NCBI RefSeq assembly: GCF_009882975.1 | Contig: NZ_WTUX01000011.1 | Span: 299,362 to 363,361, forward strand | Length of the DNA stretch: 64,000 nt | Reading direction: 5' to 3' | From: Maritimibacter harenae | GTDB taxonomy: Bacteria; Pseudomonadota; Alphaproteobacteria; Rhodobacterales; Rhodobacteraceae | Shown: positions 1 through 64,000 of the stretch, one piece after another | How positions within the stretch are numbered: position 1 is the stretch's first letter | Layout of the letters: the number at the start of each line of letters is the position of its first letter | Notes under the pieces: generated by a model | The model's input: only the letters and a program-made list of their open reading frames with translations | What the model was told of the DNA's origin: nothing | Databases searched by the model: none | Program-made: the position numbers and the translations under genes

Positions 1-1829
1 ATGGTGACGATCGGCATGACCGGGTTGCCGACGATCGCGTGGATGATCACGCCGAAGCCCGTGCGCCGGTACGTGACCTGGACCTTCTTCGGTTTGCGCT
101 GCGGTTTGACGGCGTCCATGAGGATCGTGGTGATCATCGCCATGACGAGGAAGACCACCACGCCCGGGATCATCGCGACCGGCCCGTCGAGCGGGTTGGG
201 GCCCAGGCCCGCCCGGTCGAAGAGGTAGTCGGGGTTTGCGATCTGCATCGCGGCGCCCAGGAGCAGGGCGAGGGCAGCCAGGAGCAGGACCGCGCGCAGG
301 ACCCAGGGCCAGGGGCGCAGGGTCTGCGCGGCCCGGTCGAGCGAGCGCGACAGGCGCCCCGCGACGCCGCCCATCACCGGCAGGTAGATCAGCGCCACGA
401 GAAGCGAGGCGGTCAGAACGTAGATCAGCGTGCGCGGCAGCATCCCCATGAACTCGCCCGGGATCCCCGGCCAGAACAGCATGGGCAGGAAGGCGCAGAG
501 CGTCGTGGCGGTGGACGAGATGATCGGCCAGAACATCCGCTTGGCGGCCTCGGTATAGGCCGACATGGGCCCCACGCCCTCGGAGATGCGCTTGTCGGCG
601 TATTCGACGACGACGATGGCGCCGTCGACCAGCATCCCCACGGCGAGGATCAGGCCGAACATGACGATGTTGTTGATCGCCACCCCGAGCACGGCGAAGA
701 GGGCGAAGGTGAGCAGGAACGAGGTCGGGATCGCGAAGCCCACGAGCAGGGCGGAGCGCATGCCGAGGGCGGCGAGCACCACGATCATCACCAGCGCGAT
801 CGCGGTGATCACCGAGCCTTCGAGCTGGCGCACCATCGAGTCGACCACGTGGCTCTGGTCGTTGGAGAACTCGAGCTGGACCGCCTGCTTGAGCTCGTCG
901 GGCCACTCGGCCTGAACGGCGCGGGCGGTCTCCTTCACCTCGGCCACGGTGTCGATCAGGTTGAAGCCCTTGCGCTTGACCACCTGCAGCGACACCGTCG
1001 TGTCCCCGTTGAAGCGCGCGGTGCCGGCGCGGTCCTCGAAGGCCAGCCGGATCTCGGCGAGATCGCCCAGCGTCACGACGCGGTCGCCGTTCACCTTCAC
1101 GGGCAGGGCGTAGATGTCCTGCACGTCGTTGAAGGACGAGGGGATCTTGATCGAGGTGGCGCCCGAGGGCGTGGTGATCTGGCCGGCCGCGATCAGCTGG
1201 TTGTTGTTGGTCACGACCTGGATCAGCTCCCCGGCCGTGACGTTGTAGGCCTCGAGCTTGAGGGGGTCGATCAGGACCTCCATCATCTCGTCGCGCGCGC
1301 CTGTGAGCTGGGCTTCGAGCACGGGTTCCAGCGCCTCGATCTCGTCCTGCATCTCGCGGGCGAGGCGCACGCGCGTGCGCTCGGGCACATCGCCGGTGAA
1401 GTTGACGACGACGATGGGGAATTCGGAGAAGTTGATCTCGTTGACCGAGTATTTCTCGTAGCCCTCGGGGAACTTCGCCTCGGCCGCGTTCATCGCGTCG
1501 CGCACGTCGGCGATGACCTTGGTGCGGTCCCAGCCGAATTCGAACTCGAGCGCGAGGCCCGCGTAGTTCTCGGCCGCCGTGCCGGTCATCTTCTTCAGCC
1601 CGTCGATGTCGGCGAGCTCCTGCTCCATCGGGCGCACGAGCAGGTTTTCACTGTCCTCCGCGGAGATGCCGGGGAAGGGGACCGACACGAAGAGGGCCGG
1701 GATCTCGATGTCCGGCTCACCCTCTTTCGGAAGGCCGACATAGGCCGCGATTCCTGCCACGAGCGACAGGGTGATGAAGGCCGCGACCATGCGCGCCCGC
1801 GCGGCGGCCCAGTCGACGACGCGGTTCAT
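1..1829 (-). CDS. RND-family efflux permease, N-terminal 609 residues (cut by window edge)
   Basis: Inner-membrane, proton-driven pump subunit of a tripartite RND exporter; the gene runs off the left edge, leaving about 609 of an expected 1,000-1,100 residues. It begins MNRVVDWAAARARMVAAF, with a first membrane helix at about residues 14-32, a large periplasmic porter region to about 335, then a cluster of helices. In the proton-relay helix the motif reads GMLVDGAIVVVE, so the first Asp of the usual Asp-Asp pair is kept and the second is Gly. The start ATG overlaps the stop of the adaptor gene (ATGA), so translation is probably coupled. Substrate cannot be told from sequence. Family assignment is secure. 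Confidence 0.93.
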   Translation of the reverse strand, partial: MNRVVDWAAARARMVAAFITLSLVAGIAAYVGLPKEGEPDIEIPALFVSVPFPGISAEDSENLLVRPMEQELADIDGLKKMTGTAAENYAGLALEFEFGWDRTKVIADVRDAMNAAEAKFPEGYEKYSVNEINFSEFPIVVVNFTGDVPERTRVRLAREMQDEIEALEPVLEAQLTGARDEMMEVLIDPLKLEAYNVTAGELIQVVTNNNQLIAAGQITTPSGATSIKIPSSFNDVQDIYALPVKVNGDRVVTLGDLAEIRLAFEDRAGTARFNGDTTVSLQVVKRKGFNLIDTVAEVKETARAVQAEWPDELKQAVQLEFSNDQSHVVDSMVRQLEGSVITAIALVMIVVLAALGMRSALLVGFAIPTSFLLTFALFAVLGVAINNIVMFGLILAVGMLVDGAIVVVEYADKRISEGVGPMSAYTEAAKRMFWPIISSTATTLCAFLPMLFWPGIPGEFMGMLPRTLIYVLTASLLVALIYLPVMGGVAGRLSRSLDRAAQTLRPWPWVLRAVLLLAALALLLGAAMQIANPDYLFDRAGLGPNPLDGPVAMIPGVVVFLVMAMITTILMDAVKPQRKPKKVQVTYRRTGFGVIIHAIVGNPVMPIVT

Positions 1830-2923
1830 GTGCCCGGCTCCCGGTAGGAGGGCGCGATGGCCACGCCGTCGGTGACGTAATCCTGGCCGACGACGATGAT
1901 CGCCACCTCGTCGGGCAGGCCCGCGACATAGACGCCCTGGGTGCTGTCGCGCACGAGCTCGACCGGCATGAAGCGTGCCACGTCGCCTTCGCCGACCACC
2001 CGAACGCCCAGGTCACCCGCGTTGTTGAGCGTGAGCGCCGATTGCGGCACCAGGTGCGCGGCGCGCCCGGCGGCGGCGATGTACATCTCGACGGTCTGAC
2101 CGTCGCGGATCGCGAGGTCGGGGTTGGCGACCTCGGCCTCGACCCGGAACGTGCGGGTCACGGGGTCGGCGGCACGTCCGATGAAGGTGACTTCACCCAT
2201 CAGCTGCTGGCCGGTCGTCAGGCGTGCGCCCACCTGCGCGCCAAGCTCGACGCGCGAAACGTCCATCTCGGGCACGTAGCCCACGAGCACGAGCGGATCG
2301 AGCTGGACGATGGTGGCGCAGAGCGCGCCGGGTTGAAGCAGTTGGCCGATCTCGGCGGTGTCGTCCTCGACCACGCCCCCGAACGGCGCTGTGATCTCGA
2401 GGTCGTCGAGCGCGGATCGGGCCTGTTCGACCGCCGCCTGGGCGGCTTCGAAGGCGGAACGCGCGGACAGCACGCGGGTTTCGCTGGCGAACCCGTCCTC
2501 GGACAGACGTTCGGCCGCGTCGAGGTTCTTGCGCGCCTCGGCAAGCTGGGCCTGGGCCTGTTTCAGGCTCACTTCACGCGTGCCCGGGTCGAGTTCGCAC
2601 AGCACGTCGCCTTCGTCGACCTGGGTGCCCTTGGCGACCGGCGCGGCGATCACGCGGCCCGACGTCTCCGACATCAGGTTGACCTGGCGCGTGGCCTCCG
2701 TCTCGCCACGCAGGACCACGGCGCTGTCGATCTGGCGGGCGTTCGAGCGCTGCGCGATCACCGAGACGGCCGCATCTTCGTCCGTCGTGGTTTCGGCGGC
2801 TTCGTCCGCCTCGGCGGCGGGCCCTTCGACCCCGATGAAATCGCGCACGGTCTCGCGCTGGAAGACCAGCATGAAAAGGACCGCCACAGTGAGCAACGCC
2901 GTCAGGATCGGAATGGGCCGCAT
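1826..2923 (-). CDS. RND efflux periplasmic adaptor (membrane fusion protein)
   Basis: 365 aa. An N-terminal hydrophobic anchor (residues about 4-21) is followed by an acidic Ala/Glu/Thr-rich linker. Then come a lipoyl-like half (SGRVIAAPVAKGTQVDEGDV), an alpha-helical hairpin rich in Ala/Gln/Glu (about 115-175), the second lipoyl half (ITAPFGGVV) and beta-barrel regions. This is the order of HlyD/AcrA-type adaptors that bridge the inner-membrane pump and an outer-membrane channel. No outer-membrane channel gene lies in the window. It is first in an operon with the permease, with a 4-nt ATGA overlap. It is divergent from the yfgM-bamB-der run; no adjacent regulator is visible. Confidence 0.93.
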   Translation of the reverse strand: MRPIPILTALLTVAVLFMLVFQRETVRDFIGVEGPAAEADEAAETTTDEDAAVSVIAQRSNARQIDSAVVLRGETEATRQVNLMSETSGRVIAAPVAKGTQVDEGDVLCELDPGTREVSLKQAQAQLAEARKNLDAAERLSEDGFASETRVLSARSAFEAAQAAVEQARSALDDLEITAPFGGVVEDDTAEIGQLLQPGALCATIVQLDPLVLVGYVPEMDVSRVELGAQVGARLTTGQQLMGEVTFIGRAADPVTRTFRVEAEVANPDLAIRDGQTVEMYIAAAGRAAHLVPQSALTLNNAGDLGVRVVGEGDVARFMPVELVRDSTQGVYVAGLPDEVAIIVVGQDYVTDGVAIAPSYREPGT

Positions 2924-3048
2924 GTCTTAATCTCGCTGTCCCGGCTCGTTAATTAGCCGTCACATAGAACCGCATACCTTGCGCCACAAGATACGTTCAC
3001 CACCTTATGCGGTATTGAAGAAGAATTGGATCACTTTTGCCGCGCCCC

Positions 3049-3078
3049 TTGGCAAAGCTTGCGGGTTTCCGGTAAAGA
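3049..3078 (+). promoter_or_regulatory. possible sigma70-type promoter for the yfgM-bamB-der run
   Basis: TTGGCA at 3049-3054 is followed after 18 bases by TAAAGA (3073-3078), about 40 bases upstream of the first gene. It is the best -35/-10-like pair in this divergent intergenic region. It rests on pattern only, and the -10 match is weak. Confidence 0.3.
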
Positions 3079-3119
3079 AGAGGTCAAAATGACGATACAG
3101 GCGCCTGGGGGCCGGCGAA

Positions 3120-3758
3120 TTGAGCAATCCCGAAAGTTTCATCGACGAGGTCACCGAAGAAGTTCGCCGTGACCGGCTGTTCGCCTTCTTCCGCAAGTGG
3201 GGTTGGGTCGGGGCCGTCGCCGTGATCGCGATCGTCGGCGGCGCTGCCGTGAACGAATACCTGAAAGCCCGCGAGGCGCGCGAAGCGCAGGCCGCCGGTG
3301 ACGCCGTGCTGGCCGCGATGGAGGCCGAGACACCCGAAGCCCGCATCGACGCGCTGGACGCAGCGCCGGCCAGCGGCGACGCCCAGGCGGCGCTCGCGCT
3401 GCTCAAGGCGGCCGAGGCCGAGGAGGCCGCCCGCGCCGACGAGATTCTCGCCGGTGTCGAGGGCAACGCCGAATTCCCGACCATCTACCGTGACCTCGCC
3501 ACGATGAAGCGCGTGATGCTGCCCGAGACGCAGCTCAGCGCCGAGGAACGTCTTGCCGCGCTCGAGCCGCTGATGACGCCGGGCGCGCCATTCCGCGTTC
3601 TGGCCGAGGAACAGGCCGCACTTGCGGAAATTGCGATGGGCGACAACGACGCAGCCCTTGCACGTTTGCAGGGCTTGATGGACGATGCGGATGCCGGGCG
3701 TGCGCTGCGCGACCGTGCGGCGCAATTGATCGTGGCGCTTGGCGGCACGGTGGAGTGA
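3120..3758 (+). CDS. YfgM-like tetratricopeptide membrane protein (TTG start)
   Basis: 212 aa. A short N-terminal cytoplasmic stretch ending in basic residues is followed by one membrane helix (about 27-45), then an Ala/Glu-rich helical domain (about 50-212) of the TPR_21/YfgM type. In E. coli YfgM is an accessory protein of the SecYEG translocon that works with periplasmic chaperones. The same order, yfgM-bamB-der, is conserved there, and this neighbourhood is the main support for the name. The start is TTG; no in-frame ATG precedes the membrane segment. bamB follows after 60 bases. Role in this organism is inferred. Confidence 0.85.
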   Translation: MSNPESFIDEVTEEVRRDRLFAFFRKWGWVGAVAVIAIVGGAAVNEYLKAREAREAQAAGDAVLAAMEAETPEARIDALDAAPASGDAQAALALLKAAEAEEAARADEILAGVEGNAEFPTIYRDLATMKRVMLPETQLSAEERLAALEPLMTPGAPFRVLAEEQAALAEIAMGDNDAALARLQGLMDDADAGRALRDRAAQLIVALGGTVE

Positions 3759-3818
3759 TCGGACGGGCGCGGCCGGGCCGCCCCTGACAGAAACGGGCAC
3801 AGTTTGGGGGACACGCGC

Positions 3819-5159
3819 GTGACACGCAATGGATGGATCGGCCTCGCACTGATGGGCGTCGTGGCGACCGTGAGCGCCTGCGACCGGCGCGAAGTGATTT
3901 TTCAGGGCGAACGCTCGAGCATCTTCTCACCCGACCCCGAAGTGGTGGGCGAGGCGCAGGCCGCCAGCTTCTCCGAGACGAAGGAAAACGTGACGCGTGC
4001 CGTGTCGCTGCCGCGCCAGACCTCGCTCGGGTCCTGGTCGCAGGTCGCGGGCAACGCCCAAAACAACGCCCCGCATGTGCAGTTCTCGGCGTCGCCGCAG
4101 GTGATCTTCAACGTGCGCTTCGGCGCGGGCAACGACCGCAAGCACACCATCACCGCAGAGCCGGTCGTGGCCGGCGGCACCGTCTACGTGATGGATTCCG
4201 AACTCAGCCTGTCGGCCCTGACGACGTCGGGCGAGCGGCGCTGGACCACCGACCTCACGCCGCCGGGCGAACGCACGGGTGAGGCGTCGGGGGGCGGGCT
4301 GGCCTATGCCGACGGACTCGTCCTGGCCTCCACGGGCTTCGGCGAACTGGTCGCGCTCGACGCGTCCACGGGCGCGGTACGCTGGCGCCAGGACCTGGGC
4401 GCCCCGGGCTCGGGCGCGCCGACCGTATCGGGCGGCACCGTCTACGTGCTGTCGACCGACAACGTGGGCCACGCGGTCAATCTGGCGAACGGCCGCCTCA
4501 AGTGGAGACTGCCGGGCACGCCGCAGCAGCCGGGCGTTCTGGGGTCCTCGACCCCGGCCGTGACCGGCAACACCGTGGTGATGCCCTTCTCGCTGACCTC
4601 GCTCGTGGGCGTGGACATCAACGCGGGCGAACCGCGCTGGGTCCTGCCGATCAAGGGCGTGCGCCCCGGCGAAGCGCTGGCGCAGGTCTCCGAGATCACG
4701 GGCGCGCCGGTCGTGGACGGCCGCAGCATCTACGCGGGCACCATCGCGGGCCAGACCGTCGCCCTGAACACGAGCGGCCAGCAGCGCTGGAGCGCCGTTG
4801 AAGGCGCCGTGGGGCCGATGGTCGTGGCCGGCGGATCGCTTTTCATGGTGGGCGATGACCTCGAACTCGTGCGGCTTGACGCCGGGACCGGCGAACGCAT
4901 CTGGGGCGTGCCGCTTCCGGGCTACGTCAAGGACCGCGTGCGCCGTCAGAGCGCCATCTACCCGAGCTATGGCCCGACGCTGGCCGGTGGCCGCCTCTGG
5001 GTTGCCTCGGGCGACAACATGCTGCGCGCCTTCGATCCGGCGAGCGGCGCGCTCGTCACGTCGGTCGAACTGCCCGCCGGTGCGGCCTCGCGCCCGGTGA
5101 TCGTGGGCGGGGTCGCCTACATCGTGAGCGACGCGGGCACGCTGATGGCCTTGCGTTAA
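3819..5159 (+). CDS. bamB: BamB-like outer-membrane assembly lipoprotein (PQQ-type beta-propeller)
   Basis: 446 aa from the GTG at 3819, which has GGGGGA about 8 bases upstream; a TTG at 3804 would add five residues and is less convincing. The signal peptide ends in a lipobox VSAC with the lipidated Cys at residue 21. The rest is repeated propeller blades with motifs such as LDASTGAVRW, LNTSGQQRW and LDAGTGERIW. BamB is a non-essential lipoprotein of the BAM complex that helps insert beta-barrel proteins; the window encodes several such barrels near 58-60 kb. It lies between yfgM and der as in many proteobacteria. Confidence 0.93.
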   Translation: MTRNGWIGLALMGVVATVSACDRREVIFQGERSSIFSPDPEVVGEAQAASFSETKENVTRAVSLPRQTSLGSWSQVAGNAQNNAPHVQFSASPQVIFNVRFGAGNDRKHTITAEPVVAGGTVYVMDSELSLSALTTSGERRWTTDLTPPGERTGEASGGGLAYADGLVLASTGFGELVALDASTGAVRWRQDLGAPGSGAPTVSGGTVYVLSTDNVGHAVNLANGRLKWRLPGTPQQPGVLGSSTPAVTGNTVVMPFSLTSLVGVDINAGEPRWVLPIKGVRPGEALAQVSEITGAPVVDGRSIYAGTIAGQTVALNTSGQQRWSAVEGAVGPMVVAGGSLFMVGDDLELVRLDAGTGERIWGVPLPGYVKDRVRRQSAIYPSYGPTLAGGRLWVASGDNMLRAFDPASGALVTSVELPAGAASRPVIVGGVAYIVSDAGTLMALR

Positions 5160-5205
5160 GGCGCGCTAATCTCTATGCGGGCGGCTTCACGTCCGGAGAC
5201 ATGAG

Positions 5206-6651
5206 ATGACTTTCACCCTCGCCATCGTGGGCCGGCCCAATGTGGGCAAATCAACGCTGTTCAACCGTCTGGTGGGCAAGCGGCTGGCGCTGGTCGACAA
5301 CCAGCCCGGCGTCACGCGCGACCTGCGCGAAGGCGACGCGCGCCTGGGCGAGCTGCGCTTCACCGTGATCGACACCGCCGGGCTCGAGGACGCGACCGAC
5401 GATTCGCTCCCCGGCCGGATGCGGCGGCTGACCGAGCGCGCGGTGGAAATGGCCGATGCCTGCCTGTTCCTGATCGACGCGCGCGCCGGCGTTCTGCCGA
5501 CGGACGAGATTTTCGCGGACATCCTGCGCAAGAAGAACGCGCATGTGATCCTCGCGGCCAACAAGGCCGAAGGCTCCGCCGGCGAGGCCGGCATGATCGA
5601 GGCCTGGGGGCTCGGGTTGGGCGAACCGATCGCGCTCTCGGCCGAGCATGGCGAGGGCATGGGCGATCTCGCCGCCGCCCTGGTCCCGGTGGCCGAGGCG
5701 ACCGCCGACCGTCCGACGGGCGAGGCCGAGACGGATGTCGACGTGGAAGACGGCCAGCCGCGCGTGCCCACGCGTGAAAAGCCGCTCCAGGTCGCCGTGA
5801 TCGGCCGGCCCAACGCCGGCAAGTCGACCCTGATCAACGCCCTGATCGGCGAAGAGCGGCTTCTGACGGGCCCCGAGGCCGGGATCACCCGCGATTCGAT
5901 CTCGCTCGCCTTCGACTGGGACGGCACGCCCACGCGGATCTTCGACACCGCCGGCATGCGCAAGCGCGCCAAGGTGCAGGAAAAGCTCGAGAAGCTGTCG
6001 GTGGCCGACGGGCTGCGGGCCGTGAAGTTCGCCGAGGTCGTGGTGGTGCTGCTCGACGCCGCGATCCCGTTCGAACAGCAGGACCTGCGCATCGCCGACC
6101 TTGCCGAGCGCGAGGGCCGTGCGGTCGTGGTCGCGGTGAACAAGTGGGACGTGGAGCCCGAGAAGCAGCAGAAGCTCAAGCATCTGCGCAACGGGTTCGA
6201 AACGCTCTTGCCGCAGCTGCGCGGGGCGCCGCTGGTGACGATCTCGGCCAAGACGGGGCGCGGGCTCGACCGCCTGCACGCCGCCGTGGTGCGCGCCCAC
6301 GAGGTGTGGAACCGCCGCATCCCGACCGCGAAGCTCAACGACTGGCTTGCCGAGATGGTCGCCCAGCACCCGCCGCCCGCGCCGTCGGGCCGGCGCATCA
6401 AGCTGCGCTACATGACGCAGGTGAAGACCCGGCCGCCGGGGTTCGTCGTGATGTGTTCGAATCCGGAGAAGCTGCCCGAAAGCTACACGCGCTACCTGGT
6501 CAACGGGCTGCGCGACGATTTCGACATGCCGGGAACGCCGATCCGGCTGCACATGCGCAGCCAGGCCGACAAGAACCCCTACAAGAACAAGACGAAGTCG
6601 ACGCCTTCGCGGCTGCGAAAGCACCTGGGCAAGGGCCGGGCGGACAGCTGA
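5206..6651 (+). CDS. der: ribosome-associated GTPase Der (EngA)
   Basis: 481 aa with two tandem GTPase domains. The first P-loop is GRPNVGKST (residues 9-17) and the second GRPNAGKST (about 200), each followed by DTAG. The second domain has the specificity motif NKWD; the first has NKAE where NKxD is usual. A C-terminal KH-like domain (from about 385) and a basic tail ending in LGKGRADS complete it. Der is needed for 50S ribosomal subunit maturation. It starts 46 bases after bamB with GGAGACATG in front, so it is probably co-transcribed. It converges on nlpD; a GGGGCC/GGCCCC hairpin (6662-6677) lies between them. Confidence 0.97.
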
Positions 6652-6697
6652 GAACCGGGCAGGGGCCGCGTGGCCCCCGCCGCAGGCCTTTGCGTGC

Positions 6698-7864
6698 CTA
6701 GTTCAGGTATTCCATCGGATCGACGCTGGACGTGCCCTGGCGCACCTGGAAGTGCAGCGCCGGGTTGTCGCTCGCGCGGACCTTGGCGATCTGCTGGCCG
6801 CGCGCGACCGTGTCGCCCTTGGACACCGCGATATCGGAGATGCCCGCGTAGACGGTCAGCAGGTTGCCCTCGTGGCGCAGCACCAGGATCGGCACGTCGT
6901 TCGTGTCGCGGGTGATCGCGGCGACGGTTCCGGCCCGCGCGGCGCGCACCGTGGTGCCGGGGCTTGCGGAGATATCGATCCCGTCCGACTTCCCGCGCAC
7001 GTAAGCGCCCACGATCCGCCCGTCGACCGGCATGGCCATCTGGGCGTTGCTCGTGCGCTCGTTGCCGAGGTTGGGCGATTGCGGGGTCTGGGTCGCCGTG
7101 TTGGCGGCCGTCTGCTGTTCTTCGGGCAGGGGGGCCGACGAGGAGGGCGGCAGTGGCGTGGGCGTGCCGACGCCGGGGGCCGAGTTCTCGCCGGTCCGCG
7201 TGTTGGCGGGCTGCGTGTCCGCGCTTTTCGGCGGGATCAGCAGGTACTGCCCCTCGCGCACCGTGAGCGACCCGTCGAGACCGTTCCATTCGGCCAGCGC
7301 CCGCACCGACACGCCGTAGAGGCGCGCGACCGAGTAGGCGGTTTCGCCGCGCACGACCTGGTGACGGATCGGCTCTTCGCCGCTCTGCGTGCCGGCGTTC
7401 TGTCCGGACTGGGTGTTGCCGACGCGGTCGAGCGCGTTGCCGGCGAGCGATTCCACGTCCACGCTGCCCGCGTTGCCCACCTTGCGGGGCAGGGCGACGA
7501 TTTCGCCCTCGTGCAGGCGCGCGCCCGCGTTCAGGCCGTTGTAGCGGCTGAGCTCGGCCTCCGGCAGGCCGACGCGGTTGGCGAGCGACGTGAGCGTGTC
7601 GCCCTCGCGCGCCACGGCGACCTGGTAGGTGGGATACGAAATGATGCCGCGTGCGTCCGGCTCGGGCCGGGCCGCGCCGCGCGCCTGGCGCGCCGCGTCG
7701 GCGGTGGTGAACCCGTCCGACAGGCCGCGCAGGTCGGCGTCGAGGTCGAAGTCCAGCCACCCGTCGTCCGAGACCGTGCCGGAGCAGGCCCCCAGGGTCA
7801 CGAGGGTGGTGCCGAGCACCAGGCTCCGCCTGATGCGCGCGCGGGTGTGCTGTGCGAATTCCAT
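6698..7864 (-). CDS. nlpD: NlpD-like lipoprotein: two LysM repeats plus degenerate M23 (LytM) domain
   Basis: 388 aa. The signal peptide has lipobox LGAC (Cys 27). Two LysM peptidoglycan-binding repeats follow (about 76-125 and 168-213), then a Pro/Ser/Thr-rich linker and a C-terminal M23/LytM domain (about 285-387). The metal ligands of active M23 enzymes look lost: the usual HxGxD motif reads SDGID and the usual HxH reads ALH. This matches E. coli NlpD, an inactive LytM factor that activates amidases for cell separation. It lies 53 bases downstream of pcm in the conserved order surE-pcm-nlpD. Amidase activation is inferred from family and context. Confidence 0.9.
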   Translation of the reverse strand: MEFAQHTRARIRRSLVLGTTLVTLGACSGTVSDDGWLDFDLDADLRGLSDGFTTADAARQARGAARPEPDARGIISYPTYQVAVAREGDTLTSLANRVGLPEAELSRYNGLNAGARLHEGEIVALPRKVGNAGSVDVESLAGNALDRVGNTQSGQNAGTQSGEEPIRHQVVRGETAYSVARLYGVSVRALAEWNGLDGSLTVREGQYLLIPPKSADTQPANTRTGENSAPGVGTPTPLPPSSSAPLPEEQQTAANTATQTPQSPNLGNERTSNAQMAMPVDGRIVGAYVRGKSDGIDISASPGTTVRAARAGTVAAITRDTNDVPILVLRHEGNLLTVYAGISDIAVSKGDTVARGQQIAKVRASDNPALHFQVRQGTSSVDPMEYLN

Positions 7865-7917
7865 ACTGCCGACCTCTTGTCCGACCCGTGTCCCCGGGTC
7901 TTTGCGCCTTTGCCGCC

Positions 7918-8571
7918 CTAGTCTTGTCCCAGACCTTCGACGAGCGGAACGAACCTGACCGGCAGGATTTCGTCGTAGTCGAACCCGCTTTCGCTGCGCG
8001 TCACCTTGATCAGGCTCTGCACGTGGTCCGACTGCCCCACCGGTAACACCATGATACCGCCGATCGCCAGTTGAGCCAATAGGGGCCCGGGCGGGTCCTC
8101 GGCCGCGGCGGTCACGATGATGCGGTCGAAGGGGGCCTGTTCGGGCAGGCCGAAGCTCCCGTCAGCGGTGATCGCGGTGATCGTGTGCAGGCCCAGCTCT
8201 TCGAAGACGTCGCGCGCGGCGCGCACCAACTGGCGGTGGCGGTCGACGGTGTAGACCCGGCGCGCGAGCTTGGCGAGGATCGCGGCCTGGTAGCCGGAGC
8301 CGGTCCCGACCTCGAGCACCTTGTCGCGCGGCTGCACGTTCAACGCCTGGGTCATGAGCCCGACCACGGAGGGCTGGCTGATCGTCTGGCCGCTCGCGAT
8401 GGGCAGCGGCATGTCCTCGTAGGCGCGGTCGGAAAAGACGCCGCGCACGAACCGCCCCCGGTCGATGGTCTCCATCGCGTTCAAAACACGGGTGTCGGTG
8501 ACCCCCTTGGAGCGCAGGTGGAACAGGAACTGCATCTTGCGTGCGGCGATGGGGTCGTTCGGGTCGCTCAT
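7918..8571 (-). CDS. pcm: protein-L-isoaspartate O-methyltransferase
   Basis: 217 aa. It repairs isoaspartyl residues in damaged proteins using S-adenosylmethionine. The SAM-binding motif [11 protein letters not shown] is at about 82-92, preceded by the family's [10 protein letters not shown] segment that contacts the peptide substrate. The C-terminal part ([14 protein letters not shown]) is typical. The start ATG overlaps the surE stop by 4 bases (ATGA), so the two are translationally coupled. The surE-pcm-nlpD order is the same as in enterobacteria. Confidence 0.95.
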
Positions 8572-9353
8572 TCCAGAGCCTGTTCGAGGTCGGACAGCAT
8601 GTCGTGCGCGGTGAGATCGGCCCGCATCGGGGTCACCGCGATGTAACCGTCGAGGTTCAGGGCGGCGTCCGTGCCGGGCGCCGTCGGCTTGTGCTGCCGG
8701 CCGCCCTTGATCCAGATGAAGCGCCGCCCGGAGGGCGACGTCGTGGGCTCGGTGCCGAAGAACGTGTCCTCCCGCCAGCCTTGCGCGCCGGCGCGCATGC
8801 CCTTCACGCGGGATGCGGGGACGGGCGGGAAATTGACGTTGTAGAACAGCCGGTAGTCGGCGGTTTCCTGCCAAGGGGCCGCGTCGAGGAGCCGTTTGAC
8901 CGTGGCCGCGCCGTGTTCGGCCGCGGCTTCGAAGAGGTTTTCGAGGTCGTAGTTCTCGGGCCCGATGAACTGCGACATGGCGATGGCCGGCAGGCCCTGG
9001 AGCGCGGCTTCCATCGCGCCGCCGATGGTGCCGGAATAGAGCACGTTCTCGGCCGCGTTGTTGCCACGGTTCACGCCGGAGAGGACCAGGTCGGGCGGCT
9101 CGGGAAGGATGTCGCCAATGCCCGCCAGCACGCAGTCGGCGGGGCTGCCTTCGGCGGCGAAACGGCGGGGGCCGAGCTCGGCCACCAGCATGGGGCGCGA
9201 ATAGCTGATGCAATGGCCGACGCCGGATTGCTCGAAGGCGGGCGCGACGGTCCAGACCTCGCCCCCGGCTCCCGCGACCTCGGTGGCGATCGCCTCGAGC
9301 ACGGCAAGCCCCGGTGCGTTGATGCCGTCGTCGTTCGTGATGAGAATGCGCAT
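8568..9353 (-). CDS. surE: 5'/3'-nucleotidase SurE
   Basis: 261 aa. A survival-protein phosphatase that dephosphorylates nucleoside monophosphates. The N-terminal [14 protein letters not shown] carries the paired Asp metal ligands (residues 8-9), and [11 protein letters not shown] (about 95-105) holds the conserved Ser and Asn metal-site residues. Its length is normal for the family. It is the first gene of surE-pcm-nlpD; the start at 9353 is the first ATG. Confidence 0.96.
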
Positions 9354-9426
9354 GGTGCCCCCGTTAGCCCTGATCTCTCAATAGGTCAGGCTTGGAACGG
9401 TCACAAGACAGGTGCGCAATGCGTGA

Positions 9427-10077
9427 TCAGGCGAGGAGCTCGGGCAACAGCCTTTTGGCCTCGTCGGCCGGTTTCGTGAGCGTGTCGCGGTCCTCGCCGG
9501 GGTGGAAACGCGCGCGCATGGCGGTGGCGAGCGGCGCGGGTTCCAGGATGCGCACGGAGGGTCCGATATTCTCGCGCTCCGCCTGCCAGCTGCGCGCCAG
9601 CGCCATCTGCCCGGCCTTGGTCGCCCCGTAGGCACCGAAGAACTTCTCGCCCGCGTGGTTGTCGTGGAAGAAGGCCGCGGTGCCCTGTTCGCCAAGGAGC
9701 GGCGAGACGAAGGCGATCAGCCGCGCGGTGGCGTCGAGGTTGACCGCCACGGATTTCTCCCAGTCCTTCTCGGCCAGTGCGACGTGATCGGTGGGCATGA
9801 GCTGCTGCGCTTCGATCGCCGTGTGCGCCCAGAGGTCGACCCGGCCCCAGCGATCGTGGATCGCGCGGCAGAGCTGGGCCATCGCTTCGCCGTTCGTGAC
9901 GTCCATCGGCGCCAGCGTCGCCTCGCCCCCGGCCGCCTTGATGCGGTCGTCGAGTTCCTCGAGCGCGCCGGTGGTGCGCGCCACGGCGACGACGTGGTGG
10001 GTGGGGGCCAGTTCCAGCGCCAGGGCGGCGCCAAGGCCGCGCGAGGCGCCGGTGATGAGGGCGATCTTGTCGGGCAT
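9427..10077 (-). CDS. short-chain dehydrogenase/reductase
   Basis: 216 aa. The Rossmann nucleotide motif GASRGLG is at residues 10-16 and the catalytic YGATK at about 153-157. The usual active-site Ser position is less clear because the strand reads GTAAFFHDNHAGEKFFGAYG. The acidic/basic residues after the second strand (AVARTTGALEEL) suggest NADP preference, but weakly. Closest in feel to the YciK-like SDRs; substrate unknown. It stands alone between surE (same strand, 73 bases downstream) and a small PilP-like gene. Confidence 0.85.
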   Translation of the reverse strand: MPDKIALITGASRGLGAALALELAPTHHVVAVARTTGALEELDDRIKAAGGEATLAPMDVTNGEAMAQLCRAIHDRWGRVDLWAHTAIEAQQLMPTDHVALAEKDWEKSVAVNLDATARLIAFVSPLLGEQGTAAFFHDNHAGEKFFGAYGATKAGQMALARSWQAERENIGPSVRILEPAPLATAMRARFHPGEDRDTLTKPADEAKRLLPELLA

Positions 10078-10142
10078 GCGTCACTCCGTTGACGTTTGCC
10101 CGCGGTATCTCATTCGTGTTGGAGGCTGTCCAGTGCGTGGCA

Positions 10143-10170
10143 GGGCCGCAGGTGTGAATTCCTGCGGCCC
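10143..10170. terminator. GC-rich hairpin between the PilP-like gene and the SDR
   Basis: A perfect 10-bp stem, GGGCCGCAGG (10143-10152) with CCTGCGGCCC (10161-10170), and an 8-base loop. A second stem, GACCCC/GGGGTC, lies at about 10178-10192, just at the stop of the PilP-like gene. Neither has a T-run, so termination is possible but not certain. Confidence 0.35.
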
Positions 10171-10190
10171 CAGCGCGACCCCCAAAGGGG

Positions 10191-10478
10191 TCAGCCCACC
10201 GGGATCGGCGGGATGAAGATGGAATTGCCGTTCGACCGGGTGACGACGACGCCCGCATCGCTGATCTCGTGGATGCTGCCGATGGGGCTTTCATCGCCCT
10301 CGGACACGCGCATGATGTCGCCTTTCGTCATGCGAAAGAGCGCGGTCATCTCACCGGGCTTGCCCGCGATGCCGATCAGCTGGATCTGGTCGAGCCGAAG
10401 TTCGCCCGCCTTGGTCGCATGTTGCGCCACGAGGGGAGCGGTCCCGTCCCCGGTGTGGGACGCGGTGGTGTTTGCCAT
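10191..10478 (-). CDS. small protein resembling the PilP/GspC HR domain, function unknown
   Basis: 95 aa with no signal peptide or membrane helix. From about residue 30 the pattern LIGIAG..TALFRMTKGDIMRVSEGD..G.I..I.....V.TRSNG resembles the homology region of type II secretion GspC and type IV pilus PilP (short beta-strands around a Gly-Asp turn). Those proteins are membrane anchored and this one is not, so a direct secretion role is doubtful and no pilus or secretion genes are nearby. It starts after AGAGGTACAAAG. The assignment is a fold-level resemblance only. Confidence 0.65.
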   Translation of the reverse strand: MANTTASHTGDGTAPLVAQHATKAGELRLDQIQLIGIAGKPGEMTALFRMTKGDIMRVSEGDESPIGSIHEISDAGVVVTRSNGNSIFIPPIPVG

Positions 10479-10659
10479 CTTTGTACCTCTGGTTCTGCGA
10501 GGGAGTGGATCTCGCTCGAAACTAGCGGCGTGGGGTAAACACCACGTTCACGCCGGAGAAAAGGGGGGCTTCGGCGGATGGGCTGCAATTGGCCCATCCC
10601 GTCCATTCGCATGCGCAGAAAGATGCCGACAGGGCACCGTCATGCCGTTGTTTTGAAGG

Positions 10660-12135
10660 TTATTCGGCGGCTTTCAGTTCGAAACCCTTGGCCAGCATGT
10701 CGCGCGGCGCGACCGGGTATTCTCCCGAGAAGCAGGCGTCGCAATAGGCCGGCGATGCCGGGTCACGCCCCTGCGCCTCGCCCACGGCCCGGTAGAGCCC
10801 GTCAAGCGAGATGAAACGCAGGCTGTCGACGCCCAGGTAGTCGCACATCTCGTCTTCCGACATGTTGGCGGCCAGGAGCTTTTCGCGCTGCGGCGTGTCG
10901 ACGCCGTAGAAGCACGGCCAAGCGGTCGGCGGGCTCGCGATGCGGAAATGCACCTCCTTCGCCCCGGCATCGAGGATCATGTCCTTGATCTTGCGGCTGG
11001 TGGTGCCGCGCACGACCGAGTCGTCGACCAGGATCACGCGTTTGCCGCGGATCAGGGCGCGGTTCACGTTGAGCTTGAGGCGCACACCCATGTTACGGAT
11101 CTGCTCGGTCGGCTCGATGAAGGTCCGGCCCATGTACTGGTTGCGGATGATCCCCATCGCGTAGGGAATGCCCGATTCCTGGCTGAAGCCGATGGCCGCC
11201 GGCGTGCCGCTGTCGGGCACGGGGCAGACGAGGTCGGCATCCACCGGGTTCTCTCGTGCGAGCTCCACGCCGATCTGGCGGCGCGTCTCATAGACCGAGC
11301 GGCCCCCGATGATCGAGTCGGGGCGCGAGAAATAGACGTGTTCGAAGATGCAGAAGCGCGACTTCTGCGGCCGGAAGGGGTGGCGGCTTTCCACGCCCTT
11401 GTCGGTGATGACGACCATCTCGCCCGGCTCGATCTCGCGCTCGAACTCGGCGCCGATGATGTCGAGGGCGCAGGTTTCCGACGACAGGACCCAGCCGTCG
11501 CCGAGCCGGCCCAGCACCAGCGGGCGCACGCCCAACGGGTCGCGTACGCCGATCAGCTTGGTGCGCGTCATGGCCACGACGGAGAACGCCCCCTCGACCC
11601 GGCGCAGCGCGTCCTCGAGCCGCTCGGCGGCATGTTTCTGCAGGCTGCGCGCCATCAGGTGGATGATGCATTCCGAGTCGCTGGAGGACTGGAAGATCGA
11701 GCCGCGCTCGATCAGCTCGCGGCGCAGCTCCTCGGCATTGGTGATGTTGCCGTTGTGCGCGATCGCGGCGCCGCCCATCGAAAACTCGCCGAAGAACGGC
11801 TGCACGTCACGGATGACGGCGCCTTTCGACCCGGCGGTGGAGTAGCGCACGTGACCGATCGAAAGCGGTCCCGGCAGCGTTTCCATGAGCGATTGCTTGG
11901 TGAAGTTGTCGCGGACGTAGCCGAAGCGGCGGGCCGAGTTGAACCCCTGTTCGGGGTCATGCGCGACAATCCCGCCGGCTTCCTGCCCGCGGTGTTGCAA
12001 TGCGTGAAGGCCGAGGGCCACGAAGTTCGCGGCATCGGTAAGGCCGATCACACCGAAAACGCCACATTCTTCCTTGAGCTTGTCGTCATCGAAGGGATGG
12101 GCGGGCGGCATGGCGGGCTGGCGGGCAGCAGACAT
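10660..12135 (-). CDS. purF: amidophosphoribosyltransferase PurF, Fe-S type
   Basis: 491 aa. It catalyses the first committed step of purine synthesis (PRPP plus glutamine to phosphoribosylamine). The N-terminal glutaminase nucleophile is Cys 24 in EECGVFGVIG, so the first 23 residues should be removed. The PRPP site is RVILVDDSVVRGTT. Cysteines in FCIFEHVYFSRPDS, WPCFYGVD and YCDACFSGEYP match those that bind [4Fe-4S] in the Bacillus-type enzyme, unlike the cluster-free E. coli form. An internal ATG (codon 9) is an alternative start. It follows cvpA by 141 bases, the classic cvpA-purF arrangement. Confidence 0.97.
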   Translation of the reverse strand: MSAARQPAMPPAHPFDDDKLKEECGVFGVIGLTDAANFVALGLHALQHRGQEAGGIVAHDPEQGFNSARRFGYVRDNFTKQSLMETLPGPLSIGHVRYSTAGSKGAVIRDVQPFFGEFSMGGAAIAHNGNITNAEELRRELIERGSIFQSSSDSECIIHLMARSLQKHAAERLEDALRRVEGAFSVVAMTRTKLIGVRDPLGVRPLVLGRLGDGWVLSSETCALDIIGAEFEREIEPGEMVVITDKGVESRHPFRPQKSRFCIFEHVYFSRPDSIIGGRSVYETRRQIGVELARENPVDADLVCPVPDSGTPAAIGFSQESGIPYAMGIIRNQYMGRTFIEPTEQIRNMGVRLKLNVNRALIRGKRVILVDDSVVRGTTSRKIKDMILDAGAKEVHFRIASPPTAWPCFYGVDTPQREKLLAANMSEDEMCDYLGVDSLRFISLDGLYRAVGEAQGRDPASPAYCDACFSGEYPVAPRDMLAKGFELKAAE

Positions 12136-12276
12136 GGGCGAGAGATCCGAATCCGTGTGCGGAGTGACCCCTACTTAGAGCAGGGTTGCCGTAGTGTCAC
12201 GGGGCGTGGGGTGATTTGTAACGGATTTATGTCCGCAGGCGAGAAAACAGGCCCCGGAGGGCGTGTCGCGCGCGCC

Positions 12277-12846
12277 TCACTCGCTCGTGGCGGGAGTGGT
12301 GCAGGTCGACACCAGTTCCTCGTAACGCGCCACGATCCAGCCGGGGGCATCCTCGGGGATCTGGTTGTCGAGGTTGTCGGTGGTGCGGGCGAAGATCTTG
12401 GCGGAGCGCGAATTGTCCACCGCCGCGATCGTGTCCGCCGTCACCACGTTGTCGTAGACGATGAGCGCCACGGCCACGAGCAGGATGCCACGCAGCACGC
12501 CGAAGACGAATCCCAGTGCCTGGTCGACGCCGCCAAGCGCCGAGCGTTGCACGACGCTGGAGAAGAGCGGCGTGAAGAGCGAAACCACGACGAGGGCGAG
12601 CGCAAGGACGCCCGCGAAGCTCGCGATCACGGACAGCTCGCAGCTTTCGGCGATGAAATCGCGCAGGACCGGGATTTCCTTGATCAGCGGCACGAACTTG
12701 GGCGCGAAGAGGTAGGCGACGATGGCCGCGACCACCCAGCCGACGATCGCCATGCCCTCGCGCACGAAGCCGCGGGAATAGGCGAGGACGGCCGAGACGA
12801 GGATGACCAGTGCGACGATACCGTCGACAATCGTGAAGCCGTCCAT
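12277..12846 (-). CDS. cvpA: CvpA family membrane protein
   Basis: 189 aa with four predicted membrane helices in the N-terminal 130 residues (MDGFTIVDGIVALVILVSAV; YSRGFVREGMAIVGWVVAAI; ALALVVVSLFTPLF; FGVLRGILLVAVAL). The family is linked to colicin V production in E. coli and to envelope stress; its biochemical role is unsettled. I chose the ATG at 12846 because AGGGGAC sits 6-9 bases upstream. A TTG at 12873 would overlap the radA stop but has no better ribosome site. Located between radA and purF. Confidence 0.92.
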   Translation of the reverse strand: MDGFTIVDGIVALVILVSAVLAYSRGFVREGMAIVGWVVAAIVAYLFAPKFVPLIKEIPVLRDFIAESCELSVIASFAGVLALALVVVSLFTPLFSSVVQRSALGGVDQALGFVFGVLRGILLVAVALIVYDNVVTADTIAAVDNSRSAKIFARTTDNLDNQIPEDAPGWIVARYEELVSTCTTPATSE

Positions 12847-12869
12847 GATGTGTCCCCTATCCCTCGCGC

Positions 12870-14237
12870 TCAACCCGCGCCGAACATGTCGCCAACGTAA
12901 CCGGCCAGATCCGGATACGATTTCAATGCCAGGCCGGGCTTGTCGCCGGCCTTGGACCGCGCGGGCGCGATCGCCGTTGTGAAACCAAGTTTTTGCGCTT
13001 CTTTCAACCTGTTTTCCGTCTGGCCCACCGGGCGCAGGGCCCCGGAGAGCGAGATTTCACCGAAAACGACCATATCGCGCGCGATCGCCACGTCCTCGCG
13101 CGCCGACAGGAGCGCGGTGGCCACGGCGAGGTCGGCGGCCGGTTCCGACACGCGCAGGCCCCCGGCCACGTTGAGGTAGACGTCGAGGCCGGCGAAGGGG
13201 ATTCCGCAGCGCGCCTCCAGCACGGCAAGGATCATCGCCAGCCGTCCGCCGTCCCATCCCAGCACCGATCGTCTTGGCTGGCTGAGTGAAGATGGCGCCA
13301 CAAGGCACTGGAATTCCACGAGAACGGGCCGCGTCCCCTCGATTCCGGCGAAGACCGCCGCACCCGGCGCCGGCTCTTCGCGGTCCGACAGGAACAGGGC
13401 CGAGGGGTTGGCGACCTGGGAAAGCCCGCCGCCGGTCATCTCGAACACCCCGATCTCGTCGGCCGGGCCGAAGCGGTTCTTGACCGCGCGCAGGATGCGG
13501 AACTGGTGACCGCGCTCGCCCTCAAAATAAAGCACGGTGTCGACCATGTGCTCGACCACGCGGGGGCCGGCGATCTGGCCCTCCTTCGTGACGTGGCCCA
13601 CCAGGATCACGGCCATTCCCCGCCGCTTGGCGAAGGTGACGAGCTCGTGGGCCGCCGCGCGCACCTGGCTCACGCTGCCCGGGGCGCTGTCCACGTTGTC
13701 GGCCCACATGGTCTGGATCGAGTCGATGATGGCCAGTCCGGGCCGCTCTTCCTCGAGCGTGGTGAGGATATCGCGCAGGTTGGTTTCCGCGGCGAGCTTC
13801 ACCGGCGCGTCCGACAGGCCGAGCCGTTGGGCGCGCATCCGGACCTGGGCCGAGGCTTCCTCGCCCGAAACGTAAAGCGTTTTCAGCCCGCTTCGCGCGA
13901 ATTGCGCGGCCGCCTGCAGGAGCAGCGTGGATTTGCCGATACCGGGATCGCCGCCCACCAGGACGGCGGAGGCGGGGACGAGCCCGCCGCCCAGCACCCG
14001 GTCGAATTCATCGAGCCCCGACAGCGTGCGCGGCGGCGGCGTTTCCTCGGTCGAGAGGTCCGTGAGCGGGGCGGTGCGCCCGCGCGCGGCCCCCAACGAT
14101 TTCGACGCGGGACCCGCCGAGAGCGGCTTTTCCTCCACGATGGAGTTCCATTCCCCGCAGGAATCGCAACGCCCGGACCATTTGGATGTGGTCGCGCCGC
14201 AGGCTTGGCAGACGAAGGTGGTCGTGGATTTGGCCAT
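12870..14237 (-). CDS. radA: DNA repair protein RadA
   Basis: 455 aa. It starts with a C4 zinc finger (CQACG...CDSCGEWNS, residues about 10-31), then a RecA-like ATPase with Walker A GGDPGIGKST (about 93-102), the RadA-specific KNRFG motif (about 255) and a C-terminal Lon-protease-like domain. It promotes branch migration and processing of recombination intermediates. cvpA follows directly. The upstream DUF1801 gene is divergent. Confidence 0.96.
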   Translation of the reverse strand: MAKSTTTFVCQACGATTSKWSGRCDSCGEWNSIVEEKPLSAGPASKSLGAARGRTAPLTDLSTEETPPPRTLSGLDEFDRVLGGGLVPASAVLVGGDPGIGKSTLLLQAAAQFARSGLKTLYVSGEEASAQVRMRAQRLGLSDAPVKLAAETNLRDILTTLEEERPGLAIIDSIQTMWADNVDSAPGSVSQVRAAAHELVTFAKRRGMAVILVGHVTKEGQIAGPRVVEHMVDTVLYFEGERGHQFRILRAVKNRFGPADEIGVFEMTGGGLSQVANPSALFLSDREEPAPGAAVFAGIEGTRPVLVEFQCLVAPSSLSQPRRSVLGWDGGRLAMILAVLEARCGIPFAGLDVYLNVAGGLRVSEPAADLAVATALLSAREDVAIARDMVVFGEISLSGALRPVGQTENRLKEAQKLGFTTAIAPARSKAGDKPGLALKSYPDLAGYVGDMFGAG

Positions 14238-14300
14238 GCGGTCGTTTTGCCTTGGGCGGGCAGGGGGCGCAAGCTAGGTTCCGGATATCGGAGGCATTCC

Positions 14301-14711
14301 ATGACGCAGACAACCAAACGCCTGTCGGGCGGCAACCCCCGGATCGCCAAGGGCGAGGGCGCGGCGGTGGTCGAGGCCTACCTGGCGGCGATGCCCGGGT
14401 GGAAGCAGGATGTCGGGCGACAGCTCGACCGGCTGATCTGCGCGGAGGTGCCGGAGGTCCACAAGGCGGTGAAGTGGAACACGCCGTTCTACGGCTTTGC
14501 GGGCGACGGCTGGTTCACCGCCTTCCACTGCATGACGCGCTACGTGAAGGTGACTTTCTTCCAGGGGGCCGCGCTGGACCCACTGCCGCCCGTCGGCTCG
14601 AAACAGCCCGACGTGCGCTACCTGCATGTGTTCGAGGCCGAACCGCTGGACGAGGCGCGGTTTCGGGACTGGATCCGGCAGGCGCGGGCCTTGCCCCTGG
14701 CGAAGCTCTGA
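14301..14711 (+). CDS. DUF1801 domain protein
   Basis: 136 aa. The pattern EVPEVHKAVKWNTPFYGFAGDGWFT followed by a hydrophobic strand (CMTRYVKVTFFQG) and GSKQPDVRYL is that of the DUF1801 (YdhG-like) family, whose members have no firmly established activity. GGAGG sits 7 bases before the ATG. It is divergent from radA and converges on the pqiA-like gene 3 bases past its stop, so it is probably a single-gene transcript. Confidence 0.85.
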   Translation: MTQTTKRLSGGNPRIAKGEGAAVVEAYLAAMPGWKQDVGRQLDRLICAEVPEVHKAVKWNTPFYGFAGDGWFTAFHCMTRYVKVTFFQGAALDPLPPVGSKQPDVRYLHVFEAEPLDEARFRDWIRQARALPLAKL

Positions 14712-14714
14712 GGC

Positions 14715-15149
14715 TCAGCCCCGGCGCGCGCCGAACGACAGGGCGAGGGAGGCCAGGACGCAGAAGGTGAAGAGGTAGAGCCCCCAGCCCACCTCGACCC
14801 GGGTCATGGCCACGCCCTTGATGACGACCACGTAGAGCGCGATCAGGAAGATGTCGGCCATCGCGAGCTTGCCGAGCCAGTGCAGCACGGGCAGGGCGCG
14901 CGGCCCCAGCCTGCCGGCCTGCACGGCCACCAGCAGCGCGATCTTGGCGACGGGGGCCACGACGGCGAAGAGCGCGACGAGAAGGGCCAGGAGCCGGTCG
15001 GTGTCCCACAGCGCCACGAGACCCGAGATCACGCTGATCTCGTCGAGACCCAGAAGCGGTAGTTTAAGCCCCGCCCGCAGGAGCGGCGCGACCCAGGCAA
15101 TGGGGAAAAGCACGAGAAGGGCGAGGTTGAGGGCGAGGGTCCAGCGCAT
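14715..15149 (-). CDS. PqiA-family membrane protein
   Basis: 144 aa from the ATG at 15149 (MRWTLALN). Four membrane helices are visible (about 3-20, 45-70, 85-105, 115-138), with the family signature FPIAWVAPLL near the N-terminus. PqiA proteins work with MCE/Mla-type lipid transport; this one-domain form is about a third of E. coli PqiA. It lies 40 bases downstream of mlaF in the alr-mlaE-mlaF run, supporting a role with that transporter. No MCE-domain substrate-binding protein is in the window. Confidence 0.85.
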   Translation of the reverse strand: MRWTLALNLALLVLFPIAWVAPLLRAGLKLPLLGLDEISVISGLVALWDTDRLLALLVALFAVVAPVAKIALLVAVQAGRLGPRALPVLHWLGKLAMADIFLIALYVVVIKGVAMTRVEVGWGLYLFTFCVLASLALSFGARRG

Positions 15150-15189
15150 CGGGGTCAGATAGGCGCGGGGCGGCGCGTTTGCGAGAGCC

Positions 15190-15906
15190 TCAGCGTGCCA
15201 GGAAGCGCGCCAGCAGCTCGTCCTGGGCACCCTCGAGGTCGGCCACCGGCCCGTGCCAGCGTGCGCGGCTCGCGTCGAGCAGCAGCACCTCGTCGGCGAT
15301 GGCCCGGATCGAGGCCATGTCGTGCGTGATCGTGATCGCGGTGGCGCCGAGGTCGGTCACCAGTTCGCGGATCAGCGCGTCGATGTCGGTTGCCGTCACC
15401 GGGTCGAGGCCCGAGTTCGGCTCGTCGAAGAACAGGTATTTCGGCTCACCCACGATGGCCCGGGCGAGCCCCACGCGTTTCTGCATGCCCCCCGACAGGT
15501 CGGCGGGGTAGAGATCGGCGACGCGCTCCTCGAGCCCGACCCGTGCGAGTGCGGCGACCGCGCGGTCGCGCGCCTCGGCCCGGCCCGTCCGCTTGCGGCC
15601 GTTGCGCAGGCGGAAGGCCACGTTGTCCCAGACCTTCATGCTGTCGAAAAGTGCCGCGCCCTGGAACAGCACGCCGGTCTGTTCGAGGAATGTCGCCCGG
15701 CGTCGGCGGGTAAGCTTCTGCCCGTCGATGGTGACCCGCCCCGTGTCCGGCGCGATGAGGCCCAGGATGATGCGCGTCAGCACCGATTTGCCGGTGCCCG
15801 AACGCCCCAGCACCGCAAGGCTCCGTCCGTCGGCCAACTCGAACGAGATGTCGTCGAGCACCTGCTTCTCGCCGAAGCGCTTGGAGATATGCTCGAGCGC
15901 GATCAT
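15190..15906 (-). CDS. mlaF: ABC transporter ATP-binding protein, MlaF-like
   Basis: 238 aa. Walker A is GRSGTGKS (about 34-41), the signature is LSGGMQKR (about 140) and Walker B is YLFFDEPNSGLDP; the GLDP ending and LSGGMQKR are typical of Mla lipid-transport ATPases. It powers MlaE-like permeases that move phospholipids between membranes for outer-membrane asymmetry. The start ATG overlaps the mlaE stop (ATGA). The rest of the Mla system (MlaD, MlaC) is not in this window. Confidence 0.93.
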   Translation of the reverse strand: MIALEHISKRFGEKQVLDDISFELADGRSLAVLGRSGTGKSVLTRIILGLIAPDTGRVTIDGQKLTRRRRATFLEQTGVLFQGAALFDSMKVWDNVAFRLRNGRKRTGRAEARDRAVAALARVGLEERVADLYPADLSGGMQKRVGLARAIVGEPKYLFFDEPNSGLDPVTATDIDALIRELVTDLGATAITITHDMASIRAIADEVLLLDASRARWHGPVADLEGAQDELLARFLAR

Positions 15907-16688
15907 TGGCCGAAGAACGCCCCGGTGAGCGCCACGTTGGCCGCGAGCACGAGGATCGCGGCGGCTTGCACGGCGGATTTCGTGGCGAGCCCCACGCCCT
16001 GCGCCCCGCGGCCCGCGTTCAGACCGGCGTGGCAGGCGAGCGTCACGGCGATGGCCCCGAACACGGCGCCCTTGGTGAGAGACAGGACCATGTCGATCGG
16101 GTCGAGAAAATTCCAGCTGGTGGTGACGTAGGACGGCCCCGAGAAGCCGAGCTGCCCGGTGGCCACCGCGAAGCCGCCGAACAGCCCCAGCACGTCGCCG
16201 ATGGCCACGAGGATCGGCACGGTGACGAGGCCCGCGAGCAGGCGGGGCGCGGTAAGGTAGGTCATCGGGTCGGTGGACAGCGTGGTTAGCGCGTCGACCT
16301 GTTCGGACACCTTCATCGTGGCGATCTCGGCGGCGATGGAGGAGGTGACGCGCGCCGCGATCATCAGGCCGACCATGACGGGGCCCAGTTCGCGAACGAT
16401 CCCGATCGCCACGATCTGGGGCACCACCGCCTCGGCCGAGATGCGCGCGCCACCGGCGTAGATCTGGAGCGCGAGCGCGGCGCCGGTGAAGACCGCCGTC
16501 AGCCCGACGACGGGCAGCGACAGCCAGCCCACCTGGAGGAAGGCGCGCGCCAGTTCGCGCGGGTAGCGCACCGTGGCGGGAATGCGGACGAGGGCGGCGA
16601 GGAAGAAGAGGGTGACCGATCCGATGCGGCGCGTGATCCCGAGGGCCGCGCGCCCGATCCATGCAAGGGGCAGGAGCCCCCGGGTCAC
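15903..16688 (-). CDS. mlaE: ABC transporter permease, MlaE-like
   Basis: 261 aa from a GTG at 16688. The MlaE/TTG2B family pattern is clear: about five membrane helices, the loop [18 protein letters not shown] and the motif [16 protein letters not shown] that couples to the ATPase. The GTG overlaps the alr stop (GTGA), and its own stop overlaps the mlaF start, so alr, mlaE and mlaF form a tightly coupled series. Confidence 0.93.
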
Positions 16689-17734
16689 GATTGCCCTCTG
16701 TGGTAGCTGCGGGCATAGCGGTGCCCCAGCTCGGTCAGGATCTCGTAGCCGATGGTGCCGGTCGTGTCGGCGATGTCGTCCACGGTCTGGTGCGGTCCCA
16801 GCAGCGTCAGCGCCTCGGGCGTGTCCTCGAGATGGGTGATGTCCACGCCGATCAGGTCCATCGACACACGGCCCACGATCGGGCAGGGCACGTCGCCGTG
16901 GAAGAACACGCCCGTGTTGGACAGGTGACGCGTGATCCCGTCGGCATAGCCGCCCGCGACCGTGGCGATGCGCCGGCGCCCGTCGGCGGTCCAGCTGTTG
17001 CCGTAGCCGACGGTTTCCCCGGCGACGAGGTCGCGGACCTGGATCACCGGGATATCGAGGTAGACTACGAGCTGCGCGTCCTCGAAGGGGCGCGCGCCGT
17101 AAAGACCGATCCCCGGGCGTGTCAGGTCGAAATGGTAGTCGGGGCCCAAGAGGATGCCACCGGTCGCCGCCAGCGACAGCGGCACGCCGGTCTCCGCCGT
17201 CATCTCGATGAAAGCCTGCAGCTGTTGCGGGTTCATGTCGTGTCCCGGCTCGTCCGAGCAGGCGAGGTGCGACATGATCAGCCGGGGCTGCGCGGCCAGC
17301 GCGATGTCGCGCACCGCGGCCCATTCGGCGGGCTCCATGCCCAGCCGGTTCATGCCCGAGTCGAGCTGGATGCCGAACGGGTGGTTCGGAAGCGCCTCGA
17401 AATGCCGGGTCAGCTGGTCGACCGAGTTCAGCATCGGGATCAGGCCGAGGTCCGCGATCATCTGCGCGTCGCCGGCCATGTGGCCGCCGAAGACCGAGAT
17501 CTCGGGGCCGGGTCCCAGCGCTTCGCGCACCTTGGCGCCTTCCTCGGCGACGGCCACGAAGAAACGCCGTGCGCCGGCAGCCGCCAGTGTGCGCGCAACG
17601 CGGTCCGCGCCCAGACCGTAGCCGTCCGCCTTGATCACGGCGGCGGTCTGCACGTTCGTCGCGGTTTTCGCGTCCAGCGAACGCCAATTGGCGGCCAGCG
17701 CGTCGAGGTCGATTGTCAGTCTTCCGGTGCCCAT
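16685..17734 (-). CDS. alr: alanine racemase
   Basis: 349 aa. It makes D-alanine for peptidoglycan. The pyridoxal-phosphate lysine is in [12 protein letters not shown] (about residue 34) and the second catalytic base is the Tyr of VGYGNSW (about 240). [10 protein letters not shown] is the conserved C-terminal strand. The ATG at 17734 fits the family's N-terminus ([13 protein letters not shown]). It lies 65 bases after the hydrolase-OsmC gene and is joined to mlaE by a GTGA overlap, tying cell-wall precursor supply to lipid transport genes. Confidence 0.96.
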
Positions 17735-17799
17735 GCGCGGTGGTTTGTCCGCGCCGCGCGGCAAGGTCAAGCTGAAAGCGCGAGCAGCCGGGGGACCGG

Positions 17800-19014
17800 C
17801 TATTCCACGGTCTCGGTGATGATCCGGTTGCCCTGGTGCAGGGTCTTGTGAACCGGGCATTTGTCGGCGATCTCGATCAGCCGGTCGCGCTGCTCATTGG
17901 TCAGGTCGCCCGACAGCCGGATCTCGCGCCGGAAGGTGTCGACCTTCTGCGACGCGCTGCCCTCTTCGGCGTCCTTGGCATGCACCTTCGCGTGGCTCAC
18001 GTCGACCTGGATGTCGGTGACGGGCCAGCCCTTGCGCCGCGCATACATCCGCATCGTCATTGAGGTGCAGGCCCCGAGCCCGGCCGACAGGAAACCGTAG
18101 GGCGACAGGCCCCGGTCGGTGCCGCCGAAATCCACAGGTTCGTCGGCCAGCAGGTGATGTGGCCCGTGAGTCACGTCCTGCAGGAACCCGTCCGGGTCGG
18201 CCTCGCGCACCCGCACCACGCCCTCGGGCACGGTCTCGGAGGTGTCGGTCTCCGGGGCGCCAAGGTAGCGCGCCGACCAGGCCGCGATCACCGAGGCCGC
18301 GTATTCCGCGTCGTCCCCGCGCGAGATCAGGTGATCGGCGTCGTCGAGCGTCACGAAGCTTTTCGGATGCATCGCGGCGCGGAAGATCGCCTCGGCATTT
18401 TCGATGCCCACCACCTCGTCCCGCGGCGCGTGCATGATGAGAAGCGCGGCCTTCAGGTCGCGGATCGCGGGCGTGAGTTTCTCGGCCCGGATGTCCTCGA
18501 CGAAGTCGTGACCGATGGTGAAGGTGCGCCCGCCCAGGTCGACTTCCGCCTTGCCGTGGCGGGTGATCTCGTCGAGCTTGTCGGCGAAGTTGTGGGTCAC
18601 GTGGTCCGGCGCGAAGGGCGCGCCCAGCGTGACCACGGCACGCACGCCGCCGATGTCGTGCGCAGCCTTCAGGACCGCCGCACCGCCCAGCGAGTGCCCG
18701 ATGAGCATCGTGGGGGCGAGGTCACGCTCCCCCAACGCCTGCGCGGCTTTCACGAGATCGCTCACATTCGAGGTGAAGGTGGTGTTGGCGAACTCCCCCT
18801 CGCTGTGGCCCAGCCCGGTGAAATCGAAACGCAGCACGGCGATGCCGGCTGCGGTCAGGCGGCGCGCGATGCGGCGAGCGGGCAGGATATCCTTCGAGCA
18901 GGTGAAACAATGCGCGAAAAGCGCGGTGGCACGGACCTTGCCCGCGGGCAGGTCGAGCCGGGCGGCCAGCTGCGATCCGTCATGGCCCTCGAAGGTGAAT
19001 TTCTCGGTCGTCAC
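17800..19014 (-). CDS. fusion of alpha/beta hydrolase and OsmC-like domains
   Basis: 404 aa from a GTG at 19014 with GGAGG 6 bases upstream. The N-terminal half (about 1-250) is an alpha/beta hydrolase: Ser nucleophile in GHSLGG, with [11 protein letters not shown] carrying the acid and DADHLI the His. The C-terminal part (about 265-404) is an OsmC/Ohr-type domain with both redox cysteines, in GACTSMTM and CPVHKTL. OsmC proteins reduce organic hydroperoxides. The domain fusion recurs in proteobacteria but its substrate is not defined. Upstream of alr on the same strand; divergent from the EEP gene. Confidence 0.9.
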
Positions 19015-19136
19015 GGGCGCCTCCCTGCGGTGTCGTGTCGGGCGCAGCGTGCCGGGCGGCGCGCCGATGCGCAAGCCGCGCCGCCATCACGCGATTTCGC
19101 GTTTTCTTGGGGCAGGGGGCGTCGTATTCAAAGACC

Positions 19137-20039
19137 ATGAAAGGTTCATGGCATATCGTGCCGCGCGCGGTCGCCGGGGTTTGCCTGGTGCTGATCCTCG
19201 CGGGCTACCTGGGACGGTTGCACCCCGTGGGCGACACCATCGCGGTGTTTCGGCTCTACTTCGCCGGCCCGCTCATCGTGCTGGGCGCGGCGATGCTCTA
19301 TTTCGGGCAACGCCAGGCCGGGGGCCTGAACCTCGTGGTCGGGCTCGGCGTGGTCGCGACCGCCGGAATCCTGCCGGTGATCGACCAGGACGCCGCCGCG
19401 CTCGACGGCGCCGGTCCGGTCGTGACCCATTACCAGAAGAACCTGCAATTCCATAACGACGACCCTTCCGAGGTGCTCGACGACGTGCGCGCCCGCAAGC
19501 CCGACATCATCACCTTCCAGGAGGCGAAGGGACGCTCCGCCAACATCCTCGATGAACTCGCCCGCGATTACCCGGCCCATGTGCATTGCGCCGACGGCGT
19601 CGGGATCGCCGCCTACGCGCGCTGGCCGATGATCGAGGGCACGGCGTTCTGCGACGGGCAGCTGGGCGGGATGCAGGTCGAGGGGCCTGACGGGCCGCTC
19701 TGGGTACTCACCGTGCATCTTCGGTGGGTCTATCCCTACCCGAACGCCCGGCAGGTGGAGGCGATGGCCCCGAAACTGGCCGCTCTGGAGGGGCCCAAGG
19801 CGGTGGGCGGCGACTTCAACGTGGTGCCCTGGGCCGAAAGCGTGGACGTCTTCGCGCGCGCGGCCGACGTGCGCCGGGTGGGCCGCAGCTTCGTGACCTT
19901 CGCGGCCGTGGGCGGGCTCCTGCGCGTGCAGATCGACCACGTGCTCGCCTCCGGAGCCGCGGGCGTGACCGAGCGCCTGCCCAGGCTCGGCTCCGACCAC
20001 TGGGGCGTCTGGGCGCGCTACACCTTTTCCGACGACTGA
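19137..20039 (+). CDS. membrane-anchored endonuclease/exonuclease/phosphatase-family protein
   Basis: 300 aa. About three hydrophobic segments (about 8-25, 40-56, 62-80) precede a periplasmic or cytoplasmic EEP domain (from about 100). The catalytic hallmarks are present: ITFQEAKG with the metal-binding Glu, VGGDFNVVPW with Asp-x-Asn, and a final GSDHWGVWA with Asp-His. This is a YafD-like arrangement. The reaction could be phosphodiester or phosphomonoester cleavage; substrate unknown. Its stop is followed directly by A-runs and hairpins that read better as a terminator for the other strand. Confidence 0.88.
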   Translation: MKGSWHIVPRAVAGVCLVLILAGYLGRLHPVGDTIAVFRLYFAGPLIVLGAAMLYFGQRQAGGLNLVVGLGVVATAGILPVIDQDAAALDGAGPVVTHYQKNLQFHNDDPSEVLDDVRARKPDIITFQEAKGRSANILDELARDYPAHVHCADGVGIAAYARWPMIEGTAFCDGQLGGMQVEGPDGPLWVLTVHLRWVYPYPNARQVEAMAPKLAALEGPKAVGGDFNVVPWAESVDVFARAADVRRVGRSFVTFAAVGGLLRVQIDHVLASGAAGVTERLPRLGSDHWGVWARYTFSDD

Positions 20040-20040
20040 A

Positions 20041-20140
20041 AAAAAGGGGCGATCCAGCGCTGTCCGCGCGGATCGCCCAAGAAATGAGGGTGCGTCGACC
20101 AAGGCCCTGTGGATTGCCTGGTCGGACGTTGCGCCCTCCT
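20041..20140 (-). ncRNA. candidate small RNA with two stem-loops and intrinsic terminator
   Basis: Read on the minus strand, a long imperfect hairpin (arms 20117-20136 and 20088-20104, about 16 pairs with small bulges) is followed by a C/U-rich linker (CACCCUCAUUUCUU). A 9-bp GC stem (GGGCGATCC at 20047-20055 with GGATCGCCC at 20070-20078) then runs straight into seven or more T residues. No open reading frame feeds this terminator on that strand, and glnA upstream already has its own terminator at 20585-20612. The 5' end is not defined and I find no strong promoter. The alternative is a plain 3' hairpin of the EEP gene, but that strand has no T-run. Confidence 0.33.
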
Positions 20141-20584
20141 GACCATGTTCTCTCGAACAAGACCTTTATCGGATTTCAATGCGGTTGCGAGACGGTGGAA
20201 ACTTGGCGGAAACGGATTGTTGCCGCCCATATTCAGACACAGGTGGGGATAACCCTACCGTCTTTCGGCGGGGAGACGCGGCGTCAACTGCCTTAATTCG
20301 CCACATTTCATCGCGCGTGGGCCGGTCCTTTCGCCGCCTGTGAGGCCCCGGACGAGAGCCGGGAATCGCTTCGGGCGGCGGCCGGTCAGCCGGGCGCGGT
20401 GGCGCTGCGCGCGGGGGCGCTGTGCGGGGTCTTGATCATGCCTGTTCTGCTCGTGTCGCGGCCTTGTGGCCTGTTCTATGGCCCGGACCCTGCCGCGCGA
20501 CCGTGGCGCCAGTGGGGAGACATTCGGCACGCTTGCGGGCCTTTTCGCGCCACGCCTGACACATTCCGCGCGCCCGCGGGCACG
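20141..20584. other. intergenic stretch without a recognised gene
   Basis: Between the candidate small RNA and the glnA terminator. No frame on either strand has convincing coding character, a ribosome site or similarity I recognise. The sequence is GC-rich with several short hairpins. It may contain the promoter of the candidate small RNA near 20140-20200, but no good -35/-10 pair is visible. Confidence 0.5.
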
Positions 20585-20612
20585 AAAAAAGGGCGCCCCG
20601 ACGGGGGCGCCC
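20585..20612 (-). terminator. intrinsic terminator of glnA
   Basis: GGGCGCCCC (20591-20599) pairs with GGGGCGCCC (within 20603-20612) around a short GAC/GTC loop. On the minus strand the stem is followed by six T residues (20585-20590). It lies 29 bases past the glnA stop. Confidence 0.85.
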
Positions 20613-20640
20613 TTCGAATTTTCGCTGATACCCGAATGGG

Positions 20641-22047
20641 TTAGCAGCTGTAGTACATCTTGTACTCGATCGGGTGCGGGGTGTGCTCGAACTCGTAGAC
20701 TTCTTCCCACTTGAGCTCGAGGTAGCCCTCGATCTGGTCCTTGGTGAAGACGTCGCCGGCCAGCAGGAAGTCGTGGTCGTCGGCCAGCGATTCCAGCGCC
20801 TCGCGCAGCGAGCCGCAGACCGTCGGGATGCCCTGCAGCTCTTCCGGCGGAAGATCGTACAGGTTCTTGTCCGAGGACGGGCCCGGGTCGATCTTGTTCT
20901 TGATGCCGTCGAGGCCGGCCATCAGGAGAGCGGCGAAGCACAGGTAGGGGTTCGCGGCCGGGTCCGGGAAGCGGGCTTCCACGCGCTTGGCCTTCGGCGA
21001 TTCCGTCCACGGGATCCGCACGCAGCCCGAACGGTTGCGGGCCGAGTAGGCGCGCAGGACCGGGGCTTCGAAGCCCGGGATCAGGCGCTTGTAGGAGTTG
21101 GTCGACGGGTTGGTGAAGGCGTTCAGCGTCTTGGCGTGCTTCAGGATGCCGCCAATGAAGTAGAGCGCCTCCTGGCTCAGGTCGGCGTACTTGTCACCGG
21201 CGAAGAGCGGCTTGTTGTCCTTCCAGATCGACATGTTCACGTGCATGCCGGACCCGTTGTCGCCCTTGATCGGCTTCGGCATGAAGGTCGCCGAACGGCC
21301 ATAGGACAGGGCCACGTTGTGGATGACGTACTTGTACTTCTGAAGCTCGTCGGCCTGCTTGGTCAGCGAGTCGAAGATCAGGCCCAGCTCGTGCTGGGTC
21401 GTCGCGACCTCGTGGTGGTGCTTGTCCACCTTCATGCCGATCATCTTCATCGTGGTCAGCATTTCCGAGCGGATGTCCTGGCCGTCATCGGACGGGTTCA
21501 CCGGGAAGTAGCCGCCCTTGTAGTCGGGGCGATGGCCCAGGTTGCCCATCTCGAAGTCGGTGTCGGTGTTCCAGGCGGCGCCGTCGGCGTCGATCTCGTA
21601 GCCGACCTTGTTCGGGGCGACCGAGTATTTCACGTCGTCGAACAGGAAGAATTCGGCTTCCGGGCCGAAGAACGCGGCGTCGCCGATGCCCGAGGACTTC
21701 AGGTAGGCTTCGGCCTTCTCGGCGGTGCCGCGCGGGTCGCGCTCGTAGGGTTCGCCGGTGTCGGGCTCGACGATCGAGCAGTGCACGGCGAGCGTCTTCT
21801 CGGCGTAGAACGGGTCGATGTACACGCTTTCGGAATCGGGCATGAGTTTCATGTCCGAGGCTTCGATCGACTTCCAGCCGGCGACGGACGAACCGTCGAA
21901 CATGAAGCCTTCTTCGAGGAAGTCTTCGTCGACCTGGTCGGACATCACGGTCACGTGCTGCAGCTTGCCGCGCGGATCGGTGAAGCGGATGTCGACGTAG
22001 GCGATATCCTCGTCCTTGATGAGTTTGAGAACGTCAGCGTTGCTCAT
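20641..22047 (-). CDS. glnA: glutamine synthetase, type I
   Basis: 468 aa, the usual length of the dodecameric enzyme that makes glutamine from glutamate, ammonia and ATP. Visible signatures are FDGSSVAGWKSIEASDM near the N-terminus, MPKPIKGDNGSGMHVNMS (ammonia/ATP site), NPSTNSYKRLIPGFEAP, NRSGCVRIPW and the adenylylation segment KNLYDLPPEE with Tyr near residue 397. The adenylylation site implies GlnE control in concert with PII. It follows glnB by 46 bases; both should be read from the promoter with the NtrC site upstream of glnB. Confidence 0.98.
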   Translation of the reverse strand: MSNADVLKLIKDEDIAYVDIRFTDPRGKLQHVTVMSDQVDEDFLEEGFMFDGSSVAGWKSIEASDMKLMPDSESVYIDPFYAEKTLAVHCSIVEPDTGEPYERDPRGTAEKAEAYLKSSGIGDAAFFGPEAEFFLFDDVKYSVAPNKVGYEIDADGAAWNTDTDFEMGNLGHRPDYKGGYFPVNPSDDGQDIRSEMLTTMKMIGMKVDKHHHEVATTQHELGLIFDSLTKQADELQKYKYVIHNVALSYGRSATFMPKPIKGDNGSGMHVNMSIWKDNKPLFAGDKYADLSQEALYFIGGILKHAKTLNAFTNPSTNSYKRLIPGFEAPVLRAYSARNRSGCVRIPWTESPKAKRVEARFPDPAANPYLCFAALLMAGLDGIKNKIDPGPSSDKNLYDLPPEELQGIPTVCGSLREALESLADDHDFLLAGDVFTKDQIEGYLELKWEEVYEFEHTPHPIEYKMYYSC

Positions 22048-22093
22048 AGTGGTTCTCTTTCCCCTGTGTTGAGTTGTTGAGAAATTCAGCGGG

Positions 22094-22450
<357 letters not shown>

Positions 22451-22540
22451 TCAGGTTCGACGCCCACTGACCACTTCTCACTGTGGGCGACAATTGGATA
22501 GGCTCGGGGTAAACCAAGCGCGGAGCGGATTCCAGTGCAG

Positions 22541-22559
22541 TTGCACAATATTTGTGCAA
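22541..22559. promoter_or_regulatory. NtrC-type operator between glnB and nnr
   Basis: A perfect inverted repeat, TTGCACAA-TAT-TTGTGCAA, containing GCAC-N7-GTGC, the spacing of enteric NtrC sites. It is centred about 118 bases upstream of the glnB start and about 55 bases upstream of the divergent nnr start. The pairing with glnB-glnA makes NtrC the natural candidate. No clear -24/-12 sigma54 element is seen downstream. Confidence 0.7.
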
Positions 22560-22604
22560 TCTGCTCCATCTCCGGGCGATCTGCAAACAATACGGGCGCC
22601 TGCC

Positions 22605-24110
22605 ATGTACGAGACCCTGACCGCTGCCCAAATGCGCGCCATCGAAGCCGAGGCGATCGAGGCCGGTTCGGTCACCGGACTCACGCTCATGGAACGGGCC
22701 GGGCAGGGCGTGGTGGACGCGATCCGCGCACGCTGGCCGGACCGTGCGGCCGCGCCGGGGCGTGCGCTCGTTCTGGCGGGGCCGGGCAACAACGGGGGCG
22801 ACGGGTTCGTCATCGCCCGGCTGCTGAAGACGGCCGGATGGCAGGTCGACCTGTTCCTCTTCGGCAGTCCCGAGAAGCTGCCGCCGGATGCGAAGGCGAA
22901 CGCGCAGCGCTGGTCGGAGCTGGGCGAGACGCATGACCTCGAACAGGCGCTGGAGCGCGGCCTCGACGTCGCGCGCTACGAGCTCGCCATCGATGCGCTT
23001 TTCGGCACCGGGCTCACGCGCCCCGTTGCCCTGCCGCTGCCCGACCTCTCCGATGGGCCGGCTGTCGTCGCGGTGGACATTCCCACGGGGCTCTGCGCCG
23101 ACTCGGGCCGCCGGATCGGGCAGGGCGCGCTGATGCGTGCCGACCTCACGGTGACCTTCCACGCCCGCAAGCTGGGCCATGTTCTGGCAGAGGGGCCGGC
23201 CGCCTGCGGCGCGCTTGTGGTCCACGACATAGGCCTGCCGTCGGGCGGCGGGGAGACCGGGCTCGTCACCCCCGACCCGCGGGCGTTTCAGAAACACCAG
23301 GGCCACAAGTACGGCCACGGCCACGCGCTGGTCCTTTCCGGTCCGGCGACCCGCACGGGCGCCGCCCGCCTGGCCGCGCGGGCCGCGCTGCGCGTGGGGG
23401 CGGGCCTGGTCACGCTGGGCGCGCCACGCGACGCGATGGCAGAATGCGCGGCGCAGCTCACCGCGATCATGCTCAGGGACGTGGAAGACGGCGCGGCCCT
23501 CACCGAGATGCTCGGCGACGACCGTCTGAACGCGCTCGCGCTCGGCCCCGGCCTTGGTCCCGACCGCGCCCGCGACCTCGCCATCGCCGCGCTGGAGGCG
23601 CGGCGCGCCACCGTCCTGGACGCCGACGCGCTCACGGCCTTCGCGGACGACCCCGACGCGCTCTTCGCGCAGCTTCACCCGGCCTGCGTGCTCACGCCGC
23701 ACGGGGGCGAGTTCGCGCGGCTCTTCCCGGACCTTGCCGACAGGCTTTCTGCGCCTGCGGAACGCGGCCCGGCCTATTCCAAGCTCGATGCCACGCGCGA
23801 GGCGGCGGCGCGGGCCGGGTGCACCGTGCTATACAAGGGGATGGACACCGTGATCGCGTCCCAAACCGGGGCCGCGCGCATCCATTGCGCCGCCTATGAC
23901 CGCGCGGCGCCCTGGCTTGCCACCGCCGGGGCGGGTGACGTTCTGACGGGGCTCATCGCGGGTCTCCTCGCGCGGGGTCTCTTCCCGCTCACGGCCGCCT
24001 CGCAGGCCGCCTGGCTGCATGTCGAGGCCGCGCGCCGCTTCGGCCCCGGCCTCATCGCCGAGGACCTTCCCGAAACCCTCCCGGCAGTCCTGCGCGCTCA
24101 GGGCGCATGA
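22605..24110 (+). CDS. nnr: bifunctional NAD(P)HX epimerase / ADP-dependent NAD(P)HX dehydratase
   Basis: 501 aa. It repairs hydrated, inactive NADH and NADPH. The N-terminal YjeF_N epimerase domain (about 1-215) has GPGNNGGDGFVIARLL. The C-terminal ribokinase-like dehydratase domain (about 230-495) carries HKYGHGHALV, ADALTAF, LTPHGGEF and TAGAGDVLTG. Starting from the ATG at 22605 gives the standard N-terminus. It is divergent from glnB and shares its regulatory region, so the NtrC-type site could touch both; that is inference. Confidence 0.95.
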   Translation: MYETLTAAQMRAIEAEAIEAGSVTGLTLMERAGQGVVDAIRARWPDRAAAPGRALVLAGPGNNGGDGFVIARLLKTAGWQVDLFLFGSPEKLPPDAKANAQRWSELGETHDLEQALERGLDVARYELAIDALFGTGLTRPVALPLPDLSDGPAVVAVDIPTGLCADSGRRIGQGALMRADLTVTFHARKLGHVLAEGPAACGALVVHDIGLPSGGGETGLVTPDPRAFQKHQGHKYGHGHALVLSGPATRTGAARLAARAALRVGAGLVTLGAPRDAMAECAAQLTAIMLRDVEDGAALTEMLGDDRLNALALGPGLGPDRARDLAIAALEARRATVLDADALTAFADDPDALFAQLHPACVLTPHGGEFARLFPDLADRLSAPAERGPAYSKLDATREAAARAGCTVLYKGMDTVIASQTGAARIHCAAYDRAAPWLATAGAGDVLTGLIAGLLARGLFPLTAASQAAWLHVEAARRFGPGLIAEDLPETLPAVLRAQGA

Positions 24111-24188
24111 TCTTTCCGATCCCGTTCACGCCGGGATTGCGGGGGCAACGCCCCCGCCCGGGTCGCCTGCGTCAGCGGACGATCGCCC

Positions 24189-24395
24189 TCAGGTCTTCAT
24201 CTTGCAGGTCGAGATGCCCAGCACCGAATAGATCGCGCACCATCCGGTCACCCCGGTGAAAAGTGCCACGACCCCCACGACAAGGGCCACCCATCCCAGC
24301 GTGGTGCCCTGGTAGGCGATGAAGACACCGACAAGGATGACACCCAGCGCCACCCGGATGATCCGGTCCAGCGATCCCTCATTGGTCTTGAACAT
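24189..24395 (-). CDS. DUF2892 (YgaP-like) small membrane protein
   Basis: 68 aa from the ATG at 24395, with AGGAC 7 bases upstream; a longer start would add an unrelated 22 residues. Two membrane helices (about 13-29 and 32-48) and the motif ALFTGVTGWCAIYSVLGIST are the DUF2892 signature, found alone or fused to rhodanese domains (YgaP). The conserved Cys residues suggest a sulfur link, but no rhodanese is adjacent. It lies 85 bases downstream of mmsB on the same strand. Confidence 0.88.
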   Translation of the reverse strand: MFKTNEGSLDRIIRVALGVILVGVFIAYQGTTLGWVALVVGVVALFTGVTGWCAIYSVLGISTCKMKT

Positions 24396-24480
24396 GAACA
24401 GGTCCTTTCCTGAAAACGCCCGCGCGTCTTCAGGATAGCACGATAATTCATGATCCTGCATGTGTTATCTGCGCGCAGGC

Positions 24481-25353
24481 TCAGCCATGTCCGCGTTTTT
24501 CGAACCGGGGCAGCATGGCGGAGAAATCCGTGCCCGCGCCGTCTTCCTGCTCCACGAACCGCGCGTAGAGCTCCATCGCTGCTTCGCCCAGCGGCGTGTC
24601 GGCATCGGCGCTCTCGGCGGCCTGCATGGCAAGGCGCAGGTCCTTGAGCATGAGATCGGAGGCGAAGCCCGGCTTGTAGTCGTTGTCGGCGGGGCTTTTC
24701 GGTCCGACGCCCGGGGCCGGGCAGTAGGTGTTCATCGACCAGCTCTGGCCGGACGAGGTCGAGACCACGTCGAACATCGCCTGCCGGTCGAGGCCCAGCT
24801 TGTCGGCCAGCGCGAAGGCCTCGCAGGTGACGATCATGGTCGCGCCCAGGATCATGTTGTTGCAGATCTTCGCGGCCTGGCCGTTGCCCGAAGGGCCGCA
24901 ATGCACGGCTTTCTGGCCCATGATGTCGAAGAGCGGCTTGACCTTGTCGAACGCCTCCTCGGAGCCGCCCGCCATGAAAGTGAGCGTGCCGCCGGCCGCG
25001 CCGCCGACACCGCCGGAGACGGGCGCGTCGACGGCCAGGAGCCCGGCCTCTATCGCCTGGTCGGCCACGGCGCGCGCGCTGTCCACGTCGACGGTCGAGC
25101 AATCGGCGTGGCAGGCGCCCTTGTCCATCACCGGGATGATCTCGGCCGCGACCTTGCGCAGGATGTCGCCGTTGGGGAGCATCGTGATCACCACCTCGGC
25201 GCCCTTGGCGGCATCCGCCGCGGTGTCCGCCTTGGTCACGCCCTCGGGCATGGGGGCGGCGAGGTCGAAGCCCGTCACCTCGTGTCCGGCGGCGGCCAGG
25301 TTGGCGGCCATCGGGCCGCCCATGTTGCCCAGTCCGATAAATCCGATCTTCAT
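24481..25353 (-). CDS. mmsB: 3-hydroxyisobutyrate dehydrogenase
   Basis: 290 aa. It oxidises 3-hydroxyisobutyrate to methylmalonate semialdehyde with NAD in valine degradation. The N-terminal Rossmann motif is GFIGLGNMGGPM (4-15), the substrate loop DAPVSGGVGGAAGGTL (about 115-130) and the catalytic Lys in GNGQAAKICNN (about 167). It is last in the acd-hibch-mmsB run, 11 bases after the hydrolase gene. The product is taken on by MmsA, encoded separately at 30.6-32.1 kb. Confidence 0.94.
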   Translation of the reverse strand: MKIGFIGLGNMGGPMAANLAAAGHEVTGFDLAAPMPEGVTKADTAADAAKGAEVVITMLPNGDILRKVAAEIIPVMDKGACHADCSTVDVDSARAVADQAIEAGLLAVDAPVSGGVGGAAGGTLTFMAGGSEEAFDKVKPLFDIMGQKAVHCGPSGNGQAAKICNNMILGATMIVTCEAFALADKLGLDRQAMFDVVSTSSGQSWSMNTYCPAPGVGPKSPADNDYKPGFASDLMLKDLRLAMQAAESADADTPLGEAAMELYARFVEQEDGAGTDFSAMLPRFEKRGHG

Positions 25354-25364
25354 GTCATCCTCCC

Positions 25365-26393
25365 TCAGATGCTGAGTGCGTCCTCGCCGAGCGGGGCGAG
25401 CATGCGGGCCACGTCCTCCTCGCTCACGTCCTCGATGCGCGCGTGGCGCCACTTTGGATCGCGGTCCTTGTCGATGATCTGGGCGCGGATTCCTTCCAGG
25501 AAGTCGCCGTGTTCCATCGAGCGGTAGGTGTATTCGTATTCGAAGGCCAGGACCTGGCGCACCGTGTCCACGTTACGTGCGCGCGCGATGTTGGCCAGCG
25601 TGCAGCACACCGACAACGGCGAGGCACGGCGCAGCGCCTTGGCGGCGGACTGGCCGAACTCGGTGTCGGCGGCGTCGACCTTGGCGGCGATCTCGACGGG
25701 GGTGCCGTCGAAGAGCCGGTCGATCTCTTCCTGCGCGCGCTTGAGGGGCGCCTCGGGCGGGGTGGTCGCGGCCGGGGCCACGAGGCCCGCGTCCCCGGTC
25801 TCCTCGAGCTGCGCGATCAGGTCGAGCCAGAACTCGCGCTCGATGTAGTGGTCGGCGAAGCCCGCGTGGATCGCGTCGCCTGCGTTCATGCGCAGGGACG
25901 TGGCGCCCAGGTATTCGCCCAGCTTGCCCGGCGCGCGCGACAACAGGTAGGTGCCGCCCACGTCGGGGGCGAGCCCGATGCCGGTTTCGGGCATCGCGAC
26001 CTGTGTCGTCTCACCCACCACGCGGATGCGGGCATGGCCGCCCACGCCGACCCCGCCGCCCATGACGAAGCCCTGCATGAAGGCGACGATGGGTTTCGGG
26101 TATTCCGCGATCTTGGCATTCATCCGGTACTCGTCACGCCAGAACGTGCGGCCGAACGCATAGTCGCCCTTGAGCCCGTGTTCGTACATCGCCTGGATGT
26201 CACCGCCCGCGCAGAACGCCTTGTCGCTCTCGGCGTCGATCACCACGAGGTCGACCGCGTCGTCTTCGCGCCAGTCGTCGAGCGCCGCCTCGATGTCGAG
26301 GCACATCTGGTAGCTCAGCGAATTCAGCGCCTTGGGGCGGGTCAGGGTGATCCGGCCGGCGCGGCCCATCTTGCGGATGGATACTTCGGTCAT
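25365..26393 (-). CDS. 3-hydroxyisobutyryl-CoA hydrolase (enoyl-CoA hydratase superfamily)
   Basis: 342 aa, longer than a plain enoyl-CoA hydratase (about 260) as expected for this hydrolase. The crotonase motifs are SDKAFCAGGDIQAMYEHG (oxyanion hole), MGGGVGVGGHARIRV and AMPETGIGLAPDVGGTYLLSR with the catalytic Glu. The C-terminal extension (MEHGDFLEGIRAQIIDKDRDPKW) contains the EGIRA..DKDRxPKW ending diagnostic of the family. It starts one base after the acyl-CoA dehydrogenase stop, with GGGGGT as ribosome site, and feeds 3-hydroxyisobutyrate to MmsB. Confidence 0.93.
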   Translation of the reverse strand: MTEVSIRKMGRAGRITLTRPKALNSLSYQMCLDIEAALDDWREDDAVDLVVIDAESDKAFCAGGDIQAMYEHGLKGDYAFGRTFWRDEYRMNAKIAEYPKPIVAFMQGFVMGGGVGVGGHARIRVVGETTQVAMPETGIGLAPDVGGTYLLSRAPGKLGEYLGATSLRMNAGDAIHAGFADHYIEREFWLDLIAQLEETGDAGLVAPAATTPPEAPLKRAQEEIDRLFDGTPVEIAAKVDAADTEFGQSAAKALRRASPLSVCCTLANIARARNVDTVRQVLAFEYEYTYRSMEHGDFLEGIRAQIIDKDRDPKWRHARIEDVSEEDVARMLAPLGEDALSI

Positions 26394-26394
26394 A

Positions 26395-27540
26395 TTACCC
26401 CCGGTCGGCCAGCATCTGGCGGCTGACGATGAGCCGCATGATCTCGTTCGTGCCCTCGAGGATCTGGTGCACCCGCAGGTCACGCACGATCTTCTCGATC
26501 CCGTAGTCGGCCAGGTAGCCGTAGCCGCCGTGAAGCTGGAGGCAGTCATTGGCCACGTCGAAGGCTGCGTCGGTCACGAACATCTTGGCCATCGCGCAGA
26601 ACTTGGTCGCGTCGCGCGTGCCCTGGTCGAGCTTCCAGGCGGCCTGGCGCAGGAAGGTGCGCGCGGACTGGAGCTTGATCTCGTTCTCGGCAAGCCGGAA
26701 CTGGAGCGCCTGGAACTGGTCGATGGTCTTTCCGAAGGCCTTGCGCTCGCCCATGTAGGCCAGCGTCATGTCGAGCGCCGCCTGCGCGCCGCCCAAGGCG
26801 GACGCCGCGATGTTCAGGCGCCCGCCGTCGAGCCCGGCCATCGCGTAGGAAAAGCCGCGTCCTTCTTCGCCCATGAGGTTCTCGTGCGGCACGAGGCAGT
26901 CGTCGAACTGCACCTGCGCGGTGGGCTGGGAACGCCAGCCCATCTTCGACTCGAGCCCGCCGAAGGACAGCCCCGGCGCACCGTCCTCGATCACCATCGC
27001 CGAGATCCCCTTGGGGCTGTCGTCGCCGGTGCGCACCATGCTGAGGTAGCAGTCGGAATAGGAGCCGCCGGAGATGAACGCCTTGGTGCCGTTGAGCTTC
27101 CAGCCTTCGTTCGTCTTCTCGGCCTTCGTGCGCAGCGCGGCCGCGTCGGAGCCCGAACCGGGTTCGGTCAGGCAATAGGAGAAGACCTTGGTCATCGCGC
27201 ACAGGTCGGGCAGCCACCGGGCCTTGTCCTCGTCCGTGCCGAACTTGTCGATCATGCCGCCGCACATGTTGTGGATCGACAGGAACGAGCCGACCGAGGG
27301 GCAGGACATCGCGAGCGCTTCGAAGACGAGCGTCGCGTCGAGCCGGCTCAGGCCCGAGCCGCCGTGCTCCTCGGAGACGTAGATGCCGCCCAGCCCGAGC
27401 TCGGCCACCTTGGGCCACAGATCCTTCGGAATGGTGCCTTGCTGTTCCCATTCCTGGGCATGGGGTGCGATGTTGTCCTGGCCGAAGCCGTGGGCCATTT
27501 CGAAAATGGCCTCCTGCTCTTCCGTGAGCGCGAAATCCAT
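26395..27540 (-). CDS. acyl-CoA dehydrogenase, probably isobutyryl-CoA dehydrogenase
   Basis: 381 aa flavoprotein. Family signatures are CLTEPGSGSDAAALRTKAE, KAFISGG and the C-terminal QLHGGYGYLADYGIEKIVRDLR with EGTNEIMRLI. The catalytic Glu position cannot be fixed by eye. Substrate is inferred from context: it heads a run with 3-hydroxyisobutyryl-CoA hydrolase and 3-hydroxyisobutyrate dehydrogenase, the following steps of valine breakdown. The short stretch upstream holds a palindrome shared with the mmsA promoter. The ATG at 27540 is preceded by GGAGAGG. Confidence 0.93.
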   Translation of the reverse strand: MDFALTEEQEAIFEMAHGFGQDNIAPHAQEWEQQGTIPKDLWPKVAELGLGGIYVSEEHGGSGLSRLDATLVFEALAMSCPSVGSFLSIHNMCGGMIDKFGTDEDKARWLPDLCAMTKVFSYCLTEPGSGSDAAALRTKAEKTNEGWKLNGTKAFISGGSYSDCYLSMVRTGDDSPKGISAMVIEDGAPGLSFGGLESKMGWRSQPTAQVQFDDCLVPHENLMGEEGRGFSYAMAGLDGGRLNIAASALGGAQAALDMTLAYMGERKAFGKTIDQFQALQFRLAENEIKLQSARTFLRQAAWKLDQGTRDATKFCAMAKMFVTDAAFDVANDCLQLHGGYGYLADYGIEKIVRDLRVHQILEGTNEIMRLIVSRQMLADRG

Positions 27541-27629
27541 CCTCTCCTCCCGGCTGGAAATGAACACTGGTTCAATTGCGGAGTGTGCCAAGACTTTCGC
27601 AAAGCACAAGGGTCATTTCCCCAAAGGGC

Positions 27630-27647
27630 CTTTGCATCAGTGCAAAG
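27630..27647. promoter_or_regulatory. palindrome upstream of the valine-degradation run
   Basis: CTTTGCA-TCAG-TGCAAAG, a perfect 7-bp inverted repeat containing TTGC-N6-GCAA, about 90-107 bases upstream of the acyl-CoA dehydrogenase start. A related CTTTCGCAAAG lies at 27594-27604. The same TTGC-N6-GCAA spacing occurs between mmsA and its divergent LysR gene (32189-32202). Confidence 0.5.
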
Positions 27648-27658
27648 CGGTGGGGCCC

Positions 27659-28792
27659 TCAGAGCCCCTCGTGAAACTCCTCCGTCAGCGACCGGACCAC
27701 TTCGCGCAAGGCTTCCTCGCGCGTCAGCCCGGCCTCCACGGAGTCGGCGAAGACCCGGCGCTGGCGGGTGGCCGAGGTGCCCTTGGCCAGGATCGCGCGG
27801 GCGGCTTCGAGCTCGGTCAGGCATCCCAGCGCCTCGGCGTCCTCGGTGAGCAATTCGATCAGCTCTTCGACGAGGTCGGGCAGGGGGACGATCTCGCGCC
27901 GGCCGAAGTCGATCAGGCCCCCCGACGCGCCGTAGCGCTGCGCCATCCAGCGGTTCTCGGAAATCAGGAAATTGTCGTAGATGCGCCAGCGCTGGTTGCG
28001 CTCCTTCATGCGCCACAGGTACCGCGCGAGGCTCTGGACGATCGCGGCCAGCGTCAGCGCGGTCTCGATGTCGGGGCAGACATCGCAGATCCGCGTCTCG
28101 ATCGTGGGAAATTTGGCCGAGGGCCGCAGGTCCCACCAGATCTTCGAGGCGTCCTCGATCAGCTCAAGCTCGACGATGGCATCGACCGTGCGCTGGAACT
28201 CCGCCCAGCTCCACAGCTTGGGCGGCAGGCCGGTGCGGGGCAGGTTGTCGAAGACGGTGAGCCGGTAGGAGGCAAGCCCCGTATCCTCACCCTGCCAGTA
28301 GGGGGAGGAGGCCGACAGAGCCAGGATGTGGGGCAGGAAGTAGGACAGCTGGTTCATCACGTCGATCCGGTCCTCGGGGTCCGGGATGCCGACGTGGACA
28401 TGCATGCCGCAGATGAGGAGACGGCGCGCGACACCGCCCAGGTCACGGCGCAGGTCGTTGTAGCGTTCCTTGTCGGTGTGATGCTGGCGCTTCCAGTCCG
28501 AGAACGGGTGACAACCGGACGCGATCGGGGCGAGCCCGTGGTCGGCGGCGTGCTTGGCCACCACCTGCCGCAGGTGGCGCAGGTCGTCGCGCGCCTCAGA
28601 CACGCCCGCGCAGACATGGGTGCCGATCTCGATCTGGCATTGCAGGAATTCGGGGCTGACCTGGTCGTCGAGCTCGTCCTCGCAGGCCGCCATCAGGGCG
28701 CGGGGCGGTTCGGCCAGGTCGAAGGTGGCGGTATCGACCAGCAGGTATTCCTCTTCGATACCGATGCTGAAGCTTGGCAGTTCCTTCGCCAT
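27659..28792 (-). CDS. YbdK-family carboxylate-amine ligase (GCS2 glutamate-cysteine ligase-like)
   Basis: 377 aa. The N-terminal [13 protein letters not shown] with the Glu cluster, the [13 protein letters not shown] segment, [11 protein letters not shown] (about 128-138) and the late [10 protein letters not shown] are the GCS2/YbdK signatures. Members join an amine to a carboxylate with ATP; YbdK itself has weak gamma-glutamylcysteine activity, and true function here is open. It is last of four minus-strand genes (STAS-like, L,D-transpeptidase, STAS-like, ligase) with gaps of 63-100 bases. Confidence 0.9.
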
Positions 28793-28855
28793 CCGCCCCT
28801 CCCGATCTCCGACGCTCCAAGCCTGCGCGCAAACGGCATTTGCCGCAAGCCGCGA

Positions 28856-29278
28856 TCACTCGACCGTGGCGAGAAGATCGTCGAAGGAGGTTTCGTTCAG
28901 CCCCAGGATCGACAGCGCGTCTTCCTGCGTGGTCTGGAAGGTCACCATGGTCTCGGGAACGCCCTCCCAGGTCTGGGTCATGTGGCGCGCGAGGTCCATC
29001 GACGGCCCCGGGCGCACGTAGAAGACCATCATCATCGCCGCATCCTGCCCCACGACGAGTTCACGGGCGGTCGCGGCCTGGAATTTCATCAGGCCCAGGA
29101 AATCGCGTTCCCAGTCGGTGATCGGGGACAGGTCGATGAGGTAGCGCTGACCGGCGCGCCGGTCGGGGTCGTTCACGTAGCGGGTCTGGAGCATCTCGGC
29201 CTGCGCAAGCGTGGCGACACCGTCGTAGCGCACGTAGACCAGGTTGCGCGCGGCGATGATCCGGTAATGGGCCGGCAT
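28856..29278 (-). CDS. STAS/SpoIIAA-like protein B, function unknown
   Basis: 140 aa, starting after AAGGGGGAGCC. No signal peptide or membrane helix. The pattern YVRYDGVATLAQAE...YLIDLSPITDW..DF resembles the strand-helix-strand of SpoIIAA/STAS-like domains. It has the same length and layout as the gene at 30076-30498: IDLSPI here, VDLSPV there, each followed by an Asp-rich turn and a helix of similar length. The two are probably distant duplicates flanking the L,D-transpeptidase gene. Function not known; a regulatory or scaffold role is only a guess. Confidence 0.7.
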   Translation of the reverse strand: MPAHYRIIAARNLVYVRYDGVATLAQAEMLQTRYVNDPDRRAGQRYLIDLSPITDWERDFLGLMKFQAATARELVVGQDAAMMMVFYVRPGPSMDLARHMTQTWEGVPETMVTFQTTQEDALSILGLNETSFDDLLATVE

Positions 29279-29298
29279 GGCTCCCCCTTGAAGAACGA

Positions 29299-29330
29299 AC
29301 GCCCGGCGCACCAGATCGGCTGCCGGGCGT
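29299..29330. terminator. possible hairpin terminator after the L,D-transpeptidase
   Basis: ACGCCCGGC (29299-29307) pairs with GCCGGGCGT (29322-29330). It sits between the transpeptidase stop and the STAS-like B start. The downstream minus strand is only moderately T-rich (GTTCGTTCTT), so attenuation is as likely as full termination. Confidence 0.35.
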
Positions 29331-29375
29331 CCATGATACCGAAGCGGGGCGTAACCTCCACCCCCGACGAAAGGG

Positions 29376-29975
29376 TCAGACCAGCCGCACCTGCGTGCCG
29401 ATCTCGGTCAGCTCGAAGAGCTCGGCGATCTTCTCGTTGTAAAGCCCGATGCAGCCGTCCGACGACCGGCGCCCGATCTTGCGCGTGTCGTGGGTGCCGT
29501 GGATCAGGTAGGCCGGCCAGGCCAGGTACATCGCGTGTGTGCCCAGCGGGTTGTCGGGGCCGGCGGGCATGACGTCGGGCAGGTCGGGGAAGCGCTCGTG
29601 CATCGAGGGCGTGGGCGTCCAGGTCGGGCCGACCTTCTTGCGCACCACCTCGGTGTAGCCGCGCTTGGTCAGCTCGTCGGTGCGCGGCACGGAGGTCGGG
29701 TAGAGCTTGTAGATCGAGGCGTCCGAATTCCAGAAATGCAGCGCGCGCGAAACCGTGTCACAGACGATCGCGCCCTTGCCGAGCGTCTCGAAATGATCGC
29801 GCCAGTCCATCGTGCGGAACGAGGAGGCGTTGCGGCGGACCACGGTGTTCGTGGTTTCGTCGTCGGCCCCGACGATCTCGGCCTCGGCCGATTGCGCGCG
29901 CAGGATCGCGGGGGCGACGAACGGGAGTGCGGAGGCGGCGGCCAGAAGCCCCCGGCGGGTCAGCGTGCGTGTCAT
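29376..29975 (-). CDS. L,D-transpeptidase (YkuD domain), Tat-like export signal
   Basis: 199 aa from the ATG at 29975. It opens with a twin-Arg signal (TRRGLLAAASALPFVAPAIL) cleaved near ILRAQS. The YkuD catalytic block is complete: YLIHGTHDTRKIGRRSSDGC with His and the nucleophile Cys followed by IGLYN (about 155-182). Such enzymes form 3-3 peptidoglycan cross-links or attach proteins to the wall. It sits between two 140-aa STAS-like genes; whether that is functional is unclear. Confidence 0.92.
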   Translation of the reverse strand: MTRTLTRRGLLAAASALPFVAPAILRAQSAEAEIVGADDETTNTVVRRNASSFRTMDWRDHFETLGKGAIVCDTVSRALHFWNSDASIYKLYPTSVPRTDELTKRGYTEVVRKKVGPTWTPTPSMHERFPDLPDVMPAGPDNPLGTHAMYLAWPAYLIHGTHDTRKIGRRSSDGCIGLYNEKIAELFELTEIGTQVRLV

Positions 29976-30075
29976 GGTGAAACCTGTATTCTGCCTGTGT
30001 CCGCCCGTTCTAGCGCAGGCGCGCCGTCGATCAATTGAACTTTGCGGACGTATCGGCAGGATCAAGCCGATGTGA

Positions 30076-30498
30076 TCAGCTCGCGTCGAGCCAGACGCGG
30101 TCCGTCAGGTCGCGCCGGGACATGCCGACGGCACGGATCGCGGCGGGCACCGTGCGGTGGGCCGTCACGGTGATGTTCGGGTCGCGTCGGGTGAGGATCT
30201 GGAAGACCATCGAGATCGCCCGCGCCGCCGCCCGCGGCGAGACGAGCGCCAGGTCGAGCGTCGCGGCGTTCGAGCGCGCGAGGCGTTGCAGGTAGGGCAG
30301 GAAACGCTGGATGTCCGCGAAGGTGAGGTCGAAGTCGACCACCGGGCTCAGGTCCACGACGCAGCGCATCGTGGCATTGTCGACGGGGTCGTCCAGGAAC
30401 CGCGAGACCTGGGTGACCATCTCTTCGAGGGTGAGGACGTCGGAGCAGCGCACGAACTGCGCGTGGCTCTGGGGAGAGGTGAAGATGCTGATCGACAT
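30076..30498 (-). CDS. STAS/SpoIIAA-like protein A, function unknown
   Basis: 140 aa, soluble. It contains VLTLEEMVTQVSRFLDDP, then the strand MRCVVDLSPVVDFD and a helix-strand-helix rich in Ala and Arg ending HRTVPAAIRAVGM. Length and pattern match the 140-aa protein at 28856-29278 although identity by eye is low. It is the first gene after the mmsA terminator; a short upstream region (30499-30562) should hold its promoter. Confidence 0.68.
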   Translation of the reverse strand: MSISIFTSPQSHAQFVRCSDVLTLEEMVTQVSRFLDDPVDNATMRCVVDLSPVVDFDLTFADIQRFLPYLQRLARSNAATLDLALVSPRAAARAISMVFQILTRRDPNITVTAHRTVPAAIRAVGMSRRDLTDRVWLDAS

Positions 30499-30562
30499 GT
30501 TCGCGCGCTTTCAAATATCGGTTGCGAACTCGTACCCAACGTCGTTCCGGAAAGAATGCCCG

Positions 30563-30598
30563 AAAAAAATCCTGCGCCCCGGACGGCCGGGGCGCAGG
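30563..30598 (-). terminator. intrinsic terminator of mmsA
   Basis: A 12-bp perfect stem, CCTGCGCCCCGG (30571-30582) with CCGGGGCGCAGG (30587-30598), and a 4-base loop. On the minus strand it is followed by a run of seven T residues (30563-30569). It lies 14 bases past the mmsA stop. Confidence 0.9.
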
Positions 30599-30612
30599 GT
30601 CAGACTACATCG

Positions 30613-32112
30613 TCAGTCCATCGCTTTGAAAGCGAATTCTCCGCCTTCCTTGATGCCCGAGAACCAGCGCTCGGTCACGGTCTTGGTCCGGGTGTAGAAG
30701 CGGAACGCATCGGGGCCGTACTGGTTGAGGTCGCCGAAGGCCGACTTCTTCCAGCCGCCGAAGGTGAAGTAGGACAGCGGAACCGGGATCGGGAAGTTGA
30801 TGCCCACCATGCCCACGTTCACGCGGCTGGCGAAGTCGCGCGCCGTGTCGCCGTCGGAGGTGAAGATCGCCGTGCCGTTGCCGTACTGGTTCTTCATGAC
30901 GAGCTCGAGCGCGTCCTCGTAGCTGTCCTTGCGCACGGTCGAGAGCACCGGGCCGAAGATCTCTTCCTGGTAGATGTCCATGTCTTCGGTCACGTTGTCG
31001 AAGAGCGTCGGGCCCACGTAGAAGCCGTCCTCGTAGCCCTGGAGCGAGAAGCCGCGGCCGTCCGTGACGAGCGTCGCGCCCTGTTTCTCGCCCGAGGAGA
31101 TCAGCCCCTCGATCCGCTCCTTGGCCTGCGCGGTGATGACGGGGCCGTAGTCCACGTCCTCTTCCGAGGTGTAGGGACCGACCTTCAGCGCCTCGACCTT
31201 GGGGGTGAGCTTTTCGATCAGGCGGTCGGCGGTTTCCTTGCCCACCGGCACCGCGACCGAGATCGCCATGCAGCGTTCGCCGGCCGCGCCGAAGCCCGCC
31301 CCGACCAGCGCGTCGGCGGCCTTGTCGAGGTCCGCGTCGGGCATGACGATCATGTGGTTCTTGGCGCCGCCGAAGCACTGGGCGCGCTTGCCGTTGGTGG
31401 CCGCGCGGCCATAGATGTACTGCGCGATCGGGGTGGAGCCCACGAAGCCCACGCCCTGGATCGTCTCGTTGTCCAGGATCGCGTCGACCACTTCCTTGTC
31501 GCCGTTCACGACCTGGAGCACGCCGTCGGGCAGGCCCGCTTCCTGCAAAAGCTCGGCCAGCATCATCGACGTGGTCGGGCAGCGCTCGGACGGCTTGAGG
31601 ATCATGGCGTTCCCCGACACCAGCGCGGGGCCCATCTTCCACAGCGGGATCATGGCCGGGAAGTTGAACGGCGTGATGCCCGCGACCACGCCCAGCGGCT
31701 GGCGCATGGAGTAGAGGTCGATGCCCGGGCCGCCGGAATCCATGAACTCGCCCTTGAGCATGTTGGGCGCGCCCATGCACACCTCGATCACCTCGAGCCC
31801 GCGCTGCACGTCGCCGCGCCCGTCGGGCAGGGTCTTGCCGTGCTCGCGGCTCACCGCCTCGGCCAGCTTGTCCATGTCGCGGTTGATGAGCTCGGCGAAT
31901 TTCATCATCACGCGCGCCCGGCGCTGCGGGTTGGTCGCGGCCCAGGCTTTCTGTGCTTCGGCGGCCTTCGCGACCGCTTCGTCCAGCTCCGCCGCGCTCG
32001 ACAGCGCGACCTTGCCCTGGAGCTCGCCCGTGGCGGGGTTGAAGATGTCGCTCGACCGGCTGGAGGCGCTCGCCACCTTCTTGCCGTCGATCCAGTTCGT
32101 CACTTCGTACAT
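30613..32112 (-). CDS. mmsA: methylmalonate-semialdehyde dehydrogenase (CoA-acylating)
   Basis: 499 aa aldehyde dehydrogenase that converts methylmalonate semialdehyde to propionyl-CoA, the end of the valine branch fed by MmsB. Signatures are GITPFNFPAMIPLWKMGPAL, CFGGAKNHMIVMPDAD and the catalytic Cys in AGERCMAISV (about 285); CoA-dependent members have exactly this GERCMA context. The start at 32112 gives the standard MYEVTNWIDGKK terminus. Divergent from a LysR gene, with two TTGC-containing palindromes between them. Confidence 0.96.
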   Translation of the reverse strand: MYEVTNWIDGKKVASASSRSSDIFNPATGELQGKVALSSAAELDEAVAKAAEAQKAWAATNPQRRARVMMKFAELINRDMDKLAEAVSREHGKTLPDGRGDVQRGLEVIEVCMGAPNMLKGEFMDSGGPGIDLYSMRQPLGVVAGITPFNFPAMIPLWKMGPALVSGNAMILKPSERCPTTSMMLAELLQEAGLPDGVLQVVNGDKEVVDAILDNETIQGVGFVGSTPIAQYIYGRAATNGKRAQCFGGAKNHMIVMPDADLDKAADALVGAGFGAAGERCMAISVAVPVGKETADRLIEKLTPKVEALKVGPYTSEEDVDYGPVITAQAKERIEGLISSGEKQGATLVTDGRGFSLQGYEDGFYVGPTLFDNVTEDMDIYQEEIFGPVLSTVRKDSYEDALELVMKNQYGNGTAIFTSDGDTARDFASRVNVGMVGINFPIPVPLSYFTFGGWKKSAFGDLNQYGPDAFRFYTRTKTVTERWFSGIKEGGEFAFKAMD

Positions 32113-32147
32113 GGTGATCCTCCTCATAGGTCCTCCCCACAATACTC

Positions 32148-32203
32148 TTGCAAATTTGCGGCTGAAAGCGGCAACCTTTCAAAACGCATTGCGAAAATGC
32201 AAT
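32148..32203. promoter_or_regulatory. paired TTGC-N6-GC palindromes in the mmsA/LysR divergent region
   Basis: ATTGC-GAAAAT-GCAAT at 32188-32203 is a perfect inverted repeat. TTGC-AAATTT-GCGG at 32148-32161 is a weaker copy containing the palindrome GCAAATTTGC. The TTGC-N6-GCAA core matches the site upstream of the acyl-CoA dehydrogenase operon. They fit operators of the adjacent LysR protein or of another branched-chain regulator. Confidence 0.5.
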
Positions 32204-32232
32204 ACGGGAGGCAGCGGAGGGGGCGCGGCGTG

Positions 32233-33129
32233 ATGGAACTCGACTGGGACGATCTGAAGATCTTTCTCGCCGTGGCGCGGGGCGAAAGCCTCTCGGCGGC
32301 CGGGCGGGTGCTGAAACGCGATCCGGCCACGGTCGGGCGGCGGGTGTCGCGGCTCGAGGAGGTGGTGGGGGCGCCGCTCTTCGCGCGCTCGCCGCAGGGC
32401 TACGGGCTCACGGACGCGGGCGCGCGGCTGATGGCCCATGCCGAGGAGGCCGAGCAGGCGGTGACGCGCGGGACCGAGGAGCTCGCGGGCACCACCGGCG
32501 GGCTGTCGGGGCAGGTGCGTATCGGCGCGCCGGACGGTTGTGCGAACTTCCTGCTGCCACAGGTCTGCGCCCGGATCGCGGCCGAGCATCCCGAGCTCGA
32601 ACTTCAGATCGTCGCGCTGCCGCGCGTCATCAACCTGTCCAAGCGCGAGGCCGACCTTGCCATCGCGGTGTCGCCGCCGGCGACCGGGCGGCTGACCGTG
32701 CAGAAGATCACCGATTATCACCTGCATTTGGTGGCCGCGCGCGACTACCTCGACCAGAACCCGCCGATCCGGACGCTGGACGATCTCTCGGGCCATTCCA
32801 TCGTGGGCTACATCCCCGACATGATCTTCGACAAGGAACTCGACTACCTCTCCGAGATCGGGGCCGAGGCGGTGTCGCTCGCCTCCAATTCCGTCTCGGT
32901 CCAGCTGGGCTTCCTGCGCGAAGGCGCGGGGCTTGGCATCGCGCATGATTTCGCGCTGCCCTACGCGCCCAACCTCGAAAAGGTGCTGCCCGGCGACGTT
33001 TCGCTCACGCGCAGCTTCTACCTCGTGCGGCACGCGGGCGATGCGCGCATCGAACGCATGACGCGGGTGGCCGACATGTTGATGGCGGGGCTCAAGGCCG
33101 AGATCGCACGGCTGGAAGGTCTGACTTGA
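32233..33129 (+). CDS. LysR-family transcriptional regulator beside mmsA
   Basis: 298 aa. The N-terminal winged helix (about 1-65) reads DDLKIFLAVARGESLSAAGR with the recognition part DPATVGRRVSRLEEVVGAPL. The effector domain follows from about 90. It is divergent from mmsA, the usual layout of a LysR regulator and its target, so control of mmsA is likely but not shown. The effector is unknown; a valine-pathway intermediate is a reasonable guess. Confidence 0.92.
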   Translation: MELDWDDLKIFLAVARGESLSAAGRVLKRDPATVGRRVSRLEEVVGAPLFARSPQGYGLTDAGARLMAHAEEAEQAVTRGTEELAGTTGGLSGQVRIGAPDGCANFLLPQVCARIAAEHPELELQIVALPRVINLSKREADLAIAVSPPATGRLTVQKITDYHLHLVAARDYLDQNPPIRTLDDLSGHSIVGYIPDMIFDKELDYLSEIGAEAVSLASNSVSVQLGFLREGAGLGIAHDFALPYAPNLEKVLPGDVSLTRSFYLVRHAGDARIERMTRVADMLMAGLKAEIARLEGLT

Positions 33130-33173
33130 CAGCGCGTCGCCGTTGGAGTGACGCTGAACTTGCGCGTCGTGGA

Positions 33174-33185
33174 GTTAGCGCCAAC
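33174..33185. promoter_or_regulatory. GTTAGCGCCAAC operator-like palindrome before the CBS gene
   Basis: GTT-AGCGCC-AAC with a central CG, just upstream of the CBS gene's AAGGAGG ribosome site. The identical 12-mer occurs in the region between gap-2 and the DUF808 gene (38053-38064). Such central-CG palindromes are typical of LacI-family regulators. Confidence 0.45.
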
Positions 33186-33198
33186 AAGGAGGAAAACC

Positions 33199-33633
33199 AT
33201 GCTCGTCAGCCAGATCCTGAAAGAGAAGGCCACCCAGGGCGTTCTGACGGTGACCAAGGACACCACCGTTGCCGATGCCGCCGCGCTCCTGTCGAAGGAG
33301 AAGGTGGGCGCGGTCATCGTGTCGGAGGATGGCGTGCATGTGCAGGGGATCGTCTCGGAGCGCGACATCGTGCGTGAACTGGGCGCCCGTGGCACCGGGT
33401 GCCTCACCGACCCCGTGTCGGCGCTCATGACCGAGAAGCTGATCGGCTGCGAACCGGGCGACCGGGCGATTTCGGTGCTTCAGAAGATGACCGAAGGGCG
33501 CTTCCGCCACATGCCGGTCATGGAAGGCGACAAGATGGTCGGACTGGTGTCGATCGGCGACGTGGTCAAGGCGCGCCTCGAAGAGCTGAGCCAGCAGGCC
33601 GAGTCCCTCAAGTCGATGATCATGGGCTACTGA
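33199..33633 (+). CDS. tandem CBS-domain protein
   Basis: 144 aa made of two CBS motifs: about 1-65 (LKEKATQGVLTVTKDTTVADAA; VQGIVSERDIVREL) and about 72-135 (DPVSALMTEKLIGCEPGD; KMVGLVSIGDVVKARLEE). CBS pairs bind adenosine nucleotides or SAM as energy sensors. Stand-alone pairs like this occur widely, with partner proteins mostly unknown. AAGGAGG lies 8 bases before the ATG. It follows the LysR gene by 69 bases, in which a GTTAGCG palindrome is found. Confidence 0.9.
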   Translation: MLVSQILKEKATQGVLTVTKDTTVADAAALLSKEKVGAVIVSEDGVHVQGIVSERDIVRELGARGTGCLTDPVSALMTEKLIGCEPGDRAISVLQKMTEGRFRHMPVMEGDKMVGLVSIGDVVKARLEELSQQAESLKSMIMGY

Positions 33634-33703
33634 GCGGCGCGCCGGTCGCGCGCGTCTGCGTGCTCGGCGTGCAAAATCCGCACCGATCCGGTTGCATTTG
33701 CCG

Positions 33704-33720
33704 ACGCAATATTGTTGCGT
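33704..33720. promoter_or_regulatory. palindrome upstream of coaD
   Basis: ACGCAA-TATTG-TTGCGT, a perfect 6-bp inverted repeat 25-41 bases before the coaD start. It could be an operator or lie in the promoter; no regulator can be named. Confidence 0.3.
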
Positions 33721-33744
33721 GCGCCGGAATGAGGAGGGCAGGGC

Positions 33745-34242
33745 ATGCGCGTCGCACTTTATCCCGGGACGTTCGATCCCATCACCATCGGCCATATCGA
33801 CATCATCAAGCGCGCCTGCGCCCTGGTCGACCGGCTTGTCATCGGCGTCGCGATCAACCGCGACAAGGGGCCGATGTTCACGCTTGAGGAGCGCAAGGAG
33901 ATGGTCGAGGCGGAATGTGCCGCCCTGTCGGCCCAGACGGGAACCGAGATCGTCGCGCACCCGTTCGAGAACCTGCTGATCGACTGCGCCCATGACGTGG
34001 GCGCCTCGATCATCGTGCGCGGCCTGCGCGCGGTCACGGATTTCGAGTACGAATACCAGATGGTCGGCATGAACCGGGCGCTCGACAGCTCGGTCGAGAC
34101 CGTGTTCCTGATGGCCGACCTCAAGCACCAGGCGATCGCCTCGAAGCTGGTCAAGGAAATCGCCCGGCTGGGCGGGGACGTGTCGAAATTCGTCACGCCC
34201 GAGGTCAAGGACCAGCTCTACGAAAAGCTTGGCCGGTCCTGA
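33745..34242 (+). CDS. coaD: phosphopantetheine adenylyltransferase
   Basis: 165 aa. It forms dephospho-CoA from 4'-phosphopantetheine and ATP, the fourth step of CoA synthesis. The nucleotidyltransferase motif is ALYPGTFDPITIGHIDII (TxGH, 14-17), with VRGLRAVTDFEYEYQM and the C-terminal SSVETVFLMADLKHQAIASKL. Length is normal. GAGGAGGGCAGGGC precedes the ATG. It converges on the DUF1127 gene 6 bases beyond its stop. Confidence 0.97.
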   Translation: MRVALYPGTFDPITIGHIDIIKRACALVDRLVIGVAINRDKGPMFTLEERKEMVEAECAALSAQTGTEIVAHPFENLLIDCAHDVGASIIVRGLRAVTDFEYEYQMVGMNRALDSSVETVFLMADLKHQAIASKLVKEIARLGGDVSKFVTPEVKDQLYEKLGRS

Positions 34243-34248
34243 GCGCGG

Positions 34249-34410
34249 TCAGCCATAGACCGCGCGGCGCGCGATGGTCTTTGCGTCGTAGGGGTTGAGG
34301 CCCAGGTCCTCGATCGCAAGCTCCGGCGGCAGCGCGGCCAGGGCCCGGCGGGTGCGGGTGTATTGGGCGCGTTTCGCGAGCGCGGTCCGCAGTTTCGTGT
34401 AGGCAGCCAT
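34249..34410 (-). CDS. DUF1127 small protein
   Basis: 53 aa, with AGGAGG 6 bases before the ATG at 34410. The Arg-rich core RTRRALAALPPELAIEDLGL is the DUF1127 pattern. In Rhodobacter some DUF1127 proteins interact with RNA and are linked to stress and sRNA turnover. Here no CUCCUCCC-type sRNA genes follow, because coaD converges immediately. The upstream region has a near-perfect LacI-type palindrome. Confidence 0.85.
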   Translation of the reverse strand: MAAYTKLRTALAKRAQYTRTRRALAALPPELAIEDLGLNPYDAKTIARRAVYG

Positions 34411-34475
34411 GTCAGCCTCCTGTTCCGTTCGTTTCAGGACGGAACATAGGGATGCTGCGTTGCAGCACAATTGAC

Positions 34476-34489
34476 GGTTAGCGATAACC
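34476..34489. promoter_or_regulatory. GGTTAGCGATAACC palindrome upstream of the DUF1127 gene
   Basis: GGTTA-GCGA-TAACC, a perfect 5-bp inverted repeat with central CG, 66-79 bases upstream of the DUF1127 start. It shares TTAGCG with the sites near gap-1, gap-2 and the CBS gene. A second palindrome, TGCTGC-GT-TGCAGCA, is at about 34453-34467. Confidence 0.45.
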
Positions 34490-34512
34490 GCCATGCGGTC
34501 GATGCAAAGCGG

Positions 34513-35472
34513 TCAGAGGGCGCGCGCCACGCCGTGGACGAGCTCGATCACGCGGTCGGGCCGCGTGAGCGGCAGCATGTGACCGGCCCCTTCTACCGTC
34601 TCCAGGTGGATATGCGGATAGCGCTCGGCGATGGCCGTGCCCTGTTCGCGGTAGTCGAGGATGCGGTCCTCGGTCCCGTAGAGCACGTGGATCGGGCAGG
34701 TGATCTCGTCGTAGCGGTCGGACTGTTTCCGGATCACCTCGTTCACCGCGCAATAGTCACGCGAGGCGTTGAGATAGGCGTTCGGGCGCAGGGACATGAG
34801 CCCGCCGCCGGCGACCGCGTAGCCGTCCGGCACCGCCTCGGGCCCGAAGACCTCGGCCAGCGTCTGTTCCGAGTTCCTGGCGCTCGCGGGCACCGCCAGC
34901 GTGTGGGCGATGAAGCGACGGCGCCCCGGGTCGGTGACGCCCAGGGGCGCGAAGCTGTCGACGGAGCGGGTGGACCGTTGCAGCAGGGGCGCGACCAGCG
35001 CGAGGCCCGCGACCTTGTCCGGTGCGCGCAGGGCGAGCGCGGCGGCGATGGCCCCGCCCAGGGAATGGCCCAGCACGATGGGGCGCTCCAGCCCCAGCGC
35101 GTCGATCACCTCTTCGACGTAGCCCGCCTGGTCGTCGATCCGGGCCGACGCGCTTTCGGGGCGGTCGGAATAGCCCATGCCGGGCCGGTCGATGGCGATC
35201 ACGCGGAAGTCCTTCGACAGCGGTTCGAGCAGCGCCATCGTGAGCGAACGCATCTGCGCCCCCAGTCCGTGCACCATCACGATCGGCTGACCTTCGCCCT
35301 TGTCGATGTAGTGAAGCCGGCCCGTGGAGATGTCGAGGAACCGTCCCAACGGGGGCACGGCGGCCTCGGCCCGGGCCGCGAGCGTTCTGGTCTTCTTCTT
35401 CTGCACGAGCAGGTAGATCCCGATGCCCGCAAGCGCGAGCAGGACGACGATGACGATAACCTGAAAAACCAT
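34513..35472 (-). CDS. membrane-anchored alpha/beta hydrolase
   Basis: 319 aa. An N-terminal membrane anchor (about 2-22) and basic stretch precede an alpha/beta hydrolase: oxyanion turn VMVHGLGAQM, nucleophile Ser in VLGHSLGGAIA (about 140), acid Asp in LYGTEDRILDY and His in EGAGHMLPL. The substrate cannot be inferred. Its Shine-Dalgarno GGGGAGG (35504-35510 read in reverse is CCTCCCC; the functional copy is 35480-35486) forms one arm of a terminator-like hairpin just before the ATG, so translation or transcription from gap-1 may be conditional. Confidence 0.88.
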   Translation of the reverse strand: MVFQVIVIVVLLALAGIGIYLLVQKKKTRTLAARAEAAVPPLGRFLDISTGRLHYIDKGEGQPIVMVHGLGAQMRSLTMALLEPLSKDFRVIAIDRPGMGYSDRPESASARIDDQAGYVEEVIDALGLERPIVLGHSLGGAIAAALALRAPDKVAGLALVAPLLQRSTRSVDSFAPLGVTDPGRRRFIAHTLAVPASARNSEQTLAEVFGPEAVPDGYAVAGGGLMSLRPNAYLNASRDYCAVNEVIRKQSDRYDEITCPIHVLYGTEDRILDYREQGTAIAERYPHIHLETVEGAGHMLPLTRPDRVIELVHGVARAL

Positions 35473-35473
35473 G

Positions 35474-35510
35474 AAAAAACCTCCCCGGCCGAGACTAGGG
35501 CGCGGGGAGG
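35474..35510 (-). terminator. terminator-like hairpin containing the hydrolase ribosome site
   Basis: CCTCCCC (35480-35486) pairs with GGGGAGG (35504-35510); on the minus strand the stem is followed by six T residues (35474-35479) and then by the hydrolase ATG (35472). The promoter-distal arm on the minus strand, GGGGAGG, is also the only good Shine-Dalgarno for the hydrolase. It looks like the intrinsic terminator of gap-1 doubling as a leader structure. Confidence 0.6.
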
Positions 35511-35560
35511 TTTTGCGGAACGGCGTTTCGCTATCTCTGACGCGACGTCAGAGGTCTGGC

Positions 35561-36559
35561 TCAGATGTGCTTGCCGATCTCGGCGGCCGTGTCGAGCATC
35601 CGGTTCGAGAAGCCCCACTCGTTGTCGTACCAGCTCAGGATCCGCACGAAATTCCCGTCCATCACCTTGGTCTGGTCGGTGGCGAAGGTGGAACTGTGCG
35701 GGTCGTGGTTGAAGTCCATCGAAACGAGCTTGCGGTCGGTGATGCCGAGGATGCCCTTGAGCGGGCCTTCGGCGGCGGCTTTCATGGCCGCGTTGATCTC
35801 GTCCACCGTCACGTCTCGGTCGAGCTCGGCGGTCAGGTCGACGCACGACACGTTGGGCGTGGGCACGCGGATCGCGACACCGTCGAGTTTCCCGTTGAGT
35901 TCGGGCAGGACGAGCCCCACGGCCTTGGCCGCACCCGTCGAGGTCGGAATCATGCTCATCGCCGCCGCGCGGGCGCGGTAGAGATCCTTGTGCATCGTGT
36001 CGAGCGTCGGCTGATCGCCCGTGTAGGAATGGATCGTCGTCATGAACCCGCGCTTCAGGCCGAAGCTGTCCTGCAGGACCTTCGCCACGGGGGCGAGGCA
36101 GTTCGTGGTGCACGACGCGTTCGAGACGTGCAGGTCGTCCGAGGTCAGCGTGTCGTGGTTCACGCCGTAGACGATGGTCTTGTCGGCGCCCGAGGAGGGG
36201 GCCGAGACCAGGACGCGCGAGGCGCCGTTGTCGAGGTGCACCTTGGCCTTGTCGCCGGTGAAGATGCCGGTGCATTCGAGCACGACGTCGACATCGCCCC
36301 AGGGCAGCTCGGCGGGGTCGCGGATCGCCGTGACCTCGATCGGGCCGCGGCCCGCGTCGATGGTCGAGCCCGAGGCGATCACCTCGTTCATGAAACGCCC
36401 GTGGACGCTGTCGAACTGGAGGAGGTGGGCGTTGGTCTCCACCGGACCGAGGTCGTTGATCGCGACCACCTCGATATCCGTGCGGCCCTGTTCGTAGAGG
36501 GCGCGCAGGACGTTGCGGCCGATGCGGCCAAATCCGTTGATGGCGAGTTTCACGGTCAT
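35561..36559 (-). CDS. gap: glyceraldehyde-3-phosphate dehydrogenase, NAD-type (gap-1)
   Basis: 332 aa. NAD-dependent glycolytic type by sequence: NGFGRIGR (8-15), AINDLGPVE with the Asp that binds the adenosine ribose of NAD (about 34), the catalytic Cys in SNASCTTNCLAP (about 152) and SWYDNEWGFSNRM near the end. It is one of two gap genes, separated by a 47-aa gene, all on the minus strand. A GTTAGCG-type palindrome lies 61-74 bases upstream. A hairpin terminator follows. Confidence 0.97.
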   Translation of the reverse strand: MTVKLAINGFGRIGRNVLRALYEQGRTDIEVVAINDLGPVETNAHLLQFDSVHGRFMNEVIASGSTIDAGRGPIEVTAIRDPAELPWGDVDVVLECTGIFTGDKAKVHLDNGASRVLVSAPSSGADKTIVYGVNHDTLTSDDLHVSNASCTTNCLAPVAKVLQDSFGLKRGFMTTIHSYTGDQPTLDTMHKDLYRARAAAMSMIPTSTGAAKAVGLVLPELNGKLDGVAIRVPTPNVSCVDLTAELDRDVTVDEINAAMKAAAEGPLKGILGITDRKLVSMDFNHDPHSSTFATDQTKVMDGNFVRILSWYDNEWGFSNRMLDTAAEIGKHI

Positions 36560-36619
36560 GGGGTGCTCCCTTGTGCGCGTGTGGCAGGACACGATGCGAC
36601 ATTCTGGACGCTACCGCGG

Positions 36620-36633
36620 CGTTAACGCTAACA
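36620..36633. promoter_or_regulatory. GTTAGCG-type palindrome upstream of gap-1
   Basis: CGTTAACGCTAACA; read on the minus strand TGTTAGCGTTAACG, a TTAnCGnTAA palindrome with central CG, 61-74 bases upstream of gap-1. It matches the sites upstream of gap-2 in core sequence. Confidence 0.5.
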
Positions 36634-36673
36634 TCAACATCATGCGCTGAACGTCAAGGGGTGGCCCGTCTTT

Positions 36674-36817
36674 TCAGCGCCAGAAGGCCAGCCAGTGGAG
36701 GAATTCGAACAGTTCCTTGGCCAGAAACAGCGACGCGCGCCCCGCGTTCACCGCGAAGTCGGCCGCGAAGGCGGCCACGATGAGGACAAAGAGGATCAGC
36801 GCAAGCCGGTTCGTCAT
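36674..36817 (-). CDS. 47-aa membrane protein between the two gap genes
   Basis: Short reading frame from ATG 36817: MTNRLALILFVLIVAAFAAD, a single membrane helix (about 4-22), then an amphipathic stretch and the ending FLHWLAFWR. The compact helix plus Trp-Arg tail look real rather than random, and I recall similar short proteins near gap genes in Rhodobacterales, unchecked. The ribosome site is weak. No function can be given. It lies between the gap-2 terminator and the gap-1 operator. Confidence 0.6.
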   Translation of the reverse strand: MTNRLALILFVLIVAAFAADFAVNAGRASLFLAKELFEFLHWLAFWR

Positions 36818-36853
36818 GCCGGGTTTGTTGCCGATCCGGGGGAGGCGGGCAAG

Positions 36854-36878
36854 AAAAAAGCCCCGCCGGCGGCGGGGC
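36854..36878 (-). terminator. intrinsic terminator of gap-2
   Basis: GCCCCGCC (36860-36867) pairs with GGCGGGGC (36871-36878), with a 3-base loop and, on the minus strand, six T residues (36854-36859). It lies 27 bases past the gap-2 stop. Confidence 0.88.
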
Positions 36879-36904
36879 TTCGATCCGTCTCGGGGCGGCT
36901 TGGC

Positions 36905-37900
36905 TCAGGCCTGGCCCATCGCCGCGGCCACGTCGGCCATGCGCGCCGAGAAGCCCCATTCGTTGTCGTACCAGGCCAGCACGCGCACCGTGCGACCCAC
37001 GACGCGGGTCTGGTCCGGGGCGAAGATCGAGCTGTACTCGGTGTGGTTGAAGTCGACCGACACCTTGGGCTCGGGGTCGTAGGCCAGCACCTTCTTCATG
37101 TTGCCCGCGGCCGCTTCGCGCATGATCTCGTTCACGTCGTCGACGGTCACGTCCTTGCCCGCCTCGAAGGTCAGGTCGATGCACGACACGTTCGGCGTCG
37201 GCACGCGCAGCGCGGTGCCGTCGAGCTTGCCGGCGAGTTCGGGGAGCACTTCGCCGAGCGCCTTGGCCGCACCGGTGGTGGTGGGGATCATCGCCATCGC
37301 GGCGGCGCGGGCGCGGTAGAGGTCGTCATGGCGGCGGTCCAGCGTGGGCTGGTCGCCGGTGTAGCTGTGGATCGTCGTCATCACGCCGCGCTCGATGCCG
37401 ATCGCGTCGTTCAGGACCTTGGCGATCGGGGCAAGACCGTTGGTGGTGCACGAGCCGTTCGAGACCATGTAGTCGGACGACGCCAGCATCTCGTCGTTGA
37501 CGCCGAAGACGATGGTCTTCTGCACGTTCTTGGCGGGGGCCGAGATCAGGACCTTCTTCGCGCCGCGCCCGAGGTGGGCCTTGGCCTTCTCGCCGTCGTT
37601 GAACTTGCCGGTGCACTCCAGAACGACGTCGCAGCCGGACCAGTCGAGCTCGTCCATGTCGTAGGTCGACATCATCTCCATCGGGCCGCGGCCCACGTCC
37701 ATCGTGTTGCCGGCGATCTTGATCTCGTCCGGGTAGCGACCGTGGACGGAGTCGTACTTCAGCAGGTGCGCGGTCGTTTCGAGCGGCCCGGTGGCGTTCA
37801 CCTTGACCACTTGGATGTCGTTGCGCCCGGATTGCGCGATGTGGGACAGCGTGCAACGCCCGATGCGCCCAAAGCCGTTGATGCCGACGGTGACGGTCAT
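36905..37900 (-). CDS. second glyceraldehyde-3-phosphate dehydrogenase, NADP/GapB-like (gap-2)
   Basis: 331 aa. It keeps the catalytic Cys (SNGSCTTNGLAP) and other core motifs (RAAAMAMIPTTTGAAKALG, WYDNEWGFS) but differs from gap-1 at cofactor-deciding sites. The adenosine-binding Asp is replaced: KVNATGPLE instead of AINDLGPVE. Bacillus subtilis GapB, the NADP-linked gluconeogenic enzyme, also has Asn-Ala here. The second Cys of the SCTTNC motif is Gly. I infer NADP preference and a gluconeogenic role. Four GTTAGCG-like sites lie upstream. Confidence 0.92.
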   Translation of the reverse strand: MTVTVGINGFGRIGRCTLSHIAQSGRNDIQVVKVNATGPLETTAHLLKYDSVHGRYPDEIKIAGNTMDVGRGPMEMMSTYDMDELDWSGCDVVLECTGKFNDGEKAKAHLGRGAKKVLISAPAKNVQKTIVFGVNDEMLASSDYMVSNGSCTTNGLAPIAKVLNDAIGIERGVMTTIHSYTGDQPTLDRRHDDLYRARAAAMAMIPTTTGAAKALGEVLPELAGKLDGTALRVPTPNVSCIDLTFEAGKDVTVDDVNEIMREAAAGNMKKVLAYDPEPKVSVDFNHTEYSSIFAPDQTRVVGRTVRVLAWYDNEWGFSARMADVAAAMGQA

Positions 37901-38007
37901 GTCCGATCCCCCTTCACGGTCTCTCATGTCTTGCGCACCACCCGCGCGCCTGTTTCGATGATGCCTGTCCTATACGGACTTGCGCCGGAAGGGGCCACTG
38001 AAATTCG

Positions 38008-38078
38008 TGTTAGCTGACAACATGTTAGCGAAAACATGCGGCAAAACTGGGCGTTAGCGCCAACGCTATCGGTAACGC
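38008..38078. promoter_or_regulatory. cluster of four LacI-type palindromes between gap-2 and the DUF808 gene
   Basis: TGTTAGCTGACA (38008-38019), CATGTTAGCGAAAACATG (38021-38038; 6-bp arms), GCGTTAGCGCCAACGC (38051-38066; 5-bp arms) and CTATCGGTAA (about 38066-38075). All contain or approximate TTAnCGnTAA/TTAGCG. They are spaced about 15, 29 and 12 bases apart. Either or both flanking genes could be controlled. Confidence 0.55.
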
Positions 38079-38174
38079 AGTGTGCGGATGTATGCCGATT
38101 GCGCGCGGGGGATTCGCGGCTTGCCTTGGCGGGTGGGTCCACTACGCTCCCCCGGAACAGGAAGCGGAGACAGC

Positions 38175-39149
38175 ATGAGCGGACTTCTGGCGCTACTCGA
38201 CGACGTGGCGGCGATTGCCAAGGTGGCGGCGACGTCGGTGGACGATATCGCGGCCCAGGCCTTCAAGGCCGGGTCGAAGGCGGCGGGCGCGGTGATCGAC
38301 GATGCCGCGGTGACGCCCAAGTATCTCACCGGCTTCGACGCGAGCCGCGAGCTGCCCATCGTGGGCAAGATCGCGCTGGGGTCGATTCGCAACAAGCTGA
38401 TCATCCTGCTGCCCGCGGGGCTGCTGCTGGCCAATTTCGCGCCCTGGCTGATACCGCCGCTGTTGATGCTGGGCGGCGGCTACCTCTGTTTCGAAGGGGC
38501 CGAGAAGATCTGGCACGCGCTGTTCCCGGGCGAGCACACGTTCGACGCGGCCGAGCATTCGGTGGGCGACCCGGCCCACCTGGAGACGCAGAAGGTGCAG
38601 GGCGCCATCAAGACCGACTTCATCCTCTCCGCCGAGATCATGACCATCGCGCTCTCGGCGCTGCCGGCCTCCACCGTCTGGATGGAGGCCGCCTCTCTCG
38701 CGTTGGTGGCGTTGGGGATCACCGTGGCGGTCTATGGTTCCGTTGCGCTGATCGTGAAGGCGGACGACGTGGGCCTGCGCATGGCCACCGCCGGACGGCT
38801 CTCGATCACCCGCGCGGCGGGCCGGGGGCTCGTGAAGGGGATGCCGGGGTTCATGAAGCTGCTGACGATCGTGGGCACCGCCGCGATGCTCTGGGTCGGG
38901 GGCAACATCATCGTGCACGGGCTGCACGAGATGGGCTGGGACCCGATCTATGACTTCGTGCATCACAACGCGGTCGCGTTGGGCGAGATGGTGGGCCCGG
39001 CCTGGCGCGGGACGGTCGAATGGACCGCCACCGCCGCGCAGGACGGCGTCTTGGGTTTCGCGCTGGGGCTCGTGCTGATCCCGATCGGCACGCGCCTCAT
39101 CGGGCCGGCCATCGCGGCCGTCACCGGCGGCGACAAGGAGGCGCACTGA
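38175..39149 (+). CDS. DUF808 family membrane protein (YedI-like)
   Basis: 324 aa. It opens with the family signature MSGLLALLDDVAAIAKVAATSVDDIAAQA and KAAGAVIDDAAVTPKYLTGF, followed by about six membrane helices and GGYLCFEGAEKIWHALFPG. YedI-like proteins are conserved inner-membrane proteins without an established role. GGAGA precedes the ATG. It is divergent from gap-2 across the palindrome cluster and followed after 1 base by a small membrane gene. Confidence 0.9.
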   Translation: MSGLLALLDDVAAIAKVAATSVDDIAAQAFKAGSKAAGAVIDDAAVTPKYLTGFDASRELPIVGKIALGSIRNKLIILLPAGLLLANFAPWLIPPLLMLGGGYLCFEGAEKIWHALFPGEHTFDAAEHSVGDPAHLETQKVQGAIKTDFILSAEIMTIALSALPASTVWMEAASLALVALGITVAVYGSVALIVKADDVGLRMATAGRLSITRAAGRGLVKGMPGFMKLLTIVGTAAMLWVGGNIIVHGLHEMGWDPIYDFVHHNAVALGEMVGPAWRGTVEWTATAAQDGVLGFALGLVLIPIGTRLIGPAIAAVTGGDKEAH

Positions 39150-39150
39150 C

Positions 39151-39525
39151 ATGATCATGATCGGGCTCGGGGCGATCTTCGCCTATGTCGTGGCGCTGCC
39201 CTTCGTCTTCGCCTACCTCGGCTGGCGCAAGCTGGGACAGAACACGGGCATGGCCGCCGCGCTCATCGCCGCCGCCGTGCTCTTCGTGGGGCAGGGGTTG
39301 CTCTTCGGTCCGCTCCAGATGACCGACCGGCTGGGCGTCGACAGCGCGCGCATGGTGATGCTCATCATCGGCACCTTCGGCCTGGTCGCGCTCCTGTGGC
39401 GGATGTTCGAGAAACGCGAGGGGCCGGACCCGCGTGGCGAACGCGCGGCGCTGATCTTCGGGCTGGCGACCTACCTTCTGGTGATCGTGTCGATCCCCGC
39501 GATCCTGTCGCTCGCCTCCGCCTGA
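39151..39525 (+). CDS. small four-helix membrane protein downstream of DUF808
   Basis: 124 aa with about four membrane helices (about 3-22, 32-52, 65-83, 98-118) and a short charged loop (MFEKREGPDPRGER). AAGGAGG sits 9 bases before the first ATG; a second ATG two codons later is an alternative. I do not recognise the family. It is almost certainly co-transcribed with the DUF808 gene, and the shared transcript ends in a bidirectional terminator. Confidence 0.78.
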   Translation: MIMIGLGAIFAYVVALPFVFAYLGWRKLGQNTGMAAALIAAAVLFVGQGLLFGPLQMTDRLGVDSARMVMLIIGTFGLVALLWRMFEKREGPDPRGERAALIFGLATYLLVIVSIPAILSLASA

Positions 39526-39545
39526 TCCGCGGACACGACCAAAAG

Positions 39546-39574
39546 AAAAAGGGCGCCGCGACGGGCGCCCTTTT
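39546..39574. terminator. bidirectional terminator between the small membrane gene and tkt
   Basis: GGGCGCC (39551-39557) pairs with GGCGCCC (39564-39570), flanked by five A residues on the left and four T residues on the right, so it can serve both the rightward small membrane gene and the leftward tkt. Confidence 0.85.
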
Positions 39575-39594
39575 CATGTCTCGTCCCGGGGCGA

Positions 39595-41616
<2,022 letters not shown>

Positions 41617-41839
41617 GTGGGCCGTCCTTTTCGTGATGTTTGCGCTCCCGGGTCTCTTAACAGCCATCCCGGCAAGATCAAGCACGCAAGCCAAGTGGTT
41701 GAGTGCAAAGGGGGCGCAATCGGCCAAGGCATGGGATAGGATCGGTCCGAGGGCGCGTCACGGGCGATTCGTGGTGAGGTTGCACAACCCGCGGCGCGCA
41801 GGCAAAGTCCGCAAAAGGACAATGAAGGACAGGCGGAGC

Positions 41840-42346
41840 ATGAGCGATATTTCCGAGCTTCAGGCGCGCATCGCCAACGCGCTCGACCGGATCGGGTCCG
41901 GGATCGAGCACCTGGAACGACCCGCGCCCGAGGAAGCGGCCGGCGACACGGCCGAGGTCGTCGCCCTGCGCACCCAGCTGGAAGAAGAGCGCACGGCGAA
42001 TGCCCAGCTCGAGGACCGCGTGCGCACGATCAAGGAGAAACAGGATTCCACCGTCGAACGGCTGGCGGGCGAGGTCGACCGGCTGACGCGGCTCCTGGCC
42101 ACGCAGGAAGAGACCGTCGCGCGGCTCGCGCGGGTGAACGCGGAGCTGCGCTCCAACAACACCGCGCTGCGCGACGCGATTTCCGAAGGGGTGGCCGAAC
42201 CGCATCTCGTGAACAAGTCGATGATGGCCGAGCTTGACGCCCTGCGCGCGGCACAGGCCGCAGACCGGGCCGAGATCGACGCGGTGCTGGGCGAACTCGA
42301 CCAGATGATCGACGCGGTCGAACAGGGAGGTGCCGGGGATGCCTGA
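41840..42346 (+). CDS. coiled-coil protein upstream of zapA, function unknown
   Basis: 168 aa. After a short start (MSDISELQARIANALDRIGS) nearly the whole protein is a predicted coiled coil rich in Glu, Arg, Gln and Leu (about 40-125 and 130-165). No membrane segment. An upstream ATG at 41822 would add six residues. The stop overlaps the zapA start region by 8 bases, suggesting co-translation and a role with ZapA at the division ring, though that is inference. I do not recognise a named family. Confidence 0.82.
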   Translation: MSDISELQARIANALDRIGSGIEHLERPAPEEAAGDTAEVVALRTQLEEERTANAQLEDRVRTIKEKQDSTVERLAGEVDRLTRLLATQEETVARLARVNAELRSNNTALRDAISEGVAEPHLVNKSMMAELDALRAAQAADRAEIDAVLGELDQMIDAVEQGGAGDA

Positions 42347-42704
42347 CGTGAAGATCACCATCGGCAACCGCGAATTCGAAGTGGCCTGCGCCGAGGGCGA
42401 GGAGCACTTCCTTCAATCGGCCGCCGCGATGCTCGACAACGAGGCCCAGGTGCTGGTCGACCAGATCCGCCACCTGACCGAAAGCCGGATGCTGCTCATG
42501 GCCGGGCTGATGCTCGCCGACAAGACCGCCGGCATGGAGGACAACCTCAAGATCGCCGACAAGAAGATCGCGCAGCTCGAGGCCGAACTGGCCGAGGCGC
42601 GCGCCGCCGCGAACGAGGCCCCGCCGGGCGTCAGCGACACGCTGTCGGAACTGGCCGCCCGGGCCGAGGCGATCGCCGACCAGGTGGACGGCAAGACCGG
42701 CTGA
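42339..42704 (+). CDS. zapA: cell division protein ZapA
   Basis: 121 aa. It starts MPDVKITIGNREFEVAC, the beta-strands of the ZapA head, followed by FLQSAAAMLDNEAQVL and a long C-terminal coiled coil (about 65-100). ZapA bundles FtsZ filaments. Starting at ATG 42339, with GGGAGG 8 bases upstream, it overlaps the preceding coiled-coil gene. A strong terminator follows. Confidence 0.9.
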   Translation: MPDVKITIGNREFEVACAEGEEHFLQSAAAMLDNEAQVLVDQIRHLTESRMLLMAGLMLADKTAGMEDNLKIADKKIAQLEAELAEARAAANEAPPGVSDTLSELAARAEAIADQVDGKTG

Positions 42705-42732
42705 GCGCCCCGAGGGCTCCAGGAAAAGGAAA

Positions 42733-42765
42733 ACGCGCGGAAGGTCGCCCTCCCGCGCGTTTTTT
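42733..42765 (+). terminator. intrinsic terminator after zapA
   Basis: ACGCGCGG (42733-42740) pairs with CCGCGCGT (42753-42760), followed by a T-run (42760-42765). The left side has AAAA, so it may also serve grxD from the other strand. Confidence 0.85.
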
Positions 42766-42787
42766 CATGTGCCGTCGCGGCGTCGGG

Positions 42788-43147
42788 TCAGCCGTTGGCT
42801 TCCCGGATCTTCTCCGCCGCGTCCTTGGAATAGGTGATGCCCTGGTCGTCGAACAGCTGGTCGAGCTCGCCCGAGAGCGTCATCTCGGTGATGATGTCGC
42901 AGCCGCCCACGAATTCGCCCTTCACGTAGAGCTGCGGGATCGTCGGCCAGTCCGAGTAATCCTTGATGCCCTGGCGGATCGAGTCGTCGGCCAGCACGTT
43001 CACGTCGGTGAAGTCGACGCCCATGAAGTTCAGCACGCCGGCCACGCGCGAGGAGAACCCGCACTGCGGCATTTCCTTCGTGCCCTTCATGTAGAGCACC
43101 ACGTCGTTCGAGGTGACGGTTTCCTTGATGGTCTGTTCTGCGGTCAT
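42788..43147 (-). CDS. grxD: monothiol glutaredoxin (Grx4/GrxD type)
   Basis: 119 aa. The active site is CGFS (residues 29-32) in MPQCGFSSRV, with the glutathione-binding WPTIPQLYVKGEFVGGCDI. CGFS glutaredoxins carry and hand over [2Fe-2S] clusters, often in complex with a BolA protein. The bolA gene lies 22 bases upstream on the same strand, so the two are a likely functional pair. Confidence 0.96.
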   Translation of the reverse strand: MTAEQTIKETVTSNDVVLYMKGTKEMPQCGFSSRVAGVLNFMGVDFTDVNVLADDSIRQGIKDYSDWPTIPQLYVKGEFVGGCDIITEMTLSGELDQLFDDQGITYSKDAAEKIREANG

Positions 43148-43169
43148 TGGTCTTTCCTTGTCGCGCCGC

Positions 43170-43412
43170 TCAGGCGGGCGCCTTGGTGGTCAGGGCAAGC
43201 GCGTGCAGGTCGCCGTGCGGGCCATCCATCTTGCCCTTGAGCGAGGCATAGACAGCGCGCTGCTGTTGCACCCGGTTCATCCCCTTGAAACTCTCGTCGA
43301 TCACCTCGGCCGCCCAATGATTGCCGTCCCCGGCAAGGTCGGTGATGGTGATCTGGGCGTTCGGAAAGCTCTCGCGGATGAGCGCTTCGATTTCCGATCC
43401 TTCCATGGCCAT
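43170..43412 (-). CDS. BolA-family protein
   Basis: 80 aa. The KH-like BolA fold is recognised by IEALIRESFPNAQITITD, GNHWAAEVIDESFKGMN with the conserved His, and VQQQRAVYASL. It forms [2Fe-2S]-bridged dimers with monothiol glutaredoxins and is encoded directly before grxD. I chose the ATG at 43412 because GGGAGA is 9 bases upstream; a second ATG at 43406 is possible. Confidence 0.92.
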   Translation of the reverse strand: MAMEGSEIEALIRESFPNAQITITDLAGDGNHWAAEVIDESFKGMNRVQQQRAVYASLKGKMDGPHGDLHALALTTKAPA

Positions 43413-43482
43413 GAACACGTGTCTCCCGTCTGATCTTTCCCCAGATGTAGAGGGGGGAGCGGGTGGCCGCAAGGGCAGGTGG

Positions 43483-43992
43483 CTACACGAAATCGCGCAG
43501 TCGGGGCAGGAACGCGGCGAAGCGGGACTGCGCGTCCGAGGCGGTGAAGGCGGCGAGGCGGTCCTCGGTCCACGGCTCTTCGGGCGCGTAGAGCTCGAGC
43601 AGCGCCAGGCGCTCTTCCTCGTAGCTGTCGGGCAGGTCGAGACGCTCGGCGGTCAGCAGGAGCTCGATCCCGTCGTGCACCTTGCGCATCGTCGAGAAGG
43701 CGTCGAGCATCGGGCCCGTGATGTCGGGGTGACGCCGCCAGGTACGCCCTTCGAAGATTTCCTGTGTCACCCGCTGCCCGGCGCCGCGGCATTCGTAGGT
43801 GACGCAGCCCGAAAACCCCTCGTCCTCGAGCCGGCTGTAGATCGAGCAGCCCATGTCGGGTGCGAGGTTGGGGCAGGGCAGCCCCGCCGGCTTGTCGATG
43901 GCGAATTCGTCGCCCGCGTCGAAGGCGAGGGCGATGCAGCACAGGGCGGCGCAATTGGCGCAATCGGAGGTCATGTCGGGGATTCGGGCCAT
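43483..43992 (-). CDS. YkgJ-family cysteine-cluster protein
   Basis: 169 aa from the ATG at 43992 (start uncertain; ATG 43974 also possible). The N-terminal CANCAALCC, then CPNLAPDMGCSIYSRL and GCVTYEC form the Cys cluster that is thought to bind zinc or an Fe-S centre in YkgJ-like proteins. The C-terminal half is helical. Placement next to bolA-grxD fits an Fe-S context. It lies 165 bases downstream of purL; the gap has two hairpins. Confidence 0.82.
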   Translation of the reverse strand: MARIPDMTSDCANCAALCCIALAFDAGDEFAIDKPAGLPCPNLAPDMGCSIYSRLEDEGFSGCVTYECRGAGQRVTQEIFEGRTWRRHPDITGPMLDAFSTMRKVHDGIELLLTAERLDLPDSYEEERLALLELYAPEEPWTEDRLAAFTASDAQSRFAAFLPRLRDFV

Positions 43993-44100
43993 GCGCGATA
44001 TGTGCGCGCGGCGGGCGCGCGAGGCAAGGGGGATGGACGGCACAATGTGCGGGCTGCGCCCGCGCAGGTCTTGCGCCGCGCTGTCACGCGGCGCGGGGGG

Positions 44101-44153
44101 CGAGAGGGCTCTGCCCTCTCGCGCTCTCCCGAAGTATTTCGGGAACGATGAAG
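44101..44153. repeat. REP-like intergenic element, copy A
   Basis: CGAGAGGGC (44101-44109) pairs with GCCCTCTCG (44113-44121), followed by a GAAGTATTTCGGGAACGATGAAG block (44131-44153). A related hairpin plus GAGGTATTTTCGAAACAGAGAAG block is at 53468-53532. Lies between ykgJ and the stop of purL. Confidence 0.5.
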
Positions 44154-44157
44154 CCGG

Positions 44158-46323
44158 TCAGGTCGCGGTGGCCTCGAAGCTCGTGCGGTAGATGCCCGCG
44201 AGTTCGGCCAGCGGGGCCTCGGAGGCGCCGAAACGCACGATGTCGCCGGTGAAGCGCCCGACCGTCTGGATCGGCACGCCCGCGCGCCCGGCCTCGATCA
44301 TCAGCGCCTCGGCCTGATCGAAGTTGCAGGCGACGAGGTAGCGCGCCTGGTCTTCACCGAAGAGGTAGGCGGTCTCGTCGCTGTCGAGATGGACGCCCAC
44401 GCCCGCGGCCTCGGCCATCTCGAAGGCGGCGAGCGCGAGGCCGCCGTCGGAAAGGTCGGTGCAGGCCTTGATCATCTCGCGGTTGGCGCGGATGAAGTCG
44501 CCGTTGCGTTTCTCCGCGGCGAGATCCACGTGCGGCGCGTCGCCGTCCTCGCGATTGAAGACCTCGTAGAGAAGCGCGGACTGGCCCAGGTGGCCGTCGG
44601 TTTCGCCCACCAGGAGGGCGACGTGACCGTCGCGCGCCTCGCCCCCGATCAGGTCGGTCTCGAGGTTCCGGAGCAGGCCCACCGCGCCGATGGTCGGCGT
44701 GGGCAGGATCGCGACACCGTCGGTTTCATTGTAGAGCGAGACGTTGCCCGACACGATCGGCATGTCGAGCGCGGAGACCGCTTCGCCGATCCCTTTGATC
44801 GCACCCACGAACTGGCCCATGATCTCGGGCTTTTCCGGGTTGCCGAAGTTCATGTTGTCGGTCGTGGCGAGGGGCGTGGCGCCCACGGCCGTCAGGTTGC
44901 GGTAGGCTTCCGCCACCGCCTGCCGGCCGCCCTGGAGCGGGTTGGCGCGCACGTAGCGCGGCGTCACGTCCGAGGTGAAGGCGACGGCCTTGTCGGTGCC
45001 GTGGACGCGCACGATCCCGGCGCCCAGCCCCGGGCGGCGCACCGTGTCGGCCATGACCATGTGGTCGTATTGTTCGTAGACCCACTGCTTCGCGGCGTAG
45101 TTGGGCGAGGAGATGAGCCCCTTCAGCCCGTCGATCGCGTCGATCTGCGGCACGTCGGCGAGCGGTTCGGCCTCGGGCGTTTCCTCCCACGGCCGGTCGT
45201 ATTCGGGCGCGTTGCCCGAGAGCGCGCGCAGCGGCAGGTCGGCGCGGCAGGTGCCCTGGTGCATGATGACGAAGCGGTCCTCTGGCAGGGTCTCGCCCAC
45301 GATGGCAAAGTCGAGGTCCCATTTCTCGAACACCGCGCGCGCCTCGGCCTCTTTCTCAGGGTTGAGGACCATGAGCATGCGCTCCTGGCTTTCCGAGAGC
45401 ATCATCTCGTAGGCCGTCATGTTCTCTTCGCGCTGCGGCACGGCGTCGAGGTCGAGCCGGATGCCGAGCTCGCCCTTGTCGCCCATCTCGACCGCCGAAC
45501 AGGTGAGGCCCGCGGCCCCCATGTCCTGGATCGAGATGACGGCGCCGGTGGCCATGAGCTCCAGCGTCGCCTCCATCAGGCGCTTTTCCGTGAACGGGTC
45601 GCCGACCTGCACCGTGGGGCGCTTTTCCTCGATCGTGTCGTCGAACTCGGCCGAGGCCATCGTCGCGCCGCCCACGCCATCACGGCCCGTCTTGGCGCCG
45701 AGGTAGACCACCGGCATGCCCACGCCGGAGGCGGCGGAGTAGAAGATCTTGTCGGTCTCCGCGAGCCCCGCCGCGAAGGCGTTCACCAGGCAGTTGCCGT
45801 TGTAGGCGGGGTGAAAACGCACTTCGCCGCCCACGTTGGGCACGCCGAAGCAGTTGCCGTAGCCGCCGATCCCTTCGACCACGCCGTGGACGAGGCGCTT
45901 GGTCTTGGGATGCGAGGTTTCGCCGAAGGACAGCGCGTTCATCGCCGCGATGGGCCGTGCGCCCATCGTGAACACGTCGCGCAGGATGCCGCCCACGCCC
46001 GTCGCCGCGCCCTGGTAGGGTTCGATGTAGGAGGGGTGGTTGTGGCTTTCCATCTTGAACACGACGCACTGGCCGTCGCCGATGTCGACGATGCCCGCGT
46101 TCTCGCCCGGCCCGCAGATCACCTGTGGCCCCTCGGTGGGCAGCGTGCGCAGCCATTTCTTGGAGGACTTGTAGGAGCAGTGCTCGTTCCACATCGCCGA
46201 GAAGATGCCGAGTTCCGTGAAATTCGGCGCCCGGTTCAGAATCCGCAGGATGTCGGCGTATTCATCGGGTTTGATCCCGTGTGCCTCGATGATCTCTTCG
46301 GTGATCTCAGGCTCGGTGGTCAT
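44158..46323 (-). CDS. purL: phosphoribosylformylglycinamidine synthase II (PurL)
   Basis: 721 aa, the small PurL that works with separate PurQ and PurS. Signatures are [19 protein letters not shown] near the N-terminus, [55 protein letters not shown] and the [20 protein letters not shown] block of the second half. It converts FGAR to FGAM using ATP and ammonia from PurQ. purF is 32 kb away. Stop of purL abuts REP-like element A. Confidence 0.97.
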
Positions 46324-46407
46324 GCGCGGGTCCCCTCGTGGCATTTGTCCGCCTCATAAGGGATGCGATGGCCGGAGGGAAGGGGCGAGGCGCGCCCGGG
46401 ACCGGGC

Positions 46408-46434
46408 AAAAAAAAGCCGGGCACGAGGCCCGGC
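46408..46434 (-). terminator. intrinsic terminator after the sulfotransferase-like gene
   Basis: GCCGGGC (46416-46422) pairs with GCCCGGC (46428-46434); on the minus strand eight T residues follow (46408-46415). The 5'-ward minus-strand sequence carries CACCTCCCTG (complement of 46445-46454), complementary to a Shine-Dalgarno. Confidence 0.8.
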
Positions 46435-46566
46435 CTAAGTCCAACAGGGAGGTGAAGACGATCAGACTGTGTGTCGACCGGCTTCGAGGCGGCATTTATG
46501 GGCAAAGTGCCTGTCGCGCAAGCAATGCGTGAACATGTCTGGTATGCGCGCGGCGCATGGCTGTGG

Positions 46567-47643
46567 TCAGGCGTTGTTTTCGCTTTGCCTCTCGAGGTGC
46601 CGCAGGTGCAGGCGCAAGCGCCACATTGGGCTTTTCCCGTGCGATTGCGCGAAGACGGTCGCCAGCGCCTTGAGCGTGTTGATCTCGTCGGCCGCGATCC
46701 ATTCGCCGGGTCGCAGGGACAACGGGGTGTCCACCGCCCGGGCCCGCTCGCGCGCGAGCGCGTCCGAGAAGACCGGCTCCCCGTCGAAGACCTCGCGGTC
46801 CACTCGCGCGGCGTCCGGCGCGTAGCGCGTGGCAAGCGTGTCGGCCAGCCCATGGTGGAGTTGCAGTTTCACCGTGTCGCGTGGTGCGCCGGGCGAGATC
46901 AGGTCGGCGAGCGGCCAGCCCAGGTGGTGACGGGCGCCGATGCCGTGGCGCGCCAGTGTCCGGTGGAACACCTTGAGACGCATGAGGTCATGCATGCCGA
47001 GGGCCACGTTCTTCTCCGGCGCGCCGTGATGGCGCGCGGTGGTGTCCGGGAAGGCCTGGGCGAGGAAATCCTCGATCACGGACCCGCCCGACAGCCGGTC
47101 GCGGATGAACGGGCGCACGGTGAGCCGGTCGCCGAAGGCGTCGCGCCAGCGCGCGAGCTTGCCGGCATATTCGAAGCGGTCGCCCTCGAGCTCGGCGTAC
47201 TTTTCGAGGCCGCAGAAAAGGGTGCCCATCTTGACGTGTTCGACGAAGAGAGAGGTGAAGGCCCCGAGATGGGGGCGAACGTAGAGCAACACGCGCGTCT
47301 CATCGAACCTGCGCATGAGTGGGGCGAGGGCCCGAGCCAGGTGGCGTGGCGGCAGTTCGGAGAAGCTTTCGGCCGACAGGATGACGGTATCGCCACGCTG
47401 CCCCGCGATCCAGGCGCGCATGCCGGCGACCCCGGCACGTGCGAACGGGTTGGACTTGCCGTAGCCGTGTTCGATCATGCGGTAGAGCGCATGGTGATCC
47501 TGCGTACGGGGCAGGGTCGCGTAGCGCCAGGATTGCCCCGCGACCTCAAGGTCGGGACGAAAAAGCGCGTTCTGGATCGATGTGCTGCCGGTCTTGTGTT
47601 GGCCGGCATGGATGATCAGTCGTCGTTTCGTCGCCATGCTCAT
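46567..47643 (-). CDS. sulfotransferase-like protein 1
   Basis: 358 aa. The N-terminal LIIHAGQHKTGSTSIQNAL is the 5'-phosphosulfate-binding (PAPS) loop of sulfotransferase-fold proteins. Later motifs (SAESFSEL, VLLYVRPHLGAFTSLF) match the helix and 3'-phosphate side of the PAPS site. Such proteins often modify cell-surface glycans; the acceptor here is unknown. A paralogue lies directly upstream (47733-48845). Base composition matches the rest of the window. ATG 47643 is the first codon. Confidence 0.8.
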   Translation of the reverse strand: MSMATKRRLIIHAGQHKTGSTSIQNALFRPDLEVAGQSWRYATLPRTQDHHALYRMIEHGYGKSNPFARAGVAGMRAWIAGQRGDTVILSAESFSELPPRHLARALAPLMRRFDETRVLLYVRPHLGAFTSLFVEHVKMGTLFCGLEKYAELEGDRFEYAGKLARWRDAFGDRLTVRPFIRDRLSGGSVIEDFLAQAFPDTTARHHGAPEKNVALGMHDLMRLKVFHRTLARHGIGARHHLGWPLADLISPGAPRDTVKLQLHHGLADTLATRYAPDAARVDREVFDGEPVFSDALARERARAVDTPLSLRPGEWIAADEINTLKALATVFAQSHGKSPMWRLRLHLRHLERQSENNA

Positions 47644-47732
47644 GAAATCCGCCCGATGCCGTCGCGGGGCCCGCAGGGCCCGGGGGCCTTATTGCCGGTT
47701 TGGGTGGGAGAGTCGACGGATGGGGGCACGCG

Positions 47733-48845
47733 TCAGCTGAGTTGCGCGCGCGTTGTTATACGGTCGATTTGCGTTATCCACCGTCCGGTACCATCCGCCA
47801 GTTCTCCGAGCGACTTCGCAAACGCCCGGATCGTGCGGATCTCCTCGCTTGACAGCCAATCCTCTGGAAAGAGGGATTGCGTCTCTGTCGGAGCTTTCTC
47901 GACGGCTCGGTCCAATGCATCTTCCATGATCTTCCGCCCGTCGAACCATTCCACGTCGACACGGCGTGCATCTTCGAGGCACGTCTTATGTGTTCTTTCG
48001 GCCATCTCTTTCGGCAATTGGAGACGCGCCGGCGTTTCATTCGCCGGTCCGGAAACAGGGAACAGGGAAGACAATGCCCAGCCCAACGCGAGATGTTGAT
48101 GCTTGCTCAGCTCCGGCAGCGCGTGATGCATCACGTGAAGGCGCATCAGGTCCTGAATGGAGAGGGATTCGTTTGCACGGGTCGTGTCGGTGAAGCTTAT
48201 TCTGTCAGGGCCCAGGGTGCAGGCAAAGAAGTCGGTCAGCAGATCACCGTCGTGAAGTTCGCGCCGCACCATCGGTCTAACGATGTAGCTGTCTCCCAAC
48301 GCATTTCGTGCGGCGGCCAGACGGTCCGCGTACAGGATAAGCTTGCCGGGAAATTCGTCAAAGTTATCGGCATAATGGGACCTTATATCCCAAGGCAGCC
48401 ACCCGATCTTGATCCGCTCGGCAAGCGTGGACTGGAAGCGTTCGAAATGTGGCCGTAGGTATGTAACGAACTGGATCTGATCCGGTGTCGCGCCAAACGT
48501 TTTCTCGATCTTCTCCAACAACCTGGACTTGTCGATATATTCCAGCGCCTCGGCCGACAATATCGTCACGTCGGCGTTTTCTTTCCGAGCGATCATGCTG
48601 AGCTGACGAAACCGGTCCAGGTGCATCTTCGGAGGACCGCCGGTTCGCATCTCTGCGCGTAATGAAGGCTGCAGACCATTGTGGTGCCACATGTCTTCAA
48701 CAAGGGGATAACAGATCGTCCCATCCTTCAGCGTCACGTCGCCTCGGCCGAGTGCGCGCTGAATCGTGGAGGATCCGGCTTTGTGGTCGCCGATGTGAAC
48801 GATCAGCCGTCCGGGGAACTTCTTTTGCCGTTTCAGAAACTTCAT
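47733..48845 (-). CDS. sulfotransferase-like protein 2 (lower GC)
   Basis: 370 aa. LIVHIGDHKAGSSTIQRAL matches the PAPS loop of the neighbour, and the order of motifs (LSAEALEYID, VTYLRPHFERFQSTL) is the same, so the two are paralogues. A stretch near 48481-48540 is only about 48% GC against roughly two thirds in neighbouring genes, and codon use looks more AT-tolerant. I infer more recent acquisition. Substrate unknown. Confidence 0.78.
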   Translation of the reverse strand: MKFLKRQKKFPGRLIVHIGDHKAGSSTIQRALGRGDVTLKDGTICYPLVEDMWHHNGLQPSLRAEMRTGGPPKMHLDRFRQLSMIARKENADVTILSAEALEYIDKSRLLEKIEKTFGATPDQIQFVTYLRPHFERFQSTLAERIKIGWLPWDIRSHYADNFDEFPGKLILYADRLAAARNALGDSYIVRPMVRRELHDGDLLTDFFACTLGPDRISFTDTTRANESLSIQDLMRLHVMHHALPELSKHQHLALGWALSSLFPVSGPANETPARLQLPKEMAERTHKTCLEDARRVDVEWFDGRKIMEDALDRAVEKAPTETQSLFPEDWLSSEEIRTIRAFAKSLGELADGTGRWITQIDRITTRAQLS

Positions 48846-48907
48846 GCCGCTCGCCCTGTTTTCCGGACGATGTCACGTGGCAGACGCTTTGCCGTCAAGC
48901 AGTTCCC

Positions 48908-49813
48908 CTAATCCGCGCCGGTTTCGGCGGCGCGTTTGCGGTGGTTCATGATTTCCTCGGTCACGAAATCGCGGAAGGCGGCGATGCGCTTGGAGTGGCG
49001 CAGTTCCTCGGGGTAGGCGAGGAAGACGGGGATTTCGCGGCTTTCCTCTTCCGGCAGCACGCGCTCGACCTCGGGGAAGTCCTGCAGGATGTAGTCGGGC
49101 AGGATGCCGATGCCGAGGCCGTTGAGCACCGCCTGGAGCACGCCGAAGTAGTTGTTCACGGTCAGAAGCGAGGCGACGTTGTTCGTCAGGATGTCCTGCG
49201 TGAAGGTGGCCCCCGCGCTCACCTGTGCTGAGTTCGTGTTCTGGCAGATGATGCGGTGGTTGCTGAGATCGGCCAGCGTTTCGGGCCGTCCGTAGGTGTC
49301 GAGGTAGCTGGGGCTGGCGTAGAGGCGCATGTTCACGCCCATCAGCCGTTTGCGGATCAGGTCGGCCTGGGACGGCTCCTTGAGCCGAATCGCGACGTCG
49401 GCTTCGCGCATCGGCAGGTCGAGCACGCGCTCCTCGAGCATCAGGTCGATCTTGAGCTCGGGGTGCTGCTCGTAGAGCTTGGGCAGGCGCGGGGCGAGCC
49501 AGAGCGAGCCGAAGCCGGTCGTGGTGGTGACGCGCAGTTCGCCGAACACCTCTTCCTTGGAATCGCGGATGCGTGCCACGGCGGCGTCGAGGCGCTGGAC
49601 CATCGCGCGGGTCGCGTCGAACAGCAGTTCGCCCTGCTCGGTGAGGATCAGGCCGCGCGCGTGGCGGTGGAAGAGGGTGGCATTCAGGCTCTCCTCCAGC
49701 CCGCGAATCTGGCGGGAGACCGCCGATTGGCTGAGGTTGAGCGCCTCCCCGGCATGGGTGAGGCTGCCCGCATCCGCCACGGCGTGAAAGATTCTGAGCT
49801 TGTCCCAGTCCAT
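48908..49813 (-). CDS. LysR-family regulator divergent from the IorAB-fusion gene
   Basis: 301 aa from ATG 49813 (MDWDKLRIFHAVADAGSLTHAG); a GTG at 49822 has AGGA 6 bases upstream and would add three residues. The winged helix is at about 1-62 (LSQSAVSRQIRGLEESL), the effector domain follows. It is divergent from the large IorA/IorB gene and therefore a candidate regulator of it. The effector is unknown. Confidence 0.92.
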   Translation of the reverse strand: MDWDKLRIFHAVADAGSLTHAGEALNLSQSAVSRQIRGLEESLNATLFHRHARGLILTEQGELLFDATRAMVQRLDAAVARIRDSKEEVFGELRVTTTTGFGSLWLAPRLPKLYEQHPELKIDLMLEERVLDLPMREADVAIRLKEPSQADLIRKRLMGVNMRLYASPSYLDTYGRPETLADLSNHRIICQNTNSAQVSAGATFTQDILTNNVASLLTVNNYFGVLQAVLNGLGIGILPDYILQDFPEVERVLPEEESREIPVFLAYPEELRHSKRIAAFRDFVTEEIMNHRKRAAETGAD

Positions 49814-49972
49814 CCCGGTCACATCTTATCCTGTTTCGCGCAAATTCGAGCGCTTCTTATCATCATGTAGTCGTGAAATGCCAAGGAAGTGTTTCACGAG
49901 GTTTGTCTTTTACAGGTCAATCAATTTGACCTAACCTCGAGATGCCCAAAAGCTAGCCACAGGAGCGCGCCA

Positions 49973-52900
49973 ATGCGGCAGGATGTTTCACTGCACGATC
50001 GATTCGACCTGGCCAAGAGCCCGGTTCTTCTGAACGGCACGCAGGCGCTGGTGCGCCTGATGCTCATCCAGTCGGCACGCGACCGGGCGGCGGGGTTGAA
50101 TACGGCAGGCTACGTCACGGGCTACCGCGGCTCGCCGCTGGGCGGTGTCGACAGCTGGATGATGCGCGCGGCCAAGGACCTCGAGGCCGCGAACGTGCGC
50201 TTCGAACCCGGGCTGAACGAAGACCTGGCGGCCACCGCGCTCTGGGGCGCCCAGCAGGCCGAACTGCGCGGCGAGGGCAAGTACGACGGGGTCTTCGGGC
50301 TCTGGTACGGCAAGGGGCCGGGCGTGGACCGCTCCGGCGACGTGATGCGCCATGCCAACATGGCCGGGTCCAGCCCGAACGGCGGCGTGCTGATGGCGAT
50401 GGGCGACGACCACACCGGCGAAAGCTCGACCGTGCTGCACCAGTCCGACTGGGCGATGGTCGATGCCTACATGCCGGTGCTGTCGCCGGCGGGCGTGCAG
50501 GAAATCATCGACCTCGGCGTCTACGGCTACGGCCTGTCGCGCTTTTCCGGGCTCTGGGCGGGCCTGAAGCTGATGAAGGACACGGTCGAGGCGACCGCGG
50601 TGGTCGATGGCGATCCCGCGCGCATGTCGCTGGTCACGCCCGAGGATTTCGTGATGCCCGACGGTGGGCTCAACATCCGGCTGATCGACGACCGGATAGC
50701 GCAGGAAGCGCGGATGATCGACTACAAGCGCTTCGCGGCCGAGGCCTATGCCCGCGCGAACCGGATCGACCGGCGCATGTGGGGCAAGCCGGGGGCCAAG
50801 ATCGGCCTTGTGGCGGCCGGCAAGAACTGGCTCGACCTGACCCACGCGCTGAGCCTTCTGGGCATCGACGAGGCCGAGGCGGAACGCCTTGGCATCACCA
50901 CCTACAAGGTTGCCCAGACCTGGCCGCTCGACATGACGAGCTTCCACGAGTTCGCCGAGGGCCTCGATCTCGTGATCGTGGTCGAGGAGAAGCGCAAGCT
51001 GATCGAGGTGCAGATCAAGGAGGCGATCTTCGACGACCGGCGCGGCCGCCGCGTCTATGGCTGGCACAAGGGCGACACCTGGGAGCACGGGCGCCAGCTC
51101 GAGCTGTTTCCCACGCGCTACGCGCTCGACCCCGTGATGATCGCCGAGAAGCTGGGCGAGATCTTCATCGAGGAGGGCCGTGACACGGATGCGATCCGGG
51201 GCGGGCTCGCCAAGGTGGCCGAGGCCAAGAAGGCCGACAATGCCGAGCAGATCGCGGCACGGCTGCCGTATTTCTGCGCGGGCTGCCCGCACAACACCTC
51301 GACCAAGCTGCCCGAGGGCTCGCGCGGTTATGCCGGGATCGGCTGCCACTACATGGTGCAGTGGATGGACCGCGACACCGTCGGCTTCACCCACATGGGT
51401 GGCGAGGGCGTGAACTGGATCGGGGAGGCCCCGTTCTCCACCCGCCAGCACGTGTTTCAGAACCTGGGCGACGGGACCTACAACCATTCCGGCATCCAGG
51501 CGATCCGCGCGGCCATCGCGGCGGGCACCAACATCACCTTCAAGATCCTCTACAACGACGCCGTCGCCATGACCGGCGGCCAGCCCAACGAGGGCGGGCT
51601 CGATCCCTACCGGATCGCGGCCGAGATGAAGGCGGCGGGTGTCGAGAAGCTCGTGGTCGTCCACGATCCCAAGGAGGGCGTGGACCCGGCGAAGATGCCG
51701 GCGGGCGTGAGCGTTCATGACCGCGACGAGCTGATCAACATCGAAGAGGAATTGCGCGAAATCAAGGGCGTATCCGTCCTTCTTTACGTGCAGACCTGTG
51801 CGGCGGAGAAGCGGCGGCGGCGCAAGAAGGGCGCGTTTCCGGACCCCGACAAGCGCATCCTCATCAACACCGACATCTGCGAGGGCTGCGGCGATTGCGG
51901 GGTGCAGTCGAACTGCGTCGCGATCACGCCCGTGGAGACGGAACTGGGGCGCAAGCGCGCCATTGACCAGTCGGCCTGCAACAAGGATTACTCCTGCCTC
52001 AAGGGCTTCTGCCCGAGCTTCATCGAGGTCGAGGGCGGCACGCCGAAGAAGCGCGCGGCCTCGGATGTCGCGCTGCCGGAAATGCCGGCCCCGGCGCTTC
52101 CAGCGATCGACGGCACCTGGAACATGGTGATCACCGGCGTGGGCGGCACGGGCGTCGTGACCATCGGCGCGATCCTGGCGCAGGCCGCGCATATCGACGG
52201 CAAGGGCGCGGGGATGATGGAGATGGCCGGGCTTGCCCAGAAGGGCGGTGCCGTGCTGGTCCACCTGCGCGTGGCCGAGACGCCGGAGGACATCTCGGCG
52301 ATCCGGGTCGCGACCGGGGAATGCGACGCTCTGATCGGCGGTGAACTGGTGGTGTCGGCGGATGCCAAGACGCTCGGGCTGATGACCACCGGGCGCACCG
52401 GCGGCGTGGTGGACAGCCACGAGACCGTCACCGGCGATTTCACCCGCGACACGGAATTCCGTATTCCGGGCGACCGTTTGGAGCTGTCTCTTGAGGCACG
52501 GCTTAAGGAAAGGCTGACGCTGTTCGACGCGACCGAACTGGCCGAGGCGCTCATGGGCGACTCGATCTATTCCAACATGATGGTGCTGGGCGCCGCCTGG
52601 CAGGCAGGGCTCGTTCCGATCAGCGGTGAGGCCATCGACCGGGCGATCGAGCTCAACGGTCAGGCCGTGGAGCGCAACCGCCGCGCCTTCGACATCGGCC
52701 GCTGGGTGGTCATCGACCGCGACGCGGCACTTCGCGCCGGCGGATCGAAAGTGGTCGACAAGCCCCTGACATTGGACGAGAAAATCGCGTTCCGCGAGGA
52801 TCACCTTACGGCCTACCAGAACAAGCGGCTGGCCAAGCGGTACCGCAAGCTCGTGGACCGGGCGCCGGACGAGGCGATGCGCGAGGCAATCGCGCTCGGC

Positions 52901-53395
52901 TACCACAAGCTCCTGTCCTACAAGGACGAGTACGAGGTCGCCCGCCTGATGCGCGACACCCGGGCCAAGGCCGAGGCGGCGTTCGACGGCGACCTGAAGC
53001 TGAAGGTCCATCTCGCGCCGCCGATCATGAACGGCACAGCCCCGGACGGGCGCCCGAAGAAGCGCGCCTTCGGCGAGGGCGCGGTCAAGGCGATGGGCAT
53101 CCTGCCGCGCATGAAGGTGCTGCGCGGCACGCCGTTCGACCCGTTCGGGCGCTCCGAGGAGCGGCGCATGGAGCGGGCGCTGATCGCGGAATACGAGGCC
53201 GACATGAAGGCCGTGATCGACGGTTACGACAAAGGCAACCACGAGGCCGCCGTCGAGCTTGCGCACCTGCCGCTCACCATCCGGGGCTTCGGGCCGGTGA
53301 AGGCGGAAAACGCCGAGAAGGCCGCGAAGCGCCGTGAAGAGCTCCTGGCAGCCTTCCACGCGGGCGATGCACCGGCGGCCCAGGCGGCCGAGTGA
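49973..53395 (+). CDS. IorA/IorB fusion: indolepyruvate ferredoxin oxidoreductase-like
   Basis: 1,140 aa from the ATG at 49973 (ACAGGAG 8 bases upstream). Single-chain 2-oxoacid oxidoreductase: an IorA-like TPP part first (FCAGCPHNTSTKL about 430; GGQPNEGGLDP), a ferredoxin-like cluster site (CEGCGDCGVQSNCVAI, CNKDYSCLKGFC, about 635-685), then an IorB-like gamma domain (ITGVGGTGVVTIGAILAQAA; MAGLAQKGGAVLVHLR). It should oxidise aromatic or branched 2-oxoacids to acyl-CoA with ferredoxin-type electron transfer. Substrate is inferred only from family. Confidence 0.93.
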   Translation: MRQDVSLHDRFDLAKSPVLLNGTQALVRLMLIQSARDRAAGLNTAGYVTGYRGSPLGGVDSWMMRAAKDLEAANVRFEPGLNEDLAATALWGAQQAELRGEGKYDGVFGLWYGKGPGVDRSGDVMRHANMAGSSPNGGVLMAMGDDHTGESSTVLHQSDWAMVDAYMPVLSPAGVQEIIDLGVYGYGLSRFSGLWAGLKLMKDTVEATAVVDGDPARMSLVTPEDFVMPDGGLNIRLIDDRIAQEARMIDYKRFAAEAYARANRIDRRMWGKPGAKIGLVAAGKNWLDLTHALSLLGIDEAEAERLGITTYKVAQTWPLDMTSFHEFAEGLDLVIVVEEKRKLIEVQIKEAIFDDRRGRRVYGWHKGDTWEHGRQLELFPTRYALDPVMIAEKLGEIFIEEGRDTDAIRGGLAKVAEAKKADNAEQIAARLPYFCAGCPHNTSTKLPEGSRGYAGIGCHYMVQWMDRDTVGFTHMGGEGVNWIGEAPFSTRQHVFQNLGDGTYNHSGIQAIRAAIAAGTNITFKILYNDAVAMTGGQPNEGGLDPYRIAAEMKAAGVEKLVVVHDPKEGVDPAKMPAGVSVHDRDELINIEEELREIKGVSVLLYVQTCAAEKRRRRKKGAFPDPDKRILINTDICEGCGDCGVQSNCVAITPVETELGRKRAIDQSACNKDYSCLKGFCPSFIEVEGGTPKKRAASDVALPEMPAPALPAIDGTWNMVITGVGGTGVVTIGAILAQAAHIDGKGAGMMEMAGLAQKGGAVLVHLRVAETPEDISAIRVATGECDALIGGELVVSADAKTLGLMTTGRTGGVVDSHETVTGDFTRDTEFRIPGDRLELSLEARLKERLTLFDATELAEALMGDSIYSNMMVLGAAWQAGLVPISGEAIDRAIELNGQAVERNRRAFDIGRWVVIDRDAALRAGGSKVVDKPLTLDEKIAFREDHLTAYQNKRLAKRYRKLVDRAPDEAMREAIALGYHKLLSYKDEYEVARLMRDTRAKAEAAFDGDLKLKVHLAPPIMNGTAPDGRPKKRAFGEGAVKAMGILPRMKVLRGTPFDPFGRSEERRMERALIAEYEADMKAVIDGYDKGNHEAAVELAHLPLTIRGFGPVKAENAEKAAKRREELLAAFHAGDAPAAQAAE

Positions 53396-53697
53396 GCAAA
53401 AGGAGCGCGCTGGCGCGCGCGCTTGCCTGAGCCGCGCGGCCGGGCTGCGCCCGCCCGCGCGGCGGCAGGGGGACCCGTCCCCCGTCGCGCCGTGGCGCGA
53501 CCCCCCCCTGAGGTATTTTCGAAACAGAGAAGGGACCCGCTGTCGGGGACCGTCACCGTCGGGGCCTGCAATTTCGTGCCGAGCCCGATTCCATGATGGA
53601 TTTCCTGCGGGAACAAACATATGCCTTGTCGCCGATACCCGTGGCGCGTGGCGTCACGGGGCATGACTTCGAGGAACGGCACAAGGCGTGATCGCCC
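53396..53697. other. 302-base gap between the IorAB-fusion and murI
   Basis: It holds the GC-rich hairpins and REP-like element B at 53468-53532. A 32-aa open frame at 53593-53691 (MMDFLREQTYALSPIPVARG...) has no recognised family and a poor ribosome site; I treat it as doubtful. No other gene is visible. Confidence 0.5.
53468..53532. repeat. REP-like intergenic element, copy B
   Basis: Hairpin GGGGGAC/GTCCCCC (53468-53483), hairpin GTCGCGCC/GGCGCGAC (53484-53501), then GAGGTATTTTCGAAACAGAGAAG (53510-53532). The same order of GC hairpin plus GAxGTATTT..GAAC..GAAG occurs at 44101-44153. It sits 72 bases past the IorAB-fusion stop. Confidence 0.5.
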
Positions 53698-54510
53698 ATG
53701 GCGGTAGGGATTTTCGACTCGGGGCTCGGCGGGCTCACGGTTCTGGACGCGGTGACGAAGCGGCTGCCCGACGTGCCGTTCGTCTATTTCGGTGACAACG
53801 CCCACGCACCCTACGGGGTGCGGGATGCGGAAGACGTCTACCAGCTCACCACCAGCGCGGTGTCGCGGCTGTGGGAGGAGGGCTGCGACCTCGTGATCCT
53901 GGCGTGCAACACGGCCTCCGCCGCGGCCCTGCGCCGGATGCAGGAGAGCTGGATTCCGGCCGACAAGCGCGTGCTGGGCGTCTTCGTGCCGCTGATCGAG
54001 GCGCTGACCGAGCGCAAGTGGGGCGACAACAGCCCGCCGCGCGAAGTGGCGGTGAAGCACGTGGCGCTCTTCGCGACGCCGGCGACCGTGGCGAGCCGCG
54101 CGTTCCAGCGGGAACTGGCCTTCCGCGCCATCGGGGTCGATGTCGAGGCGCAGGCCTGCGGCGGCGTTGTGGACGCGATCGAGGAGGGGGACATGATCCT
54201 CGCCGAGGCGCTGGTGCGCAGCCACGTGGAGGCGCTCAAGCGCAAGATGCCCACGCCGGAGGCCGCGATCCTGGGCTGCACGCATTACCCGTTGATGGAA
54301 GACGTGTTCCAGGATGCGCTGGGGCCCGACGTGGCGGTCTACAGCCAGGCGAACCTCGTGGCCGAGAGCCTGGCCGACTATCTCGAGCGTCACCCGAAGA
54401 TGATCGGGCCGGGGACCGAGACAAAGTTCCTGACCACCGGCAACCCGGTCAAGGTGTCGGGCGGCGCGACGCGCTTCCTGCGACGTAAGATCACCTTCGA
54501 GTCGGCGTGA
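53698..54510 (+). CDS. murI: glutamate racemase
   Basis: 270 aa. It makes D-glutamate for peptidoglycan. [13 protein letters not shown] (4-16), the first catalytic Cys in [12 protein letters not shown] (about 72) and the second in [10 protein letters not shown] (about 191) are intact. It starts argC-side genes on the plus strand and may share a transcript with argC, 55 bases downstream. Confidence 0.96.
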
Positions 54511-54565
54511 ATTGAACGCCGGGGCGAAAAGCCCTACATCCTTTCCAACTTATTCCGAGGTTTGA

Positions 54566-55594
54566 ATGACCCATAAAATCGCCATTCTCGGTGCGTCCGG
54601 CTACACCGGCGCGGAGCTCGTCCGGCTGATCGCGACCCATCCGTCGATGGAGATCGTGGCGCTGTCGGCGGACCGCAAGGCCGGGATGGAGATGGCGGAG
54701 GTCTATCCGCAGCTGCGCCACCTCGACCTGCCGCGGCTGGTGACGATGGACGAGATCGACTTCGACCAGGTCGACCTGTGCTTCGCCGCGCTGCCCCACG
54801 GGCTGTCCCAGGCGCTGGTGCGCGATCTGCCGGAGCGGGTGAAGGTCGTGGATCTCGGCGCCGATTTCCGGCTGGCCGATCCGGACGACTACACCAAGTG
54901 GTACGGCAACGCGCACGAGGCCACGGAGCTTCAGAAAACCGCCGTCTACGGGCTGACCGAGTTCAACCGCGACCGCATCCGGGACGCGCGTCTCGTGGCC
55001 GGGACCGGCTGCAATGCCGCCACCGTGCAGTTCGCGCTGCGTCCGCTGATCGAGGAGGGGTTGATCGACCTCGACCGGATCATCTGCGACCTCAAGAACG
55101 GGGTGTCGGGGGCGGGGCGCAGCCTGAAGGAAAACATGCTTTTCGCCGAGCGTTCGACCGATGTCCAGGGCTATGCCCAGGGCGGCAAGCACCGCCACCT
55201 GGGCGAGTTCGACCAGGAGTTCAGCCGGATCGCGGGCCGCAAGGTGGAGATCATGTTCACCCCGCATCTCGTGCCGGTGAACCGCGGGATCCTCGCCGAC
55301 TGCTATGTCGAGGGGGACCCCAAGGCGATCCACAACGCGCTGGTCGCACGTTACGAGGCCGAGCCGTTCATCGAGGTGCTGCCCTTCGGGCAGGCGCCCG
55401 GCATGGGACATGTCATGGGATCGAATTTCTGCCATATCGGCGTGATCGGGGACCGGGTGCCGGGCCGCGCGCTGGTGGTCTCCACGCTCGACAACCTGTG
55501 CAAGGGGTCGAGCGGGCAGGCGATGCAGAACGCGAACCTCATGCTCGGGGAAGACGAGACGACGGGGCTGATGCTGGCCCCCGTCTTTCCTTGA
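54566..55594 (+). CDS. argC: N-acetyl-gamma-glutamyl-phosphate reductase
   Basis: 342 aa, long type. The NADP-binding [15 protein letters not shown] (7-21) and the catalytic Cys in [17 protein letters not shown] (about 150) are clear, with [10 protein letters not shown] near residue 233. It performs the third step of arginine synthesis. It is followed by ccmE after 65 bases, the usual order in Rhodobacterales. Confidence 0.96.
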
Positions 55595-55659
55595 CGGGGA
55601 TCAAGGTTGCCGGCGCGGCGCCCTGTTAGGGTCCGCGCATCTTTAAGGAGGGCCACGCG

Positions 55660-56112
55660 ATGGCGGGCATGAAAGGGTTGAAGAAACGCAGGCGGGTCCA
55701 GATCATCCTGGTCACCTTCGCCGCGCTGATACTGGCCACCGGTCTGATCGGCTACGCGTTCCGCGACGGGATCAACTATTTCCGCTCGCCCACGCAGGTG
55801 GCCGAGGAGCCGCCGGCGCCGAACGAGGTGTTCCGGATCGGCGGGCTCGTCGAAGAAGGCTCGATCGTGCGCGGGCAGGGCGAAACCGTGACCTTCGCCG
55901 TGACCGACGGGGCGAACCGGGTGCCGGTGTCCTACACGGGCGTTCTGCCGGACCTGTTCGGCGAGAACCAGGGCATGGTCGGCACCGGAAGCTACGTCGA
56001 CGGCGTGTTCAGGGCGACCGAGATCCTGGCCAAGCACGACGAGGAATACATGCCCAAGGAAGTGCTCGACACGCTGAAGGAACAGGGCGTCTACGTCGAG
56101 CCGAACTCCTGA
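55660..56112 (+). CDS. ccmE: cytochrome c maturation haem chaperone CcmE
   Basis: 150 aa. A basic N-terminus and one membrane helix (about 15-33) precede a periplasmic OB-fold. The haem-binding His 126 and Tyr 130 are in LAKHDEEYMPKEV. It hands haem to CcmF-CcmH, encoded 4.3 kb downstream; the cassette for gene-transfer-agent release and barrels lies between. No other ccm genes are near. Confidence 0.96.
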   Translation: MAGMKGLKKRRRVQIILVTFAALILATGLIGYAFRDGINYFRSPTQVAEEPPAPNEVFRIGGLVEEGSIVRGQGETVTFAVTDGANRVPVSYTGVLPDLFGENQGMVGTGSYVDGVFRATEILAKHDEEYMPKEVLDTLKEQGVYVEPNS

Positions 56113-56177
56113 TTACCGGCTCCTTAACGCTTTGAACCGAGCCTCGTCTTCGCATTCCAGGTGCGGAGGTCGAGAGC

Positions 56178-56789
56178 ATGCAGAGCGTTCGGGAGATCGC
56201 CGAAAGCATCGTGGCGCGCGAAGGCGGCTACGTGAACGACCCGGACGATCCGGGCGGGGCGACGAAACATGGGGTCACCATCGGGACGATGCGCCGGTTG
56301 GGCCGGGATCTCGATGGGGACGGGGCGGTGACGGTGGAGGATGTCCACGCGCTCACCCCCGGTCTCGCCACCGACATCTTCATTGAGCACTACTTCGAGG
56401 CACCGGGGATCTCTGGTCTTCCGGAGGTGCTCCAGCCCTCGGTCTTCGACATGTACGTCAACGCCGGGGGCGAGGCGGTGCGCATTCTCCAGCGGCTCCT
56501 GGGGCGGATGGGCTTCGGCTGTGCCGTCGACGGGGTCATTGGGCCGCAGACACGGGCGGCCGCGGCTGCCGCGGCGGAGCGCGGACCCGGACACCTGGCC
56601 GATGCCTACGGTATCGCGCGGCGCAACTACTACTACCGCCTTGCCGACCGGCGCCCGGCCAGCCGCAAGTACGCGCGCAGGCGGGACGGGGGCAAGGGCG
56701 GCTGGATCCGGCGCGCCGAGGCGTTCATCTCCGGGACATACCACCTCACGGAGGCCGAGCATCGCGCCCGGGTGGCCGCATGGGACTGA
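56178..56789 (+). CDS. GH108 peptidoglycan hydrolase (endolysin, gene-transfer-agent release)
   Basis: 203 aa. The N-terminal AREGGYVNDPDDPGGATKHG is the GH108 muramidase signature with catalytic Glu (about residue 15), followed by VFDMYVNAGG and DGVIGPQTRAAAA of the C-terminal PG_binding_3 domain. No signal peptide, as for a holin-dependent endolysin. It overlaps the holin gene by 10 bases. In Rhodobacter capsulatus such an endolysin-holin pair lies away from the main gene-transfer-agent cluster and frees the particles; the same role is inferred here. Confidence 0.92.
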   Translation: MQSVREIAESIVAREGGYVNDPDDPGGATKHGVTIGTMRRLGRDLDGDGAVTVEDVHALTPGLATDIFIEHYFEAPGISGLPEVLQPSVFDMYVNAGGEAVRILQRLLGRMGFGCAVDGVIGPQTRAAAAAAAERGPGHLADAYGIARRNYYYRLADRRPASRKYARRRDGGKGGWIRRAEAFISGTYHLTEAEHRARVAAWD

Positions 56790-57310
56790 TCGACGGGACC
56801 CTGCGGCTTCTGTTCGGCGAGGGGCGCAACGTGCTGCGCGACACCGCCGGGGCGTTCTGGGAAAGCCCCGAGGCGGAGGCGGCGCGCGACGCGGCGCGCC
56901 AGCGGGCCGCCCTGGACCAGTTCGCCGCGGAGTTCGCGGGGGCGCGGCGCAGCGCCTTCGACCGGCTGATCGACGGGGTGAACCGGCTGCCGCGTCCTGC
57001 ATTGGCGCTTGGCACGTTGGGGCTTTTCGTCGCGGCGATGGTCGACCCGGTCTGGTTCGCGGCCCGCATGAACGGGATCGCGCTGGTGCCGGAGCCGCTC
57101 TGGTGGCTCATGGGCGCGATCGTGAGCTTCTATTTCGGCGCGCGCCACCAGGCGAAGGCACATGACTTCCGTCGGGCGCTGGCCAGGACCACGGTCGCGA
57201 CCGGGACGGTCCTGCGCAACATCGCGTCGTTGGACGCGCTCGAGGCCGGACGGCGTGCGGCAGGCGACGCCAACCCGGCCCTCGAGGCATGGGTGCGCAA
57301 TGAGGGCTGA
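56780..57310 (+). CDS. holin of the three-helix, gene-transfer-agent release type
   Basis: 176 aa. The N-terminal part is soluble and helical; then come RPALALGTLGLFVAAMVDPVWF and LWWLMGAIVSFYFGARHQAK, the membrane portion of the GTA_holin_3TM family, and a charged C-terminal tail. It should open the inner membrane to let the GH108 enzyme reach the wall. It overlaps the endolysin gene (10 bases) and the next small gene (11 bases). Confidence 0.88.
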   Translation: MGLIDGTLRLLFGEGRNVLRDTAGAFWESPEAEAARDAARQRAALDQFAAEFAGARRSAFDRLIDGVNRLPRPALALGTLGLFVAAMVDPVWFAARMNGIALVPEPLWWLMGAIVSFYFGARHQAKAHDFRRALARTTVATGTVLRNIASLDALEAGRRAAGDANPALEAWVRNEG

Positions 57311-57491
57311 GCTTTTCGTCCGGCTGCTGGCCGATCACGGTCCCTGGGTGCTGCTCGTTTTCTACCTGCTGTGGCGTGACCTGCAGAAGGACCAGGCGAC
57401 GCGCGCGGTGCTCGACAAGAATTCCGCCGTGCTGATCGAGATCACCACCATCATCCGTGAGCGGCTGCCCGGCCGGGGCGGGGCGCCATGA
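57300..57491 (+). CDS. 63-aa single-helix membrane protein in the lysis block
   Basis: Starts at ATG 57300 within the holin reading frame's last codons. One membrane helix (about 12-28, HGPWVLLVFYLLWRDLQK) is followed by a short charged helix and a Gly/Arg-rich end. It could be an anti-holin or an inner spanin-like protein; there is no lipoprotein partner beside it. Overlaps on both sides argue that it is translated. Confidence 0.6.
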   Translation: MRAELFVRLLADHGPWVLLVFYLLWRDLQKDQATRAVLDKNSAVLIEITTIIRERLPGRGGAP

Positions 57492-57667
57492 CGGCGGGCG
57501 TGGCAACGGGGCTGGTCCGGGTCAGGGACTGGCTGGCGGGACGGCGTCTCTTCCGTGCGCTGGAGCGGCATCAGCGGGCGGCGGATCTTCTGGATCATGC
57601 CGTGCGAGAGGTTCTTGGGCATGAAACAGGCGATCCTCCTCACCGGTCTGACGATTCTGGCGCTTGA
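57488..57667 (+). CDS. 59-aa basic protein in the lysis block
   Basis: Its ATG overlaps the stop of the preceding gene (ATGA), a strong sign of coupled translation. The sequence is basic and mostly helical: VRVRDWLAGRRLFRALERHQ, then a DLLDHAVREVLG helix and a Pro/Asp-rich end. No membrane helix. It overlaps the next frame by 47 bases. Unknown function; chance cannot be excluded. Confidence 0.45.
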   Translation: MTAGVATGLVRVRDWLAGRRLFRALERHQRAADLLDHAVREVLGHETGDPPHRSDDSGA

Positions 57668-58046
57668 GGCGGGGTTCCAGGTCGCGGGCGTGCGCCCCGT
57701 GGCGACCGTGGTCTATGGCGCGATCGCGCTCATGGCGGCGATGATTGCGGGAACCTTCCTGTGGCTCTGGATCGAGCGGACGACGCCGCTGGCCACGGGC
57801 ATGGTGATGAGTTGGGCGGGCATGGCCGCGCTCGCCGCCGGGTGGTGGCGTGAGATGCTGGGCGACGGCACGCAGCCCGAGGCGGGCGGTCCGGTGATTT
57901 TCGGGGTGCTGGCGCTGCCGATCGTGGGGTCGATCCTGCACTTCGCCGTGATGCAACGCAGCCTCGGCTGCCACGGTCCGCACTTCTTATGGCCGCCGGT
58001 GGCGGCGCTCGTCGTGTCGGGAGCCGTTTACGGGGTGGTTGCGTGA
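57621..58046 (+). CDS. four-helix membrane protein at the end of the lysis block
   Basis: 141 aa from ATG 57621 (MKQAILLTGLTILALEAG). About four membrane helices (about 3-20, 30-50, 62-82, 95-115). I do not recognise the family. It follows the lysis genes closely and ends 29 bases before the first outer-membrane barrel gene on the other strand. Whether it belongs to lysis or is a separate gene is unclear. Confidence 0.72.
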   Translation: MKQAILLTGLTILALEAGFQVAGVRPVATVVYGAIALMAAMIAGTFLWLWIERTTPLATGMVMSWAGMAALAAGWWREMLGDGTQPEAGGPVIFGVLALPIVGSILHFAVMQRSLGCHGPHFLWPPVAALVVSGAVYGVVA

Positions 58047-58074
58047 GGCCCGGCGGGCCCCACGCGAAGCCGGA

Positions 58075-58572
58075 TCAGAATTGGTAGCCGACGCCGAATT
58101 TGAAATCGGTGCGCGAACGCGCCATGCCGGTGCCGCTGACGCGCATGATCTCACCGCGCAGCAGGTACTTGTCGGAAACGCTCAGGTCGCCGCCGATGCC
58201 GTAGTTGTAGATGAACCCGGCGCCGGTCATCACGCCCGCGCCGACCTTGCCGTAGAGCAGGAAGTCGTTGCCCAGGGCGTAGCCCGCGCGCACGTTGGCG
58301 AGGCCCGTGAAGGCGGAGCCGGCCGGAACCACATTGGTGGCCCAGTCGTACTGCGCTTCGACTTCCGCGCCGAGCACGAAGCCCGAGCTGACGCCGTAGT
58401 TGTAACCGGCGAAGACGCCGAGCGCGCCGTCGAGGTAGGGCACGCTGAAATCGTTCTGGATCAGCGCACCGGCGTAGAAACCGTCGTGCGACTGTGCGGT
58501 GGCGGTGGTGGCCGCACCCGCGAAAAGGGCGAAAGTCGCTGCGGTGGCGAATTTACGAAGATTGCTGCTCAT
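58075..58572 (-). CDS. small outer-membrane beta-barrel protein 1
   Basis: 165 aa. Signal peptide cleaved near ATAQ|S (about residue 27), then alternating strands with aromatic ends (FYAGALIQND, FAGYNYGV, LLYGKVGAGV) and the C-terminal DFKFGVGYQF with final Phe, the signal for BAM insertion. An eight-stranded OmpA/OmpX-like barrel is likely. It is one of three similar barrels in tandem on the minus strand. Confidence 0.85.
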   Translation of the reverse strand: MSSNLRKFATAATFALFAGAATTATAQSHDGFYAGALIQNDFSVPYLDGALGVFAGYNYGVSSGFVLGAEVEAQYDWATNVVPAGSAFTGLANVRAGYALGNDFLLYGKVGAGVMTGAGFIYNYGIGGDLSVSDKYLLRGEIMRVSGTGMARSRTDFKFGVGYQF

Positions 58573-58774
58573 CGTCGTCTCCTAAATCAATGTCGTGACG
58601 TTGCACGTTTTTCCGAACCCTGCCGAATTCAGGAGTCCTTCGGCAAGGTTCTAGCGTCCAAACGAGACGGATGACACCAAATGGTTGTTAATTCGCTACA
58701 GTTTCACACGTTTTTGGCCGCCTTTTTCGCAATATATTCCCATTCTCATGTTGTTATTCGGGTGATCTCGGCGC

Positions 58775-59275
58775 TCAAAACCGCAGTCCGATGCCCACCA
58801 CCGCGTTCGTGCGCGGCGCGCTTGGGGCCGTGAAAGGCGCCTGGCGGGTGAGTTCGGTGCGCAGGAACCGCCCTTGGCCAAGCCCGATGTCGAACCCCGC
58901 GCCCAGTTCCCATACCGGGCCGACGCCGCCCGTTTCGAACCCGAAGCCGCCGGTGCCGTAGAGCAGGGCGCCCGGCCCCGTGTCGACGCCGGCACGCAGG
59001 CGGGCCGTGCCGGTCACGGTGCGGGTGGCCGGGGTGAGGTTGGTGTTGCGCCAGTCGTAGGTGATGTCGCCCTCGACGCCGACGACCATATGGTCTCCAA
59101 AGCGCTCGGCGTAGCCCGCGAAGCCGCCCGCGGCACCGTCGATGCGCCGCGTGATGGCGTAAGGGGCGAGGTCGAGGCGCAGGTAGAGCCCGCCAAAGGG
59201 GCCGGACAAGTCCTGCGCTGCGGCGGCAGAGGCCGTCAGTGCGACCAGCACGGCTGCAAGAATTTTTTTTCGCAT
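58775..59275 (-). CDS. small outer-membrane beta-barrel protein 2
   Basis: 166 aa from ATG 59275. Signal peptide ends near AAAQ (about 22); barrel strands include GGLYLRLDLAPYA, FAGYAERFGDH, LLYGTGGFGFETGG; last residues NAVVGIGLRF with final Phe. Related in plan to barrels at 58075 and 59701. Function unknown. Confidence 0.83.
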   Translation of the reverse strand: MRKKILAAVLVALTASAAAAQDLSGPFGGLYLRLDLAPYAITRRIDGAAGGFAGYAERFGDHMVVGVEGDITYDWRNTNLTPATRTVTGTARLRAGVDTGPGALLYGTGGFGFETGGVGPVWELGAGFDIGLGQGRFLRTELTRQAPFTAPSAPRTNAVVGIGLRF

Positions 59276-59372
59276 GGCGCCATCCTCCCGGGATGCGCCC
59301 TCGCCCCAAGCAATGGCCCAGGGTGTGCTCAAAGGAGTTAATTTCGGGTTAAGACAAGATGGCCGCGACGTT

Positions 59373-59645
59373 TCAGAATTTCACGACCACGCCGGTCCAG
59401 ATTTCGCCGGATATGCCGATTTCCAGATCCGGGGCCTCGCGCGGCGTCTTCGAGGCCGGGGTGCGCGCGGCGCTGCGCGGGCGCAGGTCCTCGCGCCGGT
59501 CTTCACGGCCCGCGTCACGCGCCATGATCGAGGGACGCGCGGGCCAGCCGAACAGGTTCGGCTGTTCTTTTCCGCCCGAAACCGTTTGCGCGGTGGCCGG
59601 GACGGGAAGCGCCAGGAGCGCGGCGAGAGCGAATTGCCTGATCAT
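59373..59645 (-). CDS. 90-aa exported protein, possible barrel remnant
   Basis: A clear signal peptide (MIRQFALAALLALPVPATAQ) is followed by a polar, Arg/Pro-rich middle with no strands, then DLEIGISGEIWTGVVVKF ending in Phe, like the terminal strand of its neighbours. It lies between two barrel genes. It may be a shrunken barrel or an unrelated periplasmic protein. Confidence 0.6.
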   Translation of the reverse strand: MIRQFALAALLALPVPATAQTVSGGKEQPNLFGWPARPSIMARDAGREDRREDLRPRSAARTPASKTPREAPDLEIGISGEIWTGVVVKF

Positions 59646-59700
59646 GCGGTGAGAATGACGCGTACGGCGCGGCGGGGCCAGCCCGCCGCGCCACGCTCCA

Positions 59701-60171
59701 TCAGAAGCGGTAGTTCAGGCCGACCTTGGCCACGTAGTTCGCCGGACCGCCCGAGAAGGGCTGGTAGCGATCGACCCCGAGCCGGACCGAGGTGTTGCCG
59801 CCGACGGCATATTCGCCGCCCGCGCCGACGGTCCACAGGCTCGCGCCCGTGCTGTCCATGCCGGCGCCGACCTGGCCGTAGACCATGAACGGCGTGCCGA
59901 AGTCATAGCCCAGCCGCGCCGAGGCGGTGTAGATGTTCGGGTTCGACATCGGGAAGTAGGCGTCGCCCTCGACGCCGACGTAGCCGCCCGGTGTGAATTC
60001 ATAGAGATAACCGGCGTTCGCGCCGAAGCCGTAGGTGTTCGGCGACGTCGTGAAATCGCCCGAGCCGTAGGCGCCAAGGTAGAAGCCGTCGAAATCCTGC
60101 GCGGCGGCAGTTCCGGCGGCGGCCATGGCGAGCCCGAGGCCGAGTGCGATGGTCTTGAGTGAGCGGTTCAT
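59701..60171 (-). CDS. small outer-membrane beta-barrel protein 3
   Basis: 156 aa from ATG 60171. Signal peptide cut near AAAQ (about 25); strands FDGFYLGAYGSGDF, GYVGVEGDAYF, FMVYGQVGAGMDS; C-terminus YVAKVGLNYRF with final Phe. Family as for the other two barrels. It is divergent from ccmF; its 224-base upstream region contains repeated TGCA motifs but no clear operator. Confidence 0.84.
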   Translation of the reverse strand: MNRSLKTIALGLGLAMAAAGTAAAQDFDGFYLGAYGSGDFTTSPNTYGFGANAGYLYEFTPGGYVGVEGDAYFPMSNPNIYTASARLGYDFGTPFMVYGQVGAGMDSTGASLWTVGAGGEYAVGGNTSVRLGVDRYQPFSGGPANYVAKVGLNYRF

Positions 60172-60395
60172 GTGACCTCCTCTTGGTGTTTCGGCGCACG
60201 GCGCCGGCCCGCCCCGGGACCGTGCGCGCTCATGCAACATCCCCTCAATGCACAATGCAAAGCACTGTTCCGTGTGCGCTATGACGATCGGCAATGCATC
60301 GCGCGCACCGGCACCATTCTGCCGACGTTTACAATTGCGCGACATCGGGGCGCACGCCATTGGCGGACGCGGTCAAAGGGTCTAGAAGATGAGGC

Positions 60396-62387
60396 ATGAT
60401 TGCTGAGCTTGGACATGTGGCGCTGGTACTGGCGCTCGGGGTCGCGGTGGTGCAGACCATCGTACCCTTCATCGGGGCGCAAAAGCGCTGGTCGGGATGG
60501 ATGGCAACGGCGGTGCCCGCGGCCACCCTTCAATTCCTGCTGGTCGGGGCGGCCTTCGCGGCGCTCATGCACGCCTTCGTGACATCGGACTTCTCGCTCC
60601 GGCTCGTGACGATGAACTCGCACAGCGCGAAACCGATGCTCTACAAGATTTCCGGCACCTGGGGGAATCACGAAGGGTCCATGCTCCTGTGGATCCTGAT
60701 CGTGTCGCTCTTCGGCGCCATGGTCGCGTGGTTCGGCGAAGGACTCCCGCCACGATTGAAGGCGCGGGTGCTATCGGTGCAGGCCTCGATCGGCGTGGCC
60801 TTCCTGCTTTTCATCCTGCTCACCTCGAACCCGTTCCTGCGCCTCGCGCAGCCGCCGTTCGACGGGCAGGACCTGAACCCGCTCCTGCAGGACCCGGGGC
60901 TCGCCTTCCACCCACCGTTTCTCTACCTAGGCTACGTCGGGCTCTCGATGTCCTTCTCCTTCGCGGTCGCCGCCCTGATCGAGGGGCGGGTCGACGCGGC
61001 CTGGGCACGCTGGGTGCGGCCGTGGACGCTGGCGGCCTGGATCTTCCTCACCATCGGCATCGCGCTGGGGTCCTGGTGGGCCTACTACGAGCTGGGCTGG
61101 GGCGGCTTCTGGTTCTGGGACCCGGTCGAGAACGCGTCCTTCATGCCCTGGCTCTTCGCCGCCGCGCTCCTGCACTCGGCCATCGTGGTCGAGAAGCGCG
61201 AGGCGCTGAAGAGCTGGACCATCCTGCTCGCCATCCTTGCCTTCGGCTTCTCGCTGATCGGCACGTTCCTGGTGCGCTCGGGCGTGATCACCTCGGTCCA
61301 TGCCTTCGCCAACGACCCGGAGCGCGGAGTGTTCATCCTGCTCATCCTGGGGATCTTCACCGGCGGCGCGCTCATGCTCTACGCGGCGCGCGCCCACGCG
61401 ATGGAAGCCAAGGGCGTCTTTTCCATGTTCAGCCGTGAATCGGCGTTGGTGTTCAACAACATCCTGCTCGCGGTGTCGGCCATCGTGGTCTTCATCGGCA
61501 CCATCTGGCCGCTCGTGGCCGAGATGGTCTTCGACCGGAAGCTCTCGGTCGGGGCGCCCTTCTTCGAGGCGGCCTTCACGCCCTTCATGGTCGTGCTCGC
61601 CATCGCCCTGCCGTTCGGCGCGATGATCCCGTGGAAGCGCGGCAAGGTCGGGCGGCTCGTGCGCCCGCTGGTGCCCGCGATGATCCTGGCACTCGTCGTG
61701 GCGCTGCTGGCCTGGACCATCCAGACCGAGCGCACGATCCTCGGACCCATCGGGTTCCTGCTGGGCGCCTGGCTCGTGGGCGGTGCGCTCACCGACCTGT
61801 GGAGCCGGCTGGGGCGCGGTGCGATCTCGGGCCGTCTGGGCCGCCTGGCGCGCCTGCCGCGCGCCGACCTGGGTCGCGTGACGGCGCATGCCGGGCTCGG
61901 CATCATCTTCATGGGGATTTCCGGGCTGATGGCCTGGCAGATCGAGGATATCCGCGTGGCCCAGACCGGCGAGGCGTACCAGGTCGCCGACATCCAGGTC
62001 GTGATGAACGAAGTCCGCCAGGAAGAAGGACCGAACTATCTGACCACCATGGCCGATGTCGTCGTCAGCGACGAAAACGGTGAGCGGATCGCCTTGCTCC
62101 AGCCCGAAAAGCGCGTCTACCCGGTGCAGGCGATGCCGACGACCGAGGCCGCGATCCACAGCGGGTTCTGGCGCGACATCTACGTCGTGATCGGCGACCC
62201 GCAGGACAACGGCGGCTATGCCGTGCGCACCTTCATCAAGCCCTTTGCCAACTGGATCTGGGCCGGCGCGATCATCATGGCGCTTGGCGGGCTTCTGAGC
62301 CTGTCGGACCGCCGCTACCGCGTCGCCGCCGGTGCCGCGCGCCAGCGCGCCGGTGGGCAGGGGCAACAGGGGGTGCCGGCGGAATGA
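60396..62387 (+). CDS. ccmF: haem lyase subunit CcmF
   Basis: 663 aa with about 14 membrane helices. The haem-handling WWD segment is WGGFWFWDPVENASFMPW (about 231-248). LLYGRFTNP-type family strands are replaced by conserved KMLYKISGTWGNHEGSM, the usual CcmF entry. It attaches haem to apocytochrome c with CcmH. Its stop overlaps the ccmH start (ATGA). Confidence 0.97.
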   Translation: MIAELGHVALVLALGVAVVQTIVPFIGAQKRWSGWMATAVPAATLQFLLVGAAFAALMHAFVTSDFSLRLVTMNSHSAKPMLYKISGTWGNHEGSMLLWILIVSLFGAMVAWFGEGLPPRLKARVLSVQASIGVAFLLFILLTSNPFLRLAQPPFDGQDLNPLLQDPGLAFHPPFLYLGYVGLSMSFSFAVAALIEGRVDAAWARWVRPWTLAAWIFLTIGIALGSWWAYYELGWGGFWFWDPVENASFMPWLFAAALLHSAIVVEKREALKSWTILLAILAFGFSLIGTFLVRSGVITSVHAFANDPERGVFILLILGIFTGGALMLYAARAHAMEAKGVFSMFSRESALVFNNILLAVSAIVVFIGTIWPLVAEMVFDRKLSVGAPFFEAAFTPFMVVLAIALPFGAMIPWKRGKVGRLVRPLVPAMILALVVALLAWTIQTERTILGPIGFLLGAWLVGGALTDLWSRLGRGAISGRLGRLARLPRADLGRVTAHAGLGIIFMGISGLMAWQIEDIRVAQTGEAYQVADIQVVMNEVRQEEGPNYLTTMADVVVSDENGERIALLQPEKRVYPVQAMPTTEAAIHSGFWRDIYVVIGDPQDNGGYAVRTFIKPFANWIWAGAIIMALGGLLSLSDRRYRVAAGAARQRAGGQGQQGVPAE

Positions 62388-62848
62388 AACGGCTTCTCCT
62401 CGCGCTTCTCCTGCTGCTCGCCCCCATCGGACCCTCGGTCGCGGTGACCCCGGACGAGGTGCTCGACAACCCGGCGCTCGAGGCCCGGGCGCGCGAGATC
62501 TCGACGGGCCTGCGCTGCGTCGTGTGCCAGGGCGAGACGATCGACGAATCCAACGCTTCGATCGCGCGCGACCTGCGGCTTCTGGTGCGCGAGCGTCTGG
62601 TGGCGGGCGACACGGACGAGGAGGTCGTGCAATTCATCGTGGATCGCTACGGCGAATACGTCCTGATGAAGCCCCGTACCGGGGGCGCGAACCTGATCCT
62701 GTGGGGCGCGGGCCCGGCGCTGTTCCTGATCGCGGCCATCGGTGCGCTGGTCTACCTGCGCCGCCGGTCGCAGGCGCAATCCGAGGGTGAGAAGCTCAGC
62801 CCGGAGGAGCAGGCCCGGCTCGACGAGCTTCTGGGGGACCGCGGCTGA
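62384..62848 (+). CDS. ccmH: cytochrome c maturation protein CcmH
   Basis: 154 aa. Signal peptide, then the redox motif LRCVVCQG (Cys 45 and Cys 48), then a three-helix bundle and a C-terminal membrane helix (about 104-124). It reduces the CXXCH motif of apocytochrome c before haem attachment. Translationally coupled to ccmF by ATGA. Confidence 0.96.
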   Translation: MKRLLLALLLLLAPIGPSVAVTPDEVLDNPALEARAREISTGLRCVVCQGETIDESNASIARDLRLLVRERLVAGDTDEEVVQFIVDRYGEYVLMKPRTGGANLILWGAGPALFLIAAIGALVYLRRRSQAQSEGEKLSPEEQARLDELLGDRG

Positions 62849-62912
62849 CGGAGCGTTTCGCTTTCCTTCCCCGCCGCGCCCCTTAGGGTCGGCGCAAACA
62901 GCGGGAGGCCCC

Positions 62913-63689
62913 ATGCGCTACGACACGATTCTCTACGATCTCGACGCCGGGATCGCGACCATCACCCTGAACCGCCCCGAGAAGATGAACGCGCTCACGC
63001 CCCAGATGCGGGCCGAGTTGACCGACGCGCTCAAACGGGCGGCGGGCGAGGCGCGGGTGATCGTGCTCACGGGCGCCGGACAGGCCTTCTGCAGCGGCCA
63101 GGACCTGGGCGAGGGGATGACGGCGGCTGCGGTCGACCTCGAGCGGGTGCTGCGTGACGAATACGCCCCGATCATCCGCTGGATCACCGAGGCGCCTGTG
63201 CCGGTCATCGCGGCCGTGAACGGCCCCGCGGCCGGGGCGGGCGCCAACATCGCGCTCATGGCCGACATCGTGATCGCTACGCGGTCGGCCTATTTCCTGC
63301 AGGCGTTCGGGCGCATCGGGCTCATGCCGGATGCCGGCGGGACCTACACGCTCCCGCGCACCGTCGGGCTCCAGCGCGCGATGGGCGCGGCGCTCTTTGC
63401 GGAGAAGATCGAAGCCGACCAGGCGCTCGACTGGGGCATGATCTGGGAAGTCTACGACGACGAGGTCTTCGAGGCCGGTTGGCGCGCCCGGGCCGAGGCC
63501 CTGGCCCACGGCCCCACGCAGGCCTATGGCGCCATGAAGCAAGCCCTGCGCGCCTCTCTCGACAACGATCTCGACGAACAACTCAACCTCGAAGCGCGCC
63601 TCCAGGGCACCTGCGGCAATACCCGCGACTTCAAGGAAGGCGTGCTGGCCTTCCGCGAGAAACGCCGGGCCTCATTCGAGGGGCGGTGA
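62913..63689 (+). CDS. enoyl-CoA hydratase/isomerase, PaaG-like
   Basis: 258 aa crotonase. AFCSGQDLGEG (oxyanion-hole loop), PAAGAGANIALMADIVIA and FGRIGLMPDAGGTYTLPR are present. The Asp of SGQDL and the Asp of MPDAGG are as in PaaG-type ring isomerases rather than the Glu pair of classical hydratases, so a PaaG-like or related isomerase is more likely than a beta-oxidation hydratase. No other phenylacetate genes are nearby. GGGAGG precedes the ATG. Confidence 0.88.
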   Translation: MRYDTILYDLDAGIATITLNRPEKMNALTPQMRAELTDALKRAAGEARVIVLTGAGQAFCSGQDLGEGMTAAAVDLERVLRDEYAPIIRWITEAPVPVIAAVNGPAAGAGANIALMADIVIATRSAYFLQAFGRIGLMPDAGGTYTLPRTVGLQRAMGAALFAEKIEADQALDWGMIWEVYDDEVFEAGWRARAEALAHGPTQAYGAMKQALRASLDNDLDEQLNLEARLQGTCGNTRDFKEGVLAFREKRRASFEGR

Positions 63690-64000
63690 GGGGGCCTCTT
63701 CAGCTTGGGTGGCAAGCGCCGCCCGGTATTCTTCGAGTTTCTGGTTGATCAGTGGGCCTTCCGGTCGCAGCCAGGCAGCGACCTTCATCAGTTTTAATGC
63801 CAATTCCACTTCCCCGGCCGCCTCGGCATTGAGGGCCAGGTCGCGCATCCTGTCCGCCCCCGGAGACCGCCTGTCCTGGGTGTTGAGCGCGTCCAGAAGG
63901 CCGCCAATCGCGGCGTTGGCCTGGTCTTCGCTCCAAAGTTCCCGCGGCTCGTCTGAATACGAGGAAAAATCAACCTGGAACAGGTCGCTGCCGTCGGTCG
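63672..64000 (-). CDS. unknown protein, C-terminal 109 residues (cut by window edge)
   Basis: A long open minus-strand frame from the window edge to TGA at 63672-63674; its end overlaps the enoyl-CoA hydratase stop by 18 bases. It reads DLFQVDFSSYSDEPRELW, then an Ala-rich helical part (AAGEVELALKLMKVAAWLRP) resembling a tetratricopeptide-like helix pair. Base composition is slightly lower in GC. Family not recognised. Confidence 0.6.
   Translation of the reverse strand, partial: TDGSDLFQVDFSSYSDEPRELWSEDQANAAIGGLLDALNTQDRRSPGADRMRDLALNAEAAGEVELALKLMKVAAWLRPEGPLINQKLEEYRAALATQAEEAPSPPLE

Follow-up and report, generated by a model that had tools for sequence, protein, structure and literature searches.

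A gene transfer agent release cassette with an exchangeable accessory slot and a candidate RNA lock overlapping its promoter-like element

In bacteria that make gene transfer agents (GTAs), a gene able to burst the cell has to stay off in most of the population, and a GTA lysis cassette lying among housekeeping genes raises the question of how it is tolerated there. Here, we analyze such a cassette in a 64,000-nucleotide stretch of Maritimibacter harenae DNA (NZ_WTUX01000011.1, positions 299,362 to 363,361; hereafter the window), describe an exchangeable slot for accessory genes behind its holin, and propose that a leader hairpin overlapping a promoter-like element acts as a lock on endolysin translation. 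Taken as a whole, an explanation that joins a GTA release cassette, an accessory slot and a hairpin lock overlapping the promoter in the manner of T4 gene e has, in our judgment, a slightly better than even chance of being right. If it is right, an RNA lock that forms part of the promoter would account for the tolerance of lysis genes in a housekeeping cluster.

A sequence-only reading of the window had pointed to a compact block of five overlapping frames at positions 56178–58046, and all five are present, tightly packed on the forward strand with successive overlaps of 10, 11, 4 and 47 bases. They encode a GTA endolysin of the GH108 muramidase type (56178–56789), a GTA holin (56780–57310) and the proteins ORF63 (57300–57491), ORF59 (57488–57667) and ORF141 (57621–58046), with the 4-base ORF63/ORF59 overlap being ATGA, as had been read. 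The 47-base overlap is counted from the ATG of ORF141 at 57621, a position that is a start codon in 20 of 20 aligned rows (TTG in one); the mechanical ORF list begins this frame at GTG 57555. The cassette sits between ccmE (55660–56112, forward strand), the host gene directly upstream, and ccmF. This neighborhood, argC-ccmE-endolysin-holin-ccmF, is near-constant among 80 related loci retrieved with the holin as query (argC in 66, ccmE in 75 and ccmF in 78 of the 80, some of which are cut by contig ends). On the same strand, ccmF starts within 350 bases of the holin stop in 51 of 72 loci and within 1100 in 64 of 72, which gives the lysis genes the appearance of lying inside a housekeeping cluster. 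Protein identities between the window and two other Maritimibacter loci, L002 and L003, range from 65 to 94% across argC, ccmE, ccmF, endolysin and holin.

The endolysin matches GH108 (PF05838, 1.4e-23) and PG_binding_3 (PF09374, 3.6e-22) far above the Pfam cut-offs and scores 351.4 bits against NF040573, a holin-associated N-acetylmuramidase family with a curated cut-off of 240, which bears out its earlier assignment to GH108. It is without a hydrophobic export segment. In holin-endolysin lysis an endolysin of this kind cannot leave the cytoplasm before the holin has breached the membrane, and here too the holin would open the membrane and release the cytoplasmic endolysin to act. The holin scores 100.8 bits against PF11351 (GTA_holin_3TM; cut-off 24.8), a family found in 251 of 295 genomes of the bacterial family. 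Its description as a three-helix protein holds in that the Pfam family is named 3TM, but only two segments rise clearly above a hydropathy of 1.2. A tblastn search of the holin against 50,697 phage records gave no match. The genome of the window also carries the GTA gene GTA_TIM, on a different contig. Their counterparts in Rhodobacter capsulatus, rcc00555 and rcc00556, have been linked to GTA release (PMC3423380), and the lysis genes are reported to be co-expressed with the GTA module (PMC4158056). The cassette serves the release of a Rhodobacter-type GTA, and the two family matches, GTA_TIM in the same genome and the published role of rcc00555/rcc00556 uphold both the earlier view of a GTA lysis block and that of endolysin and holin as a known release pair.

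ORF63, ORF59 and ORF141 are real genes under purifying selection. Among sequence pairs that are not independent of one another, pN is below pS in 231 of 231 for ORF63 (median pN/pS 0.28), 228 of 229 for ORF59 (0.57) and 190 of 190 for ORF141 (0.59), and since this holds for nearly all pairs, the small frames are beyond chance. ORF63 is the best conserved of the three, with 20 invariant columns in the 22 rows of its alignment (A1, from which L002 was left out because of an in-frame stop).

Structural modeling of ORF63 yielded a single helix (residues 2–55) with a hydrophobic segment at residues 6–24 in its first half, in agreement with its earlier description as a 63-residue single-helix protein. 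One N-terminal membrane helix followed by a further helix is the build of BhlA (PF10960). The window protein has no match to this family at E values up to 10; 11 of 22 ORF63 members match it weakly (best E 0.0076), and it is the sole Pfam family touched by more than one member. The relation is one of likeness in build and not of membership. Searches for ORF63 elsewhere gave one chance match (E 9) by tblastn against the 50,697 phage records, 86 pattern matches in IMG/VR of which 0 were confirmed, no match on plasmids, and no hit for its profile at E ≤ 1 among PDB sequences.

Two other descriptions were corrected by the analysis. ORF59, which had been called basic, has a net charge of 0; it has no membrane segment, and profile searches including PHROG returned no convincing family. 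ORF141, read as a four-helix membrane protein, has five hydrophobic segments and is modeled as a five-helix membrane protein (pLDDT 93.2, pTM 0.87). We found no family or fold relative for it: Foldseek against PDB and BFVD gave no match at E ≤ 0.001, the best VIA-align hit (Z 7.7 over 70 residues) is annotated by the tool as possibly a mere common arrangement, tblastn against the phage records gave no match, and 21 pattern matches in IMG/VR left 0 confirmed.

The slot behind the holin is variable. Across the 80 loci it is filled by the ORF63 module in 22 and by an XhlA-like gene in 28 (L056, outside alignment A4 and missed by the pattern that detected the other 27, was assigned by eye); it holds a two-helix gene in three (L006, L013 and L018, assigned by eye) and nothing recognized in 26, with one locus not assessable (L069, whose contig ends inside the holin). 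An ORF59 frame accompanies ORF63 in 22 of 22 loci and ORF141 does so in 19, the remaining three (L046, L061 and L062) having a different hydrophobic frame instead; the order in L040 is ORF63-ORF141-ORF59, so the small genes are separable. At the level of genomes, ORF63 occurs in 31 of 295 members of the family, each of the 31 having a single match. Inspection of 29 of these (excluding the window's own genome and the fragment G019, and partly duplicating the named loci) placed ORF63 at the cassette locus in 29 of 29, with ORF59 in 27 and ORF141 in 23 by profile search. Among 385 genomes of the class, five of them listed as family members, only the window's own matched ORF63. The earlier reading had staked its case on conservation of the small frames in relatives; they are conserved and under purifying selection, but only in part of the family.

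PF10779 (XhlA) was matched by 27 of 27 XhlA-like members scanned (best 4.9e-13; L056 lay outside the scan), although L005 at 31.7 bits falls below the Pfam cut-off of 34.7, and PHROG 1193 was matched by 27 of 27. XhlA-like matches occur in 29 of the 295 genomes, 24 of them with E ≤ 1.4e-20; of those 24, the 13 for which a holin position is given have XhlA and holin together in 13 of 13. The five weaker matches have no cassette gene nearby, and the window's genome has no XhlA match better than E 0.024. Strict mutual exclusion of ORF63 and XhlA was considered and rejected: G042 has both, with its XhlA match remote from the cassette on a different contig. Mapped onto a ccmF tree (79 rows), the distribution of slot types takes 9 changes versus 38.9 in shuffles, indicating that they are inherited within clades and have been exchanged or lost several times.

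We propose that the slot holds accessory membrane proteins, in the clade of the window ORF63, ORF59 and ORF141. A role for ORF63 as an anti-holin or holin partner is plausible from its BhlA-like build and from the XhlA-like occupant of the slot elsewhere; ORF63, and XhlA-like proteins in other clades, would tune the timing or size of the lesion, and ORF59 and ORF141 may serve as co-factors of ORF63 in this partnership. That the three are instead spanins, as the earlier reading had suggested, would suit small overlapping genes behind a holin, but ORF63 and ORF59 contain no cysteine and ORF141, with its five hydrophobic segments, has its single cysteine at residue 117. As no suitable lipoprotein cysteine lies near the N-terminus of any of the three, we rejected this reading as highly improbable. 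A more serious alternative, which we nevertheless hold to be unlikely, is that the three proteins together carry out a separate function at the membrane (in secretion, immunity or envelope stress) and merely share the GTA lysis promoter. G048 speaks for it: this genome has no holin and no GH108 endolysin, as judged by a GH108 search that does match in other genomes, and keeps all three small genes in place behind a retained TTAACC leader, along with two GTA_TIM copies. Because the genes are kept there without a holin, G048 does not fit ORF63, ORF59 and ORF141 as pure holin helpers, and the lack of resemblance between ORF141 and anything searched points the same way. Against a separate function stand the single copy of ORF63 in every one of its 31 genomes, the location of all 29 inspected copies at the GTA locus and the XhlA-like nature of the slot in other clades. 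Under the accessory reading, the exchangeable slot supplies candidate lysis-timing proteins for Rhodobacter-type GTAs.

Upstream of the endolysin, the leader is predicted to fold into an RNA hairpin (56141–56177, forward strand) whose left arm spans 56141–56156 and whose right arm (56160–56177) would hide the endolysin Shine-Dalgarno GGAGG (56165–56169). The 42 bases before the endolysin start have a mean folding z of −2.67 against shuffles over 79 loci, below −1 in 81% of them, compared with +0.19 for control leaders of holin (75), −0.18 for ccmE (73), −0.37 for ccmF (78) and −0.04 for argC (66). A second set, which shares some organisms with the first, gave −2.61 for the endolysin (56) and −0.07, −0.09, −0.62 and −0.01 for holin (45), ccmE (52), ccmF (40) and argC (22). 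Profiling 201 offsets around the start revealed a single trough of −2.99 at the leader, the next lowest value being −0.86, and 48 of 79 leaders lie within the lowest 5% of their own locus. Leader z is alike across slot types (three-gene module −2.76, XhlA-like −2.84, none −2.90, two-helix −2.44). In 124 unique leaders, retained from 135 after dropping duplicates and those containing N, lacking a start near the expected place or lying near a contig end, the median stem comprises 12 pairs (at least 6 in 115) and the right arm overlaps positions −12 to −8 in 113.

Within the genus of the window (8 genomes) the leader aligns, and three pairs show compensatory changes, with 9 cells changed on both sides. 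The covariation score of 0.324 was reached by none of 500 shuffles (mean 0.169) and exceeds the maximum of 0.152 when the pairing was slid, in a comparison where related rows keep the shuffles from being a strict test; by itself, the number of compensated pairs is unremarkable (58 of 500 shuffles). Stems from different genera cannot be aligned, and RNAalifold accordingly predicted no pairs for 45 leaders in a plain alignment. Covariation tested pairwise between genera is weak or without excess over the slid control. Double changes kept pairing in 0 of 1 case at 85–99% identity (slid, none), in 15 of 17 versus 5 of 11 at 72–85% (12 of the 15 from the trio L034, L063 and L081), in 108 of 203 versus 110 of 239 at 65–72% and in 1249 of 2497 versus 1496 of 3527 at 58–65%; a looser version kept 356 of 706. 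For single changes, the slid control retained pairing more often in three of the four bands (200 of 728 versus 376 of 1227 slid at 65–72%), the exception being the band of highest identity with 9 of 22 versus 13 of 35.

The earlier reading had called for a promoter to be sought upstream, and a candidate element of fixed spacing with a CtrA-type half-site is found there. It comprises a TTAACG hexamer (56124–56129, forward strand) that is both CtrA half-site-like and −35-like and, 10 bases further on, a −10-like AGCCT box (56140–56144, forward strand) that overlaps the left arm of the hairpin. TTAAC lies at −75 to −35 in 66 of 79 endolysin leaders, compared with 0 of 75 for holin, 0 of 72 for ccmE, 0 of 78 for ccmF and 2 of 66 for argC, and in 46 of 56 endolysin leaders and no controls of the second set. 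In 109 unique TTAA[CT] leaders, an AGCCT-kind box follows at a spacing of 10 in 42 and of 11 in 7, all other spacings occurring at most twice each. The element is not specific to GTA genes, as a second exact copy in the genome precedes an ORF that we take to be transposase-like. A genus of 21 genomes has TTAAC at −75 to −35 in 0 of 21 cassette leaders and leader z below −1 in only 6 of 21, L155 and L177 having been set aside as they are not cassette loci; because this genus mostly lacks both features, the hairpin-promoter device can be lost or replaced. The published Caulobacter RpoD promoter reads TTGaCgS and GCtANAWC (PMC8144410); our element resembles it, although its −10-like box fits that consensus poorly, and its first half doubles as a CtrA half-site. 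For three late GTA loci, the lysis genes among them, putative CtrA half-sites have been reported in the promoters, two of which also have putative GafA sites (PMC9638019); a published rcc00555 primer holds TTAACC on the other strand (PMC6854486). The left arm of the hairpin ends a median of 29 bases after TTAAC (10–90% range 24–33). With the usual distance between promoter and start, transcription would begin some 30 bases past TTAAC, and the constant spacing between TTAAC and box thus predicts a start close to where that arm ends.

These features suggest a lock in which the left arm doubles as the −10-like region of the promoter-like element. Read-through mRNA from ccmE would carry the whole hairpin, so that little endolysin is made, while mRNA from the GTA promoter would begin close to or beyond the point where the left arm ends, leaving the lock absent and the endolysin translated. 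Folding computations are consistent with this model. In transcripts spanning −75 to +21, the Shine-Dalgarno is unpaired with a mean probability of 0.14 (109 leaders) versus 0.40–0.47 for four control genes, and in transcripts that start 25–34 nucleotides after TTAAC the mean rises to 0.44–0.52. For a start 31 bases after TTAAC, the site opens by more than 0.2 in 77 of 108 leaders and closes by more than 0.2 in 0. The window leader goes from 0.02 to 0.28–0.77, depending on the exact start. In its close relatives L002 and L003, truncation opens the site little (from 0.20 to 0.21–0.47), which disfavors the lock in those species. A fuller account, which we put forward tentatively and judge to fall somewhat short of an even chance, is that a phage-derived cassette is tolerated among ccm genes through a hairpin lock with the −10 box in its left arm, that the stem drifts while pairing and box are kept, and that the holin-partner slot is exchangeable and includes the undescribed ORF63-ORF59-ORF141 module.

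The hairpin may be read in other ways. It could be part of every GTA mRNA, with transcription starting upstream of it, and be opened by a factor, temperature or translation as in a classical riboregulator. The strength of the structure at the leader, the predicted nature of the promoter and the slight opening on truncation in L002 and L003 would all suit this reading, but the start predicted from the constant TTAAC-box spacing falls close to where the left arm ends, and the sequences of loop and stem vary between genera, making a ligand pocket unlikely. A search of the leader against Rfam, moreover, gave a best E of 1.9 with nothing near a gathering score. Overall, we consider a riboregulator distinctly unlikely. 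Its position directly behind ccmE raises the further idea that the hairpin terminates transcription of that gene or forms the end of its RNA, with no bearing on endolysin translation. Only 9 of 124 leaders, however, have at least 4 T among the first 8 bases past the stem, a terminator scan of the window called none at the hairpin, and the overlap of the right arm with −12 to −8 in nearly all leaders also argues against it, so that we regard a ccmE terminator as improbable. We continue to favor the lock overlapping the promoter-like element.

Several known systems share parts of this arrangement. As in the window, RcGTA of R. capsulatus has an endolysin and holin (rcc00555/rcc00556) apart from the structural cluster and a putative CtrA half-site in the promoter; the cited passages name only these two genes, with no word of a third slot or of a hairpin in the leader, and our search of passages from open-licence GTA literature found no report of either. 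LypABC of Caulobacter is likewise a GTA release system, but its proteins are unrelated, and the authors of the LypABC report found no holin-endolysin homologues in Caulobacter. UviB and TpeE are BhlA-type small holins with one membrane helix, and UviB comes with an endolysin (PMC9527704). BhlA, UviB and TpeE (PF10960) thus share with ORF63 a small size, an N-terminal membrane helix with a helix behind it and a place beside endolysins, whereas ORF63 has no Pfam match and is accompanied by ORF59 and ORF141, and the BhlA family is described as frequent in Firmicutes (PMC9527704), unlike the clade of ORF63. XhlA occupies the same slot in other loci, yet its order is the inverse of that of ORF63 by eye, with the coiled part first and the membrane helix last. 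The closest parallel to the proposed lock is T4 gene e, in which long early transcripts hide the Shine-Dalgarno and late promoters start inside the helix (PMC3014915). In both cases the Shine-Dalgarno of a lysis enzyme lies inside a helix of the longer transcript, here by computation, and a promoter or promoter-like element lies in the region of the 5' strand. The cassette, known from sequence alone, differs from the phage gene in that the transcript to be silenced would be host read-through, in a domesticated element.

Among the endolysin leaders of the genus of G238 (L156-L176), TTAAC is missing and the hairpin that masks the Shine-Dalgarno is mostly absent too. Many of these leaders have another conserved stretch in common before the endolysin start, GTGGTGAGGTGACATG, and a different form of control may therefore have taken the place of TTAAC and hairpin in this genus. 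Elsewhere in the window's own genome, the exact promoter-like element (TTAAC-N11-AGCCT) recurs only once, on the minus strand near position 5050 of L151 (G000:C59), where an ATG within a transposase-like ORF lies 6 bases downstream, as if in a leaderless start.

At L114 (G048:C6, 3500-4470), ORF63, ORF59 and ORF141 are kept while endolysin and holin are lost. The leader there still carries TTAACC, along with an inverted repeat recognized by eye. A genome-wide search of G048 for profile matches found neither PF05838 nor PF11351; the same genome carries two copies of GTA_TIM. The slot behind the holin is occupied in L006, L013 and L018 by a frame that codes for 55-64 residues and includes two hydrophobic stretches. 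ORF63 of L002, from a metagenome assembly, contains an in-frame stop (L002:5521-5640), reflecting either assembly error or decay.

Between the cassette and ccmF, three minus-strand ORFs (window 58075-60180) each match relatives of the others, and judged by eye the three look like small outer-membrane barrels. Matches to them occur at this place in 8 of the 80 loci, all 8 of which have ORF63.
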